DNA from: Cognatishimia activa | GTDB taxonomy: Bacteria > Pseudomonadota > Alphaproteobacteria > Rhodobacterales > Rhodobacteraceae | Length of the DNA stretch: 64,000 nt | Assembly (NCBI RefSeq): GCF_001458335.1 | Contig: NZ_CYTO01000004.1 | Location: 186,001 to 250,000 of the forward strand | Direction of reading: 5' to 3' | Shown here: in pieces, positions 1-64,000 of the stretch | Layout: each line of letters starts with the position of its first letter | Position numbering within the stretch: position 1 is the stretch's first letter | Position numbers and translations under genes: made by a program | The notes under the pieces: model-generated | What the model was told of the DNA's origin: nothing | The model's database searches: none | The model's input: the letters and a program-made list of their open reading frames with translations, nothing else

Positions 1-1556
1 GCTGGGGAGACTGGGTTGTAAGGTGCTTCTGCAACCAAGAAACACCCGGTTCGCTTGATTTTGAAGACCATCTGAGCACCCATCTCGCACGCGCCGAGTT
101 AATTGCACGTGGTTCTGTATCCGACGCTGGAACCGGCGGCCTTTGGGACGAAAAAGCGGGACGAGACGCGGTTAAAACAGTCTCTAACTTGCAGGAAAAC
201 GCTCAATATGCCGGAGAGCTCACCGCCGCGGCCTATATGGATCTTTTTGGTGCGGTACTGTCTCAGGGCGAAGTCCGTGACCGCGATGCACCGCATCCAA
301 ACATCCTGATTTGGGGCACATTGGAAGCGCGTGTTCAGGGCGCGGATTTAACCATACTAGGAGGCTTGAATGAGGGCAGCTGGCCCGAAAATGCCAAGCC
401 TGACCCGTGGCTCAATCGCAAAATGCGCCATGACGCCGGATTGCTGCTGCCCGAGCGGCGCATCGGCCTATCTGCCCACGATTTCCAGCAAGCGGTTGGG
501 GCCAAGGAAGTCTGGCTCACCCGATCAATCCGGTCTGACGACGCTGAAACCGTCCCATCACGCTGGATCAACCGGTTGGTCAACTTGCTAGAAGGCCTAC
601 CGCAACAAAATGGGCCAGAAGTGCTCGACGATATGCGCGAGCGGGGCGGCCATTGGTTGGGCATGGTCCAAGTCTTAGAAGAGGTTGCGCCCGTCCCCGC
701 CGCCAAAAGACCTTCGCCAAAACCGCCAGTCGCCTCTCGACCGACCCGGCTATCTGTCACCGAGATCAAAAAGCTGATCCGCGACCCCTATGCCATTTAT
801 GCCCGCCATACACTGCGTTTAAGGCCGATGGATCCGCTGATGCGCACGCCGGATGCGTTGTTGCGGGGCATTGTCATCCACGAAGTTCTGGAACAGTTCA
901 TCAAAGACGTCTCTAAAGACCGAACGCGGCTCACGCCGGAGCATCTTCTTGAATTAGCAGAGACTGTTCTGGCCAAAAACGTCCCATGGCCGACCGCACG
1001 AAACCTTTGGAAAGCGCGGATCGAACGCATCGCGAACCAATTTATCGCCGATGAAGGGGCCCGCCAAAACCGGGGCAAACCTGTGGGTTTTGAAACCAAA
1101 GCCAAGACCGACATTGCAAACCTTGGTTTCACGCTGACTGGTACCGCAGACCGGATCGACCGTACATCGACAGGTGATCTGGTGATCTACGATTACAAAA
1201 CCGGCGCGCCGCCCACTCAAGCGGAGCAAAGGTATTTTGACAAACAGCTGTTGCTCGAAGCGGCCATGGCAGAAAAAGGCGGCTTTATGGATATCGAGCC
1301 GGCTGAAGTACTCGAGGCGATCTATATCGGCCTGTCCAATTCCCCAAAGACTGTCGCCGCCCCGCTGATTGAAATGCCAACCGCCCAGGTCTGGGCGGAA
1401 TTTGAACAACTGATCGCCCGCTATCTGGATGCCGACCAAGGTTTCACCTCACGCCGCGCCCTGCGCAAAGACACCGATTACAGCGATTACGACCAACTCG
1501 CCCGATTTGGCGAATGGGACGTGACCGATGAACCCACGTCGGAGACTTTGTCATGA
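1..1556 (+). CDS. addB: Double-strand break repair protein AddB, C-terminal part (5' end outside window)
   Basis: The reading frame is open from the window edge, so the N-terminus is missing and 517 residues are visible. AddB partners AddA in the AddAB helicase-nuclease, which resects double-strand ends for RecA in bacteria lacking RecBCD. The visible part carries the inactivated-helicase region (for example 'LGGLNEGSWPE', typical of AddB/RecC-like proteins). It ends in a RecB-type nuclease domain with 'LVIYDYKTGAP', which supplies the Asp and Lys of the active site. The stop overlaps the addA start by 4 bp (ATGA), so the two are translationally coupled. Family assignment is firm; the length of the missing part is unknown. 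Confidence 0.93.
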   Translation, partial: WGDWVVRCFCNQETPGSLDFEDHLSTHLARAELIARGSVSDAGTGGLWDEKAGRDAVKTVSNLQENAQYAGELTAAAYMDLFGAVLSQGEVRDRDAPHPNILIWGTLEARVQGADLTILGGLNEGSWPENAKPDPWLNRKMRHDAGLLLPERRIGLSAHDFQQAVGAKEVWLTRSIRSDDAETVPSRWINRLVNLLEGLPQQNGPEVLDDMRERGGHWLGMVQVLEEVAPVPAAKRPSPKPPVASRPTRLSVTEIKKLIRDPYAIYARHTLRLRPMDPLMRTPDALLRGIVIHEVLEQFIKDVSKDRTRLTPEHLLELAETVLAKNVPWPTARNLWKARIERIANQFIADEGARQNRGKPVGFETKAKTDIANLGFTLTGTADRIDRTSTGDLVIYDYKTGAPPTQAEQRYFDKQLLLEAAMAEKGGFMDIEPAEVLEAIYIGLSNSPKTVAAPLIEMPTAQVWAEFEQLIARYLDADQGFTSRRALRKDTDYSDYDQLARFGEWDVTDEPTSETLS

Positions 1557-4500
1557 AGCGCAATGACGCCACCGAACGCCAAGTCCAAGCGGCGCGGCCC
1601 GACGCCTCCACCTGGCTCTCCGCCAACGCGGGATCGGGTAAAACGCGCGTGCTGACAGACCGTGTTGCGCGGCTATTGCTTGAAGGCGTCCAGCCACAGC
1701 ACATACTGTGTCTGACCTACACAAAAGCGGCAGCATCCGAGATGCAGAACCGGCTTTTCAAACGGCTTGGGTCCTGGGCGATGCGCGATGATGCGGCGCT
1801 CAAAGCTGAACTGCTTGAACTCGGCGTAGAAGGCGCGATTGATACGGAACGGCTGAATGGCGCACGCACCCTCTTTGCCCGCGCCATTGAAACGCCCGGC
1901 GGTTTGAAAATCCAAACCATCCACTCTTTCTGCTCGTCTTTGTTGCGACGTTTTCCGCTGGAAGCAGGGGTCAGCCCGCTGTTCAAAGAAATGGAAGACC
2001 GCGCGGCAACCTTGTTGCGGGAAGAAATCGTCGATGACATGGCAGAAGGCGAAGATTCCGCTCTGATCAGCGATCTGGCGCGTCATTTCACCGGCGACAG
2101 CTTTGAAAACCTAACCGCCGACATTGTCCGCGCGGCAGAAAGCTACAGCCAACCAGTTTCGTCTGAGCGGCTTTACGATGTCTTGGAACTCAAGCCTGAG
2201 ACAACGGAAGAGACGATCCGACAATCGGTGTTTTTGGGCGATGAATCGGATTTGGTTACCCGCTTGATCGAGGTGCTGAAAACCGGTGGGGCCAATGACA
2301 ACAAAGCAGCCGTCAAACTCGCTGCATTGCCCTCAATCGGGTTTGAATCCCTTGCCGATCTAGAGGGTATTTTCCTGACCGGCGAAAAGACAAAACAGCC
2401 ATTTTCCGCCAAAATAGGGTCTTTTCCGACCAAGAAGCTGCAAACCGAGCACCCAGATCTGATCGCGCGCGTCGACAAATTTATGATGCGTGTCGAAGAC
2501 GCCCGCAAAACCCGGCTTGCGCTGGCAAATGCCCGGCGCAGCCTGGTGCTGTGGCGTTTTGCGAACCGATTTTTGGAACATTACCAAGCGCAGAAACAAA
2601 AACTTGGCTGGCTCGACTTTGACGACCTGATTTTGCGCGCTCGTAACCTTTTATCTGACCCCGCCGTGGCGCAATGGGTGCTTTACCGGCTGGACGGAGG
2701 TATTGACCATATCCTTGTGGACGAAGCCCAAGACACAAGCCCTGTGCAATGGCAGGTGATCGAACGTTTGGCGCAAGAATTCACGTCGGGGACCGGCGCG
2801 CGGGATGACACGCGGCGCACCATCTTTGTGGTCGGGGACAAGAAACAGTCGATCTATAGCTTCCAAGGGGCCGACCCAGCGGAATTTGACCGCATGCGGG
2901 CGGATTTTGGTGAACGTCTAAAGGGTTCAGAAACGCCGCTTCAAAACCTCGAACTAGAGTATTCTTTTCGCTCCTCAAACGCAGTGCTTCGGGTGGTGGA
3001 CGCCTGTTTTGACGTCGCGCCGGACACGGATTTCGAAAAGCACATCGCCTTTAACGGCGAATTACCGGGGCGGGTGGATTTGTGGCCCGTGGTGGAAAAG
3101 GCCGAAAGCCCAGAAGAGGGCGATTGGTATGATCCGGTCGATCGCCTGAGTGACACACATCACACCGTCCAACTCGCCCATAACATCGCTTGGGAAATCA
3201 AGCGCATGATCCGTGAAAAGGTGACTATTCCCGCTAAAAAAGGCGACGATGGCATTTATAGCCAACGCCCGGTGCGCGCTGGGGATTTCCTGATCCTTGT
3301 GCAAAGACGATCGGATTTGTTCCAGGAAATCATCCGCGCGTGCAAGGTCGCCAAACTGCCCATCGCCGGTGCTGACCGCCTCAAGGTCGGTGCCGAAATG
3401 GCGGTGAAAGACCTTGAAGCGCTGTTGAAATTCCTTGGCACGCCAGAAGACAGCCTGTCTTTGGCAACGGTCCTGCGTTCCCCGCTGCTAGGCTGGAGCG
3501 AACAACAGCTGTTTGACCTCGCCCACCGCCGCACGACGCCATTCCTGTGGCAAGCGCTGCGGGATCGCGGGGATGAATTCCCGGAAGCCATGGCGTTTCT
3601 GTCTGATCTTATGGGTAAAACCGACTTTTTACGCCCCTATGATTTGATCGAGCGCATCCTGACACGCCATTCTGGGCGGCAAAAACTGCTCGCACGGCTG
3701 GGCAATGAGGCTGAAGACGGGATCAACGCATTGCTGTCCCAAGCCTTGGCCTATGAACGCAGCGCCGTGCCCAGTCTGACGGGCTTCCTTGTCTGGATGG
3801 AAACCGACGATCTGGAAATCAAACGCCAGATGGACAGTGCCAGCGACCAGATCCGCGTGATGACGGTGCATGGTTCAAAAGGCCTTGAAGCGCCGATTGT
3901 GATTATGCCGGACACAGGCAAACGCTTGATCCGCATGACCGATCAGATTGTCCATCAAGACGGGGTCGCGCTTTGGAACACATCTGGGGCAGGGGCGCCT
4001 GATGCGGTGCGTACCGCGCGAGATGCAAAAATTGCTTCCCAACGCGAGGAACGCATGCGTTTGCTCTACGTGGCCATGACCCGCGCAGAGAAATGGCTGA
4101 TTGTCGCTGCAGCGGGGGATTTAGAAAAATCCGGCGACACTTGGTATCAAACCGTTGAGGCGGGCATGACCCATGTGGGTGCGACAGCTTTTGGCTTCGC
4201 AGACGGGCAGGGGCTCCGTTACGAGCATGGCGACTGGAATGGGCCGGTTCAAAACGCACCGGCTGCGAGCGACGCCCAAAAGCCAACGCTGCCTGATCTT
4301 TACAAAGCGCCAGCCCCGGCGGTCACGCAGCGTGCAGAAGCGCTCAGCCCTTCCGACCTTGGAGGCGCGAAAGCGTTACCCGGGGACACTGGACTTGAGG
4401 AAGAAGCCGCCAAAAAACGCGGGCGGCAAATCCACCTATTGCTAGAACATCTGGCCAATGAACCAGAACAGCGCTGGTCAGAACTCGCGCCGCGCATTCT

Positions 4501-4909
4501 ACGGAACGCGGGGGAAGGAGATGCGGGTTGGCAACACCTTCTGGAAGAGGCTGCGCGGGTATTGAAAGCTTCGGATTTGAAACCCCTCTTCTCAGAGAAC
4601 TCTCTGGCCGAAGTTTCCCTAACCGCTGATTTGGGCAACCAGAAGCTCCACGGAACAATCGACCGGCTTATCGTGGAAGACGACCGCGTGATCGCTGTGG
4701 ATTTTAAAACAAATGCCGTTGTACCCGAATCCGCAAGCCAAACACCTGAAGGGCTTTTGCGACAAATGGGGGCCTATGCCCACGCGCTTGAACAGATCTA
4801 CAAGAACAAAGACATTGAATGCGCACTGCTTTGGACAAAAACAGCCCAATTGATGCCGCTTCCAAGAACGCTGATCACCAAAGCTCTCACAAACGCGTGT
4901 TCACCTTGA
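1553..4909 (+). CDS. addA: Double-strand break repair helicase-nuclease AddA
   Basis: UvrD/Rep-type superfamily 1 helicase subunit of AddAB, 1118 residues. Walker A 'SANAGSGKT' lies at residues 23-31, the Walker B/motif II 'LVDEAQDTSP' near residue 390, 'GDKKQSIYSFQGA' (motif III) near 425-440 and the 'MTVHGSKGLEAPIV' motif near 765. A C-terminal RecB-family nuclease domain holds 'VIAVDFKTN' near residue 1050. Length and order match alphaproteobacterial AddA. It overlaps addB by 4 bp. A short GC hairpin just after the stop has no T-run. The enzyme acts in the cytoplasm on DNA ends and is expected to load RecA at regulatory sequences. Confidence 0.96.
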   Translation: MKRNDATERQVQAARPDASTWLSANAGSGKTRVLTDRVARLLLEGVQPQHILCLTYTKAAASEMQNRLFKRLGSWAMRDDAALKAELLELGVEGAIDTERLNGARTLFARAIETPGGLKIQTIHSFCSSLLRRFPLEAGVSPLFKEMEDRAATLLREEIVDDMAEGEDSALISDLARHFTGDSFENLTADIVRAAESYSQPVSSERLYDVLELKPETTEETIRQSVFLGDESDLVTRLIEVLKTGGANDNKAAVKLAALPSIGFESLADLEGIFLTGEKTKQPFSAKIGSFPTKKLQTEHPDLIARVDKFMMRVEDARKTRLALANARRSLVLWRFANRFLEHYQAQKQKLGWLDFDDLILRARNLLSDPAVAQWVLYRLDGGIDHILVDEAQDTSPVQWQVIERLAQEFTSGTGARDDTRRTIFVVGDKKQSIYSFQGADPAEFDRMRADFGERLKGSETPLQNLELEYSFRSSNAVLRVVDACFDVAPDTDFEKHIAFNGELPGRVDLWPVVEKAESPEEGDWYDPVDRLSDTHHTVQLAHNIAWEIKRMIREKVTIPAKKGDDGIYSQRPVRAGDFLILVQRRSDLFQEIIRACKVAKLPIAGADRLKVGAEMAVKDLEALLKFLGTPEDSLSLATVLRSPLLGWSEQQLFDLAHRRTTPFLWQALRDRGDEFPEAMAFLSDLMGKTDFLRPYDLIERILTRHSGRQKLLARLGNEAEDGINALLSQALAYERSAVPSLTGFLVWMETDDLEIKRQMDSASDQIRVMTVHGSKGLEAPIVIMPDTGKRLIRMTDQIVHQDGVALWNTSGAGAPDAVRTARDAKIASQREERMRLLYVAMTRAEKWLIVAAAGDLEKSGDTWYQTVEAGMTHVGATAFGFADGQGLRYEHGDWNGPVQNAPAASDAQKPTLPDLYKAPAPAVTQRAEALSPSDLGGAKALPGDTGLEEEAAKKRGRQIHLLLEHLANEPEQRWSELAPRILRNAGEGDAGWQHLLEEAARVLKASDLKPLFSENSLAEVSLTADLGNQKLHGTIDRLIVEDDRVIAVDFKTNAVVPESASQTPEGLLRQMGAYAHALEQIYKNKDIECALLWTKTAQLMPLPRTLITKALTNACSP

Positions 4910-4965
4910 CGCCCCCCATGGGCGTACATAGGTTCAGTGCCGACCCAATTTTTTAGGAGACGAAC

Positions 4966-5286
4966 ATGGCAACTGTCGCTGTCACCGATTCCACCTTTGA
5001 CGCAGAAGTCAAAAATTCCGATATCCCAGTTGTCGTAGACTTCTGGGCAGAATGGTGTGGCCCATGCCGCCAGATCGGCCCGGCTCTCGAAGAGCTGTCC
5101 GCGGATTACGAAGGCAAAGTCAAAGTTGTAAAAGTAGACGTGGATAGCAACCCGAACTCTGCCGCAGCCATGGGCGTGCGCGGTATTCCGGCGCTGTTCA
5201 TCTTCAAGGACGGGCAAGTGGTATCAAACCGCGCCGGCGCAGCACCAAAAGCAGCGCTGCAAAGCTGGATCGAAGAATCCATCTAA
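4966..5286 (+). CDS. trxA: Thioredoxin
   Basis: Cytoplasmic thioredoxin of 106 residues with the canonical redox centre WCGPC (Cys31/Cys34) and the cis-proline loop 'RGIPAL'. It reduces protein disulfides and supplies electrons to ribonucleotide reductase and methionine sulfoxide reductases (an msrA gene lies at 36.1 kb). The start is supported by 'taggaga' about 6 nt upstream. It follows addA in the same direction with a 56-bp gap and is closed by a strong intrinsic terminator, so it may be cotranscribed with addBA or have its own promoter. Nothing unusual. Confidence 0.97.
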
Positions 5287-5311
5287 GCGCGGGTTAAGCC
5301 CCAACGCATTG

Positions 5312-5340
5312 AAAGGCGTCCCTCAATGGGGCGCCTTTTT
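5312..5340 (+). terminator. Intrinsic terminator of trxA
   Basis: An 11-bp stem (5312-5322 with 5328-5338, one G-T pair) with a 5-nt loop runs into a T-rich tail, 26 bp after the trxA stop. Confidence 0.85.
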
Positions 5341-5426
5341 CTTTGGCCCTATGAAAATGCCTGCGTGGACCTCTTTTCTTTCGCCAGTCCTTTGCCCAAG
5401 GTGATCGCAAAGAAAAGGGAACCCTA

Positions 5427-5774
5427 ATGTCCAAAAAACGCGTGTTGGTGGAATTCGGGATGGGCACATCCTTGCGCCGCCAAGATTACACCGAAGCCGC
5501 AAGCCGCGCCCTAAAGGATGCGCTTTGGCACAACTCGATCAATATGGCGGAACTGTTTGGCTTTGATAAAGCCGACATGATCATCGACGCCAAAATCGGC
5601 TGTGCGAAACCTGATCAGGTAGATGTGGATGAGCTGAAGAAAATCTTTCCCTACGGTCAGCCGACGATCTCTGTGGAAGAGGGTGGTTTGGATATCGACG
5701 CACCCCATCGCGATGGCCACACCGTGATCGCCAATGCCGCAATCATTGTGTCCTTTGATATGGAGCCAGCCTGA
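5427..5774 (+). CDS. Lin0512-family protein, first of two tandem copies
   Basis: A 115-residue protein of the conserved but uncharacterised Lin0512 family (my recognition from the N-terminal 'EFGMGTSLRRQDYTEAA', the 'IGCAKPDQVD' block and 'GGLDI'). It is clearly paralogous to the next gene along its full length. No signal peptide or membrane segment is seen, so it is probably cytoplasmic. The next gene starts inside its stop codon (TGATGG), so the two are probably made together and could form a hetero-oligomer. As I recall the family description, the N-terminal motif is GxGxDxHG. Here the Asp position is Ser and the Gly position is Arg, so this copy is the degenerate one. Function unknown. 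Confidence 0.75.
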   Translation: MSKKRVLVEFGMGTSLRRQDYTEAASRALKDALWHNSINMAELFGFDKADMIIDAKIGCAKPDQVDVDELKKIFPYGQPTISVEEGGLDIDAPHRDGHTVIANAAIIVSFDMEPA

Positions 5775-6142
5775 TGGAAAAGAAACGCATCATCTTGGAA
5801 ATGGGCATGGGCAACGACCTCTACGGAGGGGACTACACCAAGGCCGCCAAACGCGCTGTGCAAGACGCGCTACATCACTCTTCGATCACGTTGTTTTCCG
5901 AGCTTGATATCGACCACAAAGACATGCGCGTGAAAGTCACGATTGGCGTCGCAAAGCCTGAAGAAGTGGATTGCGATGCGGTTTGCGAAACGCTTCCGCG
6001 CGGAGTTGCTGAGGTCACTGCGACCAAAGGCGGCTTGGACGTCTATGACGACGAAAAAGGCAGCCACCATGTGGTTGCGACTGCCGCGATTGAGGCCTTC
6101 GTCCCAGACCAAACCGGCAAGTGGAAGCTGTCGCAAAGCTAA
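5774..6142 (+). CDS. Lin0512-family protein, second of two tandem copies
   Basis: A 122-residue paralogue of the preceding protein, with the aligned blocks 'EMGMGNDLYGGDYTKAA', 'IGVAKPEEVDCD' and 'GGLDVYDDE'. It keeps the Asp of the N-terminal motif (GMGND) that the first copy lacks, so if one subunit is catalytic it is more likely this one. The genes overlap by one base. The pair is isolated between the trxA terminator and a bidirectional terminator, giving a two-gene transcription unit. No function is known and the neighbours give no metabolic hint. Confidence 0.75.
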   Translation: MEKKRIILEMGMGNDLYGGDYTKAAKRAVQDALHHSSITLFSELDIDHKDMRVKVTIGVAKPEEVDCDAVCETLPRGVAEVTATKGGLDVYDDEKGSHHVVATAAIEAFVPDQTGKWKLSQS

Positions 6143-6149
6143 AAATAAG

Positions 6150-6178
6150 AAGCCGCCCCAATGCGATTAGGGCGGCTT
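6150..6178. terminator. Bidirectional intrinsic terminator
   Basis: A perfect 8-bp stem, agccgccc (6151-6158) with gggcggct (6170-6177), is followed by T-rich sequence on the plus strand and a T-rich tract on the minus strand. It lies between the end of the Lin0512 pair (+) and the end of the DUF1127 gene (-), and can serve both. Confidence 0.8.
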
Positions 6179-6210
6179 TCTATCGGTGGAGCGTAACGCT
6201 TAAAGACGCG

Positions 6211-6402
6211 TCAGACGAGGTCTTTGCGTGTCAGCCCAACGTCTTCCAGCTGCTCGTCTGAAAGTTGCAGCAACATTTCGCGAGTTTTGTGTTTTTGGTA
6301 CCAGCTCACGAAAGCTGAAAAAATTTCTGAAACCAACGAATACTCACGGAGAGTGTTGACTGCTCCGAAAGGCGCTGGTGCGGCGATTGCAATAGATGCC
6401 AT
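6211..6402 (-). CDS. DUF1127 domain-containing small protein
   Basis: A 63-residue protein whose C-terminus ('ETREMLLQLSDEQLEDVGL'-like, here 'LLQLSDEQLEDVGLTRKDL') matches the DUF1127 helix-turn-helix-like arginine-poor module common in Rhodobacterales. Small DUF1127 proteins in relatives such as Agrobacterium and Rhodobacter have been tied to RNA turnover and phosphate or stress responses; the role here is not known. 'aaagga' about 9 nt upstream supports the start. It is a single-gene unit divergent from hslVU, with which it shares a 203-bp intergenic region. Confidence 0.8.
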   Translation of the reverse strand: MASIAIAAPAPFGAVNTLREYSLVSEIFSAFVSWYQKHKTREMLLQLSDEQLEDVGLTRKDLV

Positions 6403-6549
6403 TGATCTTGTCCTTTACTTGTCAGCCGACCCATTGTCGGTTGCAAGGCCTAGATATTGCGCGAAAATGAGTCTCACAAATGCCGTTCGGATATGCCCGC
6501 ATTGCGCGCTGTGCATAGCTTTTAGGCAGTTTGAAAACTCTTCGTTAAA

Positions 6550-6579
6550 CTTGCGTCCAACGGTTCACCGTCCCATATA
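6550..6579 (+). promoter_or_regulatory. Heat-shock (sigma-32 / RpoH) type promoter of hslVU
   Basis: A -35-like CTTGCGT at 6550-6556 and a -10-like CCCATAT at 6572-6578 are separated by 15 bp. This is close to the RpoH consensus (CTTGAAA, 11-16 bp, CCCATNT). The -10 box ends about 27 bp before the hslV start codon, leaving room for the ribosome-binding site 'acggaga'. hslVU is a classical RpoH target, so position and target agree. Confidence 0.6.
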
Positions 6580-6605
6580 CAAGGGACGTTAAAACGGAGA
6601 CCCAA

Positions 6606-7163
6606 ATGGCGGACGACACATTTCCTGGCTGGCACGGCACAACAATCATTGGCGTCAAAAAAGGCGACGAGGTTGTCATTGCGGGCGACGGGCAGGTGAG
6701 CCTTGGCCAAACCGTGATCAAAGGCAGCGCGCGTAAGGTACGGCGCCTGAAACCCGGCGGCCACGAGGTTGTCGCGGGATTTGCAGGCTCTACAGCGGAT
6801 GCGTTTACACTGCTGGAACGTCTTGAGGTCAAACTCGAGGCGACGCCCGGCCAATTGGCGCGGGCCTCAGTCGAGCTCGCCAAAGACTGGCGCACGGACA
6901 AATACCTGCAAAAGCTGGAGGCGATGTTGATCGTGACAGATGGCAAGGACATCTTTGTCATCACGGGTGCCGGCGATGTTCTGGAGCCGGAACATGATGT
7001 GACCGCCATTGGATCGGGCGGCAACTTCGCATTGGCCGCCGCGCGCGGCATGATGGACAGCGACAAAGACGCCGAAACCATCGCACGTGACGCTATGGCG
7101 ATTGCCGCAGACATCTGCGTCTACACAAATGGCCGCCTGACCGTGGAAAAGATTTCGGGCTAA
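6606..7163 (+). CDS. hslV: ATP-dependent protease proteolytic subunit HslV (ClpQ)
   Basis: Threonine-protease subunit of the HslUV proteasome-like protease, 185 residues. The double-Thr site sits in '[11 protein letters not shown]' (Thr12 of the precursor), so an 11-residue propeptide is removed to free the N-terminal Thr. Further signatures are '[12 protein letters not shown]', '[12 protein letters not shown]' and '[15 protein letters not shown]'. HslV forms a double hexamer capped by HslU and degrades misfolded and regulatory proteins in the cytoplasm. It is followed 21 bp later by hslU and preceded by a heat-shock-type promoter. Confidence 0.97.
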
Positions 7164-7184
7164 CCCGAAGACATAGGAATTTAG

Positions 7185-8492
7185 ATGACTGACTTAACCC
7201 CACGCGAAATCGTTTCCGAACTCGACCGTTTCATCATCGGCCAAAAAGACGCCAAGCGCGCCGTTGCCGTCGCCCTGCGCAACCGCTGGCGGCGCAAGCA
7301 GCTGTCTGATGATTTGCGGGACGAGGTTTACCCAAAGAACATCCTTATGATCGGCCCTACAGGAGTGGGCAAAACCGAAATCTCCCGCCGTCTGGCAAAG
7401 CTCGCCAAAGCGCCGTTTATCAAGGTTGAAGCCACGAAGTTCACCGAGGTGGGCTATGTGGGCCGCGACGTGGAACAGATCGTTCGTGATCTTGTGGACG
7501 CGGCCATCATGCAGACCCGCGAATACATGCGTGAAGACGTGAAGGCCAATGCACAACACGCGGCTGAAGAACGGGTGATCACAGCGATTGCCGGTGAAGA
7601 TGCGCGTGAAGGAACGCGCGAAATGTTCCGCAAGAAACTCCATGCAGGTGAGCTTGATGACACGGAAATCGAGCTAGAAGTGTCCGACACTTCCAACCCA
7701 ATGCCGATGTTTGACATTCCGGGTCAACCCGGCGGTCAGATGGGCATGATGAACTTGGGCGATATCTTCGGCAAAGCCCTCGGTGGGCGAACAACCAAGA
7801 AACGCCTGACCGTTGCTGAAAGCTACGATGTGCTGATTGGCGAAGAAGCGGACAAACTGTTGGACGATGAAACCGTGACCAAGGCTGCATTGGAAGCGGT
7901 CGAACAAAACGGCATCGTCTTTTTGGATGAGATCGACAAGGTCTGTGCCCGCTCTGATGCGCGCGGCGGAGATGTGTCTCGCGAAGGCGTACAACGCGAC
8001 CTGTTGCCTTTGATCGAAGGGACCACTGTTTCCACCAAACATGGCCCTGTGAAAACAGATCATATCCTCTTCATCGCATCTGGCGCGTTCCATATCGCAA
8101 AGCCATCTGATCTCTTGCCAGAACTTCAAGGCCGTTTGCCGATCCGCGTGGAACTGCGCGCTCTGACCGAAGAAGACTTTGTGCGCATTTTGACGGAAAC
8201 CGACAATGCGCTGACCCTTCAATATTCTGCATTGATGGCCACTGAAGAAGTCACCGTGACCTTCACCGATGATGGCATCGCAGCGCTTGCTAAGATTGCC
8301 GCCGAAGTGAACCAGTCAGTCGAAAATATCGGCGCGCGACGGCTCTACACAGTGATCGAGCGTGTGTTCGAAGACCTCAGCTTCACGGCGCCTGACCAAG
8401 CGGGCACTGACATCTCAGTCGACGCCGCTTTTGTCGAAAAACACTTGGGCGAATTGTCCAAATCCACGGATGTGTCGCGCTACGTTCTGTAA
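7185..8492 (+). CDS. hslU: ATP-dependent protease ATPase subunit HslU (ClpY)
   Basis: AAA+ unfoldase partner of HslV, 435 residues. Walker A 'GPTGVGKT' is at residues 57-64, the pore motif 'VGYVGRDVE' near 90, Walker B '[11 protein letters not shown]' near 243-253, sensor/arginine-finger region '[12 protein letters not shown]' near 318 and the C-terminal 'DVSRYVL' that inserts into HslV. The I-domain between about residues 110 and 240 is present. Second gene of the hslVU operon, closed by an intrinsic terminator. Confidence 0.98.
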
Positions 8493-8513
8493 GCCGATTT
8501 CACCTAGCTATTC

Positions 8514-8549
8514 AGACTCCGCTGAGACATAGTTTCGGCGGAGTTTTTA
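8514..8549 (+). terminator. Intrinsic terminator of hslUV
   Basis: The stem actccgct (8516-8523) with ggcggagt (8537-8544) is followed by a T-rich run, 24 bp after the hslU stop. Confidence 0.8.
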
Positions 8550-8564
8550 TTTGGTGCAGCCCCG

Positions 8565-9683
8565 ATGCGTGTTCTTATTTTGGTTACCATGTGCATCGCG
8601 TTGACCGCCTGCGGTACAGCCCGGCAAGAGCTGCAACTACGCCCCGAAGCGGAAAACGTCGGAACCCTGCATGAGATCTTTGCGGTCACCAACCGAAGCC
8701 CGTCTGCGGACGGCGGTTTCAGCGCAACCCGTGATTCATCGCTGTCCTATTTGGAAACACAGATCTCAATTCCTCCAACGCATGAGCCGGGCAAAGTCCA
8801 AACCGATCCACGCAATCCGAACCCGGCGCGCCACATTGTTGTCGCCGAGCAAACGAAGCTTGGAAGCAAAGCTCTGTTTGAGAGAACCCTGCGAAATCGT
8901 CTCGCGCAACAACCAGTCTCAGAACGCGAGTTCACGCTGTTTGTGCACGGGTTTAACACCAGCTATTCCGAAGGGCTTTTCCGGCTCGCCCAAGTTCAGC
9001 ACGATATGAAGCCTCCGGGCGTTCCGGTCTTGTTTTCCTGGCCCAGCGCAGCGCGGGTCGTTGGCTATGCCTATGATCATGACAGCATGATCTTCAGCAG
9101 AGACGCCGTGCAAGACACATTGTTTTCAATGAATAGGCTTGCCCCGAAACGCACACTGTTGGTGGCTCATTCCATGGGATCGATGCTGTCGATGGAGGCT
9201 TTGCGCCAGATCGAAATTGGCCAACCCGGCTGGTCCCATCGCAACCTCGCGGGTGTCGTTCTGATCGCGCCCGACATCGACATCGACGTATTCCTAAGCC
9301 AGCTCGAGTCTTTTGAGCGACTGCCGCAGCCTTTCGTCGTCTTTGTATCCAACCAAGACAGGGCACTTGAGTTATCTGGTTTCATAAACGGACGACCGCA
9401 ACGGCTTGGCCGTGCCAGTGACATTGAGGCGCTTCGTGATTACCCGATCCTCGTGATCGATATTTCACAATTTGCAAGCGGCCGCGGGGCGGATCATTTC
9501 ACCGTTGGCAGCTCACCTGAACTGATCGAATTCCTCGGAAGCCCTGAACTGCGAAACGTCGTGGACAGCCAAGAATTCAAAAACGGTGTCATTTCTGCCA
9601 GTGGCCAATTGGTACGAACCACTGCGAAACGTGCGCAAAAAGCAATTCAGTGGATCTTGTTTCCAAGCGCCGCCGAAAGCTAA
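8565..9683 (+). CDS. Alpha/beta hydrolase lipoprotein (DUF900 family)
   Basis: A 372-residue predicted lipoprotein. The N-terminus is a short hydrophobic signal ending in a lipobox 'LTAC' (Cys16). The rest matches the DUF900 alpha/beta-hydrolase family, with 'LFVHGFNTSYSEG' (oxyanion region), 'PVLFSWPSA' and the nucleophile elbow 'AHSMGSM' near residues 200-206. It is likely an envelope-attached esterase or lipase-like enzyme, but the substrate is unknown. The start codon sits only 15 bp after the hslU terminator. Its 3' end overlaps the convergent smr gene by 4 bp. Confidence 0.85.
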   Translation: MRVLILVTMCIALTACGTARQELQLRPEAENVGTLHEIFAVTNRSPSADGGFSATRDSSLSYLETQISIPPTHEPGKVQTDPRNPNPARHIVVAEQTKLGSKALFERTLRNRLAQQPVSEREFTLFVHGFNTSYSEGLFRLAQVQHDMKPPGVPVLFSWPSAARVVGYAYDHDSMIFSRDAVQDTLFSMNRLAPKRTLLVAHSMGSMLSMEALRQIEIGQPGWSHRNLAGVVLIAPDIDIDVFLSQLESFERLPQPFVVFVSNQDRALELSGFINGRPQRLGRASDIEALRDYPILVIDISQFASGRGADHFTVGSSPELIEFLGSPELRNVVDSQEFKNGVISASGQLVRTTAKRAQKAIQWILFPSAAES

Positions 9684-10273
9684 CGACTGCGGCGCAGGTA
9701 AACATAGTAGGCACCGGTCCCGCCGTGTTTCAAATGCGCTTCACGGACCTGCAAAACCACCTGACGCAAAGGGGCCATCTGCAGCCACTGCGGCACCTGA
9801 TGTTTCAAAACGCCCCGCCGCACAGGGATCGGGCCATCGTCCCTTTTTGACTTTCCTTTACCGGTGATCACAAGAATCAGGCGCTTGCCTTCGCCATAAG
9901 ACCGCATCACAAAGCCAACCAACGCAGGGTGGGCCTGTTCCAGTGTCATGCCATGAAGGTCAATTCGCGCCTCTGGCACCAACTTTCCTTTGGTCATACG
10001 CCCATAGGCTTTCTTGTCCATTTGAACCGGCTGCTTACCAACCCGCTCAGAGATTGACGGCATAAGATCATTGCCCGTCGATTTGGTCTTGGCCTTCGCT
10101 CCCAGCTCAAAAGGCTGAAGACGCGATTTTTCCACCTTTACCGGTTTCGGCATCGGCAAAGGCCGTTCAGCAGTCGGCAAAGGTTTGGGTCGCGCAACCT
10201 GCAACGGCTCAGCAGTTTCAGACACTTTTTTCCAAAGCGCCTTATCCTCTTCGCTTAGCCGTTTGCGTTTCAC
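9680..10273 (-). CDS. Smr domain protein
   Basis: A 197-residue protein with a basic, low-complexity N-terminal half and a C-terminal Smr domain: 'IDLHGMTLEQAHPALVGFV' near residues 97-115, then 'LILVITGKGK' and the C-terminal 'YYVYLRR'. Stand-alone Smr proteins are thought to be structure-specific or RNA endonucleases; in E. coli SmrA/SmrB, SmrB cleaves mRNA at collided ribosomes. Whether this one does so is inference. It is translationally coupled to mltA upstream by a 4-bp overlap. Confidence 0.88.
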   Translation of the reverse strand: MKRKRLSEEDKALWKKVSETAEPLQVARPKPLPTAERPLPMPKPVKVEKSRLQPFELGAKAKTKSTGNDLMPSISERVGKQPVQMDKKAYGRMTKGKLVPEARIDLHGMTLEQAHPALVGFVMRSYGEGKRLILVITGKGKSKRDDGPIPVRRGVLKHQVPQWLQMAPLRQVVLQVREAHLKHGGTGAYYVYLRRSR

Positions 10274-11307
10274 AGCACAGCCTCAGGCAACAATGAATAT
10301 GCGCGTTGGATCGGTAGCAGAACGATCATCCGGCCGGGATCACGCAAGCGGCCGGCTTTGCGGCCTGCCTCGTCGCCTGTCCCAAAGAATATATCTGCCC
10401 GTTGCGCGCCCTTAATGGCCGAACCGGTATCCTGTGCGATCATCAATCGACGGATCGGATCAGCGCCATCTTTTTCCACCCAAACCGGCGCACCAAGCGG
10501 CGTGTAGGCAGGATCAACCGCCACCGAGCGCATGGTCGTGATGGATCGGTTCATTGCCCCAAGCGGACCCTTGTCTGCAGGAACCTGATCCACGCGACGG
10601 AAGAAAACGTAAGATGGATTGTGGCGAAGCAGTTCCGCCCCATCCACCGGGTTACGGTTTACCCAATTTTGGATGACTTGCGCGCTCACTTGGTGCGGTT
10701 GATAGGTCCCGCGACGGACCAATTCGGTGCCAATCGAGCGATATGGGTGCCCGTTCGCGCCACCATAGCCAACGCGGATCGCGCTTCCATCAGATAGTTT
10801 GATCCGACCAGAGCCTTGGATCTGCAAAAAGAACAACTCAACAGAGTCATCCACCCAAGCAATCTCAAGCCCGCGCCCTTCAAGCGCTTTACTGTCTTCA
10901 ATCTCCCGACGGCTGAGCCAACGCTGGCCCAAACGGACCTCTGGCGGTTTAGCATAAACCGGGAAACGATAGCGCGCCGTCGGCACCCGAGAGCCCTGCA
11001 GCTCGGGCTCAAAATACCCGGTGAATTTCATGTCGACGCCGTCCTCAATCAGGACGGGTTTAAAGAGCAACTCAAAGAACTTCTTCGCGTCCCCAAAAGA
11101 GGGTGCCGCTGCGCAAAGTGTGCGCCAATCCGGCGCATCCAGATCGGGGCAGGTGTTCTGAAAAACACGAAGCGCGGCGATATGATCGTCGCGCTCCCAG
11201 CCGTCTAAATCTTTGAAATCTAAAATCGTATACGTGGGCTCAGCGGCCGCGATGTCTGCCATCATTGCCGCTCCTGCCACCAATGCCGCTCGTAGCGCCG
11301 CAATCAT
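10270..11307 (-). CDS. mltA: Membrane-bound lytic murein transglycosylase A family protein
   Basis: A 345-residue periplasmic peptidoglycan lytic transglycosylase. An N-terminal signal peptide ends near 'IAAAEP'; there is no lipobox Cys, unlike the E. coli enzyme, so it is probably soluble or loosely bound. MltA domain features include 'FTGYFEPELQGSR' and the 3D domain with 'QDTGSAIKGAQRADIFFGTG', which holds the catalytic Asp region. It cleaves glycan strands to 1,6-anhydromuropeptides during wall growth. It lies in a leftward operon between the Tim44-like gene and smr, with 4-bp overlaps on both sides. Confidence 0.93.
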   Translation of the reverse strand: MIAALRAALVAGAAMMADIAAAEPTYTILDFKDLDGWERDDHIAALRVFQNTCPDLDAPDWRTLCAAAPSFGDAKKFFELLFKPVLIEDGVDMKFTGYFEPELQGSRVPTARYRFPVYAKPPEVRLGQRWLSRREIEDSKALEGRGLEIAWVDDSVELFFLQIQGSGRIKLSDGSAIRVGYGGANGHPYRSIGTELVRRGTYQPHQVSAQVIQNWVNRNPVDGAELLRHNPSYVFFRRVDQVPADKGPLGAMNRSITTMRSVAVDPAYTPLGAPVWVEKDGADPIRRLMIAQDTGSAIKGAQRADIFFGTGDEAGRKAGRLRDPGRMIVLLPIQRAYSLLPEAVL

Positions 11308-11960
11308 TCGCCCGTGGCAACAAGCTGCCAGTTTGGATCGTCAGAACCCATAACACGTGCAAAGGTCCAAGCGTCTTTTTGGCGTTTCACTTGGGTTTCG
11401 CTGCCTTCAACGATCTCGCCGTCCGCATTGCGAACAACATAGGTCAGCTCGCCAATGAATTTAACGGTGACTTCCGCTTCGCGGGTTGCATCATCAAAGG
11501 TCGCTTCCTGCAGAGCAGTCTCACGCACACCAATGAATTCTGCATCGATTGTCAGGCCTTGCGCTTCACGCGCTTGAATCACTTCGGCGAAGGCGTCGTA
11601 AACATCTTCCGCCAAGAAATCTTTGACCTGCGCAAGATCACCTTTTTCGAAACCCATAAGGATCATCTCATAAGCGCCCTTCGCACCACCGATGAAATCG
11701 CTGACGCCAAAACCAGGCTCCACAGATTTCATCTTACCAAGCGCGACAGCGGTATCGCTGCCTTCTTCGGCATGGTCCGTGATATCGCGGTCAGGGCCGC
11801 CTTCGATCACTTCCAAATCTGGGCCACGGCGCTGAGGCGCAGGGGCTGCTTCACGAGGTGGCTCAAACCCATCGCGGGTGCCAAGTACGTTTCTCAGCCG
11901 CAGGATCAGAAAGACGGCGATGCCGGCTAGGACCAAAAGCTGGATAAGTGGCGAATTCAT
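11304..11960 (-). CDS. Tim44-like domain protein (TimA type)
   Basis: A 218-residue protein with one N-terminal transmembrane helix ('LLVLAGIAVFLILRL', residues about 8-22), an acidic/proline linker and a C-terminal Tim44-like domain ('GAYEMILMGFEKGDLAQVKDFL'). Alphaproteobacterial TimA proteins are the bacterial relatives of mitochondrial Tim44. They are inner-membrane proteins with the domain facing the cytoplasm, and their role is not settled. It is first gene of the leftward Tim44-mltA-smr operon and diverges from fxsA across about 100 bp. Confidence 0.88.
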   Translation of the reverse strand: MNSPLIQLLVLAGIAVFLILRLRNVLGTRDGFEPPREAAPAPQRRGPDLEVIEGGPDRDITDHAEEGSDTAVALGKMKSVEPGFGVSDFIGGAKGAYEMILMGFEKGDLAQVKDFLAEDVYDAFAEVIQAREAQGLTIDAEFIGVRETALQEATFDDATREAEVTVKFIGELTYVVRNADGEIVEGSETQVKRQKDAWTFARVMGSDDPNWQLVATGE

Positions 11961-12059
11961 TAGAACCTCGTGTCAGGCGTGGAAAACATCATGTACCGCA
12001 CTTATGTATGTCACAGGCGCAGTCAAGTCCACACGCGCCGGATGATAAGGAGCACTCAT

Positions 12060-12569
12060 ATGTGGTTGTTTTTGGCTTTCTTGGCCGTTCCCTTGATCGA
12101 GATCGGCTTGTTTATTCAAGTTGGCGGCGCGATCGGGCTGTTCCCGACGCTGGGGATTGTGGTTTTGACAGCTATTTTGGGCACTTGGCTGGTGCGAAAT
12201 CAAGGAGCGATGGCATTGGGCGATTTGCGCAAATCCTTCAATGAACTCAATGACCCGACGGAACCTTTGGCCCATGGCGCCATGATCCTGTTTTCGGGCG
12301 CTTTATTGCTGACGCCAGGTTTTTTTACTGATGCGGTTGGCTTCGCTTTATTGATGCCGCCGGTTCGCGTGGCGATCATGAACTATGTGCGTAAGCGCGT
12401 TCACGTGCAGCGATTTGACATGGGCGGCGCTCAAAACCGCCACGCTGGCTTCCAAGATACGCGCCAAGCTGATGAAACTGTGATCGATGGTGAGTTCTCT
12501 GAAGTCGATCCAAGCAAAAAACCAACCCACGAAACACCGAAAGGCACCTCTGGCTGGACCAAGCATTAA
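12060..12569 (+). CDS. fxsA: FxsA family membrane protein
   Basis: A 169-residue inner-membrane protein with hydrophobic helices at 'WLFLAFLAVPLIEIGLFI' and 'LGIVVLTAILGTWLV' and a third near residue 80, then a hydrophilic tail. FxsA is named for suppression of F-plasmid exclusion of phage T7 in E. coli; its normal role is unclear. An upstream in-frame ATG at 11970 exists. I chose 12060 because 'aagg-ag' lies 8 nt before it and the family starts at 'MWLF'. It precedes secB, the usual Rhodobacterales arrangement. Confidence 0.88.
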   Translation: MWLFLAFLAVPLIEIGLFIQVGGAIGLFPTLGIVVLTAILGTWLVRNQGAMALGDLRKSFNELNDPTEPLAHGAMILFSGALLLTPGFFTDAVGFALLMPPVRVAIMNYVRKRVHVQRFDMGGAQNRHAGFQDTRQADETVIDGEFSEVDPSKKPTHETPKGTSGWTKH

Positions 12570-12638
12570 GGCCAGCCATTGAGGCCTCCGCGCAGCTCTG
12601 ATAAGCCTCGGGGCAAAGTCTTAACTCGGAGAATTTGA

Positions 12639-13142
12639 ATGGCTGAAAATACGCCTGAAAATGGCGGCGCAGCAGCGGCGCAGCCACAAGTCAAAATGAA
12701 TGTCATGACACAATATGTGCGTGACATGTCTTTCGAAAACATCCTCGCGCAAAAAGGCATTGCTGGCGACGTTCAGCCAGACGTGCAAGTGCAGGTGAAT
12801 CTGGACGCAAAGAAGCGCACTCAGGAAAACCAGTACGAAACATCGATCAAGCTGAACATCGTCAACAAGGCGAAGGGCGGCGATGAAACGCTGTTCGTTC
12901 TAGAGCTGGACTACGCAGGCATCTTCCATATCGAAGGTATCCCAGAAGAGCAGCTGCACCCGTTCCTGTTGATCGAATGCCCACGCATGATCTTCCCATT
13001 CGTGCGTCGCATCGTTTCAGACGTAACCCGCGACGGTGGCTTCCCGCCGCTGAACCTGGAAACTATTGATTTTGTAGCGCTTTACCGCAATGAAATCGCG
13101 CGCCGTCAGGCGGCAGCAGGCGAACAGAAACTGGACGCTTAA
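12639..13142 (+). CDS. secB: Protein-export chaperone SecB
   Basis: A 167-residue cytoplasmic tetrameric chaperone that keeps presecretory proteins unfolded and hands them to SecA. Recognisable blocks are 'QYVRDMSFENILAQKG', 'NIVNKAKGGDETLFVLELDYAG' and 'CPRMIFPFVRRIVSDVTRDGGFPPL'. 'cggaga' about 8 nt upstream supports the start. It converges on dnaQ with a hairpin between them. Standard length for alphaproteobacteria. Confidence 0.97.
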   Translation: MAENTPENGGAAAAQPQVKMNVMTQYVRDMSFENILAQKGIAGDVQPDVQVQVNLDAKKRTQENQYETSIKLNIVNKAKGGDETLFVLELDYAGIFHIEGIPEEQLHPFLLIECPRMIFPFVRRIVSDVTRDGGFPPLNLETIDFVALYRNEIARRQAAAGEQKLDA

Positions 13143-13149
13143 GTCTTTC

Positions 13150-13178
13150 AATGCCCTCGGATAACGTCCGGGGGCATT
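13150..13178. terminator. Strong hairpin between secB and dnaQ
   Basis: A 12-bp stem (13150-13161 with 13167-13178, one G-T pair) with a 5-nt loop follows the secB stop and its far edge touches the dnaQ stop codon. Neither side has a real T-run, so it may act as a 3'-end stabiliser or a weak terminator. Confidence 0.5.
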
Positions 13179-13905
13179 ACCCCAGCTTTTTCCAAAGCGC
13201 CTCATCCCCCATGCCATCGACAAACTCTGTATGAGCTGCCTTTTCCGCATCGGTTAGGCGCGCGGGCAGGGGATTCGCCCGTTGTGTTGGCCGCCAATCA
13301 TCTTGCGCAGCGCCACCGGATTGACCGGATGTAGACGCCAATGCGAAGTCCGGTTGTCGACCGCCGATCAGCTCAAGGTAAACTTCCGCCAGAATTTCAG
13401 AGTCAAGCAACGCGCCGTGAAGGGTCCGGTTGCTGTTATCAATCCCAAACCGCGCACAAAGCGCGTCCAGCGAAGCGCGAGACCCGGGGAACTTCTTACG
13501 GGCAATCGCCAATGTGTCCACTGCGCGTTCCCATGGAATTTCCGCAAGACCCATTCGTTTAAGTTCCCAGTTCAGGAACTTCATATCAAAGGCCGCGTTG
13601 TGGATCACAAGGTTTGCATCACCAATGAAATCAACAAATGATTGTCCAACTTTTTCAAAAACCGGTTTGTCACGCAGTAAAACCTGGCCTGGCTCCGCTT
13701 CGCGTGGCGGTTCCAAAATATCCGGACCAATCCCGTGCACCCCGAAAGCCTCTTCCGGCATCATTCGCTCGGGGTTGATATAGACGTGATAAGTTTCGCC
13801 AGTCGGCATGTGATTATAAAGCTCGACACAACCGATCTCGACGATGCGGTCACCGGATTCCGGATCAAATCCCGTGGTTTCCGTATCCAGAACGATCTCA
13901 CGCAT
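13177..13905 (-). CDS. dnaQ: DNA polymerase III epsilon subunit (3'-5' proofreading exonuclease)
   Basis: A 242-residue DEDDh exonuclease. ExoI motif 'LDTETTGFD' is at residues 6-14, ExoII 'VIHNAAFDMKFL' near 93-104 and ExoIII 'HGALLDSEILAEV' near 162-174. The C-terminal tail of about 60 residues should bind the alpha polymerase subunit. It proofreads replication and lies at the end of a leftward overlapping run maf-aroE-coaE-dnaQ, overlapping coaE by 8 bp, next to the probable origin. Confidence 0.96.
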   Translation of the reverse strand: MREIVLDTETTGFDPESGDRIVEIGCVELYNHMPTGETYHVYINPERMMPEEAFGVHGIGPDILEPPREAEPGQVLLRDKPVFEKVGQSFVDFIGDANLVIHNAAFDMKFLNWELKRMGLAEIPWERAVDTLAIARKKFPGSRASLDALCARFGIDNSNRTLHGALLDSEILAEVYLELIGGRQPDFALASTSGQSGGAAQDDWRPTQRANPLPARLTDAEKAAHTEFVDGMGDEALWKKLG

Positions 13906-14491
13906 TCTTCAGCCCCTGCTTTATATCTTCGATCACAGACCGTACTTGCTGTTGCGCATGTTCTAGCGTGTCCGTCTCTATCACATAATCAGATTTCGCG
14001 ATCTTGTCTGCAATCGGCATTTGTTTTGACAGGATGCTTTCAAACTGCGCTTCAGACATAGTCCCACGCGCGAGAACTCTTTGTCTTTGGATGTCAGGTG
14101 ACACAGACACACAAGCCACCGCATCAAACATGGCTTCCGCACCGTTTTCAAACAGTAGCGGAATGTCCAAGACGGCGATCTCTGCCTTTGTCTCAGCCAA
14201 AAAATCATTGCGATCTTGGGCGACCAAAGGGTGCACGATACTCTCAATGGTTTTGAGTGCGTTTGCGTCCTGTGAAATGATCTCTTTCAGAACGCCCCGA
14301 GAGACTTCTCCGTCGACAATCGCATCCGGGAATGCACCACCCATTGGCGCAACGGCCGCGCCATCTTTGCTATACATCCGATGCACCGCGGCATCCGCAT
14401 CCCATACGGCACAGCCTAAATCCGCAAACATCTTTGCTGTCGTGGATTTTCCCATACCAATGGAACCGGTGAGCCCAAGCTTAAACGTCAT
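13898..14491 (-). CDS. coaE: Dephospho-CoA kinase
   Basis: A 197-residue P-loop kinase catalysing the last step of coenzyme A synthesis (phosphorylation of the 3'-OH of dephospho-CoA). P-loop 'GSIGMGKST' is at residues 9-17; other family blocks are 'VWDADAAVHRMY' and 'LDIPLLFENGAE'. It overlaps aroE by 4 bp and dnaQ by 8 bp. This coaE-dnaQ pairing beside aroE and maf is usual near the origin of Rhodobacterales chromosomes. Confidence 0.96.
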   Translation of the reverse strand: MTFKLGLTGSIGMGKSTTAKMFADLGCAVWDADAAVHRMYSKDGAAVAPMGGAFPDAIVDGEVSRGVLKEIISQDANALKTIESIVHPLVAQDRNDFLAETKAEIAVLDIPLLFENGAEAMFDAVACVSVSPDIQRQRVLARGTMSEAQFESILSKQMPIADKIAKSDYVIETDTLEHAQQQVRSVIEDIKQGLKNA

Positions 14492-15321
14492 CCCAAAATG
14501 ACTCGTCTAAGGTCTTCGGTCACTTCCGGTCGCGGGCCAAACCAGCGTTCAAAACCTGGCGCCGCTTGATGCAACAACATTCCCAAACCATCAACGGAAA
14601 CACACCCCCGCTGCGCCGCTTCATCTAGGAACGGGGTGCGCAAAGGGGTGTAGACCAAATCAGTCACAAGGCTACCGGGCTGGAGCCCGTCGAGCGATAC
14701 TTTCAACTCTGGCTTGCCCGTCATGCCAAGAGACGTTGTATTCACAATAGTCGTGCCATCCTCAATGACATCGCCAGCCTGAACCCATTCGACCACTTTG
14801 AGACGCGCGCCAAAGTCGTCGCGCAATTGCTCGGCCCGCACCCGCGTACGGTTCGTGATGAAAATCTCGGGCACACCGACGTCAAGAAGAGAGGCAACAA
14901 CCGCGCGCGCCGCACCACCCGCACCAAGAACAACAGCCGCTCCTGCCGTTGGATCCCAATCGGGCGCTGATTGCCTTAAGTTCTGAATGAATCCGTAACC
15001 ATCTGTGTTATCAGCAAGAATTTTTCCATCTTCATGGAAAATCAACGTATTCGCCGCACCGATAAGCGTGGCGCGATCTGTCACCTGATCTGCAATTTCC
15101 AAAGCACGGGTTTTGTGAGGAATTGTGACATTGGCACCGACAAATCCCATCTTGTGCATATTGCGCAGAACCGTTTCCAAATCGTCCGGCGCCACATCCA
15201 TTGGAATGTAATGGCCGTTAATCCCATAAGTCTTCAGCCAATGACCATGCAGCATCGGAGATTTTGAATGCGCAATCGGATGACCGATCACGGCAGCCAA
15301 AGGCACTTTGGGTAATGTCAT
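14488..15321 (-). CDS. aroE: Shikimate dehydrogenase (NADP+)
   Basis: A 277-residue enzyme reducing 3-dehydroshikimate to shikimate in aromatic amino acid synthesis. Substrate site 'HSKSPMLHG' is at residues 18-26, catalytic Lys70 in 'NVTIPHKT', and the NADP-binding turn 'VLGAGGAARAV' near 130-140. The C-terminal 'LGMLLHQAAPGFERWFG' is typical. 4-bp overlaps join it to maf upstream and coaE downstream, so all four genes are probably one transcript. Confidence 0.96.
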   Translation of the reverse strand: MTLPKVPLAAVIGHPIAHSKSPMLHGHWLKTYGINGHYIPMDVAPDDLETVLRNMHKMGFVGANVTIPHKTRALEIADQVTDRATLIGAANTLIFHEDGKILADNTDGYGFIQNLRQSAPDWDPTAGAAVVLGAGGAARAVVASLLDVGVPEIFITNRTRVRAEQLRDDFGARLKVVEWVQAGDVIEDGTTIVNTTSLGMTGKPELKVSLDGLQPGSLVTDLVYTPLRTPFLDEAAQRGCVSVDGLGMLLHQAAPGFERWFGPRPEVTEDLRRVILG

Positions 15322-15917
15322 CGCTGCAAATCTCCTCTGAGCGTCAAATATGCCAGTATCTCAAGCAATGGCATACCAAGCACCGTAAAATAATCGCCAT
15401 CCACACGGGTGAACAATCGCACGCCTTCCGCCTCTAATTGATAACATCCAACGGTGTGCCGGATCTCTTCCCAATTCCGCTCTATATATGCGTCCAAAAA
15501 GTCATCGGTGAAATCGCGCATCCGAAGACGCACGATACCAACATGACGCCAAATGGGTTTGTTGTCTTCATAGATAACCGCCGCAGATAGAAGCGAATGG
15601 CTGTTGTTGCGCAACCGTTGCAACTGGGCCCGCGCGTCCTCCTGACTTTGCGGTTTGGCAAAAACCTCACCTTCAAAGTCCAGAACCTGATCGCAGCCCA
15701 GAACCAAGGCTCCAGGGACTTTTGCACTGACCCTTTGGGCTTTCGCTTCCGCCAAAGAATCCGCAATATCGCGTGGACGTGTCCCTTCGGCTTCCAAACT
15801 CTGGCGGATCATTTCTTCGTCCACCGGAGCGGTGAGCACCTCAAACGCTACATTGGCATTGCGCAGCAAATCCGCGCGAATTTTTGATCCGCTTGCCAAG
15901 ATCAATGGCTGAGACAT
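15318..15917 (-). CDS. maf: Maf family nucleotide pyrophosphatase
   Basis: A 199-residue Maf/HAM1-superfamily protein that hydrolyses non-canonical or modified NTPs. The N-terminal signature 'LILASGSKIRADLL' and the 'VLGCDQVLDFEG' motif are present. A longer frame exists upstream, but 15917 puts the start just before the conserved 'MSQPLILASGS'. No clear Shine-Dalgarno precedes it. Instead, a perfect DnaA box (minus-strand TTATCCACA) ends on the A of the start codon. First gene of the leftward run and directly next to the origin. Confidence 0.92.
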   Translation of the reverse strand: MSQPLILASGSKIRADLLRNANVAFEVLTAPVDEEMIRQSLEAEGTRPRDIADSLAEAKAQRVSAKVPGALVLGCDQVLDFEGEVFAKPQSQEDARAQLQRLRNNSHSLLSAAVIYEDNKPIWRHVGIVRLRMRDFTDDFLDAYIERNWEEIRHTVGCYQLEAEGVRLFTRVDGDYFTVLGMPLLEILAYLTLRGDLQR

Positions 15918-15925
15918 GTGGATAA
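15917..15925 (-). promoter_or_regulatory. DnaA box overlapping the maf start codon
   Basis: Perfect TTATCCACA on the minus strand; its last base is the A of the maf ATG. It may load DnaA at the left edge of the origin and repress the maf operon. Confidence 0.7.
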
Positions 15926-16099
15926 CCCGTCGAATAACTGACCGAACAACTTGCGTATGATTTGTCGGGTAAATCGAGAGGCGCTGCAAGCGGTAGATAA
16001 CTCCCCCCGTTTAAAGTTTTTTGCGATGATTCCTACGCAGGGGATTGGGATAAGTTCCCATGGTGATGGAATCGCCCGGCGACAATTTCATCCCACAGC

Positions 16100-16108
16100 T
16101 TATCCACA
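16100..16108 (+). promoter_or_regulatory. DnaA box at the edge of the AT-rich origin core
   Basis: Perfect TTATCCACA on the plus strand, directly before the 66-bp A/T-rich segment, the geometry expected for origin unwinding. Confidence 0.75.
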
Positions 16109-16334
16109 AGCTTAATTTATGGGAAAAATTTTCAAGTATTTGTTTTTATTTAATAAATCGGAGAAATACAATTTTGCGGCCTGCAGTGTGCCAATCTTTC
16201 CCACCGCTCAGGGCTTGTGGAGAAAACCAAGATAACCCTTTAATCCACAGAAATCGGTGTCCCTACCAAATCATCTTCCTTTTTAAATAATAATTATTTA
16301 TTTGAGAGGGGCTTAGCTAAGAAGGATCTGATCC

Positions 16335-16784
16335 ATGTCCGACATTCTCGCGACTCTCTATCCTTGGACCAAGTCACTTCATATCATTTCAGTGATCAGT
16401 TGGATGGCTGGGCTATTCTATCTTCCTCGTCTCTTTGTGTATCACGCAGAAAAGGCTGAGAAGGGGGATCAATTGGATCAGACGCTTCAGATTATGGAGT
16501 ACAAGCTTCTTCGCTTCATTATGGGCCCTGCAAGCGTCGCCACATGGGTCTTTGGGCTTTTATTGCTCTTCACCCCCGGGATCGTGCATTGGGGCGATGT
16601 GTGGCCTTATACGAAGGGGTTAGCCGTCATTGCTATGACAGGGTTCCATCATTGGCTTATGGCGCGCCGTAAGGACTTTGAGAGCGGCGAGAACACGCTG
16701 TCTGGAAAGAGGTATCGGCAAATGAACGAACTGCCGACGATCTTGATGGTGATTATCGTGATTTCAGTGGTTGTGAAATTCTGA
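16335..16784 (+). CDS. hemJ: Protoporphyrinogen oxidase HemJ
   Basis: A 149-residue integral membrane protein with four predicted helices. It matches HemJ, the oxidase of protoporphyrinogen IX in most heme-making proteobacteria lacking HemG/HemY. Signatures are 'KSLHIISVISWMAGLFYLPRLFVYH' split around its conserved His and Arg, and the C-terminal 'FRQMNELPT'-type block (here 'YRQMNELPT'). 'agaagga' about 7 nt upstream supports the start. It lies between the origin and rho, as in many Rhodobacterales. It works with hemH (52.4 kb) and hemW (24 kb) in heme synthesis and delivery. Confidence 0.9.
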   Translation: MSDILATLYPWTKSLHIISVISWMAGLFYLPRLFVYHAEKAEKGDQLDQTLQIMEYKLLRFIMGPASVATWVFGLLLLFTPGIVHWGDVWPYTKGLAVIAMTGFHHWLMARRKDFESGENTLSGKRYRQMNELPTILMVIIVISVVVKF

Positions 16785-16844
16785 TCGCAGTTTCACGAGG
16801 TGGTTTGACTTGCCTAAGGAATCCACCTATCTCTTTTCGCAACA

Positions 16845-16858
16845 GGCCCGTCCGGGCC
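16845..16858 (+). promoter_or_regulatory. Hairpin in the untranslated region before rho
   Basis: A short GC stem (ggccc with gggcc) sits within the 145-bp gap between hemJ and rho. rho genes are often autoregulated in their leader, but nothing here proves that. Confidence 0.3.
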
Positions 16859-16929
16859 ATGTGTCTTCCGACCTACATATATGAACTCGCGGCTCCTATA
16901 GCCGTTTGATGGACCGTTAAGGATTTCTC

Positions 16930-18201
16930 ATGTCCGAGAACAAACTCGCGCTTTCTTCATTGAAAGCACAAAGCCCTAAAGATCTGCTGGCGATGGCAGA
17001 GGAATTGGAAATCGAAAACGCATCCACCATGCGCAAAGGTGAGATGATGTTCCAAATCCTGCGTGAACGCGCGGATGAGGGATGGGAAGTCTCAGGCGAT
17101 GGTGTGCTTGAAGTTCTGCAAGACGGGTTTGGTTTCCTGCGCTCTCCAGAGGCGAACTATTTGCCGGGCCCAGACGATATCTACGTTAGCCCTGAAATGA
17201 TCCGTAAGCATTCCTTGCGCACAGGCGACACCATCAATGGCGTCATCAAAGCACCAGATGACAATGAGCGTTACTTTGCGCTGACCAATGTCACATCCAT
17301 CAACTTTGAAGAGCCAGAGAAGGCAAAGCACAAGATTGCCTTCGACAACCTGACACCGCTTTATCCGGATGAGCGTCTGAAGATGGAGATCGAAGATCCA
17401 ACCATCAAAGACAAGTCCGCACGTGTGATCGACCTGGTGGCTCCAATTGGTAAGGGACAACGTTCCTTGATCGTTGCGCCGCCGCGGACCGGTAAAACCG
17501 TGATCCTGCAAAACATCGCGCACAGTATCGAAGCCAACCACCCAGAGTGTTACTTGATCGTTCTGTTGATCGACGAACGCCCTGAAGAGGTGACTGACAT
17601 GCAGCGCTCTGTGAAGGGTGAGGTGATTTCCTCGACCTTTGATGAACCGGCAACGCGCCACGTGGCCGTATCTGAAATGGTCATCGAAAAAGCCAAGCGT
17701 TTGGTCGAACATAAACGAGATGTTGTTATTCTTCTCGATTCGATCACAAGACTTGGTAGGGCCTTTAACACTGTTGTTCCATCTTCCGGTAAAGTTCTGA
17801 CCGGTGGTGTGGACGCGAATGCGCTGCAACGTCCAAAGCGTTTCTTTGGTGCAGCTCGGAATATCGAAGAGGGTGGCTCGCTCACCATTATCTCCACCGC
17901 ACTGATCGACACTGGCTCGCGGATGGACGAAGTGATCTTCGAAGAATTTAAAGGGACTGGTAACAGCGAAGTTGTTCTGGATCGTAAGATCGCCGACAAG
18001 CGCGTCTTCCCAGCGATCGACATTCTTAAGTCCGGTACACGGAAAGAAGACCTGCTGGTCGATCCAAAGGACCTGCAGAAGACATTCGTTCTGCGCCGCA
18101 TCCTCAACCCAATGGGCACTACGGATGCGATCGAGTTCCTGCTGGGTAAACTTAAGCAGACTAAGACCAACGGCGAATTCTTCGATTCCATGAATGCGTG
18201 A
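16930..18201 (+). CDS. rho: Transcription termination factor Rho
   Basis: A 423-residue hexameric RNA-dependent ATPase that ends transcription of untranslated RNA. N-terminal Rho-N helix region is followed by the RNA-binding cold-shock-like domain ('GFGFLRS', near 60-66). The P-loop 'PPRTGKT' is near 184-190, Walker B '[16 protein letters not shown]' near 263-278 and the Q/R loop region follows. 'aagga' lies about 7 nt upstream. Typical alphaproteobacterial length; beside mnmE, as usual near the origin. Confidence 0.98.
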
Positions 18202-18207
18202 TGTGTC

Positions 18208-19506
18208 ATGACCTTGGTCAATGACACCATATTTGCTTTGGCGACGGCCCCCGGGAAATCGGGGGTCGCTGTCGTTCGGGTATCTGGTCCTGAAGTTCAA
18301 GCGGTCGCAGAAGCGCTTTGCGGGGTCGTCCCTGAACCGCGGCTCGCGACTCTAAAGGTTATTCGGGATTCTGACGGGGTTCGGGTGGATCAGTCTCTGA
18401 TCTTATACTTCCCGAAAGGAAATTCTTTCACCGGAGAAGAGGTCTTAGAGCTTCATACCCATGGTTCCGTCGCCGTGGTCAATCGCTTGCTCCGCATCTT
18501 GGGGGATATGCCAGGCCTGCGCTTAGCCGAAGCCGGAGAGTTTACACGCCGAGCGTTGGAGAACGGCTGCATGGACCTCGCGCAGGTCGAAGGTCTTTCT
18601 GATCTCATTGAAGCAGAAACCGAAGCGCAAAGACGGCAAGCGCTGCGCGTACTTTCTGGCGATCTCGGTGATCTTGCGGAAAGCTGGCGTACCGATTTGA
18701 TCCGCGCTGCTGCTTTAATTGAAGCGACCATCGATTTTGCGGACGAAGAAGTCCCCGTTGACGTTACTCCCGAAGTCGACGCTCTGTTGGACGGGGTTAC
18801 CACACAACTCTCAAAGCAAATCATTGGTGTTGAAACCGCCGAACGCATTCGAACCGGATTTGAAGTCGCCATTGTCGGCGCACCGAACGTTGGCAAGTCT
18901 ACGCTGCTGAATGCCATAGCTGGGCGGGATGCTGCGATCACTTCTGAATATGCTGGTACCACAAGGGATGTCATTGAGGTGCGTATGGACCTTGGTGGCT
19001 TGCCAGTAACGCTGCTGGATACCGCCGGTATCCGAGAAACAGAGGATCATGTTGAAGGGATTGGTATTCAGCGTGCCAAACAGCGCGCTGAGCAGGCCGA
19101 TCTTCGCATTTTCTTGGTAGAGCAGGGGACTGATCCAGAGCTGGCGCCTGATGAAGATGATATGGTTTTGATCGCCAAGGCTGATACGTTGGATGATCTC
19201 GAAGGCGCAATTTCTGGCAAGACCGGGGCCGGCGTTCCAGAGCTTATTCAGTCTGTTCAAACGAAGCTGATGGAGCGGACAGGTAACTTAGGTATCGCGA
19301 CACGCGAACGACATCGCGTTGCAATGGTACAGGCGACAGAAGCTCTTTCAGCGGGTAAGGCTGTTTTGGCGCTTGGGCCTGAGCAATATGATATAGCAGC
19401 GGAAGAGCTGCGTACGGCGATTCGAGCTTTGGATTCCATTGTCGGGCGAATTGATGTTGAGAACCTCTTGGACGAGATTTTCTCTAGTTTCTGCATCGGT
19501 AAGTAA
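18208..19506 (+). CDS. mnmE: tRNA uridine-5-carboxymethylaminomethyl(34) synthesis GTPase MnmE
   Basis: A 432-residue GTPase that, with MnmG, installs cmnm5 at the wobble uridine of several tRNAs. It has an N-terminal tetrahydrofolate-binding domain ('TIFALATAPGKSGVAVVRVSG'-like start, 'HGSVAVVNRLL'), a helical domain and an inserted G domain with 'GAPNVGKSTLLN' near residue 223 and 'DTAGIRETED' near 272. The invariant C-terminal 'CIGK' Cys is present. It starts 6 bp after rho and is followed by mnmG, its partner. Confidence 0.98.
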   Translation: MTLVNDTIFALATAPGKSGVAVVRVSGPEVQAVAEALCGVVPEPRLATLKVIRDSDGVRVDQSLILYFPKGNSFTGEEVLELHTHGSVAVVNRLLRILGDMPGLRLAEAGEFTRRALENGCMDLAQVEGLSDLIEAETEAQRRQALRVLSGDLGDLAESWRTDLIRAAALIEATIDFADEEVPVDVTPEVDALLDGVTTQLSKQIIGVETAERIRTGFEVAIVGAPNVGKSTLLNAIAGRDAAITSEYAGTTRDVIEVRMDLGGLPVTLLDTAGIRETEDHVEGIGIQRAKQRAEQADLRIFLVEQGTDPELAPDEDDMVLIAKADTLDDLEGAISGKTGAGVPELIQSVQTKLMERTGNLGIATRERHRVAMVQATEALSAGKAVLALGPEQYDIAAEELRTAIRALDSIVGRIDVENLLDEIFSSFCIGK

Positions 19507-19510
19507 GGAG

Positions 19511-19526
19511 TGTTTCACGTGAAACA
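19511..19526. promoter_or_regulatory. parS site 1
   Basis: A perfect 16-bp palindrome TGTTTCACGTGAAACA, identical to the consensus ParB-binding parS. It lies between the mnmG Shine-Dalgarno (19505-19510) and the first codons of mnmG, about 3.2 kb from the origin gap and 3.3 kb from parB. Confidence 0.95.
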
Positions 19527-21384
19527 TTTTGACGTCATTGTTGTCGGCGGCGGTCATGCCGGATGTGATGCCGCGCACGCTGCTGCGCGAGCTGGAGCTA
19601 ACACCGCGCTAATCACCCTGACCATGGACGGCATTGGGGTAATGTCCTGCAACCCGGCAATCGGTGGTCTGGGCAAAGGCCACCTGGTCCGCGAAATCGA
19701 TGCGCTGGACGGTGTGATGGGGCGCGTCGCCGACTTGGCAGGCATACAGTTTCGGTTGCTGAACCGACGGAAAGGGCCCGCTGTTCAAGGTCCCCGTGCG
19801 CAGTCGGATCGAAAGATCTACCGAACCGAAATGCTGCGTGAGATGAAGGACTGCGAGAACCTCTCGATTATCGAGGGAGAGGCGACAGACTTCATTATGG
19901 ACAATGATCGCGTCTCTGGCGTCATCCTCGCGGATGGCTCTGAGGTTCATTCGTCCGCAGTTGTTTTGACCACCGGCACATTCCTTCGCGGCGTTATCCA
20001 TATTGGTGATGTTTCCAAACCCGGCGGCCGCATGGGCGATAAGCCTTCAGTCAAGCTGGCAGAACGAATTGATAGCTTTAGTCTGCAGCTGGGCCGTCTG
20101 AAGACCGGCACACCGCCTCGCTTAGACGGCCGTACCATCAAGTGGGACTTGCTGGAATCTCAGCCAGGCGATGATGATCCGGTGCTCTTCTCGTTTATGT
20201 CTAGAAAGACAAGCGCGCCGCAAATCTCATGCGGGATCACACACACCAATGAAAAAACGCACGACATTATTCGGGACAATCTCGACCGCTCTGCGATGTA
20301 TGGCGGGCATATCGAGGGGGTAGGGCCGCGGTATTGCCCCTCTATCGAAGACAAGATTGTACGCTTCGCTGATAAGACGTCTCACCAAATCTTCCTAGAG
20401 CCAGAGGGGGCGGATGATCACACTGTATACCCAAACGGTATTTCGACGTCTCTGCCAGTGGATGTTCAAGACGATTACGTTCACTCGATCTATGGACTTG
20501 AGGATACCAAGATCCTGCAGCCGGGATATGCGATCGAATATGATTACATTGACCCGCGGTGCTTGTCGGCAGACCTCCAGCTGAAAGATGTCCCGGGCCT
20601 TTATCTTGCGGGACAAATCAACGGAACAACGGGCTACGAAGAAGCGGCGGCACAGGGCTTGGTTGCGGGAATGAACGCAGCTCGTGCAGCAAAGGGTTTG
20701 GCGCCTCATACTTTCGGCCGTGCAGACAGCTACATCGGTGTGATGATAGATGATTTGATCACACGCGGCGTTTCCGAGCCGTATCGTATGTTCACCTCGC
20801 GGGCTGAATTTAGATTGTCGCTGCGAGCCGATAACGCCGATCAACGGCTTACCCCTGTCGGCTTGGATCTGGGTTTGGTAGGCGAGGCTCGAAAAGAGGC
20901 GTTCGGTGATAAGATGGAGCAACTGACCACTGCGCGCAGCTTGCTAGAAGGGGATACATTTACACCGAAGCAGGTGAACGCCGTTGGCATTTCGGTGAAC
21001 AACGATGGTCAACGTCGAAGCGCGTTCCAACTTTTGGCTTTCCCTGATGTATCCTTCTCTGAACTGACCGGATTGAATGAGGAATATGGTGAGATAGATG
21101 GTCTGATCCAAGATCAGCTCGCTAAAGATGCGCTCTATGCCAATTACATTCAACGCCAACAAAAAGACGTGGAGGCTGTCCGCCGCGACGAGGCACAGCC
21201 TATTCCGACCGATTTTAGCTATGAAGGCATTGAAGGGCTGTCCAACGAACTGAAACTGAAGCTCGGTAAAGCCCGTCCTGCTAACCTCGCGCAGGCTGGA
21301 CGCGTGGATGGAATGACGCCGGCCGCGCTAACTCTTCTTCTTGCGAAGCTACGGCAGCGTAAGCGTCAGGAAAAATCTGCATGA
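19519..21384 (+). CDS. mnmG: tRNA uridine-5-carboxymethylaminomethyl(34) synthesis enzyme MnmG (GidA)
   Basis: A 621-residue FAD enzyme that partners MnmE. The FAD motif 'VVGGGHAG' begins near residue 8; '[14 protein letters not shown]' and '[19 protein letters not shown]' (active-site Cys/Arg region) follow. C-terminal helical domain binds tRNA. An in-frame GTG at 19510 overlaps the Shine-Dalgarno 'aaggag' (19505-19510), so I take the GTG at 19519, 8 nt after it. The start region is embedded in a parS site. Its stop overlaps rsmG by 4 bp. Confidence 0.96.
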
Positions 21385-22001
21385 CACCAAATGATTTTGA
21401 AAAGCGCTTTGATGTTTCACGTGAAACAATGGAGCGCCTAGAGCATTTGGACGTATTGCTCAAGAAATGGAACCCTAAGATCAACCTGGTATCCCCGGCC
21501 ACTCTTAAAGAGAGTTGGGGAAGACACATATGGGATTCAGCGCAGATCTATGGCCTAGCGTCAGAAAAATGCGGCAAGTGGCTGGATATCGGGAGTGGCG
21601 GTGGTTTCCCCGGACTGGTTGTTGCAATCTTGAATGCAGGTGAAGGAAATCCTTGGGATGTTGCGATGATGGAAAGTGATGTCCGAAAATGCACTTTCTT
21701 GCGCACAGTCCTGCGAGAAACCAGCGTGAAGGCAGAAGTGATCACGTCCAGGATTGAGGAAGCGGAACCCGCTAATGCGGATGTGCTTTCCGCACGCGCT
21801 TTAACGGATCTCACAGGGCTTTGCGAGTTCAGTGTGCGGCATTTGAAGGCAGATGGCCTTAGCATTTTCCCGAAAGGCGTGTCCTGGAAAAAAGAAGTGC
21901 AAACCGCTGAGAAATCGTGGTCTTTCGCCTCAGAGGTGATTAAAAGTGAAACTCAAGAGGGTGCAGTAATACTGAAAGTCAGGGATATCACGGGTGTCTG
22001 A
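21381..22001 (+). CDS. rsmG: 16S rRNA (guanine(527)-N7)-methyltransferase RsmG (GidB)
   Basis: A 206-residue SAM-dependent methyltransferase making m7G527 in 16S rRNA. The SAM-binding motif '[14 protein letters not shown]' is near 67-80. Other family blocks are '[12 protein letters not shown]' and '[10 protein letters not shown]'. Loss in other bacteria gives low-level streptomycin resistance. A perfect parS site lies within codons 11-16, read as 'VSRET'. It overlaps mnmG by 4 bp and parA by 8 bp. Confidence 0.96.
21413..21428. promoter_or_regulatory. parS site 2
   Basis: A second perfect TGTTTCACGTGAAACA, inside the 5' coding part of rsmG and 1.9 kb from site 1. Two sites beside parAB make a ParB nucleation centre; the codons read Val-Ser-Arg-Glu-Thr. 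Confidence 0.95.
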
Positions 22002-22794
22002 TCCAGTGCGTGGCAGCGGGCCAAAAATCATCGCGATTGCCAACCAAAAAGGTGGCGTAGGCAAAACCACAACAACGATCAACCTAGCAGCGGCTTTGGT
22101 CGAAGAGGGGGTTCGTGTTTTGCTGGTTGACTTGGACCCGCAAGGCAACGCGTCAACAGGCCTTGGCGTCGATGACCGCCCCCTGACAACCTATGATCTC
22201 TTGGTTGATGACATCGACCTTTCTGACGTTATCCAGATGGTCGATCAGGAAGGCTTGGGCATTATTCCAGCGACCGTTGACCTAAGTTCTGCCGACATGG
22301 AGCTGATGGCGAACGAAAAAAGATCGTTTCTTTTGCATGATGCGCTCCGCCAGACCGCTATGGATCAGTTCGACTGGGACTATATCCTGATCGATTGCCC
22401 GCCTTCGCTAAACCTTCTGACGGTGAACGCGATGGTCGCATCGCATTCGGTCATGATTCCACTGCAAAGTGAATTTTTCGCGCTTGAAGGCCTGTCTCAG
22501 CTGATGCTGACGGTGCGTGAGGTCCGCCAGACGGCAAACCCAGATTTGCGGATCGAAGGTGTTGTGCTCACTATGTTTGATGCGCGGAACAATCTGTCTC
22601 AGCAGGTAGAAGAAGACGCCCGAGCGAATTTGGGCGATCTGGTTTACGAAACCCGGATCCCGCGCAATGTGCGCGTTTCTGAGGCTCCCTCTTTCGCGCA
22701 GCCTGTTTTGCAGTATGATCCAACCTCAAAGGGAGCCGAAGCCTATCGCTCTCTCGCGCGCGAAATGTTGGATAAACATTTCGGTGCGGTTTAA
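21994..22794 (+). CDS. parA: Chromosome partitioning ATPase ParA (Soj)
   Basis: A 266-residue deviant-Walker ATPase that moves origin regions to opposite poles by a ParB-stimulated gradient on the nucleoid. Signature 'ANQKGGVGKTTTTINLAAAL' lies near residues 16-35 (both signature Lys present), with Walker B 'YILIDCPPSLNLL' near 128-140. It uses a GTG start that overlaps the rsmG stop. A lone chromosomal type with no N-terminal helix-turn-helix extension. Followed 25 bp later by parB. Confidence 0.97.
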   Translation: MSDPVRGSGPKIIAIANQKGGVGKTTTTINLAAALVEEGVRVLLVDLDPQGNASTGLGVDDRPLTTYDLLVDDIDLSDVIQMVDQEGLGIIPATVDLSSADMELMANEKRSFLLHDALRQTAMDQFDWDYILIDCPPSLNLLTVNAMVASHSVMIPLQSEFFALEGLSQLMLTVREVRQTANPDLRIEGVVLTMFDARNNLSQQVEEDARANLGDLVYETRIPRNVRVSEAPSFAQPVLQYDPTSKGAEAYRSLAREMLDKHFGAV

Positions 22795-22819
22795 GAAATT
22801 AAAGTAGGGGGCAAAGAGC

Positions 22820-23707
22820 ATGGCTGAAAATAGAACAAAATCCCGAGGATTGGGCCGCGGTCTGTCTGCGCTTATGGCAGATGTAAATGAGGCGCCGGCA
22901 GCAGCATCGTCTGATGAGCCACGCCGTCCGGATTTGGTTGTTCCCATTGAGAATATTGAGCCAAACCCGGATCAGCCGCGCCGCCGGTTTGATCCCGAGC
23001 ACCTGGAAGATCTTGCCAACTCAATTCGCGAAAAGGGGGTTATCCAGCCTTTAATCGTACGTGAGAAGGCAGGTGGTAAGTATGAGATCGTTGCGGGTGA
23101 ACGGCGCTGGCGCGCGTCTCAGAAAGCGCAGTTGCACGAATTGCCGGTTATCGTACGAGAGTTCGACGACACGGAGGTTCTTGAAATTGCGATCATTGAG
23201 AACATCCAGCGCTCTGATCTGAACCCGGTCGAAGAGGCGGCAGGGTATCGTCAGCTGATGGACAAGTTTGGCCATACGCAAGATGCGATGTCTAAAGCAC
23301 TTGGTAAAAGCCGAAGCCATATTGCGAACCTTCTGCGTTTGTTGAACTTGCCACAGGATATCCAGGATTTGGTCGAAGAGGGTCAGCTAAGCTCTGGTCA
23401 CGCCCGTGCACTGATCACTTCGGACCACGCGCATGAGATCGCAAAGCGCATCGTGAAAGAAGGCCTGTCCGTAAGGGCGACTGAGGCGCTTGTTAAAAAA
23501 TACGCGTCTGGAGATCTGGAAAAGCCGAAGAAACCTAAGGCTGAGAAGGATGCAGATACAAAAGCGCTGGAAGGCGATTTGTCTGCCAATCTTGGTATGA
23601 AGGTTCAAATCGACCACAAAGCTGGCGGCGAGACCGGCCAGATCACGATCAAATACAAAGATATGGAACAGCTTGATGAGCTGTGCCGGATCCTGACTTC
23701 GTCGTAA
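22820..23707 (+). CDS. parB: Chromosome partitioning CTPase ParB (Spo0J)
   Basis: A 295-residue protein that binds parS, slides as a CTP-bound clamp and recruits SMC/MukB-type condensin and ParA. The ParA-contact tail 'RGLGRGLSALM' is near the N-terminus. CTPase motifs 'GERRWRA' and 'ENIQRSDLNPVEEA' lie near 92-140, followed by the helix-turn-helix ('MSKALGKSRSHIANLLRLLN'-type block). The C-terminal dimer domain is short, as usual. 'gggggc' about 9 nt upstream precedes the ATG. Two perfect parS sites lie within 3.3 kb upstream. Confidence 0.97.
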   Translation: MAENRTKSRGLGRGLSALMADVNEAPAAASSDEPRRPDLVVPIENIEPNPDQPRRRFDPEHLEDLANSIREKGVIQPLIVREKAGGKYEIVAGERRWRASQKAQLHELPVIVREFDDTEVLEIAIIENIQRSDLNPVEEAAGYRQLMDKFGHTQDAMSKALGKSRSHIANLLRLLNLPQDIQDLVEEGQLSSGHARALITSDHAHEIAKRIVKEGLSVRATEALVKKYASGDLEKPKKPKAEKDADTKALEGDLSANLGMKVQIDHKAGGETGQITIKYKDMEQLDELCRILTSS

Positions 23708-23727
23708 TTGTGCTTGATTAGAGCCGA

Positions 23728-24081
23728 TTATTCGTCTGGGCGTGTCCAGATAAACAACATGACACAAGATAAAGTGACGGCTTGGATAATCAAGACCGTC
23801 ATTTTTACTTCCATCAACCAGGATATGCCAAAAACCGCCACGATTGACGCCGTGGCCAGCAATTTCGCCCTTCGGCTGATGGCGCCGTTTTCGCGCCAAT
23901 CCGATATTGGGGGGCCGAGCCTAGGGTGTTCTAACATCCAATCGTGAAGTCTTTCCGACCCGCGTGCGAAACAAAACGCCGCCAGCAGAAGGAAAGGTAC
24001 TGTTGGAAGAAGCGGTAAGATGACACCCAGCGCGCCTAGACTCAGCGAGATTAGACCAAATGTTGCCCAAATATACCGCAT
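23728..24081 (-). CDS. DUF454 (YbaN-type) inner-membrane protein
   Basis: A 117-residue protein with three or four hydrophobic helices. The N-terminal 'LGALGVILPLLPTVPFLLLAAFCFARGS' region, with 'WMLEHPRLGPPI' after it, is the DUF454 signature. Family function is unknown; some members sit beside heme or iron genes, and here it follows hemW in the same direction with a 4-bp gap. It converges on parB. No catalytic motif is visible. Confidence 0.82.
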   Translation of the reverse strand: MRYIWATFGLISLSLGALGVILPLLPTVPFLLLAAFCFARGSERLHDWMLEHPRLGPPISDWRENGAISRRAKLLATASIVAVFGISWLMEVKMTVLIIQAVTLSCVMLFIWTRPDE

Positions 24082-24085
24082 ATGG

Positions 24086-25258
24086 TTAGTCCACCAATAT
24101 CTCGGCGAGAAGGGTATTTAGAACCATACGACCATCTTGTGTCGCATAGATCCTGCCTTGCGCCTGCCTGATCATTCCTATGTCTTCCAAATGGTCCGTC
24201 ACGTTAGAATTTAAAGGCCGGCCAGATAAGTTTTGCCAACGCGCAATGTCGACACCTTCCGATAGGCGTAGGCCCATCATCATCATTTCATCTGCTTGAT
24301 CGGGGAGCGAGATCGCGCGGCGCACGTTTTCGGCGGTTTGTTTGGAAACAGCGTCTAGCCACAGGGTTGGGTTTCGAATGCATTCTGTCGCGAATCTTTG
24401 TCCACCCAACGTCACGCGGCCATGTGCGCCGGGACCGATCCCGACGTAGTCCCCATACCGCCAATAGATCTGGTTGTGGCGACTTTCGGAACCGGGCAAG
24501 GCGTAGTTGGAAACTTCATAACCTTCCAGGCCAACCTCAGCGCAGATTTCACCAGTCACTTGGTACATATCAGCAGCAAGATCATCTTCGGGTAAGCCTT
24601 TGAGCTTGCCCTTTTCATAGCGTTGTCCGAACGGTGTCCCGGCTTCGATTGTCAGTTGGTAGAGCGAGAGGTGATCAAAAGCCATCGAAAGCGCTTCGCG
24701 CAGTTCTGCCTTCCAAGCCTCAAGGGTTTGATCCTGACGGGCGTAGATCAGATCGAAGCTAACGCGATCAAAGGTTTTGCGCGCAATGTCAAAGGCGGCC
24801 TTGGCTTCATCAACCGAATGGATGCGCCCCAAGCGTTTTAGGTCTCGATCATTCAAGGCTTGCACACCCATCGAAATCCGGCTGACACCACCAAGCCGGT
24901 AGTCGGCGAATTTTGCCGCTTCTACAGAGCCCGGGTTTGCTTCGAGAGTGACTTCAAGATCGTTGGCAGTTGGCCAAAGGCGATGCACCCTTTCCAAAAT
25001 GGCTGCGACGATCTCTGGATCCATCAAGGAGGGGGTGCCACCTCCGAAAAAGACAGAGTTTAGAACGCGTCCCTGGGTCTCTGATCCGACACGGTCCAGC
25101 TCCGATAAATAGGCGCTAAGCCATTGTTTTTGATCAATTTTTTGAGATACGTGAGAGTTGAAGTCGCAATAGGGGCATTTGGCCTGACAAAAGGGCCAAT
25201 GGATGTAGAGCCCAAAGCCCCCATTTTTCCAATCTTCACCCAAAACAGCCAGCAACAA
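24086..25258 (-). CDS. hemW: Radical SAM heme chaperone HemW
   Basis: A 390-residue HemN-like radical SAM protein. The 4Fe-4S motif CxxxCxxC reads 'CQAKCPYCDF' near residues 24-33, preceded by 'LYIHWPF' and followed by 'FFGGGTPSLM'. It lacks the longer N-terminus of true coproporphyrinogen dehydrogenase HemN, and HemW proteins bind and deliver heme. The annotated start is a TTG overlapping rdgB by 23 bp; a TTG at 25243 is an alternative, and neither has a clear ribosome-binding site. Confidence 0.9.
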   Translation of the reverse strand: MLLAVLGEDWKNGGFGLYIHWPFCQAKCPYCDFNSHVSQKIDQKQWLSAYLSELDRVGSETQGRVLNSVFFGGGTPSLMDPEIVAAILERVHRLWPTANDLEVTLEANPGSVEAAKFADYRLGGVSRISMGVQALNDRDLKRLGRIHSVDEAKAAFDIARKTFDRVSFDLIYARQDQTLEAWKAELREALSMAFDHLSLYQLTIEAGTPFGQRYEKGKLKGLPEDDLAADMYQVTGEICAEVGLEGYEVSNYALPGSESRHNQIYWRYGDYVGIGPGAHGRVTLGGQRFATECIRNPTLWLDAVSKQTAENVRRAISLPDQADEMMMMGLRLSEGVDIARWQNLSGRPLNSNVTDHLEDIGMIRQAQGRIYATQDGRMVLNTLLAEILVD

Positions 25259-25847
25259 AGGCTGTCACGGCACGGCCGCGGTGGCTGATTTTGTTTTTCT
25301 CAGCTTTTTCCATTTCGGCGCAGGTGATGTCCAAGCCTTCTGGAATAAACATAGGGTCGTAGCCGAAGCCACCTTCACCACGAATAGGCCAAGTGAGCGA
25401 GCCGGGCATCACGCCTTCGAACACTTCGTCATGACCATCGGGCCAAGCGAGAACCAAGGTGCAGCGGAACTGCGCAGTGCGCGGCGCATCTGGACCGGCG
25501 GCTTTGATTTCGTCATTGGCGCGGTTCATCGCCATCATGAAATCACGGCCATCAGGAGTTTCCGCCCAGTCGGCGGTGTACACGCCCGGCGCGCCGTTCA
25601 GCGCATCAATCGTGATACCGCTGTCATCGGCGAGCGCTGGTAGACCTGTGGCCTTTGCAGCGGCGTGCGCTTTGATGCGGGCATTGCCCACAAACGTGTC
25701 TTCGGTTTCTTCTGGCTCAGGCAGCTTCATTTCGCCCGCGCCGACAACGGTGACCCCGTGCGGGGCCAAGATGTCGGCGATTTCCAGAAGTTTGCCTTTG
25801 TTATGCGTGGCGACCAGAATGCGGTCGCCCTCGAATTTGCGGGTCAT
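25236..25847 (-). CDS. rdgB: XTP/dITP diphosphatase (RdgB/HAM1)
   Basis: A 203-residue house-cleaning pyrophosphatase that removes ITP, XTP and their deoxy forms. The signature '[12 protein letters not shown]' begins near residue 12, and '[25 protein letters not shown]' style blocks follow (substrate and Mg-binding Asp). C-terminal 'SHRGRA' is conserved. Its start overlaps the rph stop by 4 bp, the common rph-rdgB pairing. Confidence 0.96.
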
Positions 25848-26557
25848 GCAGTGGCTTCCAGCTGTTTCGCCGCCAGCTCTTCCACGCCTTTTTCAGCAAG
25901 GTCCATCAACTGGTTCATTTGATCACGAGAGAAGACAGACCCTTCAGCACTCATCTGTACTTCGATCAGGTTTTTGTTGCCGAGCATGATGAAGTTGCCG
26001 TCAACGCCGGCCTCAGAGTCTTCAGGGTAATCCAGATCCAAAACAGGCTGTCCCGCGTAGATGCCGCAAGAGATAGCAGCAACCGGGGAAATCAGTGGAT
26101 CAGTCACAATATCACCAGCTTTCAGCAGTTTGTTGACTGCCAAACGCAGCGCAACCCAGCCGCCTGTGATGGACGCGCAGCGGGTGCCGCCATCGGCCTG
26201 GATCACGTCACAGTCGATCGTGATCTGACGCTCACCCAAAGCGACGCGGTCAACACCAGCGCGCAAGGAACGACCGATCAGACGTTGAATTTCAACGGTA
26301 CGACCGCCTTGTTTACCAGCCGCTGCTTCGCGACGCATGCGGGATGTGGTCGAACGTGGCAGCATGCCATATTCCGCAGTTACCCAACCAAGACCGGATC
26401 CTTTAATGAACGGTGGTACGCGGGCCTCCAAAGTGGCGGTACACAGCACATGTGTGTCGCCCATTTTGATCATGCAGGATCCTTCCGCGTGTTTTGTGAC
26501 GTTGGTTTCAATCGACACTTCACGCATTTCGTTCAGCTGACGTCCGGAGGGGCGCAT
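25844..26557 (-). CDS. rph: Ribonuclease PH
   Basis: A 237-residue phosphorolytic 3'-5' exoribonuclease that trims tRNA 3' ends. Family blocks are '[12 protein letters not shown]' at the N-terminus, '[14 protein letters not shown]' near 57-70, 'GRSLRAGVD' and '[18 protein letters not shown]' near 112-130. Full length. First gene of the leftward rph-rdgB-hemW-DUF454 block and divergent from hrcA over 133 bp. Confidence 0.97.
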
Positions 26558-26652
26558 TTGGCAATTCCTTTTAAAGGCATATTTGTTAGGTCTGTTGGGC
26601 CATGGGATACAAGGCCGTGCAAGGGAAACGCAACCCCGTTTGCCCTTTCTGC

Positions 26653-26680
26653 TTGAGGCTCTGAAAGGGGCGATTAAAGT
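26653..26680 (+). promoter_or_regulatory. Possible promoter of hrcA giving a near-leaderless mRNA
   Basis: TTGAGG (26653-26658), a 16-bp spacer and TAAAGT (26675-26680) end only 10 bp before the hrcA ATG, and no Shine-Dalgarno is seen before that ATG. Weak evidence. Confidence 0.3.
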
Positions 26681-26690
26681 ACATATTCAG

Positions 26691-27755
26691 ATGAGCGATA
26701 GTAAAGATATCCTAAATGAGATGAATGACCGCAGCCGCGAAGTCTTCCGGCGTGTGGTTGAAGGGTATTTGTCCACCGGCGACCCGGTGGGCTCGCGGAC
26801 GCTGACTCGTGAGTTTTCGGAAAAAATCAGCGCAGCAACAATTCGCAATGTGATGCAGGATCTGGAGTTTCTGGGTCTGCTGGATTCTCCGCATGTCAGT
26901 GCAGGGCGCATTCCGTCTCAGCAGGGATTGCGCATGTTTGTCGATGGCTTGCTGGAAGTGCGCGATCTAGATCGTGATGATCAGCTGAAGATCGACGAAA
27001 CCCTTGGATCGAATTCCAACGATGTTGGCGGCATGCTCGACCGCGTTGGATCGGCGCTGTCCGGTGTCACTCAAGGGGCGTCCTTGGTGCTCGCGCCAAA
27101 ACACGAAGCTCCCATTCGACATATCGAATTTGTCAGCCTCGCCCATGACCGGGCATTGGTCGTGTTGGTCATGGCAGATGGCCACGTGGAAAACCGACTA
27201 TTCACTCCGCCGCCAGGTCAAACCCCAAGCAGTATGCGGGAAGCCGCCAACTTTCTGAACGCGTTGATTGAGGGGCGCACGCTGTCTGAGCTGCAGACCG
27301 TGATTCGCGAAGAGATTGGTAAGCGGCGGCAAGAGATCGACGAACTTTCCCGCGCCATGATCGATAGCGGATTGGCGGTTTGGGCGGATGATGGCGGCAG
27401 TGACGAACGACTCATCGTGCGTGGCCGGTCGAATTTGCTGGGCGATGCGCAGGGTGAAGAAGAGCTAGAGCGCATCAGAACCCTGTTTGATGACCTCGAA
27501 CGCAAGCGAGATATCGCAGATTTCCTTGAATTGGCCGATCAAGGCGATGGCGTTCGCATTTTTATTGGCTCTGAGAACAAACTTTTTTCACTTTCGGGTT
27601 CCTCTTTGGTGGTCTCTCCATATATGAACGCTGATCGTAAGATTGTGGGTGCTGTCGGGGTCATCGGACCCAAGCGCCTGAACTATGGACGCATCGTGCC
27701 GATTGTAGATTATACGGCGCAGCTGGTTGGAAAGCTGATTTCTGATCGGAGCTAG
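26691..27755 (+). CDS. hrcA: Heat-inducible transcription repressor HrcA
   Basis: A 354-residue repressor of class I heat-shock genes (groESL and others) that binds the CIRCE inverted repeat. An N-terminal winged helix ('EYLSTGDPVGSRTL'-type block, 'ISAATIRNVMQDLE') is followed by a GAF-like dimer region ('GAVGVIGPKRLNYGRIVPIVDYTA' near the C-terminus). An in-frame start exists upstream, but homologues begin near 'MSDSKDIL', hence 26691. No CIRCE element is seen in this window. grpE follows 9 bp later. Confidence 0.94.
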   Translation: MSDSKDILNEMNDRSREVFRRVVEGYLSTGDPVGSRTLTREFSEKISAATIRNVMQDLEFLGLLDSPHVSAGRIPSQQGLRMFVDGLLEVRDLDRDDQLKIDETLGSNSNDVGGMLDRVGSALSGVTQGASLVLAPKHEAPIRHIEFVSLAHDRALVVLVMADGHVENRLFTPPPGQTPSSMREAANFLNALIEGRTLSELQTVIREEIGKRRQEIDELSRAMIDSGLAVWADDGGSDERLIVRGRSNLLGDAQGEEELERIRTLFDDLERKRDIADFLELADQGDGVRIFIGSENKLFSLSGSSLVVSPYMNADRKIVGAVGVIGPKRLNYGRIVPIVDYTAQLVGKLISDRS

Positions 27756-27764
27756 AGGTGGAAT

Positions 27765-28319
27765 ATGGCAGAGCCAAGAGAAGACGATTTTCTGGATGAT
27801 GTAGAAGACCTGGAAGCGGAGCTTCAGGATCTGGATGAGTTGGAAGATGAGGCCATCGAATTGGATGAGCTGAAAGCGGAACGCGACGAATACAAAGATC
27901 GCTGGATGCGTGCCTTGGCGGATGCAGAGAATTCCCGCAAGCGTGCGGACAAATCCCGCCGGGATGCCGAGATGTACGGCGGCTCTAAACTGGCGCGCGA
28001 CATGCTGCCGGTTTACGACAATATGAAACGCGCGATGGAAGCGATTACCGAAGAGCAAAAGGCAGCCGCGCCTGCTGTGATCGAAGGCATCGAGCTGACC
28101 ATGCGCGAGCTTCTGAACGTGTTCAAAAAGCATGGGCTTGAGATCATTGTGCCCGAAGTGGGCGACAAGTTTGACCCGAACCAGCACGAAGCGATGTTTG
28201 AAGCGCCAGTACCTGGGACTAAAGCGGGCGACATTATTCAGGTGTCCGCAGAAGGCTTCATGTTGCATGACCGTCTGCTGCGTCCAGCGCAGGTGGGTGT
28301 GAGCTCGACGCCGGGCTAA
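27765..28319 (+). CDS. grpE: Nucleotide exchange factor GrpE
   Basis: A 184-residue DnaK cochaperone that releases ADP from DnaK. A long acidic N-terminal coiled coil (residues about 5-60) leads to 'WMRALADAENSRKRADKSR', and the beta-domain ends with 'VSAEGFMLHDRLLRPAQVGVS'. It forms hrcA-grpE, with dnaKJ elsewhere, the usual alphaproteobacterial layout. Closed by an intrinsic terminator. Confidence 0.97.
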   Translation: MAEPREDDFLDDVEDLEAELQDLDELEDEAIELDELKAERDEYKDRWMRALADAENSRKRADKSRRDAEMYGGSKLARDMLPVYDNMKRAMEAITEEQKAAAPAVIEGIELTMRELLNVFKKHGLEIIVPEVGDKFDPNQHEAMFEAPVPGTKAGDIIQVSAEGFMLHDRLLRPAQVGVSSTPG

Positions 28320-28362
28320 TTGGAAAGGGCTAACGCTCTACAAAATCTGAAAAATCTGCTAC

Positions 28363-28393
28363 AAAGCCCTCGGAACTTCGGGGGCTTTTTCTT
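28363..28393 (+). terminator. Intrinsic terminator of hrcA-grpE
   Basis: A 10-bp stem (28363-28372 with 28379-28388, one G-T pair), loop gaactt, followed by a T-run. The G5 tract in the 3' arm is also the only ribosome-binding-like sequence before the next gene. Confidence 0.85.
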
Positions 28394-29443
28394 TTGCGAC
28401 ATATTCTTGCAGCTGTTTTTCTATTTGTGACGGCGTTGGCGGCGCAGGCCCAGACATACCCGGACTACACAGAACTCTATGTGAACGACTTCGCCTATCT
28501 GCTTTCGGTTGAGGATGAAGAGGTCATCCGCGAAAAACTGATCGAGCTAAAAACCGAAACCGGCATTGAATTCACCGTCGTGATCATCGACCGGATGAGC
28601 GACTACGGCCATGACGGGCCGATTGAACCCTTTGCCACCGGGCTTTTCAACTATTGGGGCGTTGGGGATGCGTCGCGCAACGACGGTGTCATGCTCTTGG
28701 TTTCGCGCCTTGATCGCGTGCTGCGGATTGAAGTTGGATCGGGTTATGGCGACACCAAGAACGATGCGATGGCTGCGATTATCGACGAGAAGATCGTGCC
28801 GCTGTTTCGTGATGATGAATATGAGAAGGGCATCAATCGCGGCGTTGATGCGGTAATCCGAGATGTGGGTGGGTCGTGGCCCGGTGAGTTTAATGCAAGT
28901 ATATTTGAAAAACTGAAGAACCGATTCAGCTTTGGCCTTGATGTGATCGGTGACTGGATCGCGGTTTTCTATGCCTTTGTGGCCGGTTTAGCGTTTCGGC
29001 TGTATCGCCGTTGGCGGCGCAATAAACCTCGGATCTGTCCGATTGATGGCGCGAAGATGCGCAAGCTTGAGGAACATCTGGATGATGAATACCTCGATGA
29101 CGGTCAGAAGCTTGAAGAGCATCTAAAAAGCGTCGACTATGACGTGTGGTTTTGTGACGAATGCGGGCACCGCACGATAGAAAGCTACAAATCCTGGTTT
29201 TCAAAATATGGCGCTTGCCGGTCCTGTGAATATCGAACTCTGGAAGGCGAAGAGACGATTGTGGAACATGCCACCACGTCCAGCACCGGCCTCAAGCGTA
29301 TCGATTACCACTGCAAACACTGCAATGATCGCTACCACACCCATGTGACCATTCCGAAGAAATCCAAAAGCTCGTCTTCGTCATCATCTGGCGGATTTGG
29401 CGGTGGGTCGTCCTCTGGCGGTGGTGCCAGCGGAAGCTGGTGA
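28394..29443 (+). CDS. TPM-domain (YgcG-type) membrane protein with Cys-rich region and Gly/Ser tail
   Basis: A 349-residue protein starting at TTG. A signal peptide (to about residue 20, 'ALAAQAQ') precedes a TPM_phosphatase/YgcG domain (about 25-165, with 'VNDFAYLLS' and 'VGSGYGDTKNDA'). One transmembrane helix lies near 190-210. A cytosolic part then has repeated CxxC-type pairs ('CDECGH', 'CRSCEY', 'CKHCND') that look like zinc ribbons, and a 25-residue Ser/Gly-rich tail. TPM proteins are linked to photosystem II repair in plants; the bacterial role is unknown. The TTG abuts the grpE terminator. Confidence 0.85.
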   Translation: MRHILAAVFLFVTALAAQAQTYPDYTELYVNDFAYLLSVEDEEVIREKLIELKTETGIEFTVVIIDRMSDYGHDGPIEPFATGLFNYWGVGDASRNDGVMLLVSRLDRVLRIEVGSGYGDTKNDAMAAIIDEKIVPLFRDDEYEKGINRGVDAVIRDVGGSWPGEFNASIFEKLKNRFSFGLDVIGDWIAVFYAFVAGLAFRLYRRWRRNKPRICPIDGAKMRKLEEHLDDEYLDDGQKLEEHLKSVDYDVWFCDECGHRTIESYKSWFSKYGACRSCEYRTLEGEETIVEHATTSSTGLKRIDYHCKHCNDRYHTHVTIPKKSKSSSSSSSGGFGGGSSSGGGASGSW

Positions 29444-29444
29444 A

Positions 29445-32099
29445 TTAGTCGCCTGAGGTTGCGAGACCTTTCAGTTCGTACAGCAAATTCAGTGCTTCGC
29501 GTGGGGTCAGTTCATCTGGGATGATTTCATCCAGACGTTCATCGACGGGTGATGGACCTGACTTTTGTGCCTGCATAGGCTCTGGCGCGGCGGCAAAGAG
29601 CGGCAGATCGTCGATAATGGCTTTTTGGGACCCGCCTTCACGCTCGTTTTTCTCTAGCATATCCAACACGTCGCGGGCGCGGTTGATGACCGCTGGTGGC
29701 AGTCCCGCGAGTTGCGCCACTTGAACGCCGTAACTGCGATCCGCCGCGCCACGTTTGACCTCGTGCAAGAAGATCACTTCGCCGTCGAATTCTTTAACGG
29801 AAACCGTTGCGTTATCGACGCCTTTAAGCTTGCCGGCGAGGGCAGTCATTTCGTGGTAGTGCGTCGCAAATAGTGCGCGGCATTGGTTGACCTCGTGCAG
29901 GTATTCAAGGGTCGCCCAAGCGATGGACAAACCGTCATAGGTCGCTGTGCCACGGCCGATTTCATCAAGGATCACCATAGCGCGGTCGTCTGATTGGTTC
30001 AGGATCGCAGCAGTTTCCACCATTTCGACCATGAAAGTGGATCGGCCACGTGCAAGATCGTCTGACGCGCCAACGCGGGAAAAGAGTTGGCTGACAATGC
30101 CGATTTTAGCGGACTCCGCCGGGACATAGCTGCCCATCTGCGCGAGCAAAGCGATCAACGCATTTTGGCGCAAGAAGGTCGATTTACCAGCCATGTTCGG
30201 ACCGGTCAGCAACCAGATGCTGGCGTCATCGCCACCGCTTAGATCGCAGTCATTGGCCACAAACGGCGCACCGGATTGCTGGCGCAGCGCGGCCTCAACC
30301 ACTGGGTGGCGACCAGCATTGATCTCAAAGTCACGGCTGTCATTGACCTGCGGCAGGTTCCAGTTTTCCGCTGCGGCCAAGTCTGCCAATGCGGCCTGCA
30401 GGTCGAGTTCTGCAAGGGCGCGGGCAGCGCCGGAAACCTTAGCCGAAGCCTTCAGAATTTCTTCTCTTAAGCTGGAAAAGAGACGCTTTTCAATCTCAAG
30501 TGCGTTCCCCCCAGCGTTCAGAATTTTGGTTTCCAGCTCAGACAATTCAACGGTCGTAAAACGCACCTGATTGGCGGTGGTTTGACGATGGATGAAGGTT
30601 TCAGACAGCGGCGCAGACATCATTGCGTCCGCATGTTTCGCCGTCGTTTCGACAAAATAGCCCAGCACGTTGTTGTGCTTGATTTTCAGGGACTGAATGC
30701 CTGTCAATTCGCTGTACTGCGCCTGCAGGCCCGCAATCACACCACGCCCCTCATCGCGCAAGCTGCGCGATTCATCGAGCTCTTCATGGTAACCCGGCGC
30801 GATGAAACCTCCGTCCCGTGCCAAAAGCGGAGGATCAGCGATCAAGGCTTGGTCGAGCAAATCCAACAATGTGTCGTGGCCTCGAAGGTTCTGTAGCGCA
30901 TCAGTCAAAAGTGCAGGGAGTTCGACGGAACCCATCAATCCACAGATGTCTGCAGCTTGCGCAAGACCATTTCGGATGGCTGCCATGTCTCGCGGACCGC
31001 CTCGGTCAAGTGATAGGCGCGACAATGCCCGGTCCAGATCAGGGACTTTCCGCAAAAGATCCCGCAGATCTCGCGCCATATGGGCGTTTTCAACATTAAA
31101 GGTCACCGCAGCTTGGCGGTTATGGATTGTATCGAGCGAGAGCGATGGGGAGGACAAGCGCCGTTCCAGCAGTCGCGCGCCAGCGGAGGTCACGGTGCGG
31201 TCCATCGTCGACAAAAGCGTGCCGGATCGACCGCCGGACAGAGAATGCGTAAGTTCTAAATTCCGACGTGTTGCGGCGTCGATTTGCATCGTGCCGCCTG
31301 TGATCTCTTTCACTGGTGGACGCAGCAGCGGCAGTTTGCCTTTTTGGGTGATCTCTAGGTAGTCAACGATCGCGCCCAGTGCACCGGTTTCCGACCGAGT
31401 GAAGCTGCCAAATGCGTCCAAATCCTGCGTGCCAAACAGGGCCGCAACCCGTTTTCCCGCAGCAGTGCTGTCAAAGGATCCGCGAGAAACCGGGGTCATG
31501 GAAACGCCCATATCAGAGACTGTTTCAGCCAAATCCGCCTCGGATCCCTCAGCCACCAATATCTCAGAAGGGGCCAAGCGCGCGAGTTCTGCGCCCAAGC
31601 GAACTTGAGGCAAAGACATAACGTGAAGCGCGCCGGTCGAGATATCCGCCCATGCCAGCGCCGCCTCATCCCGTACTTGGGCAAAGGCAGCCAAGAAGTT
31701 GTGACGACGGGCATCAAGGAGAGAATCTTCAGTCAATGTACCGGGCGTGACCAGACGGACGACCTCACGGCGAACCACCGCCTTGTAGCCACGCTTTTTG
31801 GCTTCGGCAGGGCTTTCCATTTGTTCGCACACCGCAACGCGGAATCCTTTGCGGATCAGTGTCAGGAAATAACCCTCCGCCGCATGGTGGGGCACACCGC
31901 ACATGGGGATTTCATTGCCATCGTGTTTGCCGCGTTTGGTGAGCGCGATATCGAGCGCTTCCGCCGCCGCAACCGCGTCGTCAAAGAACATCTCGTAGAA
32001 ATCGCCCATCCGGTAGAACAACAGCGCATCCGGATGCGAATCTTTGATCTCAAGATACTGCGCCATCATTGGCGTGACAGCTGGTTTCGCTGCGTTCAC
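29445..32099 (-). CDS. mutS: DNA mismatch repair protein MutS
   Basis: An 884-residue mismatch-recognition ATPase. Mismatch-binding Phe-x-Glu is in 'LLFYRMGDFYEMFFDDA' near residues 27-43. The ATPase has 'GPNMAGKST' near residue 637, 'DEIGRGTATYDG' near 715 and 'ATHYHEMT' near 750. The C-terminal tetramer/MutL region is present. It converges on the TPM gene with a 1-bp gap and diverges from maeB. Confidence 0.98.
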   Translation of the reverse strand: MNAAKPAVTPMMAQYLEIKDSHPDALLFYRMGDFYEMFFDDAVAAAEALDIALTKRGKHDGNEIPMCGVPHHAAEGYFLTLIRKGFRVAVCEQMESPAEAKKRGYKAVVRREVVRLVTPGTLTEDSLLDARRHNFLAAFAQVRDEAALAWADISTGALHVMSLPQVRLGAELARLAPSEILVAEGSEADLAETVSDMGVSMTPVSRGSFDSTAAGKRVAALFGTQDLDAFGSFTRSETGALGAIVDYLEITQKGKLPLLRPPVKEITGGTMQIDAATRRNLELTHSLSGGRSGTLLSTMDRTVTSAGARLLERRLSSPSLSLDTIHNRQAAVTFNVENAHMARDLRDLLRKVPDLDRALSRLSLDRGGPRDMAAIRNGLAQAADICGLMGSVELPALLTDALQNLRGHDTLLDLLDQALIADPPLLARDGGFIAPGYHEELDESRSLRDEGRGVIAGLQAQYSELTGIQSLKIKHNNVLGYFVETTAKHADAMMSAPLSETFIHRQTTANQVRFTTVELSELETKILNAGGNALEIEKRLFSSLREEILKASAKVSGAARALAELDLQAALADLAAAENWNLPQVNDSRDFEINAGRHPVVEAALRQQSGAPFVANDCDLSGGDDASIWLLTGPNMAGKSTFLRQNALIALLAQMGSYVPAESAKIGIVSQLFSRVGASDDLARGRSTFMVEMVETAAILNQSDDRAMVILDEIGRGTATYDGLSIAWATLEYLHEVNQCRALFATHYHEMTALAGKLKGVDNATVSVKEFDGEVIFLHEVKRGAADRSYGVQVAQLAGLPPAVINRARDVLDMLEKNEREGGSQKAIIDDLPLFAAAPEPMQAQKSGPSPVDERLDEIIPDELTPREALNLLYELKGLATSGD

Positions 32100-32199
32100 G
32101 TGCCCGTTCCCCGAAAATTCTTGTTCCTATGGGTGTAGCAAAGGTCATAATGGTGGTGAAAGGCGAAAAACAACGGAGTTTCGCCGCTAACATGTTGAG

Positions 32200-32215
32200 C
32201 CGACCATGCGGTCGG
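32200..32215 (+). promoter_or_regulatory. Hairpin in the maeB leader
   Basis: A perfect 6-bp stem, ccgacc with ggtcgg, and a 4-nt loop followed by three T, 37 bp before the maeB start. Too short for a confident terminator. Confidence 0.3.
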
Positions 32216-32251
32216 TTTATGAGCGGCGCGAGCCAAAAGGAAATTCCCCCA

Positions 32252-34507
32252 ATGACCAAGACCAAAGTCACCCGTGAAGAGGCGCTTGCCTTTCACCTAG
32301 AGCCAACGCCCGGCAAGTTTGAAATCAACGCAACCGTGCCAATGACGACGCAACGCGACCTGTCGCTGGCATACTCCCCTGGGGTGGCGGTGCCATGTGA
32401 AGAAATCGCAGCGGACCCGGCGACGGCTTATGATTACACGAACAAGGGTAACTTGGTTGCGGTCATCTCTAACGGTACAGCTGTCTTGGGCCTTGGTAAC
32501 CTTGGTGCGCTGGGCTCTAAACCGGTGATGGAAGGGAAGTCGGTCCTGTTCAAACGCTTCGCGGATGTGAACTCGATCGATATTGAGTTGGACACCGAAG
32601 ATCCGGACGCGTTCTGTCAGGCGGTGAAGCTGATGGGGCCGACTTTTGGCGGTATCAATCTTGAAGACATCAAAGCGCCTGAGTGTTTCATCATTGAGCA
32701 GCGCTTGAAGGAAGAAATGGACATTCCTGTCTTCCACGATGACCAGCACGGTACCGCAGTGATCTGTGCGGCGGGCTTGATCAACGCGCTGAAACTGTCC
32801 GGCAAAAAGATCGAAGACGTAAAGATCGTCCTGAATGGTGCGGGTGCAGCCGGTATTGCGTGTATCGAGCTGTTGAAGTCCATGGGCGCAAAGCACGATA
32901 ACTGCATCGTCTGCGATACCAAGGGCGTGATCTATCAAGGCCGCACAGAGGGTATGAACCAGTGGAAGTCAGCGCACGCGATCAAGACGAAACTGCGCAC
33001 GCTGGATGAAGCCATGAAAGGTGCGGACGTCTTCCTTGGTGTTTCCGTTAAGGGCGCGGTGACACCAGAGATGGTGGAAGGTATGGCGCAAGATCCATTG
33101 ATCTTTGCCATGGCGAACCCAGATCCAGAGATCACTCCGGAAGAAGCACAGGCGGTGCGTCCAGATGCAATCGTTGGGACAGGTCGTTCCGACTATGCCA
33201 ACCAAGTGAACAACGTATTGGCTTTCCCTTACCTGTTCCGCGGCGCGCTTGATATTCATGCCCGTGCGATCAATGACGAAATGAAGATCGCCTGCGCGGA
33301 AGCACTGGCGGAGATGGCACGTGAAGATGTGCCGGACGAGGTGGCGATGGCTTACGGTCGTAAGCTGTCTTTTGGTCGCGATTACATCATTCCAACACCG
33401 TTTGACCCACGCTTGATCCACCGTATTCCGCCAGCAGTGGCCAAAGCGGGTATGGACACTGGCGTCTCCCGCCGCCCGATCGTGGATATGGAAGGTTATG
33501 AAGCGAGCCTGAAATCTCGCATGGACCCAACCGCGACCATGCTACGTGGCCTGAACGCCCGTGCACGAAACGCTCAAGCGCGTATGATCTTCGCGGAAGG
33601 CGACGATCCGCGCGTTTTGCGTGCGGCTGTGACCTACCAACGCTCTGGATTGGGCAAAGCCATTGTTGTTGGGCGCGAGACGGATGTCGCTGAGAAGCTG
33701 GAAGCTGCGGGTCTTGGCGATGCAGTGAACGAGCTTGAAGTGGTCAACGCAGCAAACTCTCTGCATTTCCGTTCTTACAAAGACTTCTTGTACAAACGTT
33801 TGCAGCGCAAAGGTTATGACCGTCACGATGTGCACCGTCTGGCGGCGCGTGACCGCCACGTATTTGCGTCTTTGATGCTGGCGCATGGTCATGGCGATGG
33901 CTTGGTGACCGGCGCGACACGTAAGTCGGCGCATGTGATGGAATTGATCAATCACGTGTTTGACGCAGACGCGGATGCCGGCGCTGTTGGTGTGACCGCG
34001 ATCTTGCACAAGGGTCGTGTGGTTCTGATCTCAGATACGCTGGTGCATGAATGGCCGGACGAAAATGATCTTGCCAACATTGCGGAACGCTGTGCGGTCG
34101 TGGCACGTGACATGGGGCTTGAGCCTCGTGTTGCCTTCGTGAGCTTCTCAACCTTTGGCTACCCAGTTTCTGAGCGCGCCGAGAAGATGCACCTGGCTCC
34201 GCAGGTTCTGGACAAGCGTGGCGTTGACTTTGAATACGAAGGTGAGATGACCGTGGATGTGGCGATGAACCCATCTGCGCAGGAAGCCTATCCGTTCCAA
34301 CGCCTGACTGGTCCTGCAAACGTTCTGGTGGTTCCAGCACGTCACTCTGCAAGCATCTCGACCAAACTGATGCAGGAAATGGCTGGCGCCACAGTGATTG
34401 GCCCGATCTTGTCCGGTGTCGATAAGTCGATCCAGATTTGTTCCACAACATCGACCGCAAATGACATCGTCAATATGGCGGTTCTGGCAGCGTGTAAGGT
34501 TGGCTGA
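32252..34507 (+). CDS. maeB: NADP-dependent malic enzyme (MaeB type, with phosphotransacetylase-like domain)
   Basis: A 751-residue enzyme that decarboxylates malate to pyruvate with NADP. The N-terminal malic-enzyme half has 'SLAYSPGVAVPC', the metal site 'DDQHGTAVI' and the NADP-binding 'LNGAGAAGIA'. The C-terminal half (about residue 430 on) is a phosphotransacetylase-like domain that lacks transferase activity in studied relatives and serves regulation by acetyl-CoA. The ATG at 32252 follows 'aaaagg'; an earlier in-frame GTG/ATG stretch is not conserved-looking. Single-gene unit with a strong terminator. Confidence 0.95.
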   Translation: MTKTKVTREEALAFHLEPTPGKFEINATVPMTTQRDLSLAYSPGVAVPCEEIAADPATAYDYTNKGNLVAVISNGTAVLGLGNLGALGSKPVMEGKSVLFKRFADVNSIDIELDTEDPDAFCQAVKLMGPTFGGINLEDIKAPECFIIEQRLKEEMDIPVFHDDQHGTAVICAAGLINALKLSGKKIEDVKIVLNGAGAAGIACIELLKSMGAKHDNCIVCDTKGVIYQGRTEGMNQWKSAHAIKTKLRTLDEAMKGADVFLGVSVKGAVTPEMVEGMAQDPLIFAMANPDPEITPEEAQAVRPDAIVGTGRSDYANQVNNVLAFPYLFRGALDIHARAINDEMKIACAEALAEMAREDVPDEVAMAYGRKLSFGRDYIIPTPFDPRLIHRIPPAVAKAGMDTGVSRRPIVDMEGYEASLKSRMDPTATMLRGLNARARNAQARMIFAEGDDPRVLRAAVTYQRSGLGKAIVVGRETDVAEKLEAAGLGDAVNELEVVNAANSLHFRSYKDFLYKRLQRKGYDRHDVHRLAARDRHVFASLMLAHGHGDGLVTGATRKSAHVMELINHVFDADADAGAVGVTAILHKGRVVLISDTLVHEWPDENDLANIAERCAVVARDMGLEPRVAFVSFSTFGYPVSERAEKMHLAPQVLDKRGVDFEYEGEMTVDVAMNPSAQEAYPFQRLTGPANVLVVPARHSASISTKLMQEMAGATVIGPILSGVDKSIQICSTTSTANDIVNMAVLAACKVG

Positions 34508-34543
34508 CAAGTAGGTCTTTCAAATATTAGTGGCTTGTACTCC

Positions 34544-34586
34544 CCCTGAGACCAATTCAGATTGGCCTCAGGGATTTCTCTTTTTG
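34544..34586 (+). terminator. Intrinsic terminator of maeB
   Basis: A 13-position stem (34544-34556 with 34561-34573, one mismatch), loop tcag, then a pyrimidine/T run. It lies just before the start of the next gene. Confidence 0.8.
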
Positions 34587-34595
34587 TGAGTGACA

Positions 34596-35471
34596 ATGGC
34601 CATCTATAACCTTGGTTCGATCAACGCAGATCTGTTCTATCAGGTGCCGCATTTGCCGGGGCCTGGCGAAACGCTTGCGGCGAAAAGCATGACCCGTGGT
34701 TTGGGTGGCAAAGGCGCGAATATGTCTGTTGCCGCCGCACGGGCGGCGGCGTTGGTGTCTCATATCGGCGCGGTTGGGTCTGATGGCACTTGGGCGCGGC
34801 AGCGGCTGTTGGAATATGGCGTGGACACGCGGCATATCGCGGTGATGGATCAGCAATCCACTGGTCATGCGGTTATCAATGTTGACGAGGATGGTGAAAA
34901 CGCGATTGTCTTGTTTCCCGGTGCGAATGCAGAAATCACCGAAAGCGCGGTTGGCCAAGCGCTGAGCGAAAGCGCGAATGGCGACACGTTGCTTATTCAG
35001 AACGAGACCAACCAGCAGGCCTATGCTGCGAAGATGGGTAAAGAACTGGGCATGTATGTGGCCTATGCAGCGGCACCCTTTGACGCGGCCTCTGTTCAAG
35101 CGGTTCTGCCCTATTTGGATTTCTTGATTTTGAACGAAGTCGAGGCGGCGCAGCTAACAGAAGAGACCGGCCTAGCGGTAGATAATCTGCCTGTCGCCGA
35201 TGTGGTCATCACGCTGGGGGCAAAGGGGTGTCGTTGGATCAACTCGATCGAAAAGACCTCTCAAGATTTTCCAGCGCATAAGGTGGATGTGGTGGATACG
35301 ACCGGAGCAGGGGACACGTTTACGGGCTATCTGCTCGCGGGTCGAGATCGCGGTATGCCGATCGCTCAGGCGATTGGTTTGGCGATGAAAGCGGGCGCCT
35401 TGATGGTTACGCGTGAAGGTACCGCCGATGTGATCCCGGACCTTAAAGAGGTCCAGGAATCAGGGCTCTAA
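34596..35471 (+). CDS. PfkB-family carbohydrate kinase (ribokinase-like)
   Basis: A 291-residue sugar kinase of the PfkB family. N-terminal 'GSINADLFYQVPHLPGPGET' splits into the substrate-binding Asp region, 'GGKGANMSVAAAR' is the first PfkB signature, and 'VDTTGAGDTFTGYLLAG' the second, with catalytic Asp. The closest match is ribokinase, but no rbs transport or pyranase genes are nearby, so the substrate is open. The ATG at 34596 is preferred over a GTG at 34590; ribosome-binding site is weak. It starts right after the maeB terminator and converges on msrA. Confidence 0.85.
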   Translation: MAIYNLGSINADLFYQVPHLPGPGETLAAKSMTRGLGGKGANMSVAAARAAALVSHIGAVGSDGTWARQRLLEYGVDTRHIAVMDQQSTGHAVINVDEDGENAIVLFPGANAEITESAVGQALSESANGDTLLIQNETNQQAYAAKMGKELGMYVAYAAAPFDAASVQAVLPYLDFLILNEVEAAQLTEETGLAVDNLPVADVVITLGAKGCRWINSIEKTSQDFPAHKVDVVDTTGAGDTFTGYLLAGRDRGMPIAQAIGLAMKAGALMVTREGTADVIPDLKEVQESGL

Positions 35472-35472
35472 C

Positions 35473-36129
35473 TTACTTCGCAAATGGTGCGTCCGTGCCC
35501 CAAAGTTGTTTTACCCGGGCATCCCGACCGCAAGCTTCGCGGTAGCGTTTGTAGGCCTCTGACTGTTTCTTTGGCCCAAAACGCGTCAGGATCAGCTTGC
35601 TGCCTTTGTAGTAATCTTGGTGATACGCCTCGGCTTTGTAGAATGCGCCTGCGGCAATCACCGGCGTGACGACTTTGCGACCCAGCGCTTTCTGAGCATT
35701 TGCTTTGGCTTGTTCCGCAGCAGCCTTTTGCGCGTTATTGCCGTAGAAAACGGCTGTGCGATAGCTGTCACCGCGGTCACAGAATTGACCGCCGGCATCT
35801 GTCGGGTCGACAGAGCGGAAGAACTTATGAAGGATCTCGTCGCGAGAGACCCTGTTGTTGTCGAATGTAATCTCGACCGCTTCATAGTGGCCTGTGCCGC
35901 CCTTGGTGATCTTCTTGTATTCAGCGTCAGCGGCGGATCCGCCAATATAGCCAGACACCGCGCGTTTGACGCCGGGCACGCTTTCAAAATCACTTTCAAC
36001 ACACCAGAAACAGCCGCCTGCAACAATGAGCTTTTCGGTTCCGGCTTGCGCCTGGCCGCATTGAAGGATCGCTGCGACGGCAATCAGACCGCCCAGAAGA
36101 TAGGTTTTCAGGTTGATCATAGGGTTCAT
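35473..36129 (-). CDS. msrA: Peptide-methionine (S)-S-oxide reductase, exported
   Basis: A 218-residue MsrA repairing Met-S-sulfoxide in proteins. The catalytic motif 'GGCFWC' is near residue 40 and 'TGHYEAVEI' follows. A signal peptide ('TYLLGGLIAVAAILQCGQAQA') places it in the periplasm or envelope. The start at 36129 follows a good 'ggagag'; a longer frame upstream has no such site. The electron donor is unknown: cytoplasmic TrxA could not reach it without a membrane relay. Confidence 0.92.
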   Translation of the reverse strand: MNPMINLKTYLLGGLIAVAAILQCGQAQAGTEKLIVAGGCFWCVESDFESVPGVKRAVSGYIGGSAADAEYKKITKGGTGHYEAVEITFDNNRVSRDEILHKFFRSVDPTDAGGQFCDRGDSYRTAVFYGNNAQKAAAEQAKANAQKALGRKVVTPVIAAGAFYKAEAYHQDYYKGSKLILTRFGPKKQSEAYKRYREACGRDARVKQLWGTDAPFAK

Positions 36130-36236
36130 AAGACACTCTCCACTCGTGTTGAGGGCAGGTTGCATAAGCGGATGCTAACGCTCAAGTCACGGGCGTGTGA
36201 CGTCACGGATTGGTGATTGATTGTCACATGGTGAAT

Positions 36237-36290
36237 GAGGGGCTCTGCCCCTCGGCCTTTGGCCTCACCCCGGGATATTTTGGCCAAAAA
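36237..36290. repeat. Palindromic extragenic element between argG and msrA
   Basis: Three small inverted repeats in a row: gaggggc-tct-gcccctc (36237-36253), ggcc-ttt-ggcc, and a cccgggatatt segment before tggcca. This composite resembles an intergenic repeat I associate with Rhodobacteraceae genomes. Only one copy is in this window, so repeat status is unproven. Confidence 0.4.
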
Positions 36291-36326
36291 GAAAGGCCTG
36301 CCGTCACGAAGGAAGGCAGGCCTTTT
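36280..36326 (-). terminator. Intrinsic terminator of argG
   Basis: An 11-bp perfect stem (36292-36302 with 36315-36325), 12-nt loop, followed on the minus strand by a tctttttgg tail. It lies 20 bp after the argG stop. Confidence 0.8.
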
Positions 36327-36345
36327 GAAATTGGTTTGAACGCTC

Positions 36346-37575
36346 TTACTTGTCAGAAACGCGCTTGTTGCGGGCTGCGAGCAGTTTGAGGCGCAGGGCG
36401 TTCAATTGGATGAAACCAGCGGCGTCTTTCTGGTCGTAAGCGCCAGCGTCTTCTTCGAAGGTCACGTGCGCTTCGGAGTAGAGGCTGTGGTCGGACCAGC
36501 GGCCCACACAGGTTGCGGAGCCTTTGTAGAGCTTCAGTTTCACGGTGCCGGTGACATTTTCTTGGGATTTGTCGATGGCCGCTTGCAGCATTTCACGCTC
36601 TGGCGAGTACCAGAAGCCATTGTAGATCAGTTCCGCGTAGCGTGGCATCAGGCTGTCTTTCAGGTGGCCTGCGCCGGAATCCAGTGTGATCTGTTCGATG
36701 CCGCGATGCGCTTCCAGAAGCACAGTGCCGCCTGGGGTTTCGTAGATGCCGCGGGACTTCATGCCGACGAAACGGTTTTCGACGAAGTCCAAACGGCCGA
36801 TGCCGTGTTTGCCGCCTAGTTCGTTCAGTTTGGTCAGGATGGTCGCCGGGCTCATTGCTTCGCCGTTGATGGCAACCGCGTCGCCTTTTTCGAAGGTGAC
36901 TTCGATGAATTCAGGTGTTTCAGGCGCGTCTTCTGGTGCGACGGTGCGTTGGTAGACGTAATCTGGTGCGTCAATTGCTGGGTCTTCCAGGACTTTGCCC
37001 TCAGAAGAGGTGTGCAGCAGGTTCGCGTCCACAGAGAATGGCGCTTCGCCGCGCTTGTCTTTGGCGATCGGGATTTGGTGCTGTTCAGCAAATTCCAGCA
37101 GTTTAGTCCGGCTGGACAGGTCCCATTCACGCCAAGGGGCGATCACTTTGATGTCGGGGTTCAACGCATAGGCTGCCAGCTCAAAACGCACCTGGTCGTT
37201 GCCTTTACCGGTTGCGCCGTGGGCGACGGCATCTGCACCGGTCGCTTCCGCGATCTCGATCAGACGCTTGGAAATCAACGGGCGCGCGATGGAGGTGCCC
37301 AGAAGGTACAGACCTTCGTAAACCGCATTGGCGCGGAACATTGGGAAGACGAAATCACGTACGAACTCTTCGCGGATGTCTTCGATATAGATGTTGTCTG
37401 GGTTGATGCCCAACAGCTCTGCCTTTTGGCGGGCTGGTTCCAGCTCTTCGCCCTGACCGAGGTCAGCGGTGAACGTGACGACTTCGCAACCGTATTCGGT
37501 TTGCAGCCATTTCAGGATGATGGAGGTATCAAGGCCACCGGAATAGGCCAAAACAACTTTCTTAGGCGCAGACAT
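36346..37575 (-). CDS. argG: Argininosuccinate synthase
   Basis: A 409-residue enzyme joining citrulline and aspartate with ATP in arginine synthesis. PP-loop '[11 protein letters not shown]' is at residues 10-20, with '[12 protein letters not shown]' near 118 and 'SSRTKLLEF'. Full length and free-standing, with its own terminator; argH is not in the window. The 145-bp gap upstream separates it from a divergent membrane-protein gene. Confidence 0.97.
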
Positions 37576-37720
37576 TTTATTTTCCTTCAGACGGGCAACG
37601 CTTTGGACAACAGCGGGGCGATAACGTGTTTTGAAGGCTGGGGCAAGCGGTGTGAGTATGCAGGCTTGAAAAGCACACAGAAAATGGTCACGACTGAGGT
37701 AAATTCGTTAGGAGAAATTT

Positions 37721-38461
37721 ATGTTGGGTTTGAGAGTTCTTTTGCATTCGGTGAAATTGGTTTTTCTAAATTGGCAGACCGCTTTGCGTATTTCGTCTCC
37801 GATTATCGCGGTCGGGCTTGCGTTTGCCGTGTTGTTTGGAAGCTCAGATGTCAGTTTTGACTTTGAGAACCCGCCTTCTGATTTCCCGTGGGGTGCCGTC
37901 ACCCTTTTCGGCATCGCATATGTCGTCGCGGGGCTTTGGGTCGCCGTCGCTTGGCATCGATATGTCTTGCTCGAGGAAGATAGCGGATCGATTGTCCCAA
38001 GATTCCGCGGTAATCGAATTGGCGCATATCTTCTGCAGGGTATCTTGCTTTCCCTGATTGTGATTTTGGCCGCAGTAGTGGTCGGCACGGTTTCTGGATT
38101 GATCTTCACCCTGGTCGGCGGAATGGCCGGTGTCTTTTTGACCACTCTTGTTGTCACCGGCGTTCTGCTGTGGATTTTCTACCGGCTGTCACCAACATTG
38201 CCTGCTGCCGCTTTGGGTGAAGCGCTTTCGATTGGCAATGCTTGGCGCAAAACCAGCGCTTACTCCGGTGCAATCTTGATCATGGTTATCGCAATGAGCG
38301 TGCTTTCATCGTTGTTTGGTTCTATTGTGGAATCCTTTGCCGGCGTATCGAGCCTTATCTACGTGTTGCTTAGCGTTGTTCAAACTTGGGTGAGTTTGAT
38401 GGTTGGCATCAGTGTCCTGACCACGATCTACGGGATTGCGGTCGAATACCGCGAGCTCTGA
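37721..38461 (+). CDS. Polytopic membrane protein of unknown function
   Basis: A 246-residue protein with about six hydrophobic helices: near 20-40, 60-78, 105-130, 132-152, 180-200 and 215-235. The segment between helices ('VAWHRYVLLEE', residues about 80-90) recurs in a family of small Rhodobacterales membrane proteins of unknown role. It starts after a strong 'taggaga'. No transporter or enzyme motif is visible. Divergent from argG and upstream of ilvA, without clear operon linkage. Confidence 0.75.
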   Translation: MLGLRVLLHSVKLVFLNWQTALRISSPIIAVGLAFAVLFGSSDVSFDFENPPSDFPWGAVTLFGIAYVVAGLWVAVAWHRYVLLEEDSGSIVPRFRGNRIGAYLLQGILLSLIVILAAVVVGTVSGLIFTLVGGMAGVFLTTLVVTGVLLWIFYRLSPTLPAAALGEALSIGNAWRKTSAYSGAILIMVIAMSVLSSLFGSIVESFAGVSSLIYVLLSVVQTWVSLMVGISVLTTIYGIAVEYREL

Positions 38462-38531
38462 CCCAGTATTCATTGGTATTCTTCGCCCCAAAGGCTTGCT
38501 CTTCTTATGGGCTTCAGGCACCTAGGATCTC

Positions 38532-39770
38532 ATGACCGATTTCCGCACCCAAGCCCGCAGTGCCGAAGCCGCCATGCGCAGCGTTTTTGATGCCACGCCT
38601 CTGCAGCGGAATGCCCATTTGTCTCAACGCTACAAGGCCGAGATCTACCTCAAACGCGAGGACTTGACGCCTGTGCGTAGCTACAAGCTGCGCGGGGCGT
38701 TTAATGCCATGCGAAAGGTGCTGGACAAAGACCCGTCCCGTGACCTTTTTGTCTGCGCCTCTGCGGGAAACCATGCCCAAGGGGTTGCCTTTATGTGCAA
38801 TCATTTTGGTGTAAAAGGCGTGATCTTTATGCCGGTGACCACGCCGCAGCAGAAGATTTTCAAGACCGAAGTCTTTGGCGATGGCGCAATAGAAGTGCGT
38901 TTGGTCGGCGACTATTTTGATGACACCTTGGCGGCGGCGCAGGCGTTTTGCGCTGAAGCAAAAGGGACGTTTCTGCCGCCCTTTGACGATGAAGATGTGA
39001 TTGAAGGTCAGGCATCCGTTGCCGCTGAGATTCTGACGCAACTGGGTAAAGCTCCTGATCACATCGTTCTGCCTGTTGGCGGCGGAGGGCTGTCTTCGGG
39101 TATCAGCAGCTTTTTTGGTAACGAGGTCGACTATACTTTCGTCGAACCATCAGGCGGGCCCAGTTTGAAGGCGGCTTTGGACGCGGGCGAATTGGTGACC
39201 TTGGATGCGGTCGACAGCTTTGTGGATGGCGCAGCGGTGGCGCGGATTGGCGAGAAGAACTTTGCGCGCCTGAAGCATCACAGCGCGGATGAGGTGGTGC
39301 TGTCTCCTGAAGACCGTATTTGTGCGACGATGCTAGAGATTCTAAACGTCGAAGGCATCGTGTTGGAGCCAGCCGGTGCCTTGGCCGTCGATGCCCTGAC
39401 CGATGTTGCTGATGAGATCAAAGGAAAAACCGTGGTTTGTGTGACCTCTGGTGGCAATTTTGACTTTGAGCGCCTGCCTGAGGTCAAAGAACGTGCGCAG
39501 CGCTATTCCGGTGTGAAAAAGTATTTCATTCTGCGCCTCCCTCAACGTCCCGGCGCGCTTAAAGACTTCTTGGCTATGCTTGGTCCAGACGATGACATTG
39601 CGCGGTTTGAGTACCTCAAGAAATCCGCACGCAATTTCGGCTCTGTCTTGATTGGTATTGAGACCAATGACCCAAAGAACTTCGCCAAGCTCTTTGATCG
39701 GATCGAGGCCGCGGGGATGGGTTTCACCGACATTACCAATGATGAAACGCTTGCGCAGTTCTTGATTTAG
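38532..39770 (+). CDS. ilvA: Threonine ammonia-lyase (threonine deaminase)
   Basis: A 412-residue PLP enzyme making 2-oxobutyrate for isoleucine synthesis. PLP Lys is in 'VRSYKLRGAF' near residue 56, the Gly loop 'LPVGGGGLSSG' near 178-188 and 'CVTSGGNFD' near 302. A single C-terminal regulatory (ACT-like) domain of about 85 residues follows, the short IlvA type. It converges on the Hpt gene with a 6-bp gap. Confidence 0.93.
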   Translation: MTDFRTQARSAEAAMRSVFDATPLQRNAHLSQRYKAEIYLKREDLTPVRSYKLRGAFNAMRKVLDKDPSRDLFVCASAGNHAQGVAFMCNHFGVKGVIFMPVTTPQQKIFKTEVFGDGAIEVRLVGDYFDDTLAAAQAFCAEAKGTFLPPFDDEDVIEGQASVAAEILTQLGKAPDHIVLPVGGGGLSSGISSFFGNEVDYTFVEPSGGPSLKAALDAGELVTLDAVDSFVDGAAVARIGEKNFARLKHHSADEVVLSPEDRICATMLEILNVEGIVLEPAGALAVDALTDVADEIKGKTVVCVTSGGNFDFERLPEVKERAQRYSGVKKYFILRLPQRPGALKDFLAMLGPDDDIARFEYLKKSARNFGSVLIGIETNDPKNFAKLFDRIEAAGMGFTDITNDETLAQFLI

Positions 39771-39776
39771 AGCCGT

Positions 39777-40091
39777 TCAACTTTGGTCTTCTAGGAACTC
39801 TGCCACAAAAGCCTGCTTGGATTGGTAAAATGAACTGCGCACGGCGTCCAAATCCGCTTGCGCCCCTTCATTTAAGCTATGTTCTGCGATTTGACATGTT
39901 TTGGAAAAGGCCGCGAAGCCAACATTCGCGCCGCTCCCCTTTAAAAAATGCATGTCTGTTCCAGAGGCACCATCGTTTTGAATGCGCCCGAAGACCTCTT
40001 CAACCTCCTCGTAAAAAATGTCGACAATTTCAGCAAAACCTTCCGCGCCTAGGTCGTTGCGCAGCTGATTTATCTTTTGGTGATCAAGCAT
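39777..40091 (-). CDS. Histidine phosphotransfer (Hpt) domain protein
   Basis: A 104-residue single-domain Hpt protein. The phospho-acceptor motif is 'DMHFLKGSGANVGF' (His near residue 46, then LKGS). Such proteins relay phosphate between a hybrid kinase and a response regulator. A longer frame upstream exists, but the ATG at 40091 has 'aaagggg' 5 nt before it. It diverges, over 150 bp, from a receiver-phosphatase gene, so the two may form one signalling branch. No kinase is adjacent. Confidence 0.82.
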   Translation of the reverse strand: MLDHQKINQLRNDLGAEGFAEIVDIFYEEVEEVFGRIQNDGASGTDMHFLKGSGANVGFAAFSKTCQIAEHSLNEGAQADLDAVRSSFYQSKQAFVAEFLEDQS

Positions 40092-40241
40092 GACGGCCCC
40101 TTTAGTCTCATAATGAGTAGAGAATTTTAAGAAACGGTAATCACGGCCCTTAAAACCGAGTGGATTTTCTTCATGCGGATTTAATAGGCTTTGGGTGAAG
40201 CTGCGGCTCGCTGCGAACAGGAAGTCGTTTAGGGAGTCGTC

Positions 40242-41504
40242 GTGATCAGTGCTCAGCCAATTGTCGTCGATAGTGTACCGGCGTCTCGGGCCCTTCAACG
40301 GGTATTGCTGGTGGACGAAAGTCGATTGCAGAGACGTATTCTATCCGCGTCCCTGAACAGGGATGGATTCGAAGTGTTGGAGGCGGGCAGCGCGCAAGAA
40401 GCATTGGATATATGTCAGCGGGATATGCCCGATCTTGTTCTGTCTGATTGGGTTCTCTCTGATATGGAAGGCCCGGAATTCTGTCGGAACTTCCGAGATT
40501 TGCCATCACCACATTACTGCTATTTTGTTTTCCTGACGGCCAAGTCCGAAAAAGACAGTGTCGTGAAGGCGTTAGAGCAAGGTGCCGACGATTTTTTGCT
40601 TAAACCGGTTGATGCGCATGAGCTAAGAGCGCGCATGTCGGCGGCTGCGCGTATTCTGAAAATGCAGCGTGAAATCACAGATACTCTTTCAGAGCTTCAG
40701 ACGGTTCATGAATTGGTGAACAAGGACCTGCTGGCGGCGAAGCGGTTTCAAGAATCTTTGGTCAAGGAGAGGGTCGTAGAATTCCCAAAGGGGCGCGTTT
40801 CGATGTTGCTTGAGTCCAGTGGACATGTCGGCGGGGACTTGGTTGGCCACTATCGCATTGATCGAGATCGGATTGGTTTGTTTGCAATTGATGTGAGCGG
40901 ACATGGGATCAGCTCTGCGCTGATGACCGCGCGCCTTGCGGGATATTTGTCAGCAACGTCTCGGGAGCAAAATATTGCGCTGATCCCAGCAAACGGGGAA
41001 GGCTATGATGCGTTGCCACCTCATCAAGTGGTCGAACAGCTGAATAGCTTGTTTTTGGATGAAATAGAGACTGAACATTACTTCACGATGGTTCTTGCAG
41101 AGGTCGATCTTGAGAGCGGCAAGGTGCGTTTGGCGCAGGCAGGTCATCCTCACCCATTGGTGCAACGATCTTGTGGTGCGATTGAAAAGCATGGTGCTGG
41201 CGGGCTGCCCGTCGGTCTTGTGCCCGGGGCGGATTACGCGGAATTCGAGTTGACGCTTGGACCCGGCGATCGGCTGATCGTGCTCTCGGATGGGCCGATT
41301 GAATGTCCGGATGCCGAAGGCAATATGCTGGATGACGACGGGCTCAATCTGCTTTTGACAGAACTCGCGCAGGACCAAGGCGAGGACTTTCTAGAAGGGT
41401 TTTTGTGGCGCTTGCAGGAATTTGCTGGAGGTCGTCCGATCCCGGATGACGTGTCCGGAATTTTATTAGAGTTTCATGACCTCAGAAATGCGCCAAGTCG
41501 ATGA
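40242..41504 (+). CDS. Receiver domain-PP2C serine phosphatase (RsbU-like response regulator)
   Basis: A 420-residue two-domain regulator. An N-terminal receiver has 'VLLVDESRLQRR' and phospho-Asp69 in 'LVLSDW', with Lys in 'FLLKPVD'. A linker coiled coil (about 135-180) leads to a SpoIIE/PP2C domain with 'GGDLVGHY', 'IDVSGHGISSALM' and 'VLSDGPIEC' metal ligands. Such proteins dephosphorylate STAS anti-sigma antagonists in partner switching. The architecture matches RbaY of Rhodobacter capsulatus, but orthology is inferred. GTG start after 'gggag'. Its 3' end overlaps the Nudix gene by 23 bp. Confidence 0.87.
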   Translation: MISAQPIVVDSVPASRALQRVLLVDESRLQRRILSASLNRDGFEVLEAGSAQEALDICQRDMPDLVLSDWVLSDMEGPEFCRNFRDLPSPHYCYFVFLTAKSEKDSVVKALEQGADDFLLKPVDAHELRARMSAAARILKMQREITDTLSELQTVHELVNKDLLAAKRFQESLVKERVVEFPKGRVSMLLESSGHVGGDLVGHYRIDRDRIGLFAIDVSGHGISSALMTARLAGYLSATSREQNIALIPANGEGYDALPPHQVVEQLNSLFLDEIETEHYFTMVLAEVDLESGKVRLAQAGHPHPLVQRSCGAIEKHGAGGLPVGLVPGADYAEFELTLGPGDRLIVLSDGPIECPDAEGNMLDDDGLNLLLTELAQDQGEDFLEGFLWRLQEFAGGRPIPDDVSGILLEFHDLRNAPSR

Positions 41505-41931
41505 AGTGTCGGTCGCCGCTATTGGCGAGCATGTACCTTGCTTCTTCACGATGGAGCCAGACTGCAGTGTGACCGGGTTCGGTTGGATGGCCAAGTCGGC
41601 ACACTGGGCGTGCCAGGTAAATCGTGCAGAGCTTATCTGCGAACTTCTCGTACTCCGCCATATAGGCAAATCGGCGAAAAGCCCCTAGCCGACGGGGTTT
41701 TGAGATACGCCAGCCGGTTTCTTCTAGCACCTCGCGATGTAGTGCCGTGATTGGCGACTCGCCGGGGTCAATTCCGCCGCCGGGCAATTGCAGTTCCGGC
41801 TCTGGCAATTTGTCTGAGGCGTCTTGGCGCGTGACCAGTATTTTATCTCCGCGCAACAAGATCACATAAGCTCCGGGGCGGGGTTTATAGACCTGTCCTG
41901 TCTTCGGTGGGGTTCCAAACCGTCGGATCAT
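41482..41931 (-). CDS. Nudix hydrolase
   Basis: A 149-residue Nudix pyrophosphohydrolase. The Nudix box is intact: 'GGGIDPGESPITALH' followed by 'REVLEETGW', matching Gx5Ex7REUxEExGU. The substrate is not evident; flanking residues resemble ADP-ribose/mutT-like hydrolases acting on nucleotide sugars or oxidised nucleotides. It is convergent with the PP2C gene (23-bp 3' overlap) and divergent from hslO. Confidence 0.88.
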   Translation of the reverse strand: MIRRFGTPPKTGQVYKPRPGAYVILLRGDKILVTRQDASDKLPEPELQLPGGGIDPGESPITALHREVLEETGWRISKPRRLGAFRRFAYMAEYEKFADKLCTIYLARPVCRLGHPTEPGHTAVWLHREEARYMLANSGDRHFIDLAHF

Positions 41932-42021
41932 GCGTTACCAGCCCTTTTTGTTCATCTTGCCGCACCTATATAGCTGCGGTATGCCAAGGTAAGGCCCGTA
42001 AGGAAAGCCCAAGGAACTCCA

Positions 42022-43011
42022 ATGACTCTCGGAACCAAAATCGCCTGGGACGACACAGTGTTGCCGTTTCAGCTGGATAAATCTGACATTCGCGGACGCG
42101 TTGCGCGGCTGGATAACGTTTTGCACGGTATCCTAAAGCAACATGAATATCCGGAATCTGTTGAAGCTTTGGTGGCCGAGGTTGCGCTTTTGACTGCGCT
42201 GATCGGTCAAACCATCAGCCTGCGCTGGAAACTGTCTTTGCAGGTGCAAACCAATGGTCCAGTGCGCATGATTGCGTCAGACTATTATGCGCCGACCAAA
42301 GAAGGTGAGCCTGCGCGCATCCGTGCCTATGCGGGGTTTGATGAGGATCGGCTGACCGATGCAGCGCCATTTGAGCAGCTGGGGAATGGTTATTTCGCGG
42401 TTTTGATTGATCAGGGTGAGGGGACGCAGCCTTATCAAGGGATCGCTCCTTTGACAGGTGGCTCGCTGAGCGCAAGCGCTGAAGGGTATTTTGCGCAGTC
42501 AGAACAGCTGCCGACACGCTTTTCTCTGCGGTTCGGAAAGTCTTCCGAGCCGGGTGTCGCCGAACATTGGCGCGCGGGCGGCGTGATGCTTCAGCACATG
42601 CCAAAGGCGTCTCCGCTTGTCAGCGGTGAAGGTGGTTCTGGGGACAAAGGCCAGTTGACCGCAAGCGATCTGCTGGAAGATGACGAAGAAGAAAACTGGA
42701 ACCGCGCGAATATTCTGCTCGACACGGTCGAGGAGCTGGAACTGATTGGCCCAAGCGTGACCCCAAGCACTTTGCTTCTGCGCCTGTTCAATGAGGAAGA
42801 GCCGCGGGTTTACGATGCTCAGAAAGTGGCGTTTGGCTGCTCTTGCTCAGAAGACCGCGTGCGCCAATCGTTGTCGATTTATTCTGCCAAGGATATCGAG
42901 AAGATGACGACAGAAGATGGCTGGGTTACTGCGGACTGCCAGTTCTGTGGCTCGCATTTCCAGCTTGATCCAAAAACCGTTGGGTTCGACGCGGAGAAAC
43001 CTGCCGGATGA
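42022..43011 (+). CDS. hslO: Redox-regulated chaperone Hsp33
   Basis: A 329-residue holdase chaperone activated by oxidation. The C-terminal zinc switch is complete: 'CSC' near residue 273 and 'CQFC' near 309. When oxidised the Cys pairs form disulfides, zinc leaves and the protein unfolds its linker to bind clients. 'aaggaa' lies about 6 nt upstream. It overlaps the next Nudix gene by 4 bp, starting a three-gene run hslO-Nudix-cca. Confidence 0.95.
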   Translation: MTLGTKIAWDDTVLPFQLDKSDIRGRVARLDNVLHGILKQHEYPESVEALVAEVALLTALIGQTISLRWKLSLQVQTNGPVRMIASDYYAPTKEGEPARIRAYAGFDEDRLTDAAPFEQLGNGYFAVLIDQGEGTQPYQGIAPLTGGSLSASAEGYFAQSEQLPTRFSLRFGKSSEPGVAEHWRAGGVMLQHMPKASPLVSGEGGSGDKGQLTASDLLEDDEEENWNRANILLDTVEELELIGPSVTPSTLLLRLFNEEEPRVYDAQKVAFGCSCSEDRVRQSLSIYSAKDIEKMTTEDGWVTADCQFCGSHFQLDPKTVGFDAEKPAG

Positions 43012-43604
43012 CGGATGCGAAGGCGGCCCTGCTAAGTGCGATTGACCGCGACGGCGGGGCCTCTTCTGATTTTGATCTGAATCCCGATGTGGTGTTGCCG
43101 GAGGGGCGCAAATTGCGTCCAGCCGGGGTTTTGATCCCAGTTCAAATGATAGATGGACAGGCGCAGGTGATCCTCACCAAACGCAGTTCGCATTTGAAAC
43201 ATCACCCGGGCCAGATCGCTTTTCCTGGCGGCAAGCAGGACGAGGCGGACGCGGATGTCATTGCCGCTGCTTTACGTGAAGCGGATGAAGAGATTGGGCT
43301 CAAACCAACAAATGTCGAGGTGCTCGGGACGCTCGCCAGCCATGAAACGGTCACCAGCTTTTTAGTAACACCCGTTTTGGGCTTTGTTCGAGACGCTTTT
43401 GTTCACGAACCAGAGCCGGGAGAGGTCGAAGAGGTCTTTTCAGTCCCCCTTACGCACCTGATTGATCCGAACAATTTCCGTGTCGAAGGCCGTCGCTGGC
43501 GCGGGCAAAGGCGGCATTATTACACCGTGCCTTATGGGCCGTATTACATCTGGGGGGCCACCGCGCGCATGTTGCGTGGGTTGGCAGAACGGATGTCTTC
43601 ATGA
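43008..43604 (+). CDS. CoA pyrophosphatase-type Nudix hydrolase
   Basis: A 198-residue NudL/YeaB-type Nudix protein. 'TKRSSHLKHHPGQIAFPGGK' (the CoA-Nudix signature UPF0035) precedes the Nudix box 'AALREADEEIGL' near residues 84-95. It likely cleaves CoA or oxidised CoA to phosphopantetheine and ADP; a role in stress turnover is inference. 4-bp overlaps tie it to hslO and cca. Confidence 0.9.
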   Translation: MTDAKAALLSAIDRDGGASSDFDLNPDVVLPEGRKLRPAGVLIPVQMIDGQAQVILTKRSSHLKHHPGQIAFPGGKQDEADADVIAAALREADEEIGLKPTNVEVLGTLASHETVTSFLVTPVLGFVRDAFVHEPEPGEVEEVFSVPLTHLIDPNNFRVEGRRWRGQRRHYYTVPYGPYYIWGATARMLRGLAERMSS

Positions 43605-44752
43605 AAGTCACAGGGGATTGGCTCACACGGCAGACCACCCAAGACGTTTGCGCGATGCTTACCGGTGGTGGACACCAAGCTTTGCTTGTCGGGGGTTGCG
43701 TGCGTAATGCGCTGCTTGATGCGCCGGTGTCTGACATTGATATCTCGACAGATGCGCTGCCTGATCGGGTGATCGAGTTGGCTAAAGAGGTCGGTTTGAA
43801 AGCGATCCCAACCGGTAAGGAGCACGGGACAATTACTGTGATCGCTGGCGGTATTCCTCACGAGATCACCACATTTCGAAAAGACGTTGAAACTGATGGG
43901 CGTCGGGCCGTTGTGGCCTTCTCCGACTGCGTCGAAGATGATGCGCATCGCCGCGATTTCACAATGAACGCTCTCTACGTGAAACCGGATGGGACTTTGG
44001 TTGATCCGCTGGGTGGGCTTCAGGACCTTCATGCGCGCCGTTTCGTGTTTATTGATGATGCGGACATGCGCATTCGTGAGGACTATCTGCGGATCCTGCG
44101 CTTCTTCCGTTTTAACGCGTGGTATGGTGACCCAAGTGCCGGGCTGGATGCAGAGGCGTTGGCGGCCATTGCGGCGAATTCCGATGGAATAGAGTCTCTT
44201 TCTAAAGAGCGGGTCGGCACTGAAATGCTGAAATTGCTTTCTGCCTCTGATCCTGCGCCTGCTGTTGCCGCCATGCGGCAATCTGGGGCTTTGGCTCAGG
44301 TTCTGGAAGGTGCCGATGACAAGCCGCTTGCGCCCCTTGTGCATTTTGAAGCGGAAGCCGGTGTCGCGTCTGATCCAATACGACGCCTCGCTGCGCTGGG
44401 CGGGCAGGGGGTTGAGAAAGCGCTGCGCTTATCCAAGAAAGATGCGGCGCGGCTAGAGGTGTTGCGTGAGGAGACCGGAGCGATGACTCCGGTTGCCGAA
44501 ATTGCCTATCGACAAGGTGCCGACCTTGCGATCTCGGTGATCTTGCTTCGTTCGGCAATGTTCGAACAACCGCTCCCGCACGGATTTAGCGAAGAAATCG
44601 CAATGGGTGCGACGGCGATTTTCCCAATCAAAGCAGCGGACCTATTGGACCAGTTTCAAGGCCCAGAATTGGGCGCGAAACTCAAGGCGCTTGAGAGTGC
44701 GTGGATCAAATCAGGTTTCGCGCTGGATAAAGACACGCTCCTGGAAATGTGA
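43601..44752 (+). CDS. cca: CCA tRNA nucleotidyltransferase / poly(A) polymerase family protein
   Basis: A 383-residue class II nucleotidyltransferase. 'LLVGGCVRNALLD' with the metal-binding 'SDIDIST' lies near residues 28-50, 'RRDFTMNALYV' near 112 and 'EDYLRILRFFRF' near 160. In alphaproteobacteria with a single such gene it adds or repairs tRNA 3'-CCA; poly(A) polymerase activity cannot be excluded from sequence. Last gene of the hslO-Nudix-cca run. Confidence 0.9.
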   Translation: MKVTGDWLTRQTTQDVCAMLTGGGHQALLVGGCVRNALLDAPVSDIDISTDALPDRVIELAKEVGLKAIPTGKEHGTITVIAGGIPHEITTFRKDVETDGRRAVVAFSDCVEDDAHRRDFTMNALYVKPDGTLVDPLGGLQDLHARRFVFIDDADMRIREDYLRILRFFRFNAWYGDPSAGLDAEALAAIAANSDGIESLSKERVGTEMLKLLSASDPAPAVAAMRQSGALAQVLEGADDKPLAPLVHFEAEAGVASDPIRRLAALGGQGVEKALRLSKKDAARLEVLREETGAMTPVAEIAYRQGADLAISVILLRSAMFEQPLPHGFSEEIAMGATAIFPIKAADLLDQFQGPELGAKLKALESAWIKSGFALDKDTLLEM

Positions 44753-44830
44753 AGCCGCCGCTGTGCGCAGGTGTTGACTTGAGACTTCCTCTGGGTCACC
44801 TTCGCAGGGACTCACTAGGAGACTGCAAAA

Positions 44831-44954
44831 ATGGATCGACGGACCTTTTTTATCTAAGCCGTCATTGACCGGTTCAATGATCGCTAACGCGGCTTTGGCC
44901 GAACCTTTTTGCCTACCCAACATTTCCCTGACCTTTTCAGGACGCCCTGTGTGA
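44831..44954 (+). pseudogene. Frame-broken remnant of a Tat-signal-peptide gene
   Basis: An ATG with an ideal 'aggaga' 8 nt upstream starts a frame that stops after 8 codons ('MDRRTFFI'). Just before the stop is a run of six T (44846-44851). Dropping one T restores a 40-codon frame beginning 'MDRRTFLSK', a textbook twin-arginine motif (RRxFL). A hydrophobic stretch ('LTGSMIANAALAEP') with an ALA cleavage site follows. It ends at TGA (44952-44954), directly before the ABC gene's GTG. It looks like the 5' end of a lost exported protein; a sequencing error in the T6 run is the alternative. Confidence 0.5.
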
Positions 44955-46844
44955 GTGACCCCAATGCCTTTTAAGTACTTTGAAAATCTTGTTGATCCCT
45001 ATGCGGATTACGCTGAAACAGACACACCACCTAAGAAACTATGGCCATTTTTGATGGTCTACTCCGCGCCGTTCAAGCGCGTGTTTTGGATTGCTGCGAT
45101 CCTTTCTGTGATTGTGGCCATCGTCGAAATTGGCCTGATCCATTACTTGGGCCGCCTCGTGGATTTGCTGAGCGGCGATCCCGCAGAAGTCTGGGCGCAG
45201 TATCAGACGGAGTTCATCCTAGCGGCGATATTTGTGCTGTTGATCCGGCCAATATTGCAGGCTCTGGACGTGTTGATCTTAAACAATTCGATCCTGCCGA
45301 ACTTTGGCACATTGATCCGCTGGCGCGCCCATAAACATGTGCTGCGCCAATCGGTGGGATGGTTTGAGAACGATTTTGCAGGCCGCATTGCAAATCGGAT
45401 CATGCAAACGCCTCCGGCAGCCGGTGAGGCGATCTTTCAGGTCTTTGACGCAATTGCATTTGCGCTTGCCTATGTGATCGGAGCTGCGGTGCTTTTGAAC
45501 CAAGCAGACCCGAGACTGTTGGTGCCGCTGGTCATCTGGTTGGCGCTTTATGGGTGTTTGGTGGCCTGGACAGTCAAGCGCGTTGGACCGGCGTCTAAAG
45601 CCGCATCGGATGCGCGTTCCACCGTGACGGGTCGCGTTGTGGATGCCTACACGAATATACATTCGGTGAAGCTTTTCGCGCAGGACTCGCGCGAGCTTGA
45701 TTATGCGAAAGATGCCATTGAAAACACCCGGGTGACCTTCCAGCGTGAGATGCGGATTTACACCATTATGGATGTGACACTGATCGTCCTGAATGGCTTG
45801 CTAATCCTCGGTGTTGTGGGCTGGTCCATCTGGCTCTGGATGCAGGGCAATGCGACCGTTGGCATCGTGGCGGCAGCGACGGCATTGACCCTGCGGCTGA
45901 ACGCGATGACTGGTTGGATCATGTGGGCGCTGACCACTTTCTTCCGTCAATTGGGTGTCGTGGCCGAGGGAATGGAAACCATCGCGCAGCCGATTGATCT
46001 GGTGGATGGGCCGGGTTCCAAGCCTCTGGTCTTTAAGAATGGGAAGATCGAAGCGCGTGAACTGACGCACCATTATGGCCGCGAAAAAGGTGGTTTGAAT
46101 GCGGTATCGCTGACGATCCAGCCAGGCGAGAAGATTGGGCTGGTTGGGCGATCTGGCGCAGGAAAATCGACCCTCGTTAAGCTGCTTTTGCGGTTTTATG
46201 ATGCAGAAGGCGGTGCCATTTTAGTGGACGATCAGGACATCCGAGAGGTCACTCAGGACAGCCTGCGGGGTCATATCGGAATGGTGCAGCAAGACAGTTC
46301 TTTGTTGCATCGTTCTCTGCGCGACAACATTGCTTACGCCAAGCCCGATGCGAGTGATGCGGAAATCGAAGCGGCCGCGCGGAAGGCTGAGGCGCATGAG
46401 TTCATCCTTGAGCTAGAGGACCAAGAGGGCCGCAAAGGGTATGACGCCCATGTGGGTGAGCGCGGTGTTAAATTGTCCGGTGGTCAACGCCAGCGGATCA
46501 CGCTTGCGCGGGTCATTCTGAAGGACGCGCCTATCTTGCTGTTGGACGAAGCCACATCTGCTCTGGATTCCGAAGTGGAAGCGGTCATTCAGGATACGCT
46601 GTATGGCATGATGGAGGGCAAGACCGTGATTGCCATTGCCCACCGACTCAGCACCATCGCGCAAATGGACCGTATTTTGGTCATCGATGATGGGAACATT
46701 GTTGAAGAGGGCAATCACAGCCAGCTACTGGCCATGCAAGGGCTTTACGCTAGCTTCTGGGAAAGGCAATCCGGTGGGTTCTTGGGTACCGAGGGTGGCA
46801 CTGAGGATGGGACCGAGCCGGAATCAGAAGAGGCAGCGGAATGA
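44955..46844 (+). CDS. ABC exporter half-transporter (fused permease-ATPase), first of a pair
   Basis: A 629-residue type IV ABC exporter subunit: six transmembrane helices (residues about 35-340) then an ATPase with Walker A 'VGRSGAGKST' near 395-404, signature 'LSGGQRQRI' near 510 and Walker B 'ILLLDEATSALDSE' near 530. MsbA/MDR-like lipid or drug exporters have this form. The start (GTG 44955 or ATG 44964) is uncertain. It overlaps the next half-transporter by 4 bp, so a heterodimer is likely. Substrate unknown. Confidence 0.9.
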   Translation: MTPMPFKYFENLVDPYADYAETDTPPKKLWPFLMVYSAPFKRVFWIAAILSVIVAIVEIGLIHYLGRLVDLLSGDPAEVWAQYQTEFILAAIFVLLIRPILQALDVLILNNSILPNFGTLIRWRAHKHVLRQSVGWFENDFAGRIANRIMQTPPAAGEAIFQVFDAIAFALAYVIGAAVLLNQADPRLLVPLVIWLALYGCLVAWTVKRVGPASKAASDARSTVTGRVVDAYTNIHSVKLFAQDSRELDYAKDAIENTRVTFQREMRIYTIMDVTLIVLNGLLILGVVGWSIWLWMQGNATVGIVAAATALTLRLNAMTGWIMWALTTFFRQLGVVAEGMETIAQPIDLVDGPGSKPLVFKNGKIEARELTHHYGREKGGLNAVSLTIQPGEKIGLVGRSGAGKSTLVKLLLRFYDAEGGAILVDDQDIREVTQDSLRGHIGMVQQDSSLLHRSLRDNIAYAKPDASDAEIEAAARKAEAHEFILELEDQEGRKGYDAHVGERGVKLSGGQRQRITLARVILKDAPILLLDEATSALDSEVEAVIQDTLYGMMEGKTVIAIAHRLSTIAQMDRILVIDDGNIVEEGNHSQLLAMQGLYASFWERQSGGFLGTEGGTEDGTEPESEEAAE

Positions 46845-48697
46845 GCGACGACAAAAGAAATGCATTGGTGCGCTGGTTTGGCGATTTGATCGATCCCGCA
46901 CGTCCAACAGACGCGCCTCCCCCTGACACGCTTTGGGCGTTTTCGCGGTGGGTGATGGATGGGTTTGGGCCTGCCTTGATCATTGCTTTTTCGGGGTTCG
47001 CGCTTGCGGGCCTGTCAGAGGCCTATATCCTTTACCTGATCGGTGAAGTGCTTGATCTGACGCTTTCGGGGACCGAAGGCTTCTTCTCTGAAAACATGAA
47101 CTTGCTGTTGTTTGCTGGGGCGTTCTTACTGATTTTCAGACCGCTGGTTTTCACGATGTCGTCGCTGTTCCAAAGCGTCGTCATTGCGCCAAACTTGATG
47201 AACCGGGTGCTCATCCGCCTCAATCGCTACACCAGCAGCCAGTCGATTAGCTATTTTGACGATGACTTCGCGGGGCGCATTGCGCAAAAGCAATTGCAGA
47301 CCAGCAACGCGTTCTCCTCTGTTGTATCCGAGGTCATAAACGCAGGCACTTTCGCCTCTTCCACCTTTCTCAGCATGTTGCTGCTGTCAGGCGTTATTGA
47401 GCCGACTTTGGCTCTGATCGTTGCGGTTTGGATCGCTGTTTATCTTGGTCTGCTTAGCTATTTTATGCCGCGCGTCCGGGCGCGGTCAAAACAGCGCGCG
47501 AACGCGCGGGCTGCGGTAAGCGGACAGATTGTGGATACCACGGGCAATATGCGTACGGTGAAGCTTTTTGCGACGTCTGAGCATGAAGACAAAGCAGTCT
47601 TGCAGGAATCCGAGATATTCCGCGTTCGCTCCATGGAATGGGCGCAGCTTGCGGTAAGCATGCGGGGCGTCATGATTTTTCTGGCAGGAACGTTGCCCGC
47701 AACGGTCATGTTAGTCGGCCTTTTGAAATGGCAAGGCGGAGCTGTCACCACCGGTGAGTTGGCGGCGCTGGGCGCGATGTCTATTCGGCTTTCTCAGATG
47801 ACTGGCTGGGTCAGCTGGACGTTGATGTCGATCTTTGCGCAAGTCGGCGAAATTGAAGATGGGATCAAGATGCTCGCCAAGCCGGTGACATTGTTTGATG
47901 ACCCGGATGCTAAAGAGCTGCAGATTACGTCCGGCGCGATTTCCTTTAACGATGTGGGCTTTAACTATGGCACGGCGACCGGTGGGGTGGCTGACATTCA
48001 ACTGACCGTCGCGCCCGGTGAAAAGGTGGGCATTGTTGGTGCGTCCGGGGCAGGGAAGTCCACGCTCGTTTCGCTTTTGTTGCGGCTTTACGATGCTGAC
48101 AACGGCGCCATTACAATTGACGACCAAGACGTGACCAAAGTGACCCAAGACAGTTTGCGCCAGCAGATCGGGATGGTGACGCAGGATACGGCTTTGTTTA
48201 ACCGCTCTGCCATGGACAATATTCGCTATGGCAAACCTGATGCGAGCGTTGGGGAGGTTGCTGCGGCAACGCGAAAAGCACGGGCAGAAGAGTTCGTGGG
48301 TGATCTGCTCGATCCAAAGGGTCGTCGCGGATACGACGCGTTTCTTGGGGAGCGCGGTGTAAAGTTGTCCGGTGGCCAGCGGCAGCGGATCGCCTTGGCT
48401 CGGGCCATTTTGAAAGATGCGCCGATCCTCATATTGGACGAGGCGACTTCGGCTCTGGACAGCGAAGTTGAAGCAGAAATTCAGGACGCCTTGCGTGAGG
48501 TTGTCGTCGGCAAAACCGTGATCGCCATTGCGCACCGTCTGTCGACCATCGCTGAAATGGACCGGATTATCGTGATGGATGAAGGTCGTATCGTAGAGCA
48601 GGGCAGCCACGCAGAGCTTTTGGCGAAAGATGGGCTGTATGCTGGGTTCTGGCAACGGCAGTCCGGTGGCTTTATTGGAGCCGAAGCGGCGGAATAA
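46841..48697 (+). CDS. ABC exporter half-transporter (fused permease-ATPase), second of a pair
   Basis: A 618-residue paralogue of the preceding protein in the same architecture. Walker A 'VGASGAGKST' is near residue 398, signature 'LSGGQRQRI' near 510 and Walker B 'ILILDEATSALDSE' near 530; the N-terminal 35 residues are hydrophilic. Both partners keep canonical Walker B Glu, so neither ATPase site looks degenerate. Gene coupling by ATGA overlap suggests equal production. Substrate unknown. Confidence 0.9.
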   Translation: MSDDKRNALVRWFGDLIDPARPTDAPPPDTLWAFSRWVMDGFGPALIIAFSGFALAGLSEAYILYLIGEVLDLTLSGTEGFFSENMNLLLFAGAFLLIFRPLVFTMSSLFQSVVIAPNLMNRVLIRLNRYTSSQSISYFDDDFAGRIAQKQLQTSNAFSSVVSEVINAGTFASSTFLSMLLLSGVIEPTLALIVAVWIAVYLGLLSYFMPRVRARSKQRANARAAVSGQIVDTTGNMRTVKLFATSEHEDKAVLQESEIFRVRSMEWAQLAVSMRGVMIFLAGTLPATVMLVGLLKWQGGAVTTGELAALGAMSIRLSQMTGWVSWTLMSIFAQVGEIEDGIKMLAKPVTLFDDPDAKELQITSGAISFNDVGFNYGTATGGVADIQLTVAPGEKVGIVGASGAGKSTLVSLLLRLYDADNGAITIDDQDVTKVTQDSLRQQIGMVTQDTALFNRSAMDNIRYGKPDASVGEVAAATRKARAEEFVGDLLDPKGRRGYDAFLGERGVKLSGGQRQRIALARAILKDAPILILDEATSALDSEVEAEIQDALREVVVGKTVIAIAHRLSTIAEMDRIIVMDEGRIVEQGSHAELLAKDGLYAGFWQRQSGGFIGAEAAE

Positions 48698-48715
48698 GGC
48701 TTTTCAGATGCGCGC

Positions 48716-49975
48716 ATGCAGGCTATTGCCGCGCCCATTGCATCAAAAATGGCAGATCAGATGGCTGAGTTCCAGATCAACCGATTAGGGCACCAGGGCG
48801 ACGGCATTGCCGATGGCCCGCTGTTTGCGCCCCTTACCTTGCCCGGCGAGACTGTGTCCGGGGAAGTCGACGGCACACAATTGCGCGATATTCGTGTGGT
48901 GACGCCATCAGACGACCGGGTCAAACCGCCGTGCCGCCATTTCAAGGCTTGTGGTGGATGTGGGCTTCAACACGCCTCAGACACCTTTGTCGCCGATTGG
49001 AAGGTTGATGTGGTGCGCCACGCTTTGGCGGCGCAGGGTATTGTCACTGAGTTTCGCCCGATTGAAACCTCGCCGGTGGCCGCCCGTCGGCGGGCTTCGA
49101 TCTCGGCGCGTCGCACTAAGAAAGGTGCGATGGCTGGGTTTCACCAGCGGGCAAGCGACGTCATTGTCGAAATTCCCGATTGCCAGGTCCTGCACCCTGA
49201 TCTGAAACCTGCGCTTGACGTAGCAAAGCAGCTCGCTGTGATTGGTGCGTCGCGCAAGGGTGAGTTGTCGGTGACGGCGACGTTGGCCCCGGAAGGGTTG
49301 GATATCTCGGTTGCCGGTGGCAAGCCGCTGGATGGTCCGTTCCAATCGCAGCTTGCGCAAGAAGCACAAAAAATGGGGCTCGCGCGGCTGACATGGGATG
49401 ACGAAGTGATCGCGACGTGTTTCCCGCCGTGGCAGCCGATGGGAAAGGCCAAGGTCACGCCGCCGCCAGGCGCATTCTTACAGGCGACCGCTCATGGCGA
49501 AGAGGCGCTTTTGCGCGCTGCTTTGGAGATCGTCGGGGATGCCTCTAAGGTTGTCGATCTCTTCGCGGGATGCGGGACATTCTCACTTCCCCTTGCTGAA
49601 AAAGCCGAAGTGCACGCGGTCGAAGGCATCCGTTCAATGATGAAAGCGTTGGATCAGGGGTGGCGTCAGGCGCAGGGACTTAAACGGGTTACAACCGAAA
49701 CCCGTGACCTTTTCCGCAACCCGATCTTGGCGCAGGACTTGCGTTACGACGCGGTGGTGATCGATCCGCCGCGTGCAGGCGCTGAGGCGCAATGCATTGA
49801 ATTGGCCAAATCCAAAGTGCCAACCATCGCATTCGTGTCTTGTAACCCAGTGACTTTCGCCCGGGACGCGGCGACTTTGATCCGCGGGGATTACAAACTG
49901 CATTGGGTGCAGGTGGTGGATCAGTTCCGGTGGTCACCGCATATCGAGATGGTTGGGAAGTTCACGCGAGTTTGA
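48716..49975 (+). CDS. RNA (uracil-5-)-methyltransferase, TrmA/RlmD family
   Basis: A 419-residue SAM-dependent m5U methyltransferase (COG2265). An N-terminal TRAM-like region is followed by a 4Fe-4S-type Cys cluster 'CRHFKACGGCGLQH' near residues 64-77. The SAM-binding 'VVDLFAGCGTFSLPLA' lies near 280, and the C-terminal 'FVSCNPVTFARD' holds the catalytic Cys. The exact target (23S U1939-like or other) is not settled. Starts at 48749 or 48761 are possible alternatives, since no ribosome-binding site decides. Confidence 0.86.
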   Translation: MQAIAAPIASKMADQMAEFQINRLGHQGDGIADGPLFAPLTLPGETVSGEVDGTQLRDIRVVTPSDDRVKPPCRHFKACGGCGLQHASDTFVADWKVDVVRHALAAQGIVTEFRPIETSPVAARRRASISARRTKKGAMAGFHQRASDVIVEIPDCQVLHPDLKPALDVAKQLAVIGASRKGELSVTATLAPEGLDISVAGGKPLDGPFQSQLAQEAQKMGLARLTWDDEVIATCFPPWQPMGKAKVTPPPGAFLQATAHGEEALLRAALEIVGDASKVVDLFAGCGTFSLPLAEKAEVHAVEGIRSMMKALDQGWRQAQGLKRVTTETRDLFRNPILAQDLRYDAVVIDPPRAGAEAQCIELAKSKVPTIAFVSCNPVTFARDAATLIRGDYKLHWVQVVDQFRWSPHIEMVGKFTRV

Positions 49976-50053
49976 TGAAGGTGCCCGCGCAAAACCTCTG
50001 TGGCGGAGGCGGTGTTTGTGTTACGAGAGCCTTGAGCAGTATTGAGAGAACAG

Positions 50054-50545
50054 ATGCAAAAAATTGCACTTTTGCTTGGGGTTTTGTTGGTCCTCGCGGG
50101 CTGTGGGTCTTCCAAGTTCGAAACCTATGACGGTCCTGAGGTCACGCGCATTATCTTGTTTAAAGAAGAAAGGCGCATGCATTTAATGCATGGGAATACG
50201 GCGTTGAAATCCTACGATGTCGATCTTGGATTTGCGCCTCTTGGCCACAAGGAACAAGAAGGAGACGGGCGCACGCCTGAAGGCGCATATGTCATCGACC
50301 GTCGCAATCCGAACAGTCAATTCCATTTGTCACTGGGTATCTCATATCCAAATGCTGATGACCGTGCCTATGCCGCAGAGCGAGGCTTTAGCCCCGGCGG
50401 GGATATTTTTATCCATGGAAGGCCGAAGAAATTCAGCAAGCTTCCCCAGGATTGGACGCAGGGTTGTATTGCCGTCACCAATCGCGAGATGCAGAAGATC
50501 TATGCGATGGTGAAGAACGGCACGCCTATTTGGATTTACGAGTAA
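50054..50545 (+). CDS. L,D-transpeptidase (YkuD) family lipoprotein
   Basis: A 163-residue predicted lipoprotein; lipobox 'VLAGC' (Cys17) follows a short signal. The YkuD catalytic motif is present as 'IFIHGRP' and 'DWTQGCIAVTNREM' (His and Cys of the HxGT...SxGC-type active site). Such enzymes make 3-3 peptidoglycan cross-links or attach proteins to the wall. The ATG at 50054 is preferred over an upstream TTG as it starts the signal peptide. It converges on a CAP-domain lipoprotein gene whose stop is adjacent. Confidence 0.88.
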   Translation: MQKIALLLGVLLVLAGCGSSKFETYDGPEVTRIILFKEERRMHLMHGNTALKSYDVDLGFAPLGHKEQEGDGRTPEGAYVIDRRNPNSQFHLSLGISYPNADDRAYAAERGFSPGGDIFIHGRPKKFSKLPQDWTQGCIAVTNREMQKIYAMVKNGTPIWIYE

Positions 50546-51151
50546 TCACTCGGCTGGGATTGCGGCTTCGGCCAGATCAAGCACGTCAGTTGTGGTGTCT
50601 TCGTACGAAATCTGCGGCGTCGGGATCTGTGGCGTACCCGGTGCGCCCATGACCAAAGTCCACCAGATCTTACCGTTGCTTTCTTGGTGCCAAGAGAACC
50701 CCATATCTGTTGCCGCTGGATCAAGGATCACCGCGCGTGGACCTTGTTCTTCCATCCACGCACCCAAAGTTTCCAGCTCGGTTTCATAGGTTTCCGAGAT
50801 GGCTTCACCGACAAGAACCCCCTCATAGCCTACGCGTGCGACGCGCTGGATTGGAGAGGAGCCATCAGAGCCAAAATGCCAAGGGCGGTTTTGTATGGAC
50901 ATGTCACGGGAGTGGGTTGCCGCGGCTGCCACAAGTTTCGCGTCGAGATCGACTCTGCCCAATCCAGAGGCCGATCTTAGGGCATTGACCGAATCAACCA
51001 TGCGGAACTGAATCTTGGACGTATCGTTTGAGCGAATCTTATAAAGCCGTGGCAAAGGCTTGCCGTCAGCACCCAATGGCGGTTCTGTAACCGTGGGCGT
51101 GCAGGCGGGAACCGCCATCAACAGTGCCATCATCGCCGCAATAAGACGCAT
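50546..51151 (-). CDS. CAP (SCP/PR-1) domain lipoprotein
   Basis: A 201-residue exported lipoprotein with a signal ending in lipobox 'VPAC'. The rest is a CAP domain: 'VDSVNALRSASGLGRVDLDAKL' region, 'AAATHSRDMSIQNR', 'HFGSDGSSP', 'GEAISETYE' and 'WWTLVMG' near the C-terminus. Roles of bacterial CAP proteins are mostly unknown. The start at 51151 has 'ggaaggg' about 7 nt upstream. It lies between two L,D-transpeptidase genes, suggesting an envelope function. Confidence 0.85.
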   Translation of the reverse strand: MRLIAAMMALLMAVPACTPTVTEPPLGADGKPLPRLYKIRSNDTSKIQFRMVDSVNALRSASGLGRVDLDAKLVAAAATHSRDMSIQNRPWHFGSDGSSPIQRVARVGYEGVLVGEAISETYETELETLGAWMEEQGPRAVILDPAATDMGFSWHQESNGKIWWTLVMGAPGTPQIPTPQISYEDTTTDVLDLAEAAIPAE

Positions 51152-51306
51152 ATTATGCCCTTCCAAGTACTTTCGTCGTGTGCAGATGGGTGTAACGCCT
51201 GCCTCGTGGCGTTGAAAGCCCACATTCGCGTGAGTTGAGCCAAATGACGCTTGTTTGATTTGCGACTGAGGCATTCAAGCAATAGATTGGCGAAAAATCG
51301 CGTGAC

Positions 51307-51936
51307 ATGAGGCGAAATGAGATGAGTGAAGACAGCAAGACTAAAGCAGACAAGCTGCTTATTGGGCGCCGCGCCTTTCTGGCGACCGGCACCGCTTTTG
51401 TGGGTGCGCCTGCGTTGGCGCAAGACGTGAATTCTACAGCGACGACGGAAGTAGAGCGCGACATCACAGAAACGGTACGTCGCAATACCTCAAGCTTCCG
51501 CACCATGCGTTGGGAGCCCTATTTTGATAACCTCAAGAATGGGGCGATCTTGGTGGATATCACCAGCCGCGCGCTGCATTACTGGGGTGAGGACGGCACA
51601 TATAAGCTGTATCCAAGCTCTGTGCCGCTGACCGAAGACCTGACCCGTCGTGGCCGCACCAAAGTCATCCGCAAGGTGGAAGGCCCGAGCTGGCGCCCGA
51701 CACCAGCGATGCGTAAACGCAATCCTGAGTGGCCGGAATATGTTGGGCCGGGTCCTGATAACCCATTGGGGACTCATGCGCTTTATCTAAGCTGGACTTA
51801 TTACCGGATCCACGGCACCCACGATACACGTAAGATCGGTCGCCGTTCTTCGAATGGATGTGTGGGCCTTTACAACGAACATATCGCCGAGCTCTTTGAA
51901 TTGGCAAAAGTTGGCACACAAGTGTTGCTTATTTGA
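51307..51936 (+). CDS. L,D-transpeptidase (YkuD/ErfK) family, Tat-type signal
   Basis: A 209-residue YkuD-domain protein exported by a Tat-like signal ('IGRRAFLATGTAF', then 'PALAQ'). The catalytic motif is 'YRIHGTHDTRKIGRRSSNGC', a full HGT...S-x-GC active site (Cys near residue 191). It is a peptidoglycan L,D-transpeptidase or outer-membrane-protein tethering enzyme. A second ATG at 51322 is possible. It is divergent from the CAP gene and followed by the 60-residue exported peptide. Confidence 0.9.
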   Translation: MRRNEMSEDSKTKADKLLIGRRAFLATGTAFVGAPALAQDVNSTATTEVERDITETVRRNTSSFRTMRWEPYFDNLKNGAILVDITSRALHYWGEDGTYKLYPSSVPLTEDLTRRGRTKVIRKVEGPSWRPTPAMRKRNPEWPEYVGPGPDNPLGTHALYLSWTYYRIHGTHDTRKIGRRSSNGCVGLYNEHIAELFELAKVGTQVLLI

Positions 51937-52005
51937 CCACAAAGAGACGTTCGGCGGATTTTTCCCCCGTCTTTGGGTTTGCAAAGCCCTGCTTTTACTG
52001 TTTAC

Positions 52006-52032
52006 ACCTAAGATACGAGGTAAGTCTTGGGT
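52006..52032 (+). promoter_or_regulatory. Hairpin in the 5' leader of the 60-residue peptide gene
   Basis: An 8-bp stem (acctaaga with tcttgggt, one G-T pair) and an 11-nt loop, about 50 nt before the start codon. It may stabilise the mRNA. Confidence 0.35.
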
Positions 52033-52081
52033 GCTTACGTCGCCTAAACCTGTGACGTGAGCTAATTTTCTGGAGGTTACT

Positions 52082-52264
52082 ATGAAAAAACTCGTTCTCG
52101 CAGCAGCTCTGACTGCAGCAGCTTCCACCGCATTCGCTGGTGGCATGTCCGAACCAATGGTTGAAGCACCAGTTGTTATGGAAGAAGCAGCGTCTTCTTC
52201 TTCTAACTTCGTTGTTCCTCTGCTGATCTTGGCAGTTGTAGCAGCAGCAGTTGCAGCTGACTAA
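52082..52264 (+). CDS. Small exported single-helix protein of unknown function
   Basis: A 60-residue protein: a signal peptide ('MKKLVLAAALTAAASTAFA'), a short acidic/Ser-rich mature part and a C-terminal hydrophobic helix ending '...AVAAD'. Processed, it would be a roughly 40-residue membrane-bound peptide. 'ggaggt' lies about 6 nt upstream and codons are strongly biased (repeated gca/gtt, ctg), which with the strong terminator suggests high expression. I know no function. Its own unit between the L,D-transpeptidase and hemH. Confidence 0.8.
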   Translation: MKKLVLAAALTAAASTAFAGGMSEPMVEAPVVMEEAASSSSNFVVPLLILAVVAAAVAAD

Positions 52265-52298
52265 TCGGACCGACGGCGATTAGCCGTTGAGAAGAATT

Positions 52299-52336
52299 TA
52301 AAAGGGCGCTTCCTTTTGGAAGCGCCCTTTTCTTTT
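52299..52336. terminator. Bidirectional intrinsic terminator
   Basis: A perfect 13-bp stem (52301-52313 with 52318-52330), tttt loop, and T-runs on both strands. It ends the 60-residue gene (+) and hemH (-). Confidence 0.92.
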
Positions 52337-52362
52337 GAACCCAGTTAATTGGCTGATCCGTT

Positions 52363-53421
52363 TCAGGATGATGGTGTAAGCCAACCGCCAAGGTTTTCTT
52401 GCGCGATCTGGCTCAGCGCTTTGATATGCGCGTCATCGTCATTGAGGCACGGGATATAGGTGAAGTGTTCGCCACCCGCCTCCTCAAAGCTTTCTTTGAT
52501 TTCTTCGTTGATCTCTTCAAGCGTCTCGATGCAGTCCGCAGAAAATGCCGGCGCAATCACGGCGATGTTCTTTTTTCCGTCCTCCTCGGCCAGACGCGCA
52601 ACCTCCTCGACAGTGTAGGGTTGCAGCCACTCCTCTGGCCCGAAACGAGATTGGAAAGTGGTCACCAAATCAGTGTCTTCCCAACCGAGGCGTTCTTTGA
52701 GCAGTCGGGTCGTTTTTGAACATTGGCAATGATACGGGTCGCCCTGCATGAGATAGCGAAGAGGCATTCCGTGGTAGCTGACCACCAGAATGTCAGGTCG
52801 CGTTTCCATCTTGCCATAGGCGGTTTCCACCGATTTGGCCAAAGCGTCGATATAATCCGGGTGCTCAAAATACGCCGGTACGGTCCGAGCCGCAGGCTGC
52901 CACGCTTCTTTCTTCAGAGCGTCAAAGAAACTGTCATTTGCGGTTGCTGTCGTCGCGCCTGCGTAATGGGGGTAAAGCGGGAAGAACAGGATACGCTCAC
53001 AACCAGCTTCTACCATTTTGCGCACCTTAGACTTGGTGGAAGGATTGCCATAGCGCATGCAGAAATCCACAATGACATCATCGCCATAAAGATCTTCCAT
53101 CGCGGCGCGGAATTTTTTAGTTTTCGCCTTGGTGATCGTCATCAAAGGGCTTTCGCCTTCTTCGTGATTCCAGATCGATTTGTAGGCTTCACCGGATGTG
53201 AAGGGGCGTTTGGTCAGGATGATCAGTTGAAGCAGCGGCTGCCATTTCCATTTCGGGTAGTCGATGACCCGTTGATCCGAAAGGAACTCGTTCAGATAAC
53301 GACGCATGGGCCAGTAGCTGTAGTGGTCAGGTGTGCCAAGATTTGCGAGCAGGATACCGGTTTTGCCACGGGGCACCTTTGGGTGGTCTTTGGGTGCATG
53401 CATAGGGCAGGTGGCTGACAT
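52363..53421 (-). CDS. hemH: Ferrochelatase
   Basis: A 352-residue enzyme inserting Fe2+ into protoporphyrin IX, the last step of heme b synthesis. 'GILLANLGTPD' opens the protein, 'LFFPLYPHYAGATTAT' holds part of the active site, 'VVSYHGMPLRYL' the catalytic His, and 'APAFSADCIETLEEI' the conserved C-terminal signature. Full length. It is a single minus-strand gene with its own bidirectional terminator. Confidence 0.97.
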   Translation of the reverse strand: MSATCPMHAPKDHPKVPRGKTGILLANLGTPDHYSYWPMRRYLNEFLSDQRVIDYPKWKWQPLLQLIILTKRPFTSGEAYKSIWNHEEGESPLMTITKAKTKKFRAAMEDLYGDDVIVDFCMRYGNPSTKSKVRKMVEAGCERILFFPLYPHYAGATTATANDSFFDALKKEAWQPAARTVPAYFEHPDYIDALAKSVETAYGKMETRPDILVVSYHGMPLRYLMQGDPYHCQCSKTTRLLKERLGWEDTDLVTTFQSRFGPEEWLQPYTVEEVARLAEEDGKKNIAVIAPAFSADCIETLEEINEEIKESFEEAGGEHFTYIPCLNDDDAHIKALSQIAQENLGGWLTPSS

Positions 53422-53509
53422 TGTTGCGTCCTACTATCTTTTCAAAACGTCCATCTGAGATAGCGCCTTACAGCACTGGGTCAATTGTGAATTGCGCGGA
53501 TTATGGTGT

Positions 53510-54325
53510 TTAGGGGAGTTTACTCTCTTTTGTGTCTAGCGCGTCCGCAAGTCGCTGTTGGGCCGATCCTGGACGTAGGGGCTTTTGTTGAGAAGGGTCT
53601 GGGGCCCATCCGGTCATGAAAATAAGGTCAAAAGTCGCTTGTACGCGTTCATCTATAGAGAAGTTTTGTTGATAGATCTCTGCAGCTCTTTGAAAAACGC
53701 CGCGCCGGGAAAAAGACCTGCGACGATTGGTCAGTGCGTTCGCTTCACCCATCGCGCGCAGATCCTTCATCAAGTGGAAGGCGCTTTCATAACTCGCAGT
53801 TACAGGGAAGCCGTCTGCAACCGGCAGGGCAAACCCCGCCCGTTGCAGCAATCCGCCCATGTCTCGGATTTCGCCCATCGGCAAAATGCGTGGCGACAAG
53901 CCGCCGGTCAATTCGGACTCCGCTTGCGCTAAAGAAGCGCGTAATTCGTGTAGTGTCTGTCCGCCGAAACTCGCGGTCAGCAGCAAACCGTCTGACTTCA
54001 GTGCGTGACGACATTGGATCAGTTGCCCCACCGGATCATTGGCCCAATGCAGTGCCATTGCGTGGATCACGACATCATGGGCGCCGGGCTGAAGTGAGAG
54101 CACGTCATCATCCGATATGATCACCGCTTTTGGAAAGCGCCCCGCCCAGATTTCGGGAAAAGGTGTCACGATCGCCGGTGCGCGAAAGGTTCTGTTAACC
54201 ATCGATAGGCGATCTTGCAGGTCGTCGGCTGCGGTGGTTTGCAGGAACATCCCGCCCTCGCGGCCGGCACGACGTCGAAATATCTCTAGCGCTTTGCGAT
54301 CGGTGAGCTGGGGCGTGTTTTGCAT
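53510..54325 (-). CDS. SAM-dependent methyltransferase (BioC/NDUFAF5-like)
   Basis: A 271-residue class I methyltransferase-like protein. 'DDLQDRLSMVNRTF' near the N-terminus and 'HDVVIHAMALHWANDPVG' (motif near residues 83-100) resemble the BioC/NDUFAF5 group. The glycine-rich SAM motif I is weak. Its target, malonyl-ACP (biotin) or other, cannot be told. The start at 54325 is 12 bp from the divergent comF ATG, so each gene's promoter must lie within the other. Confidence 0.72.
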   Translation of the reverse strand: MQNTPQLTDRKALEIFRRRAGREGGMFLQTTAADDLQDRLSMVNRTFRAPAIVTPFPEIWAGRFPKAVIISDDDVLSLQPGAHDVVIHAMALHWANDPVGQLIQCRHALKSDGLLLTASFGGQTLHELRASLAQAESELTGGLSPRILPMGEIRDMGGLLQRAGFALPVADGFPVTASYESAFHLMKDLRAMGEANALTNRRRSFSRRGVFQRAAEIYQQNFSIDERVQATFDLIFMTGWAPDPSQQKPLRPGSAQQRLADALDTKESKLP

Positions 54326-54337
54326 GGATCCGACCTT

Positions 54338-55072
54338 ATGATCACGCGAAAACAAGTTCAAACCGCTATGCAGGTGATTTTTCCGCCTCGCTGCGTGAGT
54401 TGCGGCGACCTTGTGGAGGAAGATTTCAACTTATGTGGGGCGTGTTGGCGGGATACGCCTTTTATCGGTGGCGCGATTTGCGACGCTTGCGGATCACCGC
54501 TGCCCGGTGCACCGAGCGACGTGTTGGAGACCTGTGATGATTGCATGACCAATCCGACACCATGGGTGCGGGGACGGGCGGTGTTCCTTTATGAGGGCCG
54601 TGCCCGGCAAATGGTGTTACGGCTTAAACACGGAGACCGGCACGATATTGTGCATCCTGCGGCGCGTTGGATGGCATCGGCGGCAAAAGACATTGTCTCA
54701 GAGAAAACTGTGGTCTGTCCGATCCCGCTCCATTGGAAGCGGTTTCTTCGGCGAAGGTTTAACCAATCCGCACTCCTAGCTGCAGATATGGCACATCACT
54801 TGGCGGTGCCCTATGTGCCAGATTTGCTTGTGAGAACGCGGGCAACCTTGGCGATGGAAGGCATGTCGCGGCAGGAACGGCATGACAATCTGGTGGGTAG
54901 CATTGCGGTAAACCTTAAGCACTCTGGGCGGATCAAGGGCCGCGATATCCTTCTTGTAGATGATGTGATGACCAGCGGAGCGACATTTTCTGCGGCAACA
55001 GGGGCATGTTTGGCGGCAAAGGCGGCTCAAGTCAGCGTGATCGCCCTAGCAAGGGTGGCCAAACTGCCTTAG
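54338..55072 (+). CDS. ComF family phosphoribosyltransferase-like protein
   Basis: A 244-residue ComF protein. An N-terminal zinc-finger-like set of Cys pairs ('CVSC', 'CGAC', 'CDAC', 'CDDC', residues about 15-80) precedes a phosphoribosyltransferase fold with 'DILLVDDVMTSGATFS' near 205-220. ComF is needed for DNA uptake in transformable bacteria, but is also present in many others. The start at 54338 is supported by the domain boundary. grxC follows 37 bp later. Confidence 0.87.
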   Translation: MITRKQVQTAMQVIFPPRCVSCGDLVEEDFNLCGACWRDTPFIGGAICDACGSPLPGAPSDVLETCDDCMTNPTPWVRGRAVFLYEGRARQMVLRLKHGDRHDIVHPAARWMASAAKDIVSEKTVVCPIPLHWKRFLRRRFNQSALLAADMAHHLAVPYVPDLLVRTRATLAMEGMSRQERHDNLVGSIAVNLKHSGRIKGRDILLVDDVMTSGATFSAATGACLAAKAAQVSVIALARVAKLP

Positions 55073-55109
55073 ATCATGGCCCAAACCAAGATCCTAAGGA
55101 ACTCAGACA

Positions 55110-55367
55110 ATGGCAAATGTCGAAATCTATACCCGCCCAATGTGCGGCTTCTGCGCTGCGGCCAAGCGCCTTCTGACCCAAAAGAACGTGGCTTTTGTGG
55201 AATATGACGGCTGGAAAGAACCGGCGCGCAAAGACGAAATGATCCAGCGCAGCAATGGTGGCCGCACGTTCCCGCAGATTTTCATTGACGGAAAACACAT
55301 CGGCGGTTGCGACGATATGATGGCGCTGGAAAGCGCGGGCAAGTTGGACCCGCTGCTGGCCGCTTGA
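55110..55367 (+). CDS. grxC: Glutaredoxin 3
   Basis: An 85-residue dithiol glutaredoxin. Active site 'CGFC' is at residues 12-15 and the glutathione-binding 'RTFPQIFIDGKHIGGCDD' near 49-66. It uses glutathione to reduce ribonucleotide reductase and mixed disulfides. 'aagga' precedes the ATG. Its TGA overlaps the ATG of the next gene, so the two are coupled. Confidence 0.95.
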   Translation: MANVEIYTRPMCGFCAAAKRLLTQKNVAFVEYDGWKEPARKDEMIQRSNGGRTFPQIFIDGKHIGGCDDMMALESAGKLDPLLAA

Positions 55368-56206
55368 TGAAAACAGCGCTTCTGCAAATCACGTCGTCTG
55401 ATGACCCCGAGACCAATCTGTCCTTGGTCAAAGACCGTATTGCGGAAGCGGTGGGCGAGGGTGCGGGATATGTTCTGACGCCCGAGGTCACAAATTGCGT
55501 ATCGGGCAGCAGAACTCATCAGAACGAAGTCCTGCGTCTTGAACAGGATGATCCGACCCTTGCTGGCCTGCGAAATGAAGCGGCGCGTCATGGGATTTGG
55601 CTGACCATTGGGTCTTTGGCACTGAAAACCGACGACCCGGATGGGCGCTTTGCCAATCGACAGTTCCTGATCACGCCGGATGGCGAGATCGCCGCGCGAT
55701 ATGATAAAATCCACATGTTTGATGTGCAGGTTTCAGAGACAGAAACCTACCGGGAATCGGCCGGATACCGCCCCGGCACCAAGGCGGTCCTTGCAGAAAC
55801 GCCCTTTGCGAACATCGGTCTGACGATCTGCTATGATCTGCGGTTTCCAAAACTGTTCCGCAGACTTGCGCAGGCTGGAGCTGAGGTCATCACAGTCCCA
55901 TCGGCTTTTTCCAAAGTCACCGGGGCGGCCCATTGGCAGGCACTTTTGCAAGCGCGGGCGATTGAAAACGGCTGTTGGATACTAGCGCCCGCTCAAACGG
56001 GCGCCCACGCGGCAAATAGAGGTCCGCAGCGCCAAACATATGGGCATTCTCTGGCGGTTTCCCCTTGGGGAGAGGTTGTCACAAACGCTGGGGTTGAGCC
56101 GGGGACAATCTTCGTTGATTTGGACCGCGAAAAAGTGGACAAAGCTCGCACGCGCATTCCATCCCTGACCCACGATAAGGATTTCGATGGCCCAGACCGT
56201 CAGTGA
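55367..56206 (+). CDS. Nitrilase-superfamily carbon-nitrogen hydrolase
   Basis: A 279-residue amidase with the Glu-Lys-Cys triad: 'VLTPEVTN' (Glu near 41), 'RYDKIHMFDV' (Lys near 107) and 'GLTICYDLRFP' (Cys near 150). It resembles Nit1/NitA-type enzymes that remove deaminated glutathione, which would fit its coupling to grxC. That substrate is inference. A longer upstream frame overlaps grxC and is not used. marR follows with a 20-bp overlap. Confidence 0.87.
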   Translation: MKTALLQITSSDDPETNLSLVKDRIAEAVGEGAGYVLTPEVTNCVSGSRTHQNEVLRLEQDDPTLAGLRNEAARHGIWLTIGSLALKTDDPDGRFANRQFLITPDGEIAARYDKIHMFDVQVSETETYRESAGYRPGTKAVLAETPFANIGLTICYDLRFPKLFRRLAQAGAEVITVPSAFSKVTGAAHWQALLQARAIENGCWILAPAQTGAHAANRGPQRQTYGHSLAVSPWGEVVTNAGVEPGTIFVDLDREKVDKARTRIPSLTHDKDFDGPDRQ

Positions 56207-56639
56207 CTCCAATGCCTTAGCGGTCTCGCTGTTCAGTGAGATCCTGATGGCAGACCAGTTGGCCCGTAGCCGCCTGACCAAGGCGCTGCCAAAAGGGATG
56301 GAGCTTTCGCATTTCTCGGTTCTGAACCATCTGGCGCACACCCATGCAGAAAAAAGCCCGGCGCAATTGGCGAAGGCGTTTCATGTGACCCGTGGGGCGA
56401 TGACCAACACGTTGAGCAAGCTGGAAACAGCCGGATACGTGCATATCCGCCCCGATTGGGATGACGCCCGCCGCAAGATGGTGGCGATCAGCCCAGCCGG
56501 TCAAAGCGCACGGGACGCGGCACTGGCGGGAATTGCGCCACTTCTTAGCGAAGTGGTGGGCGAATTGGGCGAAAACCGCGTGCGCGGCGTGTTGCCTGTC
56601 TTGCGAGAGCTTCGGGTGAAGCTGGAGGGTGACGGGTGA
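56187..56639 (+). CDS. MarR family transcriptional regulator
   Basis: A 150-residue winged-helix repressor. The HTH region reads 'KSPAQLAKAFHVTRGAMTNTLSKLE', followed by the wing 'GYVHIRPDWDDARRKMVAIS'. Ligand unknown. It starts inside the amidase gene (20-bp overlap) and is followed, with 4-bp overlap, by a 52-residue membrane protein, so it probably belongs to grxC-amidase-marR and may regulate it. Confidence 0.88.
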   Translation: MAQTVSDSNALAVSLFSEILMADQLARSRLTKALPKGMELSHFSVLNHLAHTHAEKSPAQLAKAFHVTRGAMTNTLSKLETAGYVHIRPDWDDARRKMVAISPAGQSARDAALAGIAPLLSEVVGELGENRVRGVLPVLRELRVKLEGDG

Positions 56640-56794
56640 TCGGCCGTAAAGGCATGAACCTGTTTGCCGTCATGGCGGCCGTGATCTTTTTGCTGGTCTA
56701 TACGTTGCCGACCTTAAAGAGTGCGCAAGATGCTGAAGCCTGTGCCGCTGATGGCGGGCGCTGGGTGCATTCCGAGGGTGTTTGCGAGAAGTGA
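56636..56794 (+). CDS. Small membrane protein of 52 residues
   Basis: A short frame missed by length cut-offs. It starts at GTG overlapping the MarR stop (GTGA). It has a basic N-terminus, one hydrophobic helix ('MNLFAVMAAVIFLLVYTLPT', residues about 7-26), then a soluble tail with two Cys spaced 17 residues ('CAADGGRW' and 'GVCEK'). It is a single-pass membrane protein, possibly with a disulfide. Tight coupling and clean coding frame argue that it is real; function unknown. Confidence 0.6.
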   Translation: MIGRKGMNLFAVMAAVIFLLVYTLPTLKSAQDAEACAADGGRWVHSEGVCEK

Positions 56795-56862
56795 GCTGAC
56801 TGTAGATCGTGGTCAGGACGTTTTGAATTCAACGAAAAAATAATGCTGTGTCGAACTAATAA

Positions 56863-57390
56863 ATGTCGTTAACATCTCCTACACAAAAGATTTTTTGGGG
56901 AGCGAACGCCAATGAGCAAGACATTTTGAATTCCAGCGAAGAGACATATGACAGCCTTTATTCAGACCAAGATTCGCTTTGGCAGAAACGAGGACAGAAG
57001 AAAACCGTCGATACGATCATTCAAAGTGTGTCGGGGCGACTTCCGTATAATTGCCGTCAATATCGTTATTTGTTTTCTGATTTTGATGGTGACATTGTTT
57101 TTTTTAACCAAAGTTTCCTAGCATCGGGAAATTGCGTTCATACGAACTTACGGCTGAACCTCCGCACCCAAAGTGTTTGGTCGCTGGACTATGATGCGGT
57201 GTCGGATACGCTCGTACTGGTTGCTGGCAATTACAGTTCGACCTTCACCAACCTTCGGCAAAGCAATGACCCTGCTCAAATGAAAGTAAGCGTAGCAGAA
57301 AAAAGAGTAATTTTTGCTCTCCGCTCAAAGGTGCCTTACGGCGGCTGTACTTTGAGCCCGGGATCCAACTTGATCATCCAAGGTTTATAG
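56863..57390 (+). CDS. Unrecognised protein, AT-rich accessory-like gene
   Basis: A 175-residue protein I do not recognise. It has no signal peptide, no clear membrane helix and three Cys. The sequence is rich in Ser, Asn and Tyr and predicted mostly beta. Base composition differs sharply from neighbours: 57061-57120 has only 16 G/C in 60. No Shine-Dalgarno precedes the ATG and an in-frame stop sits directly upstream. It may be a recent insertion or an orphan gene. It is followed by a hairpin and converges on ubiG. Confidence 0.5.
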   Translation: MSLTSPTQKIFWGANANEQDILNSSEETYDSLYSDQDSLWQKRGQKKTVDTIIQSVSGRLPYNCRQYRYLFSDFDGDIVFFNQSFLASGNCVHTNLRLNLRTQSVWSLDYDAVSDTLVLVAGNYSSTFTNLRQSNDPAQMKVSVAEKRVIFALRSKVPYGGCTLSPGSNLIIQGL

Positions 57391-57393
57391 CAT

Positions 57394-57416
57394 TGCGCGG
57401 CCAATTTGGCCGCGCG
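57394..57416. terminator. GC-rich hairpin between convergent genes
   Basis: gcgcggcc (57395-57402) with ggccgcgc (57408-57415) and an aattt loop, between the AT-rich gene and ubiG. No T-run follows, so termination strength is uncertain. Confidence 0.45.
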
Positions 57417-57419
57417 CCA

Positions 57420-58166
57420 TTAGGCGGCTTTCAAACTCGCCGTCACATAATTCACGCTCAAATCCCGGTCTGAAATCGACCAGCTCCAACCCAGCGGATT
57501 GAATACAAAGCCTTTACGGTCCACCGGGTTCAAGCCCGCGGTTTCCAGCATTGAAAACAGCTCATCCGGCGTGATGAATTTGTTCCATTCATGGGTGCCT
57601 TTTGGCAGCCAGCGCATGACCCACTCGGCACCGATGATGCCCATCATAAAGCTTTTGGCGTTCCGGTTTAGGGTTGAACACACCATCAAACCGCCCGGGC
57701 GCAAAAGCTGTTGGCAGACGGTCAGGAACTCTTGCGGGTCAGCCACGTGTTCGACCACTTCCATGTTGAGCACCACATCAAAAGTCTCGCCCGCTTCGGC
57801 GATGGCTTCGGCTGTGGTGTGCCGGTAGTCGATTTCCAGCCCAGATTGCTCCGCGTGGACTCGAGCCACCGGAATATTGCGTTCTGCTGCATCGGCGCCG
57901 ACCACCGTTGCGCCAAGTCGCGCCATGGGTTCGCTCAGCAAACCGCCGCCGCAACCGATGTCGAGGATATTGATCCCTTCGAATGGTTTTTCGGACGTTA
58001 GGTCACGGTCGAATTCCTCGGCGATTTGCCGTGTGATATAGTCCAACCGGCACGGGTTTAGCATATGAAGCGGTTTGAACTTCCCATTGGGGTCCCACCA
58101 TTCCGCGGCCATGGCCTGGAACTTTGCGACTTCGGCGGGGTCGACAGTGTTCATCGTGGGTTGCAT
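57420..58166 (-). CDS. ubiG: Ubiquinone biosynthesis O-methyltransferase UbiG
   Basis: A 248-residue SAM methyltransferase doing both O-methylations of ubiquinone synthesis. SAM motif '[16 protein letters not shown]' is near residues 71-86, '[14 protein letters not shown]' near 130-143, and '[15 protein letters not shown]' near 24-38 is a UbiG signature. A start at 58154 ('MNTVDPAEV') is an alternative. It diverges from pip over 49 bp. Confidence 0.95.
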
Positions 58167-58215
58167 TCTTCACTCCATGTGCTCATCTGGGGGCGCAATA
58201 CTATATAGATCGAAT

Positions 58216-59187
58216 ATGGACAAACACTCGGGTCATAAGCGCACACTTGAATCATTATTTCCGCCGATCCATCCGTTTGATCAGCGGATGATGGATATGG
58301 GCGATGGCCACACAATTTATGTCGAACAATCTGGTAATCCAGAAGGCCTGCCCGTTGTTGTGTTCCATGGTGGTCCCGGCGGGGGCGCGAGCCCGGCGAT
58401 GCGGCGGTATTTTTACCCCAAGGTCTATCGTATCATTTTGTTTGATCAGCGCGGATGCGGGCGGTCAAAACCCCATGCGTCGACTGAGGACAACACCACT
58501 TGGCATTTGATTGCGGACATTGAGCGTATCCGCGAAGAGCTAGAAATTGATCAATGGATCGTCTTTGGCGGCAGTTGGGGTGCGACCTTGGCGCTGCTTT
58601 ATGCGCAAACCCATCCGACACGCCCGGCGGCTCTGGTATTGCGCGGGGTGTTCCTGATGACGCAGGCGGAGCTGAATTGGTTCTACGGCGGCGGCGCTGG
58701 GCAGTTCTGGCCGGAAGCTTGGCAGCGGTTTGCGAGCCTCATTCCAGAAGATGAGCACGATGACATGATCGCTGCCTATCACAAACGTTTGTTTTCTGGC
58801 GATGAAGAGACCGAAGTGAAATACGGACGCGCTTGGGCGTCGTGGGAGAACTCGCTGGCGTCTATGTCGTCAAACGGTATGTCCGGTCAGCCCAATGCAG
58901 AATATGCGCGGGCGTTCTCTCGGTTAGAGAACCACTATTTCACAAATGCGGGCTTCCTAGATTTCGACGGGCAGATCCTTGCGCATATGGACCGGATCAC
59001 GTCGATCCCCGGTGTGATCGTTCAAGGGCGCTATGACATGATTTGCCCGCCGTATTCCGCTTACGAATTGGCAAAGAAATGGCCGAATGCGCGGTTGCGG
59101 ATGATTCAGGATGCGGGGCACGCGCTCAGCGAACCGGGCATTACTGCTGAATTGGTGCGCGTCATGAAGGACTTCGCCGAGCTGTGA
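58216..59187 (+). CDS. pip: Prolyl aminopeptidase
   Basis: A 323-residue alpha/beta hydrolase peptidase that removes N-terminal proline. Oxyanion region 'VVFHGGPGGGASP' is near 55-67, nucleophile elbow 'GGSWGATLALLYA' near 121-133 (Ser), and the catalytic Asp and His are in the C-terminal part ('YDMICPP', 'DAGHALSEPG'). The start at 58216 is chosen because the upstream in-frame stretch is antisense to ubiG. Confidence 0.95.
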   Translation: MDKHSGHKRTLESLFPPIHPFDQRMMDMGDGHTIYVEQSGNPEGLPVVVFHGGPGGGASPAMRRYFYPKVYRIILFDQRGCGRSKPHASTEDNTTWHLIADIERIREELEIDQWIVFGGSWGATLALLYAQTHPTRPAALVLRGVFLMTQAELNWFYGGGAGQFWPEAWQRFASLIPEDEHDDMIAAYHKRLFSGDEETEVKYGRAWASWENSLASMSSNGMSGQPNAEYARAFSRLENHYFTNAGFLDFDGQILAHMDRITSIPGVIVQGRYDMICPPYSAYELAKKWPNARLRMIQDAGHALSEPGITAELVRVMKDFAEL

Positions 59188-59271
59188 ACAGAGTTTTTAC
59201 GCTCATCCGCTTGTAAATCTTAAAAATCCGCGCTTTTCTGAAAGCCGCTTTAGACAAAGGACCTCGATTCC

Positions 59272-60780
59272 GTGACCCGTTTGGACAGACGTAACCTATT
59301 GAAGACCGGCGCTGCCGCCGGTGTTCTTGCGGCGTCTGGTCTTCCGCTGGGCGCTGCCGCGCGTCGCGGTGGGGTGTTGCGCCTTGGTGTCGGCGGAGCC
59401 CATGCAACGGATAGCTGGGACAGCCGAACCCATCGCGGCCAATTCATGGTCATGGCCGGGCATGGCGCAGTGTTTGATACGCTGACCCAAGTTGCGGCGA
59501 GCGGTGAATTGATTGGCGAGTTGGCGGAAAGCTGGGAAGCCAGTGCAGATGCCAAAGTGTGGACGTTCCGACTGCGCCAAGGGGTCGAGTTCCACAATGG
59601 CAAACTCTTTGACGCCCAAGACGTGATGGCGTCCTTGCGATTGCATCTGGAGCCACACTCCCCGGCACGTGGGATTGTTTCGGCGATTTCAGAGATGGAG
59701 GCGCTGGGCAGCCATGAGGTCCGGTTCCATCTGGCGGCACCAAATGCGGATTTCCCGTTCTTATTGGCGGATTATCACCTTTGCATCTACCCGGCGGACA
59801 ACATGGCAACCGCCATGTCTCAAGGGATCGGTACGGGCCTTTATAAGGTTATCGGTTTTACACCTGGCAAGCGCGCGATGCTTGGGCGGGTGCGTGGGCA
59901 CTATAAAGATGGCAAAGAAGGTTGGTTTGACGCGGTTGAGCTGATCGCGATGAATGAGCCGAGTGATCGGGTGAATGCGCTTTTGACCGGTCAAGTTGAT
60001 GCGATCAACGATCTGGACCTCGCTCAGAAGGCTGATGTTCTGAAGAAGCCGACGCTGCGCGTGAGTGATGTGGTGGGCAACCAGCATATCGGGTTCTCGA
60101 TGCGGGCGGATCGTGCTCCGTTTTATGATGTGAACCTGCGTAAGGCGCTAAAGCATGTGGTGGATCGGCAGGCGATTGTCGATGAAACATTATTGGGCCA
60201 CGGGCAGGTCGGCGCGGACCATCCGATTGGGCCGCTTAATCAGTATCTCGCTGGGTCGCCTGTGCCAAATGACTACGATCCAGATCAATCACGGTTCTAT
60301 TTGAAGAAGGCGGGCTTGCGGGCTTTGGATGTGCAGATTGATTCAAGCACGACGGCACATTCGGCGATGGCGCGTTTGACTGACGTTGTGGCGCGAGATG
60401 CGCAGGCGGCGGGCATCAATGTTTTGAGCGGTCAGGGCGCTGATTTAACGGTTCAGGCGTCGGTCTGGTCGGGGCGCGTCACCGAAGACTGGATGTTCAC
60501 CATGATGGCCGCCGAAGGTGGCGCATGGAATGATAGCCAATGGCAGAACCCACAGTTCCAAAACCTGCTTCTGAGCGCACGGGCGGAACTGGCCACGGAC
60601 AAGCGCCGTGCACTTTACCAAGACATGCAGGAACTCATGGCCAAAGACGGCGGTGCGCTGATCCCAGCTTTTGCGAATTTCGCGGATGCTCACCATGCGC
60701 GGCTGAAGCATGGACCTTCTGTCGGGAATTTATTCGCCCAAGACAGCGGTCGCATGATCGAGCGCTGGTGGTTCGCATAA
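59272..60780 (+). CDS. ABC transporter substrate-binding protein, peptide/nickel family (SBP_bac_5)
   Basis: A 502-residue periplasmic solute-binding protein exported by the Tat route: 'LDRRNLLKTGAAAGV' (RRNLLK) with cleavage near 'GAAA'. SBP family 5 features: 'LAESWEASADAKVWTFRLRQGVEFHNG' region near 82-108 and 'DVNLRKALKHVVDR' near 285-298. Substrate is likely an oligopeptide or similar. No permease or ATPase genes adjoin it, so it is an orphan. GTG start; the upstream gap to pip is 84 bp. Confidence 0.87.
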   Translation: MTRLDRRNLLKTGAAAGVLAASGLPLGAAARRGGVLRLGVGGAHATDSWDSRTHRGQFMVMAGHGAVFDTLTQVAASGELIGELAESWEASADAKVWTFRLRQGVEFHNGKLFDAQDVMASLRLHLEPHSPARGIVSAISEMEALGSHEVRFHLAAPNADFPFLLADYHLCIYPADNMATAMSQGIGTGLYKVIGFTPGKRAMLGRVRGHYKDGKEGWFDAVELIAMNEPSDRVNALLTGQVDAINDLDLAQKADVLKKPTLRVSDVVGNQHIGFSMRADRAPFYDVNLRKALKHVVDRQAIVDETLLGHGQVGADHPIGPLNQYLAGSPVPNDYDPDQSRFYLKKAGLRALDVQIDSSTTAHSAMARLTDVVARDAQAAGINVLSGQGADLTVQASVWSGRVTEDWMFTMMAAEGGAWNDSQWQNPQFQNLLLSARAELATDKRRALYQDMQELMAKDGGALIPAFANFADAHHARLKHGPSVGNLFAQDSGRMIERWWFA

Positions 60781-60818
60781 CGCAGTAATACTCTGCACCA
60801 ACGCACAGACTTATGATT

Positions 60819-60857
60819 TTGCGCAAGAACACTCTGCACTTATGCTGATGTCATAAG
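60819..60857 (+). promoter_or_regulatory. Candidate promoter and overlapping dyad before the CDGSH gene
   Basis: TTGCGC (60819-60824), a 16-bp spacer and TATGCT (60841-60846). The inverted repeat CTTATG (60839-60844) and CATAAG (60852-60857) with 7-nt spacer overlaps the -10, and 'actctgcac' occurs twice nearby. It suggests a regulator site; the regulator is unknown. Confidence 0.4.
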
Positions 60858-60880
60858 ACACAGCCAGTGAGGAGCCTGCC

Positions 60881-61501
60881 ATGTCAGACAGCCCAACCAT
60901 CGAAGAACGTGAAAACGGACCTTTTGTCGTCAAAGGGATCACACACTTGCGGATGCCTGATGGCAGCGAGGTGGAATGCAAGCCAGTGATGGCTTTGTGC
61001 CGTTGTGGTGAGAGTAAAAACAAACCTTTCTGCGATGGGGCGCATAAAGAGGCTGGTTTTGAAAGCCGAGGCGGAACACCTGCGGGGCGCGATCGTTTGC
61101 TGAACTATGAAGGCGAAGAGATTTCCGTCACTTTCAACCCGCTTCTGTGCTCGCATGCAGCGCAATGCAATAAGCTGTCTCCGCACGTGTTTGATTCCAA
61201 GAAGCGGCCTTGGATCACGCCTGACACCGGCACCATTGAAGATGTGAAAAAGGTGGTTGCGGCCTGTCCTTCGAGCGCCTTGGCCATTGCCAATGCTGAT
61301 GAGCCGCACCTCACCACCGATGGTGCGCAGATACAAATTGAGAAAAACGGTCCGTATTGGATATTGGATGTGCCTTCGCCGGTGCCGCCGCAGGCCGAGA
61401 ATATGTCCGAGCGAAAATACGTGCTGTGTCGTTGCGGGAAATCGGGCAACAAACCCTATTGCGACGGCACTCATCACGATGAAAAATGGCGCGATGATTA
61501 A
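60881..61501 (+). CDS. Double CDGSH iron-sulfur protein with Fer4-like middle domain
   Basis: A 206-residue protein with two complete CDGSH zinc-finger-type 2Fe-2S sites: 'CRCGESKNKPFCDGAH' near residues 46-61 and 'CRCGKSGNKPYCDGTH' near 184-199. Between them lies a divergent mono-cluster (Fer4_19-like) domain with Cys in 'LLCSHAAQCNK' and 'VVAACPSSA'. Such proteins are probably involved in Fe-S or electron transfer; the exact role is unknown. A palindromic promoter region precedes it. Confidence 0.88.
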   Translation: MSDSPTIEERENGPFVVKGITHLRMPDGSEVECKPVMALCRCGESKNKPFCDGAHKEAGFESRGGTPAGRDRLLNYEGEEISVTFNPLLCSHAAQCNKLSPHVFDSKKRPWITPDTGTIEDVKKVVAACPSSALAIANADEPHLTTDGAQIQIEKNGPYWILDVPSPVPPQAENMSERKYVLCRCGKSGNKPYCDGTHHDEKWRDD

Positions 61502-61519
61502 GGCCTAACGAAACGCACT

Positions 61520-61625
61520 TGCAGACTCGGGGGATAAGGCGTATATCCCCCTCAACAGCGGCGCGCTGGACCTTCGGGTCGAACGCTCCACCGGAAATTC
61601 TGACGGGCCGCGGGCCCGTTTTTTT
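61520..61625 (+). ncRNA. Structured leader of rimP ending in an intrinsic terminator (candidate attenuator)
   Basis: The segment has three helices. A perfect 8-bp stem, gggggata with tatccccc, lies at 61529-61551. A second has a UUCG tetraloop (gacc-ttcg-ggtc). The third is a terminator, 7 bp acgggcc (61603-61609) with ggcccgt (61613-61619) plus a run of seven T. Only 21 nt separate that T-run from the rimP start. Transcription of rimP-nusA must therefore pass the terminator or begin inside it. rimP leaders with attenuators are known in other proteobacteria; identity to them is not shown. Confidence 0.55.
61603..61625 (+). terminator. Intrinsic terminator directly before rimP
   Basis: 7-bp GC stem with 3-nt loop followed by seven T. 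It either ends the CDGSH transcript or attenuates rimP-nusA. Confidence 0.8.
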
Positions 61626-61646
61626 GTGTTTGGACATGACAACACT

Positions 61647-62231
61647 ATGAGCAACTTGATTGCGAAAACTGCGATGGATCGGCGTTTGGCTGAGATTGTC
61701 GCCCCTGTGATTGAAGACATGGGGTTTGAGCTGGTGCGTCTGCGCTTAATGAGCGGCAAGACCAGCACGCTACAAATTATGGCGGAACGCCCAGAGGGCG
61801 GTATCGAAGTGGATGATTGTGGTGAAATCAGCACCGCGGTCAGCGCGATCCTAGACGTGGAAGATCCTTTGGATGATTCCTACGTCTTAGAAGTGGGCAG
61901 CCCAGGCATTGACCGCCCGCTGACCCGTCTCAAGGATTTTGAGACCTATGAAGGCTATGACGCCAAGCTTGAAACATCCGAGCTGATCGACGGCCAGAAA
62001 CGCTTTCGCGGCATCCTTGCCGGCGTTGAAGGCGAAGAGGTGTTGGTTAACCTGGAGCAGGGCGGTGAAGTGCAAACCGTTGGCCTGCAATTTGACTGGC
62101 TGGCGGATGCCAAGCTGGTTCTAACCGATGATCTGATTGCCGAAATGCTGAAGCAGCGCAAAGAAGCGGGCAATCTGAGTGATAAAGATTTCGACGAGAC
62201 TGAAACCGACACCGGTTCCAAGGAGGACTGA
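61647..62231 (+). CDS. rimP: Ribosome maturation factor RimP
   Basis: A 194-residue 30S assembly factor. '[16 protein letters not shown]' near the N-terminus and the conserved '[14 protein letters not shown]' (motif SPGxxRPL) near 72-85 identify it. The acidic C-terminal tail is typical of alphaproteobacteria. An ATG at 61647 is preferred over a GTG at 61626, which lies on the terminator T-run. It starts the rimP-nusA-ylxR operon (infB expected next). Confidence 0.94.
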
Positions 62232-62235
62232 GTAA

Positions 62236-63864
62236 ATGGCAATTACCTCTGCAAACCAGCTGGAGCTTTTGCAAACTGCTGAAGCTGTAGCCCGTGAAAA
62301 GATGATCGACCCCGGTCTGGTGGTTGAAGCGATGGAAGAATCGCTGGCCCGTGCGGCCAAGTCTCGTTACGGCGCGGAAATGGACATTCGCGTGTCCATC
62401 GACCGTAAAACCGGTAAAGCGACCTTCACACGCGTGCGTACCGTGGTGGATGAAGAAGAGATTGAGAACTACCAGGCGGAAATGACCGTTGAGCAAGCCA
62501 AACAGTATTTGGAAGCTCCGGAAATCGGCGACACGTTCGTTGAGGAAATCCCACCGGTAGAACTGGGCCGTATCGCGGCGCAATCTGCGAAGCAGGTTAT
62601 CCTGCAGAAGGTCCGCGAAGCAGAGCGTGATCGTCAGTACGAAGAGTTCAAAGACAAGGCTGGTACCATCATCAATGGTCTGGTGAAACGCGAAGAATAC
62701 GGCAATGTCATCGTAGATATTGGCCGTGGCGAAGCGGTTCTGCGTCGTAACGAAAAGATCGGCCGCGAAAGCTATCGCCCCAATGACCGCATCCGCGTCT
62801 TTATCAAAGACGTACGTCGCGAGACCCGTGGCCCGCAGATCTTCCTGTCGCGTACTGCACCAGAATTCATGGCAGAGCTGTTCAAAATGGAAGTGCCAGA
62901 AATCTATGACGGTATCATTGAGATCAAAGCCGTGGCGCGTGATCCGGGTTCCCGTGCGAAGATTGCTGTGATCTCCTATGACAACTCCATCGACCCAGTT
63001 GGTGCTTGTGTTGGTATGCGTGGTTCGCGCGTGCAGGCTGTTGTGAACGAGCTGCAAGGCGAGAAGATCGACATCATCCCTTGGAACGAAGATCAGCCAA
63101 CATTCTTGGTGAACGCGCTGCAACCTGCAGAAGTGACCAAGGTTGTTCTGGACGACGAAGCAGGCAAGATCGAAGTTGTTGTTCCGGAAGAGCAGCTGTC
63201 TTTGGCCATTGGCCGTCGTGGTCAGAACGTACGTTTGGCGTCTCAGCTGACCAACCTCGACATCGACATCATGACCGAAGCGGAAGAATCCGCTCGTCGT
63301 CAGAAAGAATTCGAAGCCCGTACCGCGCTCTTCCAAGAAGCGTTGGATATTGACGAATTCTTTGCACAGCTTCTGGTGTCTGAAGGCTTCGCAAACCTCG
63401 AAGAGGTTGCATATGTTGAGATCGACGAATTGCTGGTCATTGATGGTGTCGATGAAGGCACAGCGAATGAGCTGCAAACCCGTGCGCGCGAATATCTGGA
63501 AGCCGCTGCAAAAGCAGCTCTGGATGCGGCCCGCGCGCTGGGCGCAGAGGACAGCCTTATTGCATTTGAAGGCCTGACGGCCCAAATGGTAGAAGCACTG
63601 GCGAAAGACGACGTGAAAACGCTCGAAGATTTCGCAACTTGTGCGGACTGGGAGCTGGCCGGTGGCTGGACAACAGTCGACGGTCAACGTGTCAAAGATG
63701 ACGGTGTTCTGGAACCATTCGGTGTTACTCTGGAAGAAGCGCAGGACATGGTTATGACTGCCCGCGTCGTTCTGGGTTGGGTTGATCCGGAAGAACTGGT
63801 GGCTCAGTCCGAGGAAGAAGCTGAAGAAGGTGCCGAGGAAGGCGCATCTGAGGCGGAAGCGTAA
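62236..63864 (+). CDS. nusA: Transcription termination/antitermination factor NusA
   Basis: A 542-residue RNA polymerase-binding factor. N-terminal domain (1-125) is followed by S1 (about 135-200, 'GLVKREEYGNVIVDIGRGEAVL'-type strand), KH1 and KH2 ('IGACVGMRGSRVQAV'-type and 'LSLAIGRRGQNVRLA'), then two C-terminal acidic repeats (about 370-540) and an acidic tail. It modulates pausing, termination and antitermination, and with Rho (16.9 kb) shapes transcript ends. It follows rimP by 4 bp. Confidence 0.97.
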   Translation: MAITSANQLELLQTAEAVAREKMIDPGLVVEAMEESLARAAKSRYGAEMDIRVSIDRKTGKATFTRVRTVVDEEEIENYQAEMTVEQAKQYLEAPEIGDTFVEEIPPVELGRIAAQSAKQVILQKVREAERDRQYEEFKDKAGTIINGLVKREEYGNVIVDIGRGEAVLRRNEKIGRESYRPNDRIRVFIKDVRRETRGPQIFLSRTAPEFMAELFKMEVPEIYDGIIEIKAVARDPGSRAKIAVISYDNSIDPVGACVGMRGSRVQAVVNELQGEKIDIIPWNEDQPTFLVNALQPAEVTKVVLDDEAGKIEVVVPEEQLSLAIGRRGQNVRLASQLTNLDIDIMTEAEESARRQKEFEARTALFQEALDIDEFFAQLLVSEGFANLEEVAYVEIDELLVIDGVDEGTANELQTRAREYLEAAAKAALDAARALGAEDSLIAFEGLTAQMVEALAKDDVKTLEDFATCADWELAGGWTTVDGQRVKDDGVLEPFGVTLEEAQDMVMTARVVLGWVDPEELVAQSEEEAEEGAEEGASEAEA

Positions 63865-63872
63865 GGATCAGC

Positions 63873-64000
63873 ATGTCACGCGGTGGTCAGCCAAAAAACC
63901 GGGAGAATGGCCCGGAACGCAAATGTATCGCTACGGGTGATACCCAGCCCAAGTATGGGTTGGTGCGCTTTGTGACTGGCCCCGATGGCACCATCGTGCC
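63873..64000 (+). CDS. YlxR family RNA-binding protein (DUF448), 5' part; continues past window
   Basis: The first 42 codons of a YlxR protein run off the window edge. The conserved 'ERKCIATG' motif sits at residues 16-23, then 'YGLVRFVTGPDG'. YlxR (RnpM) regulates RNase P in some bacteria. It starts 8 bp after nusA, in the usual rimP-nusA-ylxR-infB order, with the ATG preceded by 'aagga'. Confidence 0.9.
   Translation, partial: MSRGGQPKNRENGPERKCIATGDTQPKYGLVRFVTGPDGTIV

Follow-up and report, generated by a model that had tools for sequence, protein, structure and literature searches.

In Rhodobacter capsulatus, the Rba partner switch, with the proteins RbaY, RbaV, and RbaW (rcc00181, rcc03323, and rcc03324, respectively), affects both the production of the gene transfer agent and survival in the stationary phase, and rbaY and rbaV mutants behave alike (PMC3999984). 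The accessible part of that report names no Hpt partner of RbaY, and the lone occurrence of "Hpt" in it is in the title of a reference. In 2019, an Hpt protein and a REC-SpoIIE protein of Dinoroseobacter shibae, Dshi_3484 and Dshi_3485, were described as possibly interacting, with rcc_00180/1 as their R. capsulatus counterpart (PMC6473078); in the accessible portion of that paper, the pair in these two species is put forward as a suggestion, without conservation or decay analysis. In the literature that we searched, which was mostly outside subscription journals, we found no test of an Hpt-RbaY pair. A related arrangement is described for Pseudomonas aeruginosa, where the stand-alone Hpt protein HptB is fed by several hybrid kinases and phosphorylates the receiver of HsbR; this PP2C protein has an antagonist of the STAS type under its control and is a phosphatase in its phosphorylated form (PMC6482189, in the part available to us).

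The window analyzed here is the whole stretch of 64,000 nucleotides from Cognatishimia activa, i.e., C4:186001-250000 of the host genome. The features of the locus are as follows:

39777..40091, minus strand: stand-alone Hpt protein of 104 aa, with an ATG start at 40091 and the stop codon included; its Pfam Hpt match lies over the cut-off and its AlphaFold2 model has four helices.
39948..39950, minus strand: codon of the predicted phospho-accepting His48, in HFLKGSGANVGF, invariant in an eight-sequence alignment.
40092..40241, no strand: shared intergenic region of 150 bp between the two divergent start codons, read from the sequence.
40242..41504, plus strand: RbaY-type response regulator of 420 aa, REC plus PP2C (SpoIIE), with a GTG start and the stop codon included; Pfam PF00072 and PF07228.
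40446..40448, plus strand: codon of the predicted phospho-accepting Asp69 of the receiver (LSDWV), invariant in alignment A2.

The Hpt protein matches Pfam PF01627 with 28.3 bits, against a curated cut-off of 24.6, and its four-helix bundle bears a histidine within an HxxKG motif, as the alignment and the AlphaFold2 model (mean pLDDT 93.4) show. The His of the motif HFLKG is present in 85 of 87 non-redundant homologues that have RbaY at the same locus. By sequence, its best solved relative is LuxU (1y6d, E 1e-7); in a Foldseek search with the model, the top ranks are Hpt proteins, with HptB (7c1i) at rank 20, none of them with E <0.001. The start of the gene is most likely the ATG at 40091, because a longer ORF with a TTG start at 40298 would overlap the neighbouring gene and because the same Met opens all eight aligned homologues (which were trimmed at that Met).

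The REC-PP2C protein scores 87.8 bits against PF00072 and 139.2 bits against PF07228, and a Pfam scan gave no HATPase match in its 420 residues. Both catalytic centers are complete: the receiver has D25, E26, D69, T99, and K121, and the PP2C domain has its four metal aspartates. In homologues whose neighbouring Hpt has an intact His, the receiver Asp is kept in 132 of 133. The AlphaFold2 model (pLDDT 76.8) has a REC-helical linker-PP2C layout, which is also that of P. aeruginosa RssB (PDB 3eq2 and 3f7a), the best match in both structure and sequence; the closest solved structure, 3eq2, is 26% identical. The protein fits RbaY, with which it was compared by description, because of its domain architecture, because it is the sole SpoIIE match of a profile search of the host genome, and because that genome also has one overlapping rbaV-rbaW pair (STAS plus HATPase_c_2), on contig C8. 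The RssB pathway of P. aeruginosa serves the control of RpoS.

The initial annotation had described two divergent genes sharing one intergenic region, an RbaY architecture, and the lack of a kinase nearby, and every part of this description agrees with what we found. As for kinases, none of the 24 HisKA matches of the genome lies inside the window, the nearest being at C4:180139, and a regular-expression search found no kinase G box in the 40 stop-to-stop segments of at least 250 aa in the window. In D. shibae, the Hpt gene likewise stands beside the REC-SpoIIE gene (PMC6473078, accessible part), and in R. capsulatus the REC-PP2C gene likewise lies apart from the overlapping rbaV-rbaW pair (PMC3999984, accessible part). 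The HptB-HsbR-HsbA system resembles the present one in combining a stand-alone Hpt, a REC-PP2C protein, and a STAS antagonist (PMC6482189, accessible part). HsbR, however, carries a kinase/anti-sigma domain of its own, whereas here RbaW is a separate protein and rbaVW lie on another contig. Judged from the sequences, the system is very probably an Hpt-fed partner switch in which phosphatase and kinase are separate proteins. The pairing itself was already known from D. shibae; what is new is the evidence for coupling and for an input that was cut off repeatedly.

It should be mentioned that the 150-bp region was also searched for regulatory motifs together with its homologues. A conserved full TTAA-N7-TTAA site, which we take to be a CtrA-like motif, is unsupported, as it was seen in three of the 124 regions homologous to this one and in none of one shuffle. 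Among the common 7-mers with TTAAC/GTTAA in the 124 regions are CCGTTAA (27), CTTAACC (21), and CCTTAAC (20), which in one shuffle were counted 0, 5, and 4 times, respectively; these may possibly be half-sites of some regulator.

How widely is the pair conserved? A scan of named genomes gave eight loci, with a divergent Hpt gene at all seven of those from Rhodobacterales; the eighth, a Bacteroidales locus with 24% identity, has no Hpt at the locus. Among 196 genomes of the order, a SpoIIE match was found in 177 and an Hpt-profile match in 169 (both at E 0.001), and an RbaW match in 161. Where both positions are among the matches listed, Hpt and RbaY lie less than 2 kb apart in 132 of 135 genomes and are divergent in all 132; of the other three, G008 and G142 have the two genes 4 kb apart, and G117 has them on different contigs. 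The matches in G050 (L036, L172) are divergent as well. Fourteen further genomes have Hpt and no SpoIIE position among the matches listed, and 13 of these have RbaY divergent beside Hpt; the locus of the remaining one, G005, has no RbaY beside Hpt. In G008 (L084:2998-6173) and G142 (L085:3594-6783), which belong to one genus, two genes in line with Hpt stand between rbaY and Hpt; in L084 one encodes a GT2 glycosyltransferase and the other a DUF3131 protein, and rbaY is followed by a gene for a peptidoglycan-binding domain protein. This is a hint that the Rba switch may touch surface polysaccharide in that genus.

A co-occurrence check of the pair with the rbaV/rbaW homologues had been proposed at the outset, and in the 196 genomes the parts do largely go together, with Hpt mostly adjacent and divergent to rbaY; a lack of co-conservation, named in advance as a refutation, was not what we observed. 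With presence cut-offs of 1e-20 for SpoIIE, 1e-10 for Hpt, and 1e-3 for RbaW, picked after the lists had been seen, Hpt and RbaW are both present in 153 genomes and both absent from 33, with two having Hpt only and eight RbaW only (186/196 agree); RbaY and RbaW are both present in 160 and both absent from 31, with four having RbaY alone and one RbaW alone (191/196 agree). The Fisher p-values for these tables take no account of relatedness; the 35 RbaW-less genomes, however, are spread over 17 genera by a hand count, and therefore reflect several independent losses. The four SpoIIE-positive, RbaW-negative genomes are G086, G095, G127, and G141; the SpoIIE protein of G141 is ruled out as an RbaY (25.7% identity, 741 aa). 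Some of the genomes run against the coupling: G005 and G056, of one genus, have an Hpt match, with neither RbaY nor RbaW found, and eight of the 161 RbaW-positive genomes have no good Hpt match. One of these eight, G110, does have a divergent-sequence Hpt, in a four-gene cluster, and was scored Hpt-negative because its match is weak.

The G110 cluster (L250) holds Hpt, RbaY, RbaV, and RbaW within 2.9 kb and ties Hpt directly to the partner switch. Its Hpt scores 36.7 bits, its RbaY is 40% identical to the window protein, its STAS protein is 49% identical to the RbaV of the host genome, and its HATPase_c_2 protein resembles RbaW (27%). Here, Hpt is convergent with RbaY; in other words, the same four parts occur in another gene order. 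In the HptB pathway of Pseudomonas, the gene of the STAS antagonist stands beside the Hpt/REC-PP2C pair, an order that is present in L250 and absent from the host genome, whose three STAS matches all sit on contigs other than that of hpt-rbaY.

The surroundings of the pair are themselves stable. A block at 36346-44752 of the window consists of argG, ilvA, hpt, rbaY, a NUDIX gene, hsp33, a second NUDIX gene, and a pcnA-like gene, and it was found again in most of 20 annotated loci. One could therefore argue that adjacency and joint loss reflect nothing but a stable ilvA-argG-hsp33 neighbourhood, the synteny of the block at most of the loci looked at being in its favour. Against this, loss follows RbaW too, which is encoded on another contig here. 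Furthermore, where Hpt alone is lost, ilvA and rbaY stay adjacent (65-232 bp apart in 40 of 41 loci), and the receiver still decays. We regard this explanation as the least probable of those weighed here, as the co-occurrence and the phylogenetic test described below have already largely refuted it.

Loci that have lost Hpt amount to a natural experiment, which carries the most weight among the data presented here. A first set comprised six loci with RbaY in its usual position and no Hpt (G126, G113, G022, G194, G188, and G163). In all six, the receiver site is broken or missing and the PP2C residues are intact; an Hpt-profile search of the six whole genomes gave no match in four and weak matches in G022 (9.8e-4) and G188 (9e-5), and RbaW is kept in all six. 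The follow-up was made in g7, the genus with the most losses (including four of the first six), with 101 genomes, 96 of them having RbaY. In the combined set of 197 RbaY loci, one per genome, a receiver was called canonical by five active-site positions. The receiver is canonical at 122 of the 133 loci that have Hpt with its His, and at two (G481 and G460) of the 41 loci where ilvA has no Hpt gene next to it, being broken at the other 39; the four PP2C metal Asp are complete at 41/41. Where Hpt is present without its His, three of seven receivers are canonical; where RbaY is not beside ilvA, so that Hpt may be elsewhere, seven of 16 are, including that of G117. The canonical receivers of these two groups, like those of G481 and G460, count against the coupling. 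The receivers of G117, with Hpt on another contig, and of G008 and G142, with Hpt 4 kb away, are still canonical. Within g7 alone, the numbers are 33 of 36 with the Hpt His versus two of 39 with Hpt missing, or two of 35 without the four loci seen earlier.

That Hpt has gone from these loci, and was not overlooked, follows from the gap between ilvA and RbaY, which shrinks to 65-232 bp (with one exception, 1176 bp in G509) from no less than 468 bp at those 116 of the 133 Hpt-bearing loci where it was measurable; in 35 of the g7 genomes, the absence of Hpt was judged at the locus only. The commonest form of decay is the breakage of the Mg-binding acidic pair, found at 38 of 41 Hpt-less versus 5 of 133 Hpt-bearing loci, and the phospho-Asp itself is lost at just four of the 41. 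In g7, the median identity to the consensus falls with Hpt loss from 0.670 to 0.557 in REC, and it barely moves in PP2C (0.610 to 0.596). Several lineages have thus dropped the Hpt input and retained an intact PP2C phosphatase.

Because the loci are related, a Pagel-type test was run on trees built from the PP2C domain alone. Independence of the Hpt and receiver states was rejected with p 1.5e-8 (FastTree, 180 tips), 7.7e-9 (IQ-TREE, 180 tips), 5.7e-7 (g7 plus outgroup, 83 tips), and 1.2e-11 (173 tips, with His-less Hpts left out and conservative receiver changes accepted), of which the last three are meaningful in direction and rough size alone, because some rates lay at the upper bound of the optimizer. 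The 16 RbaY loci not beside ilvA, as well as G433 (dropped for length), stood outside the test. On the 180-tip IQ-TREE tree, by parsimony, Hpt changed state at least 12 times, or 19 times under a loss-only count, if His-less Hpts are counted as lost, and 10 or 14 times, respectively, if they are not. We give an even chance to the stronger statement that the input was lost many separate times, namely in parts of g7 and, outside that genus, in two further genomes, with decay of the receiver and a phosphatase that turned from kinase-gated to phosphorylation-independent.

The proposal of the initial annotation that Hpt could be the phosphodonor of RbaY gains support from these data: the pair stays together and the receiver usually decays where Hpt is lost, and Hpt is therefore very probably the input of RbaY. 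Hpt proteins can act both ways, as donor or as sink, and the co-occurrence, the decay, and the phylogeny speak for coupling and not for its direction. Hpt might accordingly be a phosphate sink, or a route of back-transfer, that empties RbaY. On the contrary, the loss of a sink alone would leave the receiver phosphorylated and its site under selection, yet the site has decayed at 39 of 41 loci, and we consider this role improbable. We therefore retain Hpt as a donor, and phosphotransfer from it to RbaY is very probable on the comparative evidence.

Alternatively, Hpt may serve mainly another response regulator, RbaY being a minor or accidental neighbour. Such a role would suit G005 and G056, which keep an Hpt match without RbaY, and also G138 (L101), the only congener of the window in the order sample, where Hpt keeps its His and the RbaY receiver is broken (LSAW for LSDW, with the phospho-accepting Asp changed to Ala), so that the relay may be weakening in the genus of the window too. 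In G005, the Hpt gene (L089:2925-3287) stands beside ilvA at a locus from which rbaY is missing, no RbaW match was found genome-wide, and the motif VHRLKACATTLG keeps the His and Lys and not the Gly. Against another regulator as the main target, Hpt and RbaY co-occur strongly and are syntenic, L250 has all four genes in one cluster, and the receiver decays along with Hpt; we hold this alternative to be still less probable than a sink. Altogether, 11 of the 133 genomes with an intact Hpt have a non-canonical receiver, which counts against the coupling, although in four of them the change is K to R only. Five genomes of genus g37 (L251, G060; L252, G154; L253, G179; L182, G058; L192, G173) have K to R in the receiver, one also with T to A, and the Hpt motif HF[LV]RSG; the two shifts could possibly be a matched change.

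We prefer, with a probability of about 0.82 for the whole chain, the reading in which Hpt is the dedicated, or the main, phosphodonor of the neighbouring RbaY. The sequences directly show the genes, their complete active sites, how widely they are conserved together, and the receiver's dependence on Hpt. The transfer and the way it runs, whether PP2C is switched on or off, and what follows at RbaV and RbaW are modeled on the genetics of R. capsulatus and on the HptB pathway of Pseudomonas, and the chain would run as follows: (i) one or more hybrid histidine kinases encoded elsewhere in the genome would phosphorylate His48 of Hpt; (ii) the phosphate would move on from Hpt to Asp69 in the receiver of RbaY; (iii) phospho-Asp69 would alter how active the PP2C domain is, most likely by turning it on; (iv) the active PP2C domain would dephosphorylate the STAS protein RbaV; and (v) free RbaV would bind the kinase/anti-sigma-like RbaW and so change its output. 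The sign in step (iii) is suggested because phosphorylated HsbR is the phosphatase form (PMC6482189) and because rbaY and rbaV mutants are alike (PMC3999984), both as given in the accessible parts of these papers.

As for step (i), no kinase co-varying with the Hpt-RbaY pair was found among the two candidates traced over the 196 genomes, L138 and L128. L138 (PAS-PAS-HATPase-REC, C8:20654) is present in 138 of 196 genomes at E 1e-40, and its pattern is unlike that of the pair, because it is present in several genomes without RbaY (G005, G010, G011, G032, G056, G105, G111, G127, which has a SpoIIE match and no RbaW, and G136) and absent from several with RbaY (e.g., G015, G019, G031, and G034). 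L128 (HAMP-HisKA-HATPase-REC) is present in just five of 196 genomes at E 1e-70. Among the other hybrid kinases of the host genome, L141 and L142 have their own Hpt or almost reach the Hpt cut-off, L131 adjoins the gene of a LuxR-type regulator, and L135 (PAS-HisKA-HATPase-REC) is presumably CckA-like and expected to occur universally. The genome also has a second stand-alone Hpt (L129:2223-2591, 45.7 bits), whose neighbours are a REC protein and a histidine kinase of the phosphonate-binding/PAS type that itself gives no REC match.

Outside the order, the parts are arranged differently. In a class sample of 240 genomes, a full-profile REC-PP2C match at E 1e-30 is present in 43, of which 40 lie outside the family, and 20 loci from 19 genomes were hand-picked from these matches. 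Many of the 20 lie, by eye, in chemotaxis-like operons, and L144 has rbaY-rbaV-rbaW in a row. No stand-alone Hpt was found in the 20 by profile (the ORF picker missed the REC-PP2C gene in L160). At four of the loci (L149, L152, L156, and L159), a hybrid kinase that ends in an Hpt domain of its own is encoded either adjacent to the REC-PP2C gene or one gene away. These four are among seven neighbouring kinases that were scanned; of the remaining three, two do not carry a C-terminal Hpt and one is cut by the end of the locus, and L154 and L157 fell outside the scan. Hpt-to-REC-PP2C wiring thus seems to be a recurrent theme, of which a stand-alone Hpt encoded divergently looks to be the version found in Rhodobacterales.

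With the Hpt protein, the next upstream component of the Rba switch can be named on strong evolutionary evidence, and the input signal can now be sought through the hybrid kinases that act on a single small protein. Phosphorelay rewiring has here a clean natural example, in which the input disappeared repeatedly and the output persisted; if the phosphatase has indeed become phosphorylation-independent in the lineages concerned, nature would have supplied them as constitutive Rba mutants.
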